Shown in pieces: positions 1-21,063 of a stretch of 21,063 nucleotides of DNA; within the stretch, counting starts at the first letter, position 1, and every line of letters begins with the position of its first letter. This stretch comes from a virus: IMG/VR virus record IMGVR_UViG_3300042350_004100, positions 1 through 21,063 of that record; one strand, given 5' to 3'. The notes below the pieces were generated by a model. The model was not told where the DNA came from. It was given only the letters and a program-made list of their open reading frames with translations, and searched no databases. Made by a program: the position numbers and the translations under genes.

Positions 1-2
1 CC

Positions 3-155
3 GTCACATTCTCTGGTGTTGTTACTGCTCCTCTCAATTTCGATATGGATAGCCTTGAGGATTCTCTGAATGCTAGTCTTGAGGCATCCTACTACAGCGA
101 TCTAGAGTCTGATTTCTCAGAGGATCATATGGAGATTGACTGGACAGAGAGTTAG
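3..155 (+). CDS. C-terminal end of a small acidic phage protein (5' partial)
   Basis: The reading frame is open from the left edge to a TAG stop and encodes the last 50 residues of an acidic protein. It starts with a beta-strand-like segment (VTFSGVVTAPLNFD) and continues with an Asp/Glu/Ser-rich tail ending DWTES. The family is not recognised; actinophage early operons carry many proteins of this size and charge. The start lies outside the window. The stop codon sits inside the left arm of a 7-bp inverted repeat (150-156 with 169-175), so the transcript may fold or end there before the tRNA-Glu gene. Function is unknown. Confidence 0.6.
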   Translation, partial: VTFSGVVTAPLNFDMDSLEDSLNASLEASYYSDLESDFSEDHMEIDWTES

Positions 156-175
156 GCAGCGGTGGTATCCTAACT
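150..175 (+). terminator. Inverted repeat at the end of the first ORF
   Basis: AGTTAGG (150-156) and CCTAACT (169-175) are perfect 7-bp complements around a 12-nt loop. No T-run follows, so a role as intrinsic terminator is weak; it could also be a processing hairpin ahead of the tRNA. Confidence 0.3.
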
Positions 176-227
176 ACGCCTCCGCCCTGCAGACCTGAGC
201 ATGTCTTGCATAATAAACTGCTCACAC
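162..227 (+). repeat. tRNA upstream element, copy 1
   Basis: This tRNA leader shares with 1481-1523 the 13-mer GTGGTATCCTAAC, then GCATG, then AAACTGC, then CAC directly before the GCC that begins the tRNA. Copy 1 is longer in the middle. The shared order suggests that the two tRNA units and their leaders are duplicated; the element may hold a promoter or processing signal, but no clear -35/-10 pair is visible. Confidence 0.5.
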
Positions 228-300
228 GCCCCCATCATCTAGTGGCCTAGGATACTGCCCTTTCAAGGCAGCGGCACGGGTTCGAATCCCGTTGGGGGTA
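228..300 (+). tRNA. tRNA-Glu (TTC)
   Basis: A full cloverleaf can be drawn: acceptor GCCCCCA/TGGGGGT (with a G1-U72 wobble), anticodon stem CTGCC/GGCAG around loop CTTTCAA giving anticodon TTC, and T-arm ACGGG-TTCGAAT-CCCGT. The discriminator is A and CCA is not encoded. It is 73 nt long. It lies between a small ORF and the DUF932 gene, on the same strand as both. Confidence 0.93.
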
Positions 301-321
301 CTTGAAATTCTGATCGATTCT

Positions 322-384
322 GGCGCACGCCGCGAAAGTGCATTTGTCAAGTTACGATGAAGGCAAATTTCCCCCAGATTTTTT
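322..384 (+). repeat. Intergenic module copy A (TGTCAA / TTACGA / CCCAGATTTT)
   Basis: The order is GGCGCACGCC (322-331), TGTCAA (345-350), TTACGA (352-357), then AAATTT-C5-AGATTTTTT (365-384). The same order recurs at 1609-1670, 5027-5093, 5096-5162 and, shortened, 5314-5348. Here it lies between tRNA-Glu and the promoter of the DUF932 gene. An operator, stoperator or transcript-end function is inferred, not shown. Confidence 0.6.
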
Positions 385-394
385 AGAAATACCC

Positions 395-424
395 TTGCCC
401 AATGTCAGTCCCAGGGTGTATAGT
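395..424 (+). promoter_or_regulatory. Sigma70-type promoter for the DUF932 gene
   Basis: TTGCCC (395-400) and TATAGT (419-424) are separated by 18 bp. The spacer begins AATGTCAG, which is also the start of the spacer of the promoter at 4751-4780, so the two promoters may share a regulator as well as sigma factor. The start codon is 35 nt downstream with AAGGAGA at 447-453. Confidence 0.65.
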
Positions 425-458
425 TCTTCTATAAGTTCAATCAACTAAGGAGATACAT

Positions 459-1454
459 ATGGCACACGCAGTAGAGATTGGCGCTAACGGCGAGCAGGCT
501 TTTGCTTCCTTCCGCGAACCCGCTTGGCATGGTCTTGGCACCGTGTTCTTTGAGGAGAAGTCCACCCAGGAAATGCTGGATGCGGCTTACCTTTCCAACT
601 GGAACGTTCGCCTTGAGGCCGTTCCCTACCCTTCCGCCTACAATGTGATCACGCCTTCCTACATGGTACTGCGTGACAACCCCTTTGACCAGGGTACTGA
701 CGTTCTCGCTACCGTTGGTGAGCGTTACCACGTTCTTCAGAACGAGGATCTTTTCGACTTTGGCGATGCGCTGCTTGACGGTGGTCGCTGGGAGACTGCT
801 GGCTCTATTCGTCAGGGTCGCGTTGTGTTCGGTTCGCTTGCGCTTGAGCGTGAGACTGTCCTTGATCCCAACGGCGTTTCGGATGTTGTGAAGTCTTACC
901 TTCTCGTCCACACCTCGCATGACGGTTCTACCGCTGTGCAGGCTTCCATCACTCCCGTCCGCGTTGTGTGCCAGAACACTCTGAACATGGCTCTTCAGGG
1001 TGTGAAGCAGTCCTTCAAGATTCGTCACACGCAGACTGTCGGTGGCAAGGTTATGGCTGCACGCGAGGCTCTCGCTCTCGCAAACACCTACCTGGACGAG
1101 TTCGACAAGGAGGCTCAGGCTCTTATTCAGACTGAGATCACCAAGGCTAAGTTCGATGCCATTCTTGAGGCTGTCTACCCGCGTCCCGACAAGGATGCCA
1201 AGGGTGCCGTCAAGAAGTGGGAGACCAAGGTCGATCTGCTGGAGGAGATTTACTCTTCCGATACCACCAACATGATCGCAGGCACCGCGTGGGGTGCGTT
1301 CAATGCTCTCACGGAGCGTCTGGACTGGTTCCGCAAGGGCCGTGGTGAGCGGGGTGCTGAGAATGTTGCAGCAGCCGCTAGCGGTTTCGATCCTGTCACC
1401 AATGCGGAGAAGGGTCGCATTCTGAAGGCTGTCAAGGAGATCGCCTTCGCGTAA
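459..1454 (+). CDS. DUF932 / TIGR03299 phage-plasmid-like protein
   Basis: The 331-residue product matches the DUF932 family (phage/plasmid-like TIGR03299 type) in length and in its hallmark N-terminus, AFASFREPAWHGLGTVF, followed by NWNVRLEAVP and the central VLATVGERYHVLQNEDLFDF and TPVRVVCQNTLNMAL blocks. The family is common on phages, plasmids and integrated elements; its biochemical role is not firmly known, although links with recombination or replication have been proposed. The start is set by AAGGAGA 6 nt upstream of the ATG. The gene has its own promoter and stands alone between two tRNA units. Its codons are much richer in G+C than those of the right arm, so it is either highly expressed or has a different history. 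Confidence 0.9.
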   Translation: MAHAVEIGANGEQAFASFREPAWHGLGTVFFEEKSTQEMLDAAYLSNWNVRLEAVPYPSAYNVITPSYMVLRDNPFDQGTDVLATVGERYHVLQNEDLFDFGDALLDGGRWETAGSIRQGRVVFGSLALERETVLDPNGVSDVVKSYLLVHTSHDGSTAVQASITPVRVVCQNTLNMALQGVKQSFKIRHTQTVGGKVMAAREALALANTYLDEFDKEAQALIQTEITKAKFDAILEAVYPRPDKDAKGAVKKWETKVDLLEEIYSSDTTNMIAGTAWGAFNALTERLDWFRKGRGERGAENVAAAASGFDPVTNAEKGRILKAVKEIAFA

Positions 1455-1480
1455 TAATATCCTGACATGGATGCCATGTA

Positions 1481-1523
1481 GTGGTATCCTAACATCCTGG
1501 GCATGATGTAAAACTGCCTGCAC
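1481..1523 (+). repeat. tRNA upstream element, copy 2
   Basis: GTGGTATCCTAAC (1481-1493), GCATG, AAACTGC and CAC recur in the same order as at 162-227, directly before the Trp-type tRNA-like element. A short hairpin CATGG-ATG-CCATG precedes it (1467-1479). Confidence 0.5.
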
Positions 1524-1591
1524 GCCACCCGCGCTGGGCGCAGACGAGATTCCAACCCTTGTCGCGCAGGGTTCGATTCCTTGGGGTGGTG
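1524..1591 (+). tRNA. Trp-type (CCA) tRNA-like element with shortened D-arm
   Basis: Acceptor GCCACCC (1524-1530) pairs with GGGTGGT (1584-1590), including G1-U72, and discriminator G73 is the one expected for tryptophan tRNA. The T-arm is CAGGG-TTCGATT-CCTTG. The anticodon loop TTCCAAC gives anticodon CCA with U33 and A37, and the variable loop is 5 nt. The segment between acceptor and anticodon stem is only 14 nt instead of about 19, leaving a stem of three or four pairs with a 3-4 nt loop and no normal D-loop. The anticodon stem CGAGA/CCTTG has an A-C mismatch and can refold as GACGAG/CTTGTC. It may be a decayed or unusual tRNA-Trp. Confidence 0.55.
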
Positions 1592-1608
1592 CTTGACAAA
1601 TCGGTTTT

Positions 1609-1670
1609 GGCGGCGTGCGACAAAACTTCTCAAATGTCAATTACGACCGTTACGAAATTTCCCCAGAATT
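1609..1670 (+). repeat. Intergenic module copy B
   Basis: GGCGGCGTGCGACA, TGTCAA (1635-1640), TTACGA (1641-1646) and AAATTTCCCCAGAATT (1655-1670) follow the tRNA-like element, mirroring copy A after tRNA-Glu. A TTGACA promoter follows at once, as in copy A. Confidence 0.6.
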
Positions 1671-1685
1671 CCTGGAATTTTACGC

Positions 1686-1716
1686 TTGACATATCCTCTC
1701 TCTTACGCTTTACTAG
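1686..1716 (+). promoter_or_regulatory. Probable promoter of the small-ORF operon
   Basis: A perfect TTGACA (1686-1691) is followed after 19 bp by TACTAG (1711-1716). The spacing and -10 are poor, so the -10 choice is uncertain. The position between module copy B and the first small ORF is the same as for the DUF932 promoter. Confidence 0.45.
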
Positions 1717-1738
1717 ATATACCTAGAAAGGAGAGAAT

Positions 1739-1909
1739 ATGGACCCGAATGAAACCCTTGCATCCCTCCGCGCCACCTTTGGACGTTGGGAGGAGTGGGG
1801 AACTTTGGAAGTTGATGCAGCAGAGGCTATGGATTCCTTGACAGACCTGTTCTTTGCATTGGATAATTGGCTTACATCAGGCGGATTCCGCCCCGACGAC
1901 TGGAGTTAG
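1739..1909 (+). CDS. Small actinophage-type protein, first gene of the small-ORF operon
   Basis: The 56-residue product begins MDPNETLASLRATFGRWEEW and ends LTSGGFRPDDWS. The FGRWEEWGT...AA.AM..L..LF.ALDNWL..GGF.P.DW pattern looks like a family often seen in actinophage early regions; its function is unknown. AAGGAGAG lies 5 nt before the ATG. The next ORF starts two bases after its stop, so it heads a translationally coupled run that continues to about 4222. Confidence 0.7.
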   Translation: MDPNETLASLRATFGRWEEWGTLEVDAAEAMDSLTDLFFALDNWLTSGGFRPDDWS

Positions 1910-1910
1910 T

Positions 1911-2135
1911 ATGGCAACCATCACATTCTCAGTAGAACTTATCTACGAGGGAACTGGTCACTTTATGGACTTTGAGTATGAGTATGAGACTTGGGATGAT
2001 ATGACCCGCGAGGAGTTGGAGCAATTGGCTGACGATCTTTCTAGTGGTCGTGATCCTGAGTTGTATAACGAGATCATGGCTAATCTTTCTATTGTCCCCA
2101 CCGTTGAGAATGTGGTGGCTGATGAATCTGACTGA
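1911..2135 (+). CDS. Small acidic hypothetical protein
   Basis: The 74-residue product (MATITFSVELIYEGTGHF...) has an N-terminal beta-strand-like stretch followed by an acidic DFEYEYETWDDMTREELEQL segment. No catalytic motif or membrane segment is visible. The ATG is one base after the TAG of the previous ORF, which favours this start over an upstream in-frame one that would overlap that gene. It is unassigned and probably an early-region accessory protein. Confidence 0.7.
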   Translation: MATITFSVELIYEGTGHFMDFEYEYETWDDMTREELEQLADDLSSGRDPELYNEIMANLSIVPTVENVVADESD

Positions 2136-2442
2136 TGTAGAGACTGGTTGCTACATTGACGGCAGCCGTCGTGATGTTGTTGAGTTCTCTCTATTAGTTA
2201 TCGAACTGGCTCATGATTATGGCTTTGAGTTGGATTGGGATAGATTCGTCAAAGATGCCGCCAACTTGCGTGAGCCTGGGTATATGATGGGCGATGATGA
2301 GATACAAGAAATTTTTGATGCTATTGACTGGACCTATGAGGATGCGCTAGAATATCTCAACACCAATACCCGCGAGGGCTTGGTGTGGGTGGTAAGAGAG
2401 CAGAGTTTGTATCTCATGACATTTGAGGAGGCTGACGACTAA
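2122..2442 (+). CDS. Hypothetical acidic protein
   Basis: The 106-residue product starts MNLTDVETGCYIDGSRRDVV and is rich in Asp, Glu, Tyr and Trp, with the segment DDEIQEIFDAIDWTYEDALEYL looking helical. It overlaps the previous ORF by 14 nt and the next by 1 nt (TAATG). The chosen start is the first ATG that avoids a large overlap. There is no recognised domain. Confidence 0.65.
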   Translation: MNLTDVETGCYIDGSRRDVVEFSLLVIELAHDYGFELDWDRFVKDAANLREPGYMMGDDEIQEIFDAIDWTYEDALEYLNTNTREGLVWVVREQSLYLMTFEEADD

Positions 2443-2648
2443 TGCTAGCCAGCAATATGCTTACCAAAGATCAGATGCTAGAGCAGTATGAGGTTCTAGG
2501 ATTTGCTTATGGCATGTGTGTAGTCAAGCGTATGTCTGATGGTGTGAAGGGGACATTGGATTTTGGAGATCATCCTATCCTCCGTCCCGAGGATTCTTCC
2601 AACCCGCTTGGATATACTCGTTACTACTACAACTTTGTGGAGGCGTGA
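2442..2648 (+). CDS. Small hypothetical protein
   Basis: The 68-residue product includes LTKDQMLEQYEVLGFAYG, a basic VVKRMSDGVKGTLDF segment, and ends YTRYYYNFVEA. Similar short proteins with a KSDGV.GTL.F...P..YF.F pattern occur in actinophages, without known function. Its ATG overlaps the upstream TAA by one base and its TGA overlaps the next ATG. The second ATG (M6 of the frame) is an alternative start. Confidence 0.65.
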   Translation: MLASNMLTKDQMLEQYEVLGFAYGMCVVKRMSDGVKGTLDFGDHPILRPEDSSNPLGYTRYYYNFVEA

Positions 2649-2779
2649 TGGATATTTCGGTAGAGGTTCAGAATGTTAGTTTCATCATTGACGCTGATGA
2701 TGAGAGCGAGGCTATTGCTAAGGTAGAGGACTTTCTTCAGGAGTATGCTTGGGACTGGACCCAGCCCTACGCGGGATGA
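2648..2779 (+). CDS. Very small acidic protein
   Basis: This 43-residue ORF (MDISVEVQNVSFIIDADDES... ending WDWTQPYAG) overlaps the preceding stop as TGATG and ends three bases before the next ATG. The overlap pattern and acidic composition match its neighbours, which supports it as a real gene. The function is unknown. Confidence 0.6.
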   Translation: MDISVEVQNVSFIIDADDESEAIAKVEDFLQEYAWDWTQPYAG

Positions 2780-2782
2780 TTC

Positions 2783-2911
2783 ATGAAACACACATTCATT
2801 GTTACAGTAGACTGTGAAGATTATACTAAGGCTATGGTTGTAATCCAAGAACGCATAGACTATGATGAGGACTACGGTTTCCCCTACTCAGTAGATTGGA
2901 AGTGGAAGTAA
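2783..2911 (+). CDS. Very small hypothetical protein
   Basis: This 42-residue ORF begins MKHTFIVTVDCEDYTKAMVV and ends VDWKWK. It fills the gap between two other ORFs, with a 3-nt spacer upstream and a one-base TAATG overlap downstream. The sequence suggests a strand-helix-strand mini-domain. The function is unknown. Confidence 0.6.
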   Translation: MKHTFIVTVDCEDYTKAMVVIQERIDYDEDYGFPYSVDWKWK

Positions 2912-3108
2912 TGCAGTTGCCTGAGCGTATCAACGCTATCAAGACTGTTACTTATGATGTTCCCGCCATTGTTGAGAGCCTAGAGCAGATGGGCATGGAG
3001 GATATTGACTTAGACGTTGTGATGGAGTATATTCAGGAGTGGGTCTTTGAGGACTTTGGCGGGGACTCTGGAATTATCTTTCAGGATGAGAATGGGGAGG
3101 AACTGTGA
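2911..3108 (+). CDS. Small acidic hypothetical protein
   Basis: The 65-residue product (MQLPERINAIKTVTYDVPAI...) is acidic and ends FQDENGEEL. The ATG overlaps the upstream TAA by one base, so this start is preferred over one 15 nt upstream. The LEQMGMEDIDLDVVMEYIQEW stretch is probably helical. It has no recognised domain. Confidence 0.65.
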   Translation: MQLPERINAIKTVTYDVPAIVESLEQMGMEDIDLDVVMEYIQEWVFEDFGGDSGIIFQDENGEEL

Positions 3109-3278
3109 AGCAATATCGTATTGTCCTTCCCCTGGAAGTGTGGGGAGAGTTTGAAGATGACGAGGATCATGAGTTTATCAAGGAAGTCCTAGGAGATAGG
3201 TTGGACGGACTCTTGATTTCTACCGACTACCTGTGGGATTATTGGAAAGACGCCAAAGTCGAACCTATGGAGGGATAA
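3105..3278 (+). CDS. Small hypothetical protein with GTG start
   Basis: The 57-residue product starts MKQYRIVLPLEVWGEFEDDE and ends KVEPMEG. The start is GTG, overlapping the previous stop as GTGA (4 nt), and the stop overlaps the next ATG as TAATG, so translation coupling defines both ends. The function is unknown. Confidence 0.65.
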   Translation: MKQYRIVLPLEVWGEFEDDEDHEFIKEVLGDRLDGLLISTDYLWDYWKDAKVEPMEG

Positions 3279-3643
3279 TGCCTAATATCACCATGCACCT
3301 TACTGCTAACTTTTACCCGCCCATTCCTGCTGACATTCAGTTGCGCGTGCAGGAGATTTTTGATGAGTTGCAGGCTGACTCATATCCATTTATCTCAGGT
3401 TGGGCAGATATTCCCGAGGACTGGTGCTATGAGTATGAGGACTGGTCTGTATTCGACCGCGAGTATAAGTTGCCTAATGGTGCGGTGGTGACAGGTCGCT
3501 CTCTGTGTGATGATCTGCGTCTTTGGGATGCGCTCTTCTGGGATTGCGATGAACCTATGGATACATGGGAAGATCATGAGCGTGAGGCAATAGAGTTGGC
3601 TAATCAGGTCCCTGGCCAACTATCATTTTGGACGGTGGAGTAA
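3278..3643 (+). CDS. Hypothetical acidic protein
   Basis: The 121-residue product begins MPNITMHLTANFYPPIPADI, a beta-strand-like start with a ferredoxin-like feel, then has an acidic WADIPEDWCYEYEDWSVFD segment, a middle GAVVTGRSLCDDLRLWDALFWD segment and the end PGQLSFWTVE. No catalytic motif is recognised. It is linked to both neighbours by one-base overlaps. Confidence 0.7.
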   Translation: MPNITMHLTANFYPPIPADIQLRVQEIFDELQADSYPFISGWADIPEDWCYEYEDWSVFDREYKLPNGAVVTGRSLCDDLRLWDALFWDCDEPMDTWEDHEREAIELANQVPGQLSFWTVE

Positions 3644-3873
3644 TGCTAAAGTTTATAGAGATTGACTGTGGCCCAGGCGGGTATGTGTGGGAACTACACT
3701 CACAACATCATGACCATCTTAGGACATATGAGAGCGAGGCGGCTATGCTGAATGATGCTGCCCTACTGAAGATGGTAGATGTATCTTATAGATTCTACAC
3801 TCAGGCTGAGTATAACCTAGAGATGCAAGTAGAGATCATGACAGAGAATGGGGTATGGAATGGACAAGCGTGA
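3643..3873 (+). CDS. Small hypothetical protein
   Basis: The 76-residue product begins MLKFIEIDCGPGGYVWELHS and contains a His cluster (HSQHHDHL) that might bind metal, though nothing else supports that. The TAATG overlap at its start rules against the frame's earlier ATG. It overlaps the next gene by 14 nt if that gene starts at 3860. Confidence 0.65.
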   Translation: MLKFIEIDCGPGGYVWELHSQHHDHLRTYESEAAMLNDAALLKMVDVSYRFYTQAEYNLEMQVEIMTENGVWNGQA

Positions 3874-4222
3874 GTATCTGCGTAGTCTGGGATTCACAGT
3901 AGGAGAGCGTGGTCGCTTTACTGCTGAGATGATGACTGCTCTGAAGGACTATCAAGAAGAAGGCGGGAAACTAGAAGGTCGCACAGGTAAGAGAGATGAT
4001 GGTCTACCTGAACTAGAGCCTGTAGTTATTCGTCCCCACGTTCCTCCTATGACCCAGGTTCGCAAGCCTAAGAAACTCAGGGGGCGTAGTAAAGAGGGAT
4101 ACATTGTAGAGTTTGTTACTTGTTTTGACTGTCATTATCACATGATGTATTGCTCATGCGAGGGGGGAGTAAAGGCTCCATCTTCCATTACCACTAGCAA
4201 AGACCCGCTCGTTCGTGTATAA
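3860..4222 (+). CDS. Phage protein with N-terminal RGRF motif and C-terminal Cys cluster
   Basis: The 120-residue product starts MDKREYLRSLGFTVGERGRF, a start seen in many small actinophage proteins of unknown function, followed by a helical AEMMTALKDYQEEGG stretch. Residues from about 90 contain CFDCHYHMMYCSC, a CxxC...CxC arrangement that could bind zinc, preceded by a basic KPKKLRGRSK patch. A nucleic-acid-binding role is an inference from the basic patch and Cys cluster. The frame is also open from an ATG at 3848. It closes the coupled small-ORF operon; the next gene has its own -10 box overlapping this stop codon. Confidence 0.7.
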   Translation: MDKREYLRSLGFTVGERGRFTAEMMTALKDYQEEGGKLEGRTGKRDDGLPELEPVVIRPHVPPMTQVRKPKKLRGRSKEGYIVEFVTCFDCHYHMMYCSCEGGVKAPSSITTSKDPLVRV

Positions 4223-4223
4223 T
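4195..4223 (+). promoter_or_regulatory. Promoter ahead of the 118-aa ORF
   Basis: A perfect TATAAT (4218-4223) overlaps the TAA of the upstream gene. At 17 bp upstream is only a weak TAGCAA (4195-4200). The next ATG, at 4249, has GAAAGGA before it. Confidence 0.5.
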
Positions 4224-4248
4224 TTATACTCCCCATCGAAAGGATATC

Positions 4249-4605
4249 ATGGCAGAGGAAAAGGCAGCGAAGGCATTTGTAGAGGCAGCAAACAACCGCA
4301 ACTATAACCCGTATCACTTTGCTAATCTAGTAAAGACTGCTGGTGGCTATCCTGCGGCTATGTTGCATAAGGTTGCTATCGGATGGTTCATGCTCAACGA
4401 GATTGACTGGCGGTATGGCATTGGTGATCCCGTCGTTGGAGAGATGGCCTCTCGTATCATGCATGAGGTGGTGAATGACTATGAAGAAGTACCCGACTAC
4501 AACCCTGGTCGTGGATTTGCGTCTGGAAGTGGAAGTGCCAGCGGAACTATCGAAGATTATCAGAGCCGATATGCTCCGTCATTCGTTCAGCGAGGGGCTG
4601 AGTAG
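4249..4605 (+). CDS. Hypothetical protein, 118 aa
   Basis: The product begins MAEEKAAKAFVEAANNRNYN and has a helical N-terminal part, a central HKVAIGWFMLNEIDWRYGIG segment and a Gly/Ser-rich FASGSGSASG linker before a short tail ending VQRGAE. No family is recognised. It has a ribosome site (GAAAGGA) and a -10 box 25 nt upstream of the start, so it is probably its own transcription unit. A second frame inside it (4475-4666) is open but judged a shadow. Confidence 0.7.
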   Translation: MAEEKAAKAFVEAANNRNYNPYHFANLVKTAGGYPAAMLHKVAIGWFMLNEIDWRYGIGDPVVGEMASRIMHEVVNDYEEVPDYNPGRGFASGSGSASGTIEDYQSRYAPSFVQRGAE

Positions 4606-4622
4606 ACCCATCAAGCCTGGGC

Positions 4623-4652
4623 TTGACGTACAAAAAGTAGAAGTGCTACAAT
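4623..4652 (+). promoter_or_regulatory. Strong sigma70-type promoter facing a short gene-free stretch
   Basis: TTGACG (4623-4628) and TACAAT (4647-4652) are 18 bp apart. The only ORF directly after it has 13 codons (4668-4709), so the main product may be an RNA. Confidence 0.6.
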
Positions 4653-4658
4653 ATTTTA

Positions 4659-4750
4659 GTGTTTAGTATGGTGGTGCGGCTATCAGGGGACGCCCTAGTC
4701 GTTAAATAAAGCAGGAGCCTCGAAAACTCCTAGCAGCCAGCCATATTTTC
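4659..4750 (+). ncRNA. Candidate small RNA or leader-peptide transcript
   Basis: The segment runs from the expected start of the 4623 promoter to a T-rich ATTTTCTT just before the next promoter. It contains a 13-codon ORF (MVVRLSGDALVVK, 4668-4709) without a ribosome site, and a stem GCAGGAG/CTCCTAGC (one bulge) with loop CCTCGAAAA at about 4711-4736. The T-run begins about 10 nt after the stem, so termination is uncertain. It does not fold as a tRNA and shows no tmRNA features. Identity as an RNA gene is an inference. Confidence 0.35.
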
Positions 4751-4780
4751 TTGACCAATGTCAGACGGGTATGGTAGAGT
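4751..4780 (+). promoter_or_regulatory. Promoter giving a leaderless mRNA
   Basis: TTGACC (4751-4756), an 18-bp spacer beginning AATGTCAG, and TAGAGT (4775-4780). The ATG at 4787 is 6 nt after the -10 box, which is where transcription should begin, and there is no ribosome site. The spacer motif is shared with the DUF932 promoter. Confidence 0.65.
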
Positions 4781-4786
4781 AAATAC

Positions 4787-5023
4787 ATGATCACAAAAGA
4801 GAAGGTAGAAGAAGGAAAGGCCGTTTTCTTTTCCCAGGAGTGGGCGGGTACTGCATACACCCAGGGTTCCGCTGAACTTCTTTTCAGTTGGCTATCTGAA
4901 GACACTATTCAAATTGTCAAGGAGGTGCTGGGAGATAGATGCTTCACAGTTCCAGTATCTGATTGGACAGAAATGGATCAGCGTGCTATGAATGTGATTT
5001 GTTGGCTAACCGCTTTTGAATAA
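4787..5023 (+). CDS. Small protein with probable leaderless start
   Basis: The 78-residue product begins MITKEKVEEGKAVFFSQEWA and ends MNVICWLTAFE. It is not recognised. The predicted transcription start coincides with the ATG, so the mRNA is expected to be leaderless, a common mode in actinobacteria. Downstream comes the DnaA-box region, so this is the last gene before the putative origin. A role in replication would be a guess from position only. Confidence 0.65.
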   Translation: MITKEKVEEGKAVFFSQEWAGTAYTQGSAELLFSWLSEDTIQIVKEVLGDRCFTVPVSDWTEMDQRAMNVICWLTAFE

Positions 5024-5026
5024 AAG

Positions 5027-5093
5027 CGGCGCGCGACACCATTTTTATTTTGTCAAGCATATTACGAAGGAATGCAAATTTTCCCAGAATTTT
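5027..5093 (+). repeat. Intergenic module copy C
   Basis: GCGGCGCGCGACACC, TGTCAA (5051-5056), TTACGA (5062-5067) and AAATTTTCCCAGAATTTT (5076-5093) repeat the order seen at 322 and 1609, but without a tRNA upstream. Confidence 0.6.
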
Positions 5094-5095
5094 CT

Positions 5096-5162
5096 GACGC
5101 ACGCCATATTTTAAAAATTAAATAGACATTACGACGGCATAGAAAAAATCCCAGAATTTTTT
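5096..5162 (+). repeat. Intergenic module copy D
   Basis: GACGCACGCC (5096-5105), GACATTACGA (TTACGA at 5129-5134) and AAAAAATCCCAGAATTTTTT (5143-5162) follow copy C directly. Its last part is the left arm of the 11-bp hairpin at 5147-5176. Confidence 0.6.
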
Positions 5163-5176
5163 ACGATTCTGGGATT
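5147..5176 (-). terminator. Perfect 11-bp hairpin with T-run on the minus strand
   Basis: AATCCCAGAAT (5147-5157) and ATTCTGGGATT (5166-5176) are perfect complements around an 8-nt loop. On the minus strand the stem is followed by TTTTCT, as in an intrinsic terminator that would stop leftward transcripts. On the plus strand what follows is A+T-rich without a clear T-run. Confidence 0.55.
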
Positions 5177-5228
5177 AATTATTTTATCCACAAGTTTATC
5201 CACAGGGGGTATTGAATGATATACCCAG

Positions 5229-5259
5229 TATAGTAATACATATAATACCTATAGTAATA
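5229..5259 (+). repeat. Iteron-like repeat TATAGTAATA (two direct copies, plus an inverted copy at 5657-5666)
   Basis: TATAGTAATA is found at 5229-5238 and 5250-5259, exactly 21 bp apart or about two helical turns, and its complement TATTACTATA at 5657-5666. The copies flank the DnaA-box cluster and may bind an initiator or act as part of the unwinding element. Confidence 0.45.
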
Positions 5260-5313
5260 GATACATCATATCCCCGCCCACATTTTATCCACATGCTGTG
5301 GATAACCTTGGGG

Positions 5314-5348
5314 CATATTACGAAGAGTCTATTTTTTCGCAGAATTTT
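5314..5348 (+). repeat. Intergenic module copy E (shortened)
   Basis: CATATTACGA (TTACGA 5318-5323) followed by ATTTTTTCGCAGAATTTT (5331-5348) matches the right half of copies C and D. It lies inside the DnaA-box region. Confidence 0.45.
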
Positions 5349-5419
5349 ACAGAATTAAACAGAATAAAATAAAATGGGGTCATATTTCCTTGGAATATAT
5401 TAAAAGTGTCCCATTTTTC

Positions 5420-5446
5420 TTGACATTACGATGGAGGTGGTATAGT
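5420..5446 (+). promoter_or_regulatory. Possible promoter inside the origin region
   Basis: TTGACA (5420-5425) and TATAGT (5441-5446) are both good matches but only 15 bp apart, which is short for sigma70. The TTACGA motif of the intergenic module lies in the spacer. No gene follows for 350 bp, so a transcript here could be a replication primer or regulatory RNA. Confidence 0.3.
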
Positions 5447-5710
5447 GGCCCATTACACCTAATATATTTTCAAATAGTATGTAGGTCTTTATCCACATTT
5501 TGTGGTTATTTGTCCACAACTTATCCACAAGAATATGGGCCTATGTGGATAAAAAATAGCCAATTCGTGCTGTTAAATACACAATAGCCAAAGAATAGAT
5601 TGCTATCATAAGTGTTTCTTTATTACTCAATTGAATATCCATCCTAGTATACTTACTATTACTATACTGAGAAGGGTAATCGTAAAGCACCCGCCCAGGA
5701 ATGCAGTCAG

Positions 5711-5735
5711 ACAACCTTCGGTTGTTGTATTATTT
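5711..5735 (+). terminator. Hairpin ACAACC-TTC-GGTTGT with T-rich tail
   Basis: The 6-bp stem with a TTCG-type turn (5711-5725) is followed by TGTATTATTTTC. It could end rightward transcripts from the origin region before the oxygenase gene. The rest of 5553-5783 shows no gene; it holds only the inverted iteron copy at 5657. Confidence 0.4.
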
Positions 5736-5783
5736 TCATTCATTCGTATATCTCTTTCTGTGCAAGTGCTGAATATTACCTGA

Positions 5784-5792
5784 TGCTATACT
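5784..5792 (+). promoter_or_regulatory. Extended -10 promoter giving a leaderless mRNA
   Basis: TGCTATACT is an extended -10 box (TGnTATACT). No good -35 is visible at the usual distance. The ATG at 5800 follows after 7 nt, at the expected transcription start, and lacks a ribosome site. Confidence 0.55.
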
Positions 5793-5799
5793 ATACAAC

Positions 5800-6411
5800 A
5801 TGGACGTTATTAAAGTAAATGATTTATTGTCTCAGGAAGATATCAATAAGATGCTTGCAGACTTAAAATCACCGCCAGAAGATAATCAAGGTTTTTCTAT
5901 TTCTAAAGAATTAGGAAGATCTCAGTTCGGAATTCCAGGATTTGATAAAGGCGTAAAAAAGAAGTTATTAAAAATAGCAAACTCAGTATCTGATTTTAAG
6001 TGTGGGTTTTCTGGTGCGTCAGTTACTGAGTATAACCTTAAGTATGGTCAACCTAGACTGCCCCCACATTTTGATGGAGATTGGAGCGATCTGATAATAA
6101 ACTACCAACTGTCATCTAACACTTCATGGAATATGGGAGTTGACTTTAATGTATATGAGATAGAAGATAACTCTGCCCTACTATTCAATCCAAATAAAAC
6201 CGTCCATTGGAGGCCGAGAAAATTATTTAAAGACGGGGAGTTTGTCAAAATGATTTTCTTTAGGTTTCACAAATTAAATAATTCATCAGACTACACTCAT
6301 TTAGGAAATCATTTTCCACACCATAGAATTTTTGAAGATATAAATAAATTTAGAGATAGTGTTTCTGATCCACTATGTGATGATGATATATATCGTGGAC
6401 CTTACGAGTAA
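5800..6411 (+). CDS. 2-oxoglutarate/Fe(II)-dependent oxygenase-like protein (copy 1)
   Basis: The 203-residue product has the metal triad of the 2OG-Fe(II) oxygenase fold: H90 and D92 in LPPHFDGDW, and H136 in KTVHWRPR, with R138 or R140 able to bind 2-oxoglutarate. Strand patterns around these (LIINYQLS, SALLFNPN, VKMIFFRF) fit the double-stranded beta-helix. Such enzymes hydroxylate protein, nucleic-acid or small-molecule substrates; the substrate here is unknown. The start is set by an extended -10 box 7 nt upstream and no ribosome site, so it is probably leaderless. It is the last plus-strand gene, between the candidate origin and the strand switch, and is much more A+T-rich than the left arm, like the right-arm oxygenases. 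Confidence 0.7.
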   Translation: MDVIKVNDLLSQEDINKMLADLKSPPEDNQGFSISKELGRSQFGIPGFDKGVKKKLLKIANSVSDFKCGFSGASVTEYNLKYGQPRLPPHFDGDWSDLIINYQLSSNTSWNMGVDFNVYEIEDNSALLFNPNKTVHWRPRKLFKDGEFVKMIFFRFHKLNNSSDYTHLGNHFPHHRIFEDINKFRDSVSDPLCDDDIYRGPYE

Positions 6412-6419
6412 GTAATTCC

Positions 6420-6530
6420 ACTCACATACTTATCGCATTCTGTGAGTAGTATTGTCTAACGTTATACTGTTTCTTGTTCATCCTCAGGATGATCGTTGTT
6501 ATAGTGTAGGACATTATATATGTACCTACA
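6420..6530. terminator. Convergent-gene junction with three inverted repeats
   Basis: Between the two facing genes lie ACTCACA/TGTGAGT (6420-6426 with 6441-6447), TCATCC-TCA-GGATGA (6478-6492), and TGTAGGACAT-TATAT-ATGTACCTACA (6505-6530, 10 bp with one bulge). The place is right for two-way termination, but no T-run follows any of them, so factor-assisted termination or RNA-end protection is as likely. Confidence 0.4.
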
Positions 6531-6546
6531 AGGAAGGATGCCCATT

Positions 6547-7074
6547 TTAATCCAGCCACCCTTCATCCCCCGCCCACCTGAGAATATCCTCATAGGAATC
6601 CTCAGTTATTATTTTCATGGTGAATAGATAGCGATATTCATCTAGGTTGTAGACTTCGTGCTTTTCCTGTGTGTTAAATATGTATAAGTATTCTGGCTCA
6701 TAGTCAAGTTCTGTGATCTTACTAGTGAATTCAGTCTGGTCTTCTCCAAATACTGTATGGCTGTGACCATTACGATGGAGCAGCATATTTATTGTAAATG
6801 TACGGTCTACGTCTTTATGCCATAGGTATGCAGTACCAGGATCTAGTCTCATAATAATGGCTAATGATTCTGGATACCTCCCCCGTACTGCCTCCAGGAA
6901 CCCCACTTTGCTCCAGATCTCCTCTGGCACAAGGTTTCCAGCAAAGCCCTCAAAGTCCAGCCAGTCCAGTTTAGAGAGCCTAGGAAGGCCATAGAATTTA
7001 GAAATATGACTGGCTGGGGTATTTACCCTAGCATAGTACTTATGCATCTTACTACCAAGAAACCTCATCGTCAT
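6547..7074 (-). CDS. 2OG-Fe(II) oxygenase-like, Asp/Asn beta-hydroxylase type (copy 2)
   Basis: The product, about 175 residues, carries an HxD pair in YLWHKDVDR, a distal His in TQEKHEVYNLDEYRYLF and an Arg nine residues later. The spacing and the HKDVDR...TINMLL...H.VYN...R.LF pattern resemble the cupin-fold aspartyl/asparaginyl hydroxylases. It may act on protein or peptide; the substrate is not evident. The start is uncertain: the frame opens at a TTG (7089), with ATGs at 7074, 7068 and 7047, none with a clear ribosome site; the later ones reduce the overlap with the 37-codon ORF upstream. It is the last gene of the long leftward operon and directly follows another oxygenase gene. Confidence 0.65.
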   Translation of the reverse strand: MTMRFLGSKMHKYYARVNTPASHISKFYGLPRLSKLDWLDFEGFAGNLVPEEIWSKVGFLEAVRGRYPESLAIIMRLDPGTAYLWHKDVDRTFTINMLLHRNGHSHTVFGEDQTEFTSKITELDYEPEYLYIFNTQEKHEVYNLDEYRYLFTMKIITEDSYEDILRWAGDEGWLD

Positions 7075-7165
7075 CTGTGAGTGGGCCAAAATTATCTAAT
7101 GGCACTACCCAATCAATGACCTTATCAACCATAGTATTGACTGCATCTCCTACAAAACTAAACAT
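7052..7165 (-). CDS. Very small acidic-tailed protein
   Basis: This 37-residue ORF (MFSFVGDAVNTMVDKVIDWV... ending DDDEVSW) begins two bases after the TAA of the oxygenase upstream, with AGGAT as a weak ribosome site, and overlaps the start of the next oxygenase. The N-terminal half could form one amphipathic helix. Its position in a gap and its coupled spacing support it; the function is unknown. Confidence 0.5.
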   Translation of the reverse strand: MFSFVGDAVNTMVDKVIDWVVPLDNFGPLTDDDEVSW

Positions 7166-7167
7166 AA

Positions 7168-7743
7168 TTATCCTAACCTTAGTGATTTATTAATAAATTT
7201 ATGACACCAGAAGGTGACAATGGTCTTTCTTTCTCCCTGCGTGATCTCTCTCACACCATGTTCGTGATCTAGGTCACCATAAAAGATGGCAATGCGTCCC
7301 GCCTTGGGCTGAACCTCTAGATCCTTGTTCGTAAAGTATGTTTGACCGCCCTCATAATCATCATTGAGGTACAGTAGCCCAGAATATAGTCTCCATGGGG
7401 TATAGTTGGGCGTGCCATCAGGCTCTGCGTTGTCAGCGTGGGGCGGCTGAAAACTACCCTCTTCCCACTTGACAATCTGCATGGTGTCTGGGTATACGGT
7501 CTGAGTGAGATCGAACTCGTCCATGATTAATTGCTGCATACGCTTGAGAATCTTAATGAACGATCCATATGCTGACCTATCACCCAGTTTGTCCATAATG
7601 TTGGACACATCGAACACTCTGCCTGTCCAGAAATCCATTTCGGTAGATTCCCAGCCTATTTCTTTGTCGATATGTTCATAGAAATTGAGACAGAATTCGA
7701 TCTCTTCTGGGGATAGGAAGTTATCCTTATATAGAACGCTCAT
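7168..7743 (-). CDS. Prolyl-4-hydroxylase-type 2OG-Fe(II) oxygenase (copy 3)
   Basis: The 191-residue product is a clear P4Hc-type oxygenase. It starts with the typical LYKDNFLSPEEIEFC segment, then has H102 and D104 (QPPHADNAE), the GGQTYFTNKDLEVQPKAGR block, H162 (DHEHGVREI) and R172 (GERKTIV) for 2-oxoglutarate. The length and order match stand-alone bacterial and phage prolyl hydroxylases of about 190-200 residues, which act on proline in proteins or on free substrates. Its start overlaps the upstream stop as ATGA. It is adjacent to another oxygenase, and a glycosyltransferase of the type acting on hydroxyproline is encoded at 17476-18471, so protein hydroxylation is the favoured role. 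Confidence 0.88.
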   Translation of the reverse strand: MSVLYKDNFLSPEEIEFCLNFYEHIDKEIGWESTEMDFWTGRVFDVSNIMDKLGDRSAYGSFIKILKRMQQLIMDEFDLTQTVYPDTMQIVKWEEGSFQPPHADNAEPDGTPNYTPWRLYSGLLYLNDDYEGGQTYFTNKDLEVQPKAGRIAIFYGDLDHEHGVREITQGERKTIVTFWCHKFINKSLRLG

Positions 7744-7982
7744 ACATCAATTTTACCAGTTGTGAACGTGTTTTGATCATAGTAGTAAATTTTTCCCGCT
7801 CTATCTTCAATAGGGCTTACCATACGATTAATATATCTTTTGGCCTTTCGCAATGCCCCTCGCTTGGATAGGGCATTAAAACTATTATATGGGCGCACAT
7901 CGTCCTGATGCATTACATCGGCATACCATACCCATGCCCATGGACCGCTCCAGCGGCCTACAATAATTCCAAACGACTTCAT
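7740..7982 (-). CDS. Small basic aromatic protein, hypothetical
   Basis: The 80-residue product begins MKSFGIIVGRWSGPWAWVWY and continues with a basic LSKRGALRKAKRYINRM helix. A Trp-rich strand followed by a basic helix may bind nucleic acid or another protein, but no family is recognised. It overlaps the oxygenase start by 4 nt and the upstream gene by one base. Confidence 0.65.
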   Translation of the reverse strand: MKSFGIIVGRWSGPWAWVWYADVMHQDDVRPYNSFNALSKRGALRKAKRYINRMVSPIEDRAGKIYYYDQNTFTTGKIDV

Positions 7983-8170
7983 TATTTCCTTCTCTTTTTC
8001 GGCTCATTTTCGGGCTTAGTTTTTAGATATTCTACGACTATATGAGTGGTATTGTGGTGTTCTAGGCATCCATTACACCACTTATCTACCCCAAACTTCT
8101 TACTGCTTACCCCCCATTTAATCAAGCATGAGTATTCAGAGTGCTTATTGCTAATACAGGGGCTTTTCAT
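7982..8170 (-). CDS. Small Cys-rich protein, possible zinc binder
   Basis: The 62-residue product has four cysteines (C5, C15, and a CNGC pair around 32-35), several histidines, and a basic tail ending PKKRRK. The spacing could form a zinc site, but no named family is recognised. One-base overlaps join it to both neighbours. Confidence 0.65.
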   Translation of the reverse strand: MKSPCISNKHSEYSCLIKWGVSSKKFGVDKWCNGCLEHHNTTHIVVEYLKTKPENEPKKRRK

Positions 8171-8343
8171 TAGCGGTATTTGCGCTTTAGTGCTGGCTTA
8201 ATTCCCGCCTTAACGCAGGCTGCATAAGCCTGACCATACTTCTTCTCCATGCCCTCGCCAGACTTACCAGCAATATTCTTCTTGATATCTTGGCTTGCAA
8301 TATTAAGATCTCTCAACAAAGTCTCATGATCGTCACTTGACAT
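8170..8343 (-). CDS. Small basic hypothetical protein
   Basis: The 57-residue product starts MSSDDHETLLRDLNIASQDI and ends KPALKRKYR. The frame is open further upstream, but AAGGAGA lies 5 nt before this ATG, which decides the start and leaves an 11-nt overlap with the gene before it. The basic C-terminus may contact nucleic acid. It is unassigned. Confidence 0.65.
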   Translation of the reverse strand: MSSDDHETLLRDLNIASQDIKKNIAGKSGEGMEKKYGQAYAACVKAGIKPALKRKYR

Positions 8344-8524
8344 TTGATTCTCCTTCTGCCAACTCGTTAAAATAAGAAATAAATTTGTTAATAACAAACG
8401 CTGTGTCATCAATTGCTGTTTGCACACTCTTAGGATTATCTACTGCAGAAAATCCAGGATTTTTGTATTGAAAGAACTCTAATGCTACACGACTAACAAT
8501 ATCTTCTAGATCTGAAACCTTCAT
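8333..8524 (-). CDS. Small hypothetical protein
   Basis: The 63-residue product (MKVSDLEDIVSRVALEFFQY...) looks mainly helical. It overlaps the upstream gene as ATGA (4 nt) and the downstream one by 11 nt. There is no recognised domain. Confidence 0.6.
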   Translation of the reverse strand: MKVSDLEDIVSRVALEFFQYKNPGFSAVDNPKSVQTAIDDTAFVINKFISYFNELAEGESNVK

Positions 8525-8718
8525 AATTTTTCCTTATAGTATTTAATAAGTGCTGATATAACTCTACAATCTTCATGCCGCCAATCAAGATCGCAGGAAT
8601 CCCCCATAGAACTCTTACAGAGCATCCCGCGCAGATCATTGATTACATTACTGTAGACCTGTTTCTCTACTGAAATTGTATCAATACTTTCTGAGCATTG
8701 CCAGCATTTAACGTACAT
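8521..8718 (-). CDS. Small Cys-containing hypothetical protein
   Basis: The 65-residue product begins MYVKCWQCSESIDTISVEKQ, with a CxxC at 5-8 and further cysteines around 34, 42 and 51. A metal site is possible. It is joined to its neighbours by 4-nt and 1-nt overlaps. The family is not recognised. Confidence 0.6.
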   Translation of the reverse strand: MYVKCWQCSESIDTISVEKQVYSNVINDLRGMLCKSSMGDSCDLDWRHEDCRVISALIKYYKEKL

Positions 8719-8903
8719 TATTTAAGGTCGTCCCCATTTAATTGCTGCCATTTCAAATGGGCATCTATGGCTACTGCAGCGTCAAGCAGGGCGATCTCCT
8801 GCCAGTTTTGCCCATCGTCGCTAGCCAGCCATTGTTTATCAGAGTGGCGCTTTGGAAACCATGCCTCTAGGAGAGCATTTGCTACATGCTGAACCTGTGT
8901 CAT
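8718..8903 (-). CDS. Small hypothetical protein
   Basis: The 61-residue product (MTQVQHVANALLEAWFPKRH...) is probably two helices, with WLASDDGQNWQEIALLDAAV between them. Overlaps of 1 nt and 4 nt fix both ends. The function is unknown. Confidence 0.6.
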   Translation of the reverse strand: MTQVQHVANALLEAWFPKRHSDKQWLASDDGQNWQEIALLDAAVAIDAHLKWQQLNGDDLK

Positions 8904-9166
8904 GCTTCCTTTATTCCCTTCAACGGCTTTCCGCTGCGAATGCGTGACATATTAGACAAAGTATTAGTTACTGTTTCTAGAACCACAGAAACATTGACGT
9001 ACATATCCTCTGGATGCCACTTACCAGTATTGGTGCCATATGAGTCATCGTATGCCACTCGCAAAACATCAAAAAACTCGTCTGGCGTGACATAGAATGG
9101 CATCCACGGCTTATCGTCGTTAAGGACTATGTGACTGTAATTGATGTTGTTAGTATTGTTAGTCAC
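8900..9166 (-). CDS. Hypothetical protein with uncertain start
   Basis: The conserved-looking part runs from NYSHIVLNDDKPWMPFYVTP to SGKPLKGIKEA. No ATG lies at the N-terminus. The GTG at 9166 overlaps the upstream stop as GTGA, the pattern used repeatedly in this operon. Alternatives are a TTG at 9205 with AAGGAG five bases before it, and a GTG at 9247, giving up to 115 residues. The segment before NYSH is rich in Asn, Ser and Thr. There is no recognised domain. Confidence 0.6.
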   Translation of the reverse strand: MTNNTNNINYSHIVLNDDKPWMPFYVTPDEFFDVLRVAYDDSYGTNTGKWHPEDMYVNVSVVLETVTNTLSNMSRIRSGKPLKGIKEA

Positions 9167-9696
9167 TCCGCTGCTGCTGTAAGTGGCTTTGACGTTATTA
9201 GACAATTCCGCTCCTTCTTTGGGTGAGTAGGCCAGTAGTAATTGCACCTATCACAACAAACATACTGGCGATAAATAGTAGACTCATGCCGATACTGTGG
9301 ATACATTTCTGGCGCTTTCTCATATAGTCTACCACGATGTGTAATAATAAGTCTAAGGTTATCTGGGTGACCTGGCTTTAAATAGTCAGGAAGTTCAATG
9401 GCTACCCCGTGCCTGGGCTTAAAGTATTTGGTCCATGTATCAGTAATAGTGTCCCAGTTATTTTCCCACTTGTACCCTCGCTCCTGCATTTCAATCTTGA
9501 TTTGCAATAGATAAGATACAAGTTCGCCCTCGTATCCATTAAACATACGAGTGGCAGGATGGTTTACCCACCCCTTAGTTTGACCAGCAAGGGCTGCAAG
9601 AATCTGCCTACCCTCAAGCAATTGCTTAACCAGACGCTTCTGGTCTAAAGCCTGGGCACAATCTCGGTAAGTATGTTCTGGTAGAAAAACTTGCAT
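9163..9696 (-). CDS. Pyr_excise-like (pyrimidine dimer DNA glycosylase family) protein
   Basis: The 177-residue product begins MQVFLPEHTYRDCAQALDQK, then RLVKQLLEGRQIL and VNHPATRMFNGYEGELVSYL. The pattern MQ.FLP...D...A..LD..RL.KQ..E..QIL......W.NHPA..M..GYE resembles the PF03013 (Pyr_excise, MSMEG_6728-like) family, named for T4 endonuclease V, although many members are untested. A C-terminal CCDRCNYYW...C cluster may bind zinc. The putative role is DNA repair or nucleic-acid binding. The 3' end overlaps the next gene. Confidence 0.65.
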   Translation of the reverse strand: MQVFLPEHTYRDCAQALDQKRLVKQLLEGRQILAALAGQTKGWVNHPATRMFNGYEGELVSYLLQIKIEMQERGYKWENNWDTITDTWTKYFKPRHGVAIELPDYLKPGHPDNLRLIITHRGRLYEKAPEMYPQYRHESTIYRQYVCCDRCNYYWPTHPKKERNCLITSKPLTAAAE

Positions 9697-9697
9697 G

Positions 9698-9820
9698 TTA
9701 TGAATTACTCTCTCTAGTTGCTGCTGCGAGGGCTAGTGTAGCAAACACCTGTGCGGCTGCATACATTCCAATTTCGGCAAAGTGCATAGCCTTCTTCTCG
9801 TACTCAGTACTGCGAGTCAT
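9698..9820 (-). CDS. Very small helical protein
   Basis: This 40-residue ORF (MTRSTEYEKKAMHFAEIGMY... ending TRESNS) has an Ala-rich central helix of about 18 residues that is only moderately hydrophobic. It fills the space between two recognised genes and overlaps a 21-codon ORF at its start. A membrane role is possible but weakly supported. Confidence 0.5.
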   Translation of the reverse strand: MTRSTEYEKKAMHFAEIGMYAAAQVFATLALAAATRESNS

Positions 9821-9869
9821 TATACTTATCCTGAAACTTCATCTCAAAGTAGTCATCGATTCCGTCCAT
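9804..9869 (-). CDS. Possible 21-residue ORF
   Basis: A 21-codon ORF starts two bases after the TAA of the phosphatase gene, with GGGAG five bases before its ATG, and ends 17 nt inside the following ORF. The peptide starts MDGIDDYFEMKFQDKY. The ribosome site and spacing are good, but the length gives little power; it may simply couple translation to the next gene. Confidence 0.35.
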   Translation of the reverse strand: MDGIDDYFEMKFQDKYNDSQY

Positions 9870-9871
9870 GA

Positions 9872-10327
9872 TTACTCCCATCCTGGAACTTCTGTAGTTG
9901 GTATATTATTTTCTTCCCATAGTTTGATAATACTTGGATTATCATCCCATGCATGAATTATATCGTATGCCTTGCGTAGCGTGTCAAGCATATCTTTCTT
10001 GACCTGATAGTCTTTTCGGTTATCTTCATCCCCGCGCATCATAAGCATATCGCTAGGAACCTCATGCATGGCAAGCCACCATGCCGTATGATTTCTCCAC
10101 ATGTGCTTTCTTGCAGTAACAACCAGCACAGCATGTCCTAGCATATGTGCAACTTGAGCAGCATTTACTACATGAGTATGCGGAGGAACATTAACTGATT
10201 CAGCATGAAAGTTATCAAAATGCTTAATAACCCTACGCTTACCCTCATCATATTTAGTTAGATAATGACGAATAGACGACACATCTGCAAGCGTGCCGTC
10301 CATATCGAATATGACTGCTGTTTTCAC
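9872..10327 (-). CDS. HAD-family polynucleotide 3'-phosphatase-like (Pnkp phosphatase domain)
   Basis: The 151-residue product is an HAD phosphohydrolase: motif I FDMDGTLAD (nucleophile D8, acid D10), motif II in VVTARKHMW, K109-K110 near YQVKK as motif III, and the DD acid pair in HAWDDNPSI. Features such as H.W.....P.D.L.MR...D.R.D...K fit the C-terminal phosphatase domain of T4 polynucleotide kinase rather than a small-molecule phosphatase. The kinase and ligase domains are absent. It may remove 3'- or 2',3'-cyclic phosphates from DNA or from cleaved tRNA, which would suit a phage with many tRNAs. Its stop is next to a small ORF and its start overlaps the upstream gene by 4 nt. Confidence 0.8.
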   Translation of the reverse strand: MKTAVIFDMDGTLADVSSIRHYLTKYDEGKRRVIKHFDNFHAESVNVPPHTHVVNAAQVAHMLGHAVLVVTARKHMWRNHTAWWLAMHEVPSDMLMMRGDEDNRKDYQVKKDMLDTLRKAYDIIHAWDDNPSIIKLWEENNIPTTEVPGWE

Positions 10328-10515
10328 AACATCTCCTCATAATCTGGATGATCTAGTGGGGTGGGTACGGTAAGAAGTGTACCACACATGGCACACTCTC
10401 CTTCAAGCAAATATGAGCATATATTATATTCTTCATCAAAATTAAGGGTTACTTTAAGTAGCCAACTTCCACAACTAGGACACTCTGGGGTCGGAAGACC
10501 TCTGGCATCTAGCAT
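10324..10515 (-). CDS. Small zinc-ribbon protein
   Basis: The 63-residue product has two CxxC knuckles, CPSC (12-15) and CAMC (41-44), separated by a strand-rich WLLKVTLNFDEEYNICSYLL stretch, the layout of a zinc ribbon. It probably binds nucleic acid or a protein. It overlaps the phosphatase start by 4 nt and the proteasome-like gene by one base. Confidence 0.7.
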   Translation of the reverse strand: MLDARGLPTPECPSCGSWLLKVTLNFDEEYNICSYLLEGECAMCGTLLTVPTPLDHPDYEEML

Positions 10516-11048
10516 TACAACTCCAATATAGTAAATGGTCCTCTTACAGATGGAGAAAATCTCTCCGCTGATTCAAGCGCTAGTTGTATTCTAGCATTAT
10601 GTGACCTAAGCCGTCTAGTAGAATACAAAGATCCTAATGCAAATTTTGTTCCAGAACCTATAGCATTAAAGTTATTAATATCTTCACCAAAATGCCAATC
10701 GTTACAAAATTCAAACACTCTACCCGCCACTCCTACGAGCATTTCTGATGAATCTTCTTCTGACCCAGGATCTACCTTATTTAATTCACAACATTCCCTA
10801 AGAGCATTTACGAATGTAGTATTTAAAAATTTATCTATGTTGTCATCAGAAAGTTTTGGAGGATTAAAGGTATGCTGAAGAACCTTACCAAATCTAAAAC
10901 TACCAGCGTATCCTAGCAAATACCCATTCTTTATAAAGATTTTAGGCTCTTTCCTAGAAGATACTAAAGAGGAATCTTCATCTACGGAGGCAGAGTCTCC
11001 ACCCATACAAACATTTTTACCATCACTTATTGCTACAATACAGGTCAC
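10515..11048 (-). CDS. Proteasome-beta-like Ntn hydrolase
   Basis: The 177-residue product begins MTCIVAISDGKNVCMGGDSA. After removal of Met the new N-terminal Thr2 would be the nucleophile; D17-D18 in MGGDSA and a Lys in the EPKIF segment take the places of the Asp and Lys of the proteasome/HslV active site. IGSGTKFALGSLYS matches the GSG segment near the end of the fold. At 177 residues it is close to HslV size and lacks a propeptide. Such proteins occur in actinophages and may degrade or process phage or host proteins; whether it pairs with a host ATPase is unknown. Confidence 0.8.
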   Translation of the reverse strand: MTCIVAISDGKNVCMGGDSASVDEDSSLVSSRKEPKIFIKNGYLLGYAGSFRFGKVLQHTFNPPKLSDDNIDKFLNTTFVNALRECCELNKVDPGSEEDSSEMLVGVAGRVFEFCNDWHFGEDINNFNAIGSGTKFALGSLYSTRRLRSHNARIQLALESAERFSPSVRGPFTILEL

Positions 11049-11061
11049 GATACCACCAAGT

Positions 11062-11352
11062 TTATTTTTCTAGTTGTCCCTTAAGATTAATTAAATGTTC
11101 AAGCATTTCATAGTACTTGCCTTTCCAAACATCTAACTCTTCTTCTAAACTTTTTATTTCTTTTTTTCTATTCTCTAGTTCTTCTTTTAGAATTTTTAAT
11201 TCTTCCAACTCAGTAATTCTGAGTTGCATGTCCTTCTCAAATTCATGCTTTATCTTACCTAGCCTATAGTCAAATATCTTTGCGGCTGATCCTGTAAATA
11301 GGGCTGCAAAGATGCCTACTAATGCTATTAAAACTTCTGTTGGTACGTTCGT
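11062..11352 (-). CDS. Membrane-anchored coiled-coil protein with no normal start codon
   Basis: The frame encodes a hydrophobic segment (VLIALVGIFAALFTGSAA) followed by about 70 residues of charged coiled coil (ELEELKILKEELENRKKEIK) and a stop, a layout often seen in small phage membrane proteins. No ATG, GTG or TTG exists between the upstream in-frame stop and the membrane segment. The listed start is an ACG nine bases after AGGAG. Alternatively, a GTG at 11360-11362 joins this frame if one T is removed from the TTTT at 11330-11333. The first in-frame ATG would drop the membrane segment. Confidence 0.55.
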   Translation of the reverse strand, partial: TNVPTEVLIALVGIFAALFTGSAAKIFDYRLGKIKHEFEKDMQLRITELEELKILKEELENRKKEIKSLEEELDVWKGKYYEMLEHLINLKGQLEK

Positions 11353-11381
11353 GGCCTTCCACTCCTAAGACAGACTTATAT

Positions 11382-11660
11382 TTATATTTTATCATCTGTA
11401 ACATTACGAGCATACTTAGAGCATATATAATTTGACATTTCTATAGTCTCTAGACTCAGCCACCTATAGAAATCATCTATATCGTTAAAGTTTTTTAATA
11501 TTTTTTTCAACTTATTTGATAACCTTTTGCACACAGTAAAATCTTTATCTGATGCATTGCCAGATTTTATATTGCTTGTCAATATATTTATTTGATTTAT
11601 TACATCCTGGCATTTACTGTTAGGAGATAAGTTCGCTCGCTGAGATTTCTTTACCGACAT
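11382..11660 (-). CDS. Hypothetical basic helical protein
   Basis: The 92-residue product (MSVKKSQRANLSPNSKCQDV...) is Lys- and Asn-rich and mostly helical, with no recognised motif. It overlaps the end of the zinc-finger gene upstream by 41 nt; no later start codon is suitable, so the overlap may be real. There is no ribosome site. Confidence 0.55.
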   Translation of the reverse strand: MSVKKSQRANLSPNSKCQDVINQINILTSNIKSGNASDKDFTVCKRLSNKLKKILKNFNDIDDFYRWLSLETIEMSNYICSKYARNVTDDKI

Positions 11661-11850
11661 ATCTATGACGAATCACATACTCCCTTACGGTATCTGGGCC
11701 GAACTTTCTTCCCGCCAAAATAATGATCCACCGTGGCTCATACTTCAATTCTATACACTTTTTGCAAAGAAGCAAATTCATTCCGCTCAAAAGTGACGAC
11801 TTCTTAGGGGACAACTCACTCTTGGGCTGGCCACATGAATAACATAACAT
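11620..11850 (-). CDS. Small two-CxxC zinc-finger protein of actinophage type
   Basis: The 76-residue product begins MLCYSCGQPKSELSPKKSSL and has a second pair CKKC at about 29-32, then FEPRW-like YEPRWIIILAGRKFG and RYVGKEISASELI. The CYSC...CKKC...EPRW..IL.GR pattern is familiar from small actinophage proteins of unknown function; zinc binding is very likely. One-base overlap joins it to the gene upstream. Confidence 0.75.
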   Translation of the reverse strand: MLCYSCGQPKSELSPKKSSLLSGMNLLLCKKCIELKYEPRWIIILAGRKFGPDTVREYVIRHRYVGKEISASELIS

Positions 11851-12047
11851 TAAACTTCTTCTTCCTCTATTCCAATTCTGATATCTTCTAAGAAGATAAG
11901 GTCTTCATTTAAAAGTGTTACTTTAAATTCAATGCCGTCTTTATTGTATTTTACTAAACTGGTAAATGCACCTAAATTTTCTGTTATACCATAACATTGT
12001 TCATCTGGTATGTAAACAATGAAGTTATGTATGGATCTCTTAGACAT
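11850..12047 (-). CDS. Small hypothetical protein
   Basis: The 65-residue product begins MSKRSIHNFIVYIPDEQCYG and ends in an acidic RIGIEEEEV. It looks rich in beta-strands, with no motif recognised. It overlaps the gene before it by 8 nt and the one after by 1 nt. Confidence 0.6.
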   Translation of the reverse strand: MSKRSIHNFIVYIPDEQCYGITENLGAFTSLVKYNKDGIEFKVTLLNEDLIFLEDIRIGIEEEEV

Positions 12048-12285
12048 ATTTTATTCCTTCGATCTCACATCTTACTCCAAAGTTTTGAATCATAGATCTT
12101 AATTGAAGTAGGTATTCCATTACTTGCATACGCTTTGATTCAGAAAACTCCATAATGTTATCTTCATGAATAGTTAAGGCTATGTAGTTTGGCCTTTTGC
12201 GTATGTCTACTTTAATTCCTTTAAAGGGTGGCTTGATCTCTCTTAGAGACTTAGCCATCTCTTTTGTGTAAAATACTTGATCCAT
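12040..12285 (-). CDS. Small hypothetical protein
   Basis: The 81-residue product (MDQVFYTKEMAKSLREIKPP...) has the order KPPFKGIKVDIRKRPNYIAL then a helical SKRMQVMEYLLQLRSMIQNF. A strand-then-helix small domain is likely. The function is unknown. It overlaps the WhiB-like gene by 35 nt. Confidence 0.6.
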   Translation of the reverse strand: MDQVFYTKEMAKSLREIKPPFKGIKVDIRKRPNYIALTIHEDNIMEFSESKRMQVMEYLLQLRSMIQNFGVRCEIEGIKYV

Positions 12286-12586
12286 GAATTGATTTCAGCC
12301 TTTTCCAAACCTCTGGTGTTTTGTGCGAGTTGTATTCTTTATCTATTCTTCCTAGGTCTAGATAGACCCCGCCCCACACGCCTCGCTCTTTATTATTTAC
12401 ACCTTCATTATAGCATTGTTTAGATACCGGACAATGAAGGCACATCTCATCGACCTGAGATGCTAAATGCTTATCTGTTTCATAGTCATCGTAAAACATA
12501 TTTATGTCTGCATTTATACATGCAGCCAACTGATACCATTTTAAGTTATCAGCATCTAGCCCAAGTTCATCAATTATATTCGACAT
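12251..12586 (-). CDS. WhiB-like Fe-S transcription factor
   Basis: The product, about 111 residues, has the four cysteines that hold the [4Fe-4S] cluster in WhiB proteins: C23 (LAACINAD), C49 and C52 (MCLHC) and C58 (KQCYNEG), followed by GVWGGVYL, the G(V/I)WGG turn. A basic tail follows. WhiB proteins are limited to actinobacteria and their phages and act with the primary sigma factor; phage copies can suppress host whiB genes. The ATG chosen overlaps the previous gene by 17 nt; the frame is open 33 nt further upstream. It is the strongest single marker of the host phylum here. Confidence 0.9.
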   Translation of the reverse strand: MSNIIDELGLDADNLKWYQLAACINADINMFYDDYETDKHLASQVDEMCLHCPVSKQCYNEGVNNKERGVWGGVYLDLGRIDKEYNSHKTPEVWKRLKSIHGSSILHKRDG

Positions 12587-12803
12587 TTGCTGGGACCTTG
12601 ACCTTCCATGTCCCATCACTTAAGACAGGGTATCTATAAGACATTCCCCATTGACCGCCCTTGAATACGCCGTTCTTTGAAGTATATCCTGATGAATTTG
12701 GAACCCAACGAACAATATCCCATCCATCCCAATAGTAGCCACGGTGAGAACTTGATGAAACAAAGTCATGTGCCTTGGTATAATCTAGCATAATAGTTTT
12801 CAT
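12570..12803 (-). CDS. Small aromatic-rich hypothetical protein
   Basis: The 77-residue product begins MKTIMLDYTKAHDFVSSSSH and contains RGYYWDGWDIVRWVPNSSGY and KGGQWGMSYRYPVLSDGTWK. The Trp/Tyr/Gly-rich strands suggest a small beta domain. The function is unknown. One-base overlap links it with the small ORF upstream. Confidence 0.65.
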   Translation of the reverse strand: MKTIMLDYTKAHDFVSSSSHRGYYWDGWDIVRWVPNSSGYTSKNGVFKGGQWGMSYRYPVLSDGTWKVKVPANVEYN

Positions 12804-12925
12804 TACTTAGCCTTCTGTAGTGTCATTGTCTTTTTGTACGCATCCTGTTCAAGAACAATCCGTATCCTTGACAGTTCTTCTCTAATTCCATCTAGAAGTA
12901 CTTCTATATTTCTAATATCACTCAT
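12803..12925 (-). CDS. Very small helical protein
   Basis: This 40-residue ORF starts MSDIRNIEVLLDGIREELSR and ends LQKAK; it is one amphipathic, possibly coiled-coil helix. Its stop overlaps the next ATG as TAATG and its start overlaps the deaminase stop by 4 nt, so both junctions fit the operon. Confidence 0.6.
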   Translation of the reverse strand: MSDIRNIEVLLDGIREELSRIRIVLEQDAYKKTMTLQKAK

Positions 12926-13200
12926 GTATAAACTACTTTCCTGATACCCGCCTCGCGGATAGCATTATGACAGCGGTCACATGGCCTGGACAATCTATCC
13001 TGACCCTTTCTATTAACTCTTGCCACATATATTGTGGCACCCTTAGGATTCTTTACCTTACGCAATGCATCAATTTCTGCATGTACAGAACAATGTGTTT
13101 TAATGTGTTCTGATGAAACCACGGTGGGGTGGTTGCGATTCTTATTAATACCAATACTAATAACTCTTCCACCCTTAACAATAACTGCACCGTGCTTCAT
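12922..13200 (-). CDS. Cytidine/dCMP deaminase-like protein, N-terminus disrupted
   Basis: The product has the zinc-dependent deaminase signature: H40-A41-E42 (CSVHAEIDA) and P73-C74-D75-R76-C77 (SRPCDRCHN), with MKHGAVIVKGGRVISIGINK before it. From this ATG it is 92 residues, shorter than usual. The same frame continues upstream with SRRDQNYLDLASNAAQSSDC, which looks like the missing first helix, but has no ATG, GTG or TTG. A coupled ATG triplet at 13289-13297 with the expected overlap is in another frame, and removing one T of TTTT (13272-13275) would join the two. It may supply dUMP precursors or edit nucleic acid. Confidence 0.8.
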   Translation of the reverse strand: MKHGAVIVKGGRVISIGINKNRNHPTVVSSEHIKTHCSVHAEIDALRKVKNPKGATIYVARVNRKGQDRLSRPCDRCHNAIREAGIRKVVYT

Positions 13201-13296
13201 TCTACAATCTGATGATTGCGCGGCATTAGACGCTAGATCAAGATAGTTCTGATCACGGCGCGACAGACGAGAAAAGATCTCCTTTTGGCATCATCA

Positions 13297-13686
13297 TCAC
13301 CCTTTCACAATATCCGTAGGAATTTCCATTGCACTACTTATATTAGCAAGGGAAGTGGTTTGTTTGCAAGAATCTCTGATAAAAAATACTGCCCGATCTA
13401 TACCCAAATTGGCTAGATCATACATACGAATTGCAGAGTTGTCTGAAAGTTTTTTAGGATTAAAAAGTTTCTCATCAATAGAGTAACCCTTTTGCTTAAT
13501 TAATTTTTCTACCTTGCCAATATATTCAGTAACCATATTTTCGGCAGGGCTAGATGCCGTATGGACAAAGGTGATCTTCCTATCTTCTGGATTTGTGGAT
13601 ACCCACTCATCTAGAATCACCGTCATCTTTCGGATTATTTCATTATAGTCAACCCAATTACGGCTGCCGCCTACTAAAACTCTCAT
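13297..13686 (-). CDS. SLOG-family (DUF2493-like) nucleotide-binding protein
   Basis: The 129-residue product begins MRVLVGGSRNWVDYNEIIRK, the VxVxGSRxW start of the DUF2493 branch of the SLOG superfamily, whose Rossmann-like fold binds nucleotide-type ligands. FVHTASSPAENMVTEYI and IDRAVFFIRD fit the following strands. The role is unknown; SLOG proteins are linked to nucleotide sensing and phage conflict. CGGAGA lies 4 nt before the ATG. Its TGA overlaps an ATG triplet that should start the deaminase. Confidence 0.65.
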   Translation of the reverse strand: MRVLVGGSRNWVDYNEIIRKMTVILDEWVSTNPEDRKITFVHTASSPAENMVTEYIGKVEKLIKQKGYSIDEKLFNPKKLSDNSAIRMYDLANLGIDRAVFFIRDSCKQTTSLANISSAMEIPTDIVKG

Positions 13687-13700
13687 GATTTCTCCGTTAA

Positions 13701-14348
13701 TTACTCAGCAGAAGTTTCTTCTGATACTTCTGTTGCTGGTGCCTCTACATTTTCTTCAGTTGAGGCAGTCTCTTCAGCATTTTCCTCAACAGCCTCTGGC
13801 TCTATAACTTCAGCAGCAGGCTCTTCTGGAGTTGATGTTTCTTCTACGACAGTCTCTTCTACGTCTGCCTTTGGTGTCTCTACGGCTGGTTCAGCCTGTG
13901 TCTCAACAACGGCCTCTGCTTCAATAGGCTCGTCAAGTGGCGCTCCCTCTTCCTCTGCAATGTCAACTAATGCAGGCTCATCGGCAGGGAAAAATACGCC
14001 AGACCATATTGACTTATTCATTCTATCATTCATTATTTGATCCCTTTTCTGTTTAGACCATGATGCTCCTGCATCACCACCCCATAGATCCCAGGCTACT
14101 CTGCCTGGGCTGGGGAAACCTTCTTCTCCTGAACTAAATCCTGTGGCTTTCTTATCTACCTCATGTCGTGAGAAAAAACTATGCATTCTCAGCACGGTAC
14201 TTTCAGATAGCGACTCTTTCTTTGCTAATTGATTGGCTCTAGCCAATCCTACGGTAGTTCCACCGCGTCTTCCCTCTTCTTTCCATTTCAAAGCCCTGCG
14301 TGCAGCAGAGGCCATTCCATCTGTGGGGGTATACGTTTTTTCAGCCAT
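13701..14348 (-). CDS. Phage protein with VAWDLWGGDAG domain and acidic tail
   Basis: The 215-residue product has an N-terminal basic part, GMASAARRALKWKEEGRRGG, then SESTVLRMHSFFSRHE and SPGRVAWDLWGGDAGASW (to about residue 100), a block seen in several phage proteins, sometimes fused to structural proteins. From about 120 to the end it is a Glu/Ala/Val/Thr repeat (EEP, EET, VEET) without hydrophobic core, so probably disordered. The function is unknown; DNA mimicry or a protein-binding tail are guesses. An extended -10 box ends 5 nt before the ATG and no ribosome site exists, so the gene may also be made from a leaderless mRNA. Confidence 0.7.
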   Translation of the reverse strand: MAEKTYTPTDGMASAARRALKWKEEGRRGGTTVGLARANQLAKKESLSESTVLRMHSFFSRHEVDKKATGFSSGEEGFPSPGRVAWDLWGGDAGASWSKQKRDQIMNDRMNKSIWSGVFFPADEPALVDIAEEEGAPLDEPIEAEAVVETQAEPAVETPKADVEETVVEETSTPEEPAAEVIEPEAVEENAEETASTEENVEAPATEVSEETSAE

Positions 14349-14353
14349 AATTA

Positions 14354-14362
14354 ATTATATCA
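14354..14362 (-). promoter_or_regulatory. Extended -10 box inside the 3' end of the methyltransferase gene
   Basis: On the minus strand TGATATAAT (14362-14354) is a perfect extended -10. The ATG at 14348 follows after 5 nt. No -35 is visible. This would give a leaderless internal transcript of the gene with the acidic tail. Confidence 0.45.
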
Positions 14363-14882
14363 TGCCAAGTTTACTCACATAGTCATACATAACTATGCCA
14401 CTAGCAGTACCTACATTTAAACTACGGACACTACCAAGTTGAGGGATATAAACAATATCGTCTGCCATACCAAGAGCCATGGGGCTTAGTCCACGCTGCT
14501 CTTCTCCGAATATCATAAAAGTCTCTGGATGCCACTCATATGAAGTAATTGGAATAGCGCCTGGAACATTATCAATAGCAACCCATCTAGCGCCACGAAC
14601 TTGTGGCTCATGTAAATAAATGTTATCTAGGTTTGGAGAATACTTTAAGTGATTATAATGTTGAGTTCCTACTGCGCCACGCTTATCCCACTTCTTGGCT
14701 CCGACAATCCAACATTCTTTAGCCATGAATGCATTGGCATTACGAATTCCTGTAGCCTTATTAAAGTCTCCAGAAAGATTCTCAAATCCTACAAAAAACG
14801 GAAGTCGGCGGGTATCTAGATCAGCCTTGATCTGATCAGTTTCCCATTCCTTGTAGTAATCAATGACATTTTTGTTTGTCAT
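14355..14882 (-). CDS. SpoU/TrmH-family RNA 2'-O-ribose methyltransferase
   Basis: The 175-residue product has the three SPOUT motifs: motif 1 GIRNANAFMAKECWIVG (about 45-61), motif 2 FMIFGEEQRGLS (about 123-134) and motif 3 IPQLGSVRSLNVGTASGIVM (about 146-165), where the SAM-binding knot forms. The length matches TrmL/TrmH-type enzymes without extra RNA-binding domain. The substrate is probably a tRNA, perhaps a phage one, given six tRNA genes downstream in the same strand, but an rRNA target cannot be excluded. AGGAG lies 5 nt before the ATG. Confidence 0.88.
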   Translation of the reverse strand: MTNKNVIDYYKEWETDQIKADLDTRRLPFFVGFENLSGDFNKATGIRNANAFMAKECWIVGAKKWDKRGAVGTQHYNHLKYSPNLDNIYLHEPQVRGARWVAIDNVPGAIPITSYEWHPETFMIFGEEQRGLSPMALGMADDIVYIPQLGSVRSLNVGTASGIVMYDYVSKLGMI

Positions 14883-14890
14883 TATGTCTC

Positions 14891-15595
14891 CTAGCGACTA
14901 GTATCTTCTATTGTCTTACTTATATTATACCTATTCTTCTTATGTTTCTTCCAGAAATTTTTTTTCGAAACAAACCCTGGTATAACATATCTATGTGGCC
15001 CTGGTCCTGGAGAATTTACTCCATGTCTCCAGTTTTCGCTGGTAGGGAATACTAGTATAGAATTTTTTGGAGGGCGCAACTCTATTTTTTGATTAACAAA
15101 AAATACTTCCCCATCTGTATATTCATCATTCAAATAGAAAACTACGGCATACTCTAGAGATGGGTCCGTATGATTATCTACATGATCTTTTAACGGTACA
15201 CCCTCATATTGTCTTTGTATTGTGCCACACCCATTAAATTGGATATCACTTCTGAAGTCAAATAATCTTTGGCATCTTTTTTTTAAGATGTTGGAAATTT
15301 TGTGATCACTTATTCTTAAATTTTTATCATGCCAATTATCTGTTATTTCATACAGACCCTGGCTAACTAAACTATCAAGATCACTCGTTCCAAACTTGCG
15401 CTCCGCGAGTTTTTGAACACCAAACATATACTCATGACACCATTCTTCATGATTAGCGTTCATTGCTAATTTTACTAATTCTTCAGACTCGTCCTCTTTA
15501 ATAAAATTTTTTATTAAAAATATTCTATAGTCTAACTCTTCTACCTCGTATCCAAGTTTTTCTATATAACTCTTAGTTAATATTTTTTCTGACAT
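14891..15595 (-). CDS. 2OG-Fe(II) oxygenase (copy 4)
   Basis: The 234-residue product has H138 and D140 (KDHVDNHTD), H191 (ENWRHGVNS) and R202 (GPHRYVIPG), with strand patterns YAVVFYLNDEYTDGEVFF and LRPPKNSILVFPTS typical of the P4H-like fold. It begins with about 120 residues that include LIKNFIKEDESEELV, the usual first helix. The substrate is unknown. The start overlaps the upstream stop by one base. The gene is more A+T-rich than the proline-hydroxylase-like copy at 7168, and its N-terminus is longer, so it is not a recent duplicate. Confidence 0.83.
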   Translation of the reverse strand: MSEKILTKSYIEKLGYEVEELDYRIFLIKNFIKEDESEELVKLAMNANHEEWCHEYMFGVQKLAERKFGTSDLDSLVSQGLYEITDNWHDKNLRISDHKISNILKKRCQRLFDFRSDIQFNGCGTIQRQYEGVPLKDHVDNHTDPSLEYAVVFYLNDEYTDGEVFFVNQKIELRPPKNSILVFPTSENWRHGVNSPGPGPHRYVIPGFVSKKNFWKKHKKNRYNISKTIEDTSR

Positions 15596-15906
15596 TATTC
15601 TAATTCCTCTGGAAGAACAACTCCATTTTCTTCTAGGTACTTCTTCCCTTCTTCAGTAATTTTAAAACTTGGAGAAAGATTTACATCGTACTCTATTGTA
15701 ACCATTCCTAATTCATATAAATTAAGAAGTTCATTGTTTAATTCTTCCATCATCGCATGATAAAGTTCTGGAAATATATGATACATTTTTTCAAAATTGA
15801 AAACAAATGTTCTTTCTCCATCAGTAGTCATGCCCACCCATTCAAGGACCCCGCTGTCCTCTAGATGATTCATGAACTCTTCTATCTCATCATTACTATA
15901 ATCCAT
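15595..15906 (-). CDS. Hypothetical winged-helix-like acidic protein, start abutting tRNA-Thr
   Basis: The 103-residue product (MDYSNDEIEEFMNHLEDSGV...) ends SFKITEEGKKYLEENG, the type of last helix-turn found in small winged-helix domains; the assignment is tentative. Its ATG is only one base after the tRNA-Thr 3' end, so processing of the tRNA would leave no leader. Unprocessed RNA offers GAGG from the acceptor stem as a very close ribosome site. Confidence 0.65.
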   Translation of the reverse strand: MDYSNDEIEEFMNHLEDSGVLEWVGMTTDGERTFVFNFEKMYHIFPELYHAMMEELNNELLNLYELGMVTIEYDVNLSPSFKITEEGKKYLEENGVVLPEELE

Positions 15907-15907
15907 G

Positions 15908-15981
15908 AGCCTCAGATCGGATTCGAACCGATGACTTTCCGCTTACAAGGCGGATACTCTGGCCAACTGAGTTACTGAGGC
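15908..15981 (-). tRNA. tRNA-Thr (TGT)
   Basis: Acceptor GCCTCAG/CTGAGGC, anticodon stem TCCGC/GCGGA with loop CTTGTAA (anticodon TGT), T-arm ATCGG-TTCGAAT-CCGAT, discriminator U. CCA is not encoded. The next start codon lies one base after the 3' end. Confidence 0.93.
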
Positions 15982-15985
15982 GATC

Positions 15986-16018
15986 CTAGGCTGTTGCCGC
16001 AATTTTATTTGCGCCTAG
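15986..16018 (-). other. Inverted repeat upstream of tRNA-Thr
   Basis: On the minus strand CTAGGC and GCCTAG enclose a second stem CGCAA-ATAAAA-TTGCG. It lies between the lysozyme-like gene and the tRNA and lacks a T-run; it may protect the mRNA end or guide processing. Confidence 0.35.
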
Positions 16019-16034
16019 AATATAATTCTATCAT

Positions 16035-16649
16035 TTAAATCTTTTCAGGTGTACATTTCTTTGGGAACAACGACCATCCAGTATTGAATGGTGCGATTAC
16101 CCATGAATACGTTAGTCCAGAACCCCATAGTGAATAATACATTCCTGCATCTTCATACCATGAGTCATTCTTAAACGAATAACCATATCCCCAATTATGC
16201 ATACCATCATTAAGGAAATGCTTCCTTACAATTTCTGATTGCTTATCTTTATCTAGCATATTATCTCTAGACCACCAGGATCTTCCTGACCAGGCACTTG
16301 TCTGAATTTGCCAAGTACCCAGCGCACCTGTGAACCATCTGCTAGATTCATCTAATGATTCATGCTTAGATTCACGCCAGGTAATTGCCCAGGCTCCTCT
16401 AAGCATTCCAGGTCTATTAAAACCCGCCTTAAATAGTATCTTTGCTTGCTTATCATTACAGTTAGATGGCAAAGTCCAGTTTCTATCTGTTATTGCCCTT
16501 CTTTCTAATGTATCAGCGGTGGCAAAGTTACCCGTACCTTCCGCCAAAGGCGTAGACTTAGCATACGCCAGGTTTGGAGAGATTAGTACCATTGATAATA
16601 CTGTTACTGTTGATACTAATGCAGCACCAAATCGGTTTATTGTCGTCAT
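16035..16649 (-). CDS. Secreted lysozyme/transglycosylase-like protein
   Basis: The 204-residue product has a signal peptide: a basic start, a hydrophobic core (AALVSTVTVLSMVLI) and an AYA cleavage site after about residue 30. The mature part contains WAITWRESKHES followed by GALGTWQIQTSAW, the Glu-then-GALG.WQI order of lysozyme-fold muramidases and lytic transglycosylases; the Glu of RESKHE is the candidate catalytic acid. It may cut or bind peptidoglycan outside the membrane. It has its own near-consensus promoter and an AAGGAGGTC ribosome site, the best in the window, so it is expected to be well expressed, unlike a timed endolysin in a late operon. Superinfection exclusion or envelope remodelling are possible roles. 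Confidence 0.7.
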   Translation of the reverse strand: MTTINRFGAALVSTVTVLSMVLISPNLAYAKSTPLAEGTGNFATADTLERRAITDRNWTLPSNCNDKQAKILFKAGFNRPGMLRGAWAITWRESKHESLDESSRWFTGALGTWQIQTSAWSGRSWWSRDNMLDKDKQSEIVRKHFLNDGMHNWGYGYSFKNDSWYEDAGMYYSLWGSGLTYSWVIAPFNTGWSLFPKKCTPEKI

Positions 16650-16681
16650 ATTGACCTCCTTGTGGCGGCAACATGAATTCT

Positions 16682-16710
16682 ATTATACGGGAATATTACG
16701 ATATGGTCAA
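16682..16710 (-). promoter_or_regulatory. Near-consensus promoter of the secreted lysozyme-like gene
   Basis: On the minus strand TTGACC (16710-16705), 17 bp, then TATAAT (16687-16682). It is followed by a short leader and AAGGAGGTC before the ATG at 16649. The rest of 16711-16814 shows no gene. Confidence 0.75.
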
Positions 16711-16814
16711 CGATTTTGGATAATTTACTATTTCAATCATATTATTATACAAAGTAATGTAAGGTCTGAGGTAGTAGTTACCATTGTGCTTGACGAGACA
16801 GTAAAATGTAAACA

Positions 16815-16940
16815 CTATTTCTTGCCACGACGGACTTTGAGTGGAGATTTACCAATATTTATTTTTCCATCTTTATGTTCTGGGTTAGTAATTCCTCCGC
16901 CACCCTGCTTAATTGTATCGGTAGTAATTACATTATTCAT
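16815..16940 (-). CDS. Very small basic Gly-rich protein
   Basis: This 41-residue ORF (MNNVITTDTIKQGGGGITNP... ending LKVRRGKK) overlaps the upstream stop as ATGA. It has a GGGG run and a basic tail that could contact nucleic acid. It is probably the last gene of its transcript before the promoter region at 16682. The function is unknown. Confidence 0.6.
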   Translation of the reverse strand: MNNVITTDTIKQGGGGITNPEHKDGKINIGKSPLKVRRGKK

Positions 16941-17302
16941 TTAAGAAACGTACCTCCCCAGAATTTATCCATCATATCATCATCGTCACTTGGATCGTTA
17001 TCTTCATCATCTGTAGGAGCCTGCACATACCCATCTGGTATTGCGGCTAGGCGACATTTCCCCTCTGGATGAACTAAGTAAGAAAGAATAGCACAACCTA
17101 ATTGACCATCTTCTCTCTCAATATGTAGAGAGCAGTTAGAGCATTTAACTCCGATTTGTGCATCTTCGTTATCTCCTGGCCCCTCGTATCCAACCCAAAT
17201 ACTGGATGTACCTTGGTCAAATGGGCCAAATCTTTCCGCAATAGAAACCATTGCATCGTGGTAGGCTTTTTCTTCTTCTGTCAATTCATCATATAGTTCC
17301 AT
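16937..17302 (-). CDS. Phage protein with four-Cys motif and acidic tail
   Basis: The 121-residue product starts MELYDELTEEEKAYHDAMVS and contains IGVKCSNCSLHI, then LGCAILSYLVHPEGKCRLAAIPDGY. The CxxC...C...GKCR..AIPDG arrangement is seen in phage proteins near capsid-type genes and may bind a metal or an Fe-S cluster. The tail is Asp-rich (DDEDNDPSDDDD) and ends FWGGTFLK. The frame continues upstream through tRNA-Asn, so this ATG, 18 nt after the tRNA end, is the sensible start. Confidence 0.65.
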   Translation of the reverse strand: MELYDELTEEEKAYHDAMVSIAERFGPFDQGTSSIWVGYEGPGDNEDAQIGVKCSNCSLHIEREDGQLGCAILSYLVHPEGKCRLAAIPDGYVQAPTDDEDNDPSDDDDMMDKFWGGTFLK

Positions 17303-17320
17303 ATTATTATTATACCATTG

Positions 17321-17392
17321 CTGGCGTGGAAGGATTCGAACCTTCAACCTATCGGTTAACAGCCGATTGCGCTGCCGTTGCGCTACACGCCA
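17321..17392 (-). tRNA. tRNA-Asn (GTT)
   Basis: Acceptor TGGCGTG/CACGCCA, anticodon stem ATCGG/CCGAT with loop CTGTTAA (anticodon GTT), T-arm with TTCGAAT, discriminator G. It is separated from tRNA-Tyr by only 4 nt. Confidence 0.93.
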
Positions 17393-17396
17393 TAAG

Positions 17397-17475
17397 TGCC
17401 AGATGAGAGAATCGAACTCCCCATGCTTTCGCGGGTGATTTACAGTCACCTTCCCCACCTTGGGGACTATCTGGC
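17397..17475 (-). tRNA. tRNA-Tyr (GTA)
   Basis: Acceptor GCCAGAT/ATCTGGC, D-stem TCCCC/GGGGA, anticodon stem GGTGA/TCACC with loop CTGTAAA (anticodon GTA), a long variable arm as expected for tyrosine, T-arm GGGAG-TTCGATT-CTCTC, discriminator A. Its first base directly follows the stop codon of the glycosyltransferase gene. Confidence 0.92.
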
Positions 17476-18471
17476 TTATATTATTGTGTCTTTACATGCT
17501 AGATTATATACCATATCATACAATGCTGTCCATACATCATTGTCAGAAAATGAATTTTCCATTACTGCTGTTACTATCTGATATAAATCTTCATCGTCCT
17601 TTGCCCCTAGTCTGTCTATTAAGATATCTAGGCTTAACCCTGAGGCACTCTTGTATTCTTCTAAAGATTTTTTATCTGGCGCTCCGCGTGGTCCGATGTA
17701 ATTTCCAGTTATTACATCAAGAATCATCCTTGCATCTGCGACAGTTCTTTCTGTACTAAAATTTACCTTCCAGTCATCCTCAGGTCTAACTGTGTACTTA
17801 GAAAGATGATACATTGGATTTAAATTTATAGCAACTATTTTATACCCTCTTGTAATGTATCTTAATGCAAGTAGTGGCTCCTCTGCTATAAAGAAAATTT
17901 CTTCATCAAAGGGTACGGCTAATAAATTTTTTGTGTACCCGAACATAAAGTGACAACTCAAAGAATGGTGTACCTCGTATTCGTGATCACCAATAAAATC
18001 CTGCGCCTTTGCTACCAGACCATCAATTCTTAGTTTCCACGGCGGCATCTTACTAGTAACAGGATCAATGACTAATCTATTTTCTTCTATCAATGCCCAA
18101 TGAAGGGACTGAGAAATTATAGTATTTTCGCCCAAGTCCTGTGCTATTTCATTGTACCTAGTAACCAGTTCTCTATCCCAGTTCTTTATGAACAAAGTGT
18201 GCGAGTCTATACTAAGAAAATATTTCTCTGCCCCAACCATTTCAAGTAGCATACTCCTAGCCATGCCTATGCCAAGCGGCTGTGGCGTATGAATCTTCTT
18301 TACTGAAATTATTTCTGTATCTTGAATGTCTGAGAAGTATCCAGATAGGCTTTGCTCTAAAATTGCAAACTTAATAACGTAGTCTCCGCTACTCATAGAT
18401 AAAGCACTATCTATTGTCTGATCCATAAACTTTTCATCTAATGCTGGGAAAAGTATTAGTATCTCATCCAC
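17476..18471 (-). CDS. GT60-like (Skp1 GlcNAc-transferase family, PF11397 type) glycosyltransferase
   Basis: The product, about 331 residues, has the layout of the GlcNAc family (PF11397): an N-terminal nucleotide-sugar strand, GIGMARSMLLEMVGAEKYFL, the DxH-type metal motif FLSIDSHTLFIKNWD, a central CHFMFGYTKNLLAVPFDEEIFFIAEEP.LALR.ITRGYKI block containing the catalytic-region acids, and MYHLSKYTVRPEDD. Known members transfer GlcNAc from UDP-GlcNAc to hydroxyproline of Skp1. The start is a GTG overlapping the stop of the upstream oxygenase gene by one base (TAGTG), with GGAGG 11 nt before; a GTG 18 nt earlier is also open. This places a hydroxylase and a hydroxyproline-type transferase in one translational unit. 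The C-terminal ~90 residues are not recognised. Confidence 0.78.
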   Translation of the reverse strand: MDEILILFPALDEKFMDQTIDSALSMSSGDYVIKFAILEQSLSGYFSDIQDTEIISVKKIHTPQPLGIGMARSMLLEMVGAEKYFLSIDSHTLFIKNWDRELVTRYNEIAQDLGENTIISQSLHWALIEENRLVIDPVTSKMPPWKLRIDGLVAKAQDFIGDHEYEVHHSLSCHFMFGYTKNLLAVPFDEEIFFIAEEPLLALRYITRGYKIVAINLNPMYHLSKYTVRPEDDWKVNFSTERTVADARMILDVITGNYIGPRGAPDKKSLEEYKSASGLSLDILIDRLGAKDDEDLYQIVTAVMENSFSDNDVWTALYDMVYNLACKDTII

Positions 18472-19235
18472 TAAAAGTACACCCTCCACATTCCATCACA
18501 CAGTACTGAGTGTCCCTGTAGTGTAATTCTTCTATCATCTAAATAGTATTTGTATAGGGGCGGGACCTGATGATATAGATTTCCAGAAAATATAAATATC
18601 CCGCCCTCTTGATAGGGTACAACACTAGGCTCTTCTATATCTCTTCCCTTATAAAATCCATTATCTCTTAAATCTATTTCAAATGGTTGGGATGTTTCGT
18701 ATTTTTTAAGAGATGTGTCACACCATAGGCTTAACCCACTACCAACACTTGGTAATTTAAGAGAGAGTGTAAAAGAAAAATTATCTTCTAAATCTACTAT
18801 CTTATACTTTTCATTAAGAACGTCAAGGTGGTAGTTATAGATATGATCCTGGTGCCTACTATATAGATAGTCACTAGGAAACTCTAGATAAGTTAATTCG
18901 TGTGCCCTAGTTTCATCACCCATAATATTAAATCCTGGGTATGCAAGGGAGTCCTCAAGGACGGCTGGACCTATGTATTCCTCTATACAACTTAAAACTT
19001 TATCATATAGATCCGAAAAGTTTTCTAAAAGAATTCTATTATAGTAGTTCTTTATTTTATAATAAGCCTTTGTGTTCTCCTTAGCATCAAGATACGACGC
19101 CGCACCTAGTAGGTAGTATGGCATAGACAAACTTTCATCACGGTGAGTTCTCCACTCGCTCCGCAAAGACGTAAGCCTGGTGAGGTACTCTTGAATCTCG
19201 TCTTCAGAGAGTAACTGTACTAAGGTTGGTTCCAC
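18471..19235 (-). CDS. 2OG-Fe(II) oxygenase-like protein coupled to the glycosyltransferase (copy 5)
   Basis: The 254-residue product carries H128 and D130 (YSRHQDHIYNY), H222 (GNLYHQVPP) and R235/R236 (LDDRRITLQGH) at the spacing of the 2OG-Fe(II) oxygenase core; SFTLSLKLP and GGIFIFSG are the flanking strands. The start is a GTG only one base after the tRNA-Arg 3' end and without a ribosome site; the next ATG would cut off the first helix (LLSEDEIQEYL). The TAG overlaps the GTG of the glycosyltransferase gene, so the two are coupled and probably act on the same target, one hydroxylating, one adding sugar. The substrate is unknown. Confidence 0.72.
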   Translation of the reverse strand: MEPTLVQLLSEDEIQEYLTRLTSLRSEWRTHRDESLSMPYYLLGAASYLDAKENTKAYYKIKNYYNRILLENFSDLYDKVLSCIEEYIGPAVLEDSLAYPGFNIMGDETRAHELTYLEFPSDYLYSRHQDHIYNYHLDVLNEKYKIVDLEDNFSFTLSLKLPSVGSGLSLWCDTSLKKYETSQPFEIDLRDNGFYKGRDIEEPSVVPYQEGGIFIFSGNLYHQVPPLYKYYLDDRRITLQGHSVLCDGMWRVYF

Positions 19236-19236
19236 G

Positions 19237-19309
19237 CGCCCCAGGCAGGATTCGAACCTGCGACCAACGGATTAGAAGTCCGACACTCTATCCTCTGAGT
19301 TACTGGGGC
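19237..19309 (-). tRNA. tRNA-Arg (TCT)
   Basis: Acceptor GCCCCAG/CTGGGGC, anticodon stem TCGGA/TCCGT (a T-T mismatch at 27-43) with loop CTTCTAA (anticodon TCT), T-arm GCAGG-TTCGAAT-CCTGC, discriminator G. Its first ten bases overlap the end of the upstream coding region. Confidence 0.9.
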
Positions 19310-19968
19310 GAGACTAGTTCTAATTGCTTATGTTCTAATAATACTTTATTGGCGTATTTCTTGTAAAAGATTCTTACTTTAAATTCTACTTTAGATTGCA
19401 TAACTATATTTTTATCAATTGGATTAACTCTATTTTTTTCTAATTTAACAATCCATTTATCTTCATTATATACTTCTGATAATTTAGATTTCATATGGAC
19501 TTCTGCACTACGACTTCCCCATAGCCTATCAGTACGCTCTAAGAAGTTCAACATTTCTGGAGTAAGATCCCAGGATGCTATTCCCTCTGTACCGAACATA
19601 TTCTTGCTATCTACTAAAGCCAACGCCATCAATATAGTAAACAAAGCCCTGTAGTCTTTATGTGAGTATGCTCTAAATATTATAGGTAAAGAATAGTGTA
19701 TATTAAATAGTGGTAGTGTTCCATTGTCGTCTGGACCTTGGCCTTTTATTTCACCGCGCTGGTTTTTAAAGTTTTTTGATTTATATAACTTATCCCACCC
19801 TTTATCACTAGGAAAATCATGTGGATAAATATATTCAATAATTGGATATAATACTGATATCTCTGCCCCAGGTCCATATGAATAATCGTCATCTTCTTCT
19901 TCTGGAGTCCAGACAGCATATGTTAAATAATTATCATATTTAACTACTGAATATTGTAATTCATTCAT
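19300..19968 (-). CDS. Hypothetical protein whose stop codon lies in tRNA-Arg
   Basis: The 222-residue product begins MNELQYSVVKYDNYLTYAVW, has an acidic TPEEEDDDYSYG stretch, a hydrophobic helix RALFTILMALALVDSK and a basic C-terminal half (VEFKVRIFYKKYANKVLLEH). There is no recognised domain and no HxD motif. The last codons, SPQ and TAA, are read from the tRNA-Arg acceptor stem and its conserved T8-A9. The ATG is 4 nt after the tRNA-Gly 3' end, without a ribosome site. Confidence 0.7.
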   Translation of the reverse strand: MNELQYSVVKYDNYLTYAVWTPEEEDDDYSYGPGAEISVLYPIIEYIYPHDFPSDKGWDKLYKSKNFKNQRGEIKGQGPDDNGTLPLFNIHYSLPIIFRAYSHKDYRALFTILMALALVDSKNMFGTEGIASWDLTPEMLNFLERTDRLWGSRSAEVHMKSKLSEVYNEDKWIVKLEKNRVNPIDKNIVMQSKVEFKVRIFYKKYANKVLLEHKQLELVSPQ

Positions 19969-19972
19969 AGAG

Positions 19973-20043
19973 AGCGAGTGACCAGAATCGAACTGGCGAT
20001 AACTGCTTGGAAGGCAGATGTGTTACCTCTACACCACACTCGC
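19973..20043 (-). tRNA. tRNA-Gly (TCC)
   Basis: Acceptor GCGAGTG/CACTCGC, anticodon stem TCTGC/GCAGT (a T-T mismatch at 27-43 like tRNA-Arg) with loop CTTCCAA (anticodon TCC), T-loop TTCGATT, discriminator U as usual for glycine. The start codon of the next gene lies 4 nt after it. Confidence 0.92.
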
Positions 20044-20049
20044 GGGAGA

Positions 20050-20187
20050 TTAATCTTTTTCTAAAAGATCAATCGCCTCTTTAATTGCCTGATTCCATCC
20101 TGCAATAAAAGAACTAATCTCAGTAGAAGATGCTGAGTTTTTCATCTTCTTTGCCTTAAGTTTTTCAATTACCTTATCGCGTGTCAA
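20050..20187 (-). CDS. Small helical protein with TTG start
   Basis: The 45-residue product (TRDKVIEKLKAKKMKNSASS after the start) is basic then acidic and mostly helical. The TTG overlaps the upstream stop as TTGA and has AAGGGA 4 nt before it; an internal ATG would leave 31 residues. The stop is 6 nt before tRNA-Gly. The function is unknown. Confidence 0.5.
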   Translation of the reverse strand: MTRDKVIEKLKAKKMKNSASSTEISSFIAGWNQAIKEAIDLLEKD

Positions 20188-20375
20188 TTGTATCCCTTTT
20201 CAATAAATGCGCCGTCCCACACGGAGTCTGACTTATTTTCAGAAGCATATAGCGCACGTTGCTGTGCTACTGCTTCTGCGCGAGTTGCATGACAACCCTC
20301 AATTTCATTTGTTCCTTCTTTGACTACTGCATATCCATTGCAATCGCCAAAGTTTCTTTGTACTTTCCAAGGCAT
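20184..20375 (-). CDS. Small conserved phage protein (MPWKV...GCHATRAEAVAQ type)
   Basis: The 63-residue product has a GYAVVKEGTNEIEGCHATRA strand-turn-strand followed by EAVAQQRALYASE helix. Short proteins with the MPWKV...WAVVK...GCH.T...A..Q..ALYA pattern are widespread in phages, often near structural genes, with unknown role. GGGAGG lies 5 nt before the ATG, in the 12-nt gap after tRNA-Gln, so here a normal leader exists. Confidence 0.75.
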   Translation of the reverse strand: MPWKVQRNFGDCNGYAVVKEGTNEIEGCHATRAEAVAQQRALYASENKSDSVWDGAFIEKGYN

Positions 20376-20387
20376 AATATCCTCCCG

Positions 20388-20458
20388 CTCCCCGATCTAG
20401 ATTCGAACTAAAACTAAATGATCCAAAGTCATTTGTGCTACCATTACACCATCAGGGA
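20388..20458 (-). tRNA. tRNA-Gln (TTG)
   Basis: Acceptor TCCCTGA/TCGGGGA with one T-G pair, anticodon stem AATGA/TCATT with loop CTTTGGA (anticodon TTG), T-arm TTTAG-TTCGAAT-CTAGA, discriminator G as expected for glutamine. It starts 4 nt after the HNH gene. Confidence 0.9.
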
Positions 20459-20462
20459 CTAA

Positions 20463-20993
20463 CTATTTACCTTCTAATAGTATCAGAAATACTGGTTTTC
20501 GGTCAACTATTCCTATAGAACATGCCCAGCACCATTCTGGCGGGGTATGATCACACTTATTTGCTGGCTTTTTTGCCCAATGGGGCCAATCTTCTGGACC
20601 CGCTAAGGAGCCACAGTACGGACATGTTTCTTCCTGCAATAGCAGTCTACCGTCATAGCAATCCGTACAAAGGCTTTCTAGTATTTCTTGCTTTCTCCGC
20701 CTTCTATCTTGATAATTAGCCCTTGGAGGGCGCGGAGGAATCGATCCATCTTCATTAGGTATCCTATCGCTTTTCCATGCGTTACATTTTTTATGAGCAA
20801 GTCTTAAATTAGATACATCTTCTGATCCTCCCGCTGATCGGGGAATCCAATGATCTAATGTTACGTCAGAATTTGTCTTAAAATCCTTAAAGCATATGGC
20901 ACATGTAAATCCGTCACGCTCTTTAACAAGTTTTATTTTATCTTTTTTACTAAGCAGAAGATTCTGATTTAGCATTGATAAATTCTCTTTCAT
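20463..20993 (-). CDS. HNH endonuclease with C-terminal zinc-binding region
   Basis: The 176-residue product has the HNH core: RDGFTCAIC (first CxxC), VTLDHWIPRSAGGSEDVSNL (D-H and the middle N) and AHKKCNAWKSDR (third His and Cys). The C-terminal half holds more cysteines, CTDC, CPYC and CWAC, likely further zinc sites. It may act in DNA packaging or recombination, or be a homing nuclease; the neighbourhood of tRNAs does not decide this. The ATG overlaps the upstream gene by 44 nt; an internal ATG at 20975 is an alternative. Confidence 0.85.
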   Translation of the reverse strand: MKENLSMLNQNLLLSKKDKIKLVKERDGFTCAICFKDFKTNSDVTLDHWIPRSAGGSEDVSNLRLAHKKCNAWKSDRIPNEDGSIPPRPPRANYQDRRRRKQEILESLCTDCYDGRLLLQEETCPYCGSLAGPEDWPHWAKKPANKCDHTPPEWCWACSIGIVDRKPVFLILLEGK

Positions 20994-21063
20994 CTACAAT
21001 ATCGTAAGCGTCACGAATAATACTAACTTCATATTTATCAAAGTGGTGTCCACAGAAGTACAA
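20950..21063 (-). CDS. DUF7455-like small zinc protein, C-terminal part (5' partial)
   Basis: The frame enters from the right edge and encodes 37 residues: LYFCGHHFDKYEVSIIRDAY, then DIVDEREF and a tail ending ESSA. The FCGHHxxKY segment is the second knuckle of the small DUF7455-type zinc proteins of actinobacteria and their phages, whose first CxxC would be outside the window. The function is unknown. It overlaps the start of the HNH gene. Confidence 0.6.
   Translation of the reverse strand: MYFCGHHFDKYEVSIIRDAYDIVDEREFINAKSESSA

Follow-up and report, generated by a model that had tools for sequence, protein, structure and literature searches.

A gene pair between two tRNA genes

The DNA analysed here, referred to as the window, is a 21,063-base viral record from IMG/VR, and the gene pair that it carries comes from a freshwater bacterial virus. 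The window carries, on its minus strand, an oxygenase-like gene and a glycosyltransferase-like gene that overlap as TAGTG, as the earlier note had described (Table 1; the sequence at the overlap is TTTTAGTGGATGAG). Through this overlap, the two proteins are probably co-expressed and translationally coupled. Both flanking tRNA genes abut the pair, and thus the pair occupies exactly the gap between them.

Table 1. The gene pair, its junction and its borders in the window
Feature	Coordinates	Strand	Remarks
2OG/Fe(II) oxygenase-like protein, phrog_24927 family	18471..19235	-	254 aa, GTG start; WelO5-like fold (predicted); H128/D130, H222, R236
GT60-like (PF11397) GT-A glycosyltransferase	17476..18471	-	331 aa from GTG inside TAGTG; D89-S90-H91 metal motif, H222
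TAGTG junction	18469..18473	-	oxygenase TAG stop and transferase GTG start, one base in common
Alternative transferase GTG start, upstream	18487..18489	-	gives 337 aa
tRNA-Arg (tct)	19236..19309	-	3' end abuts oxygenase GTG start; upstream cassette border; arrangement also in L003
tRNA-Tyr (gta)	17396..17475	-	begins one base past transferase stop; downstream cassette border

The same pair is found with 100% identity in two further IMG/VR contigs, and a third contig encodes both proteins in the same order at 56–59% identity. On these grounds, we rejected the idea that the open reading frames are spurious. In L003, the 58%-identical contig, the junction is deleted and both reading frames are truncated, reflecting either a real loss or an assembly fault.

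Two start codons in the window stand directly at tRNA 3' ends, GTG 19235 at tRNA-Arg (19235/19236) and ATG 15906 at tRNA-Thr (15906/15907), and both arrangements are also kept in L003. A third start codon, ATG 19968, lies three bases past tRNA-Gly (19968/19972). Processing of the tRNAs could yield leaderless mRNAs from genes that start at tRNA 3' ends, and actinobacteria translate leaderless mRNAs well.

Several features point to an actinobacterial host and to an actinophage with relatives among the Streptomyces phages. The terminase of one contig with the identical pair shares ∼62% identity with terminases of ∼128-kb Streptomyces phages such as Gilson, the window protein at 459–1454 shares ∼57% identity with one encoded by phages such as Bmoc, and we read a WhiB-like sequence, without a NCBIfam profile match, at 12251–12619 (-). 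The window also encodes a SpoU-type RNA methylase (14355–14882, -) and a PNKP-like HAD phosphatase (9872–10327, -).

Up to five 2OG-oxygenase-like genes lie within these 21 kb: 5800–6411 (+), 6547–7089 (-), 7168–7743 (-), 14891–15595 (-) and the oxygenase of the pair. The genes at 7168 and 14891 match PF13640, and those at 5800 and 6547 are candidates by HxD motif only. A homologue of the 5800 gene is encoded two genes after GT60 in L062/L064. The earlier note had tied a P4H-like gene at 7168 to the pair. That gene does resemble solved prolyl hydroxylases (P3H1, 1e-9; bacterial P4H, 1e-4) and is the window's candidate for an ordinary prolyl hydroxylase, but it lies 10 kb away and we found nothing that connects it with the pair.

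Families and folds of the two proteins

In Pfam, the transferase scores 53.2 bits (E 4e-14) for PF11397 (GlcNAc, GT60 family), for which the cut-off is 21; its score for the general GT2 family is just 16.3. This match is of partial length, spanning profile positions 98–277 of 352; the homologue of phage RAS14 matches positions 1–350, and the homologue in L003 scores 63 bits. NCBIfam gave no match for either protein of the pair, and a PDB sequence search gave none for the transferase, whether the query was the single sequence or a profile. Phage relatives of the transferase are numerous, with at least 571 candidates in IMG/VR. Among 26 aligned phage sequences, D89-S90-H91 is invariant (26/26), and E197, E198 and H222 are kept in at least 90%.

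In the structure model of the transferase (mean pLDDT 85), the best solved matches are polypeptide GalNAc-transferases of family GT27 (Foldseek E 4e-10), and VIA aligned 269 residues with a GT27 GalNAc-transferase at Z 20.9 and rmsd 3.7. The protein thus has the GT60 traits of a GT-A fold related to GT27 and a DxH metal motif. A Pfam scan of the 331 residues found no C-terminal ricin-type lectin domain, unlike in metazoan GT27, and GT60 enzymes in general differ from metazoan GT27 in this same respect (PMC8724618). Collectively, these data support the earlier note's description of the gene as GT60-like and the prediction of a GT60-like enzyme of the polypeptide O-glycosyltransferase type. One caveat here is that TarP, a teichoic-acid enzyme, comes next in Foldseek, and RmlT and other polymer transferases match as well; hence, the fold alone does not fix the acceptor. 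Nor does GT60 membership imply hydroxyproline, since the family holds both the Skp1 hydroxyproline GlcNAc-transferase and mucin-type Ser/Thr alpha-GlcNAc-transferases, and many of its enzymes are of the latter kind, needing no hydroxyproline (PMC8724618).

The oxygenase is a member of phrog_24927 (E 1.4e-35), a family without an assigned function; its match to phrog_81 (2OG-Fe(II) oxygenase) is weak. At E ≤ 1 it matches nothing in Pfam, including the P4H-type PF13640, the WelO5 profile PF22814 and the Tet_JBP profile PF12851. H128, D130 and H222 are invariant across the 30 rows of a family alignment, and R236 is kept in 28; the damaged copy in L003 is without this arginine. This HxD...H...R signature, corresponding to the iron triad and the 2OG-binding Arg, together with the WelO5 matches described below, supports assignment as a 2OG/Fe(II) oxygenase, in agreement with the earlier note.

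Both a PDB profile search and Foldseek give WelO5 as the closest solved fold of the oxygenase. VIA, applied to a low-confidence model (pLDDT 64), returned Z scores of 13.9 for WelO5, 8.6 for the prolyl hydroxylase PHD2 and about 9 for AlkB-family enzymes. A relative of the oxygenase in contig L140 matches PF22814 over residues 7–232 (E 1.3e-4) below the cut-off, and the best family member scanned reached 22 bits against a gathering score of 27. WelO5 is a 2OG halogenase acting on small molecules, in which HxG replaces HxD to form the halide site. The oxygenase does not fit a WelO5-type halogenase: HxD rather than HxG is present in 30/30 rows and the PF22814 scores stay below gathering. Given that HxD is kept throughout the phage family, hydroxylation is the expected chemistry. 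The more specific proposal of a P4H/PhyA-type prolyl hydroxylase fared poorly, as the P4H profile is unmatched and the model, albeit of low confidence, is nearer WelO5. A pattern scan of 84,980 cellular genomes gave no confirmed relative, and so the family appears, within the sensitivity of that scan, to be phage-only. Contig L124 contains a tandem pair of family members (4989–6580, +), the second very divergent.

Distribution and neighbours in other phages

Closely related phages differ in whether they have the pair. L140, a relative whose terminase is 97% identical, encodes an oxygenase that shares just 40% identity and has no GT60 beside it; this gene sits in an adjacent gap, which separates the tRNA cluster from the gene that follows. 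Both genes are missing from L138/G008, a relative of 103.8 kb. Since close relatives are without the pair or have the oxygenase alone, we regard the pair as an optional cassette. The tRNA-Arg/Tyr/Asn cluster is an insertion hotspot (L138:14366–15386, L140:10177–11177, L141:6030–6462 and 17320–19309 in the window). Where terminases are at least 96% identical, the slot contains both genes, the oxygenase alone, a weakly FkbM-like gene or nothing.

For most other members of the oxygenase family, GT60 is absent altogether or none lies nearby. Contigs L017–L019 have the oxygenase without GT60, and the complete genome of P-HM2, which has the oxygenase family, lacks a PF11397 gene. P-HM2 and L140, together with the many GT60 enzymes that need no hydroxyproline, argue against an obligate form of the two-step series that the earlier note suggested.

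A second association emerged in a separate, well-supported clade of the oxygenase tree (L107, L109, L110 and L113), where a GT11-like glycosyltransferase gene lies directly downstream, 18 bases past the oxygenase stop (PF01531 4e-10, up to 39.9 bits versus a cut-off of 23.9; phrog_2644 about 1e-34 to 1e-33). As GT60 and the unrelated GT11 both follow the same oxygenase family, it follows that the order of oxygenase then glycosyltransferase arose at least twice. Among the 25 most frequent Pfam families listed for 110 other genes near oxygenases, there is no glycosyltransferase. The gene after the oxygenase in L106/L115 showed no significant similarity to the four GT11-like proteins in a profile comparison; its best match is a weak one to O-FucT (0.016), and it was not counted as a glycosyltransferase.

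We then considered the neighbours of GT60 at 41 non-redundant phage loci. Six Pro/Thr/Ser-rich repeat proteins are encoded at most two genes from GT60, all of them upstream and on the same strand, with 68–83% P+T+S over 60 residues. Such proteins account for 6/155 genes near GT60 compared to 0/263 farther away (one-sided Fisher p = 0.0024). The loci with GT60 just downstream of these candidate glycosylation substrates are L042, L047, L072, L077, L097 and L007. Also common near GT60 are genes for FkbM methyltransferases, GDP-mannose dehydratase, UDP-galactopyranose mutase, GT25 and GT2. The GT60 genes of XacN1/RAS14 lie near DNA polymerase and carbamoyltransferase. The 25 families seen most often among 142 GT60 neighbours include no 2OG family, and most GT60 loci have no adjoining 2OG gene. 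On a contig of the window's own phage, a GT32 transferase (PF04488, 2e-16) and an FkbM methyltransferase (1e-13) are encoded upstream of the terminase. Because phage GT60 genes adjoin Pro/Thr-rich repeat proteins and glycan genes, the genomic context favours protein O-glycosylation, probably of a structural target, over DNA modification. No Pro/Thr-rich protein was found in the window or in G001/G002. A 58%-related contig encodes one that is absent from the window (L101:1073–1642, -), with an apparent N-terminal membrane segment, PTPTPTEPT repeats and 86% P+T+S.

A possible pathway, its rivals and known systems

We tentatively interpret the pair as an optional cassette whose products decorate a protein, probably one of the virion, with the hydroxylase and the GT60-like transferase in one pathway; we give this reading a little less than an even chance. 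A mobile, dispensable two-gene unit would have inserted between actinophage tRNA genes, and its products, co-expressed and co-translated across the TAGTG, would act on a common substrate, most likely a virion or surface protein of the phage. The hydroxylase would place a hydroxyl on the acceptor, either on a side chain or, less likely, on the glycan, and the transferase would then attach a sugar from a nucleotide-sugar donor. The glycan might perhaps be extended by the GT32 transferase and methylated by the FkbM methyltransferase encoded nearby. Against a single pathway stand the oxygenases that mostly occur without GT60, the rarity of GT60 next to a 2OG gene, the resemblance (in a weak model) to WelO5, whose substrates are small molecules, the TarP match, the partial-length PF11397 match and the lack of a Pro/Thr-rich protein in the window.

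Much the same observations bear on a somewhat unlikely alternative, in which two independent accessory genes share a transcript, the GT60-like enzyme alone O-glycosylating Thr/Ser of a phage protein in mucin-like fashion and the oxygenase acting elsewhere. Consistent with independence are the oxygenases without GT60 in P-HM2, L017–L019 and L140, the missing 2OG neighbour at most GT60 loci, the Ser/Thr transferases within GT60 (PMC8724618) and the different cassettes that relatives have in the same insertion slot. Against it stand the TAGTG overlap, the gene order kept at 58% identity and, in a further clade, the position of the oxygenase gene immediately before a GT11 transferase, which is unrelated to GT60.

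Modification of a glycan or cell-wall polymer, either on the host surface or in a phage-made polysaccharide, is improbable. Here, the transferase would add sugar to the polymer and the oxygenase would hydroxylate a sugar or lipid. The resemblance to TarP, RmlT and other polymer transferases fits this idea, as do the GDP-mannose dehydratase, UDP-galactopyranose mutase and GT25 genes near phage GT60, but polypeptide transferases head the fold matches, and phage GT60 genes have Pro/Thr-rich repeat proteins next to them. DNA hypermodification as in TET/JBP phages, in which a base is hydroxylated and then glycosylated, is very improbable: phage DNA is known to undergo oxidation and then glycosylation, the XacN1/RAS14 GT60 genes have DNA polymerase and carbamoyltransferase nearby and the oxygenase model also resembles AlkB-family enzymes, but Tet_JBP is unmatched, the transferase fold is nearest polypeptide transferases and none of the genes beside the pair was recognised as base-modifying. 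We likewise hold out little prospect for a true Skp1-like series, with prolyl 4-hydroxylation by the oxygenase and then alpha-GlcNAc onto hydroxyproline; the inclusion of the Skp1 enzyme in GT60 (PMC8724618), the gene order and the PTPTPTEPT-repeat protein of the 58%-related contig are in line with it, whereas the oxygenase has neither a P4H profile match nor, in its low-confidence model, a fold nearer PHD2 than WelO5, and the P4H-like gene lies elsewhere.

Returning to the hydroxylate-then-glycosylate reading, a broader version of it is speculative and, on balance, unlikely: phage-only hydroxylases of phrog_24927 may prepare acceptor sites on phage proteins and have been paired independently with the unrelated GT60 and GT11, as a general strategy of bacterial viruses. 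To our knowledge, hydroxylation followed by glycosylation has previously been described only for eukaryotes and giant viruses. In the literature searched, phages are known to glycosylate proteins, but no hydroxylase dedicated to this process is described; we found no papers linking GT60 with phages, and none relevant to a phage prolyl hydroxylase with hydroxyproline and a glycosyltransferase. If correct, our reading would provide a function for a phage oxygenase family without an assigned role, suggest a role for GT60 outside eukaryotes and offer small, separate enzymes for making hydroxylated glycopeptides.

Among known systems, PhyA/Gnt1 of Dictyostelium and Toxoplasma, which act on Skp1, were the basis of the analogy drawn in the earlier note. 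The transferase family and the gene order uphold that analogy, in that genes for a 2OG oxygenase and a GT60-family transferase adjoin and the same order of activities is conceivable; the oxygenase family does not, being unlike P4H by profile and, in a weak model, by fold. We know of no Skp1 in bacteria. WelO5 (PF22814) resembles the oxygenase in fold, again by the weak model, and differs in its halogenase HxG motif. The Prochlorococcus myoviruses P-HM1, P-HM2 and MED4-213 encode phrog_24927 oxygenases that are 35–37% identical and have the same catalytic residues; these are annotated as hypothetical proteins only, and the P-HM2 genome has no GT60. Mycobacteriophage-encoded glycosylation decorates capsid and tail proteins (Freeman et al. 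2023, as cited in PMC12619734). Those are also actinophages, and the window's phage group has GT32 and FkbM genes as well; the passage of PMC12619734 on these phages does not mention an oxygenase partner. Finally, Mimivirus L230, a bifunctional collagen lysyl hydroxylase and glucosyltransferase, is a published viral precedent for hydroxylating and then glycosylating a viral protein (PMC9546862). L230 is a single fused protein acting on collagen lysine, whereas the pair described here consists of two unfused proteins from different families that would carry out a comparable sequence of reactions on what we infer to be a protein target.
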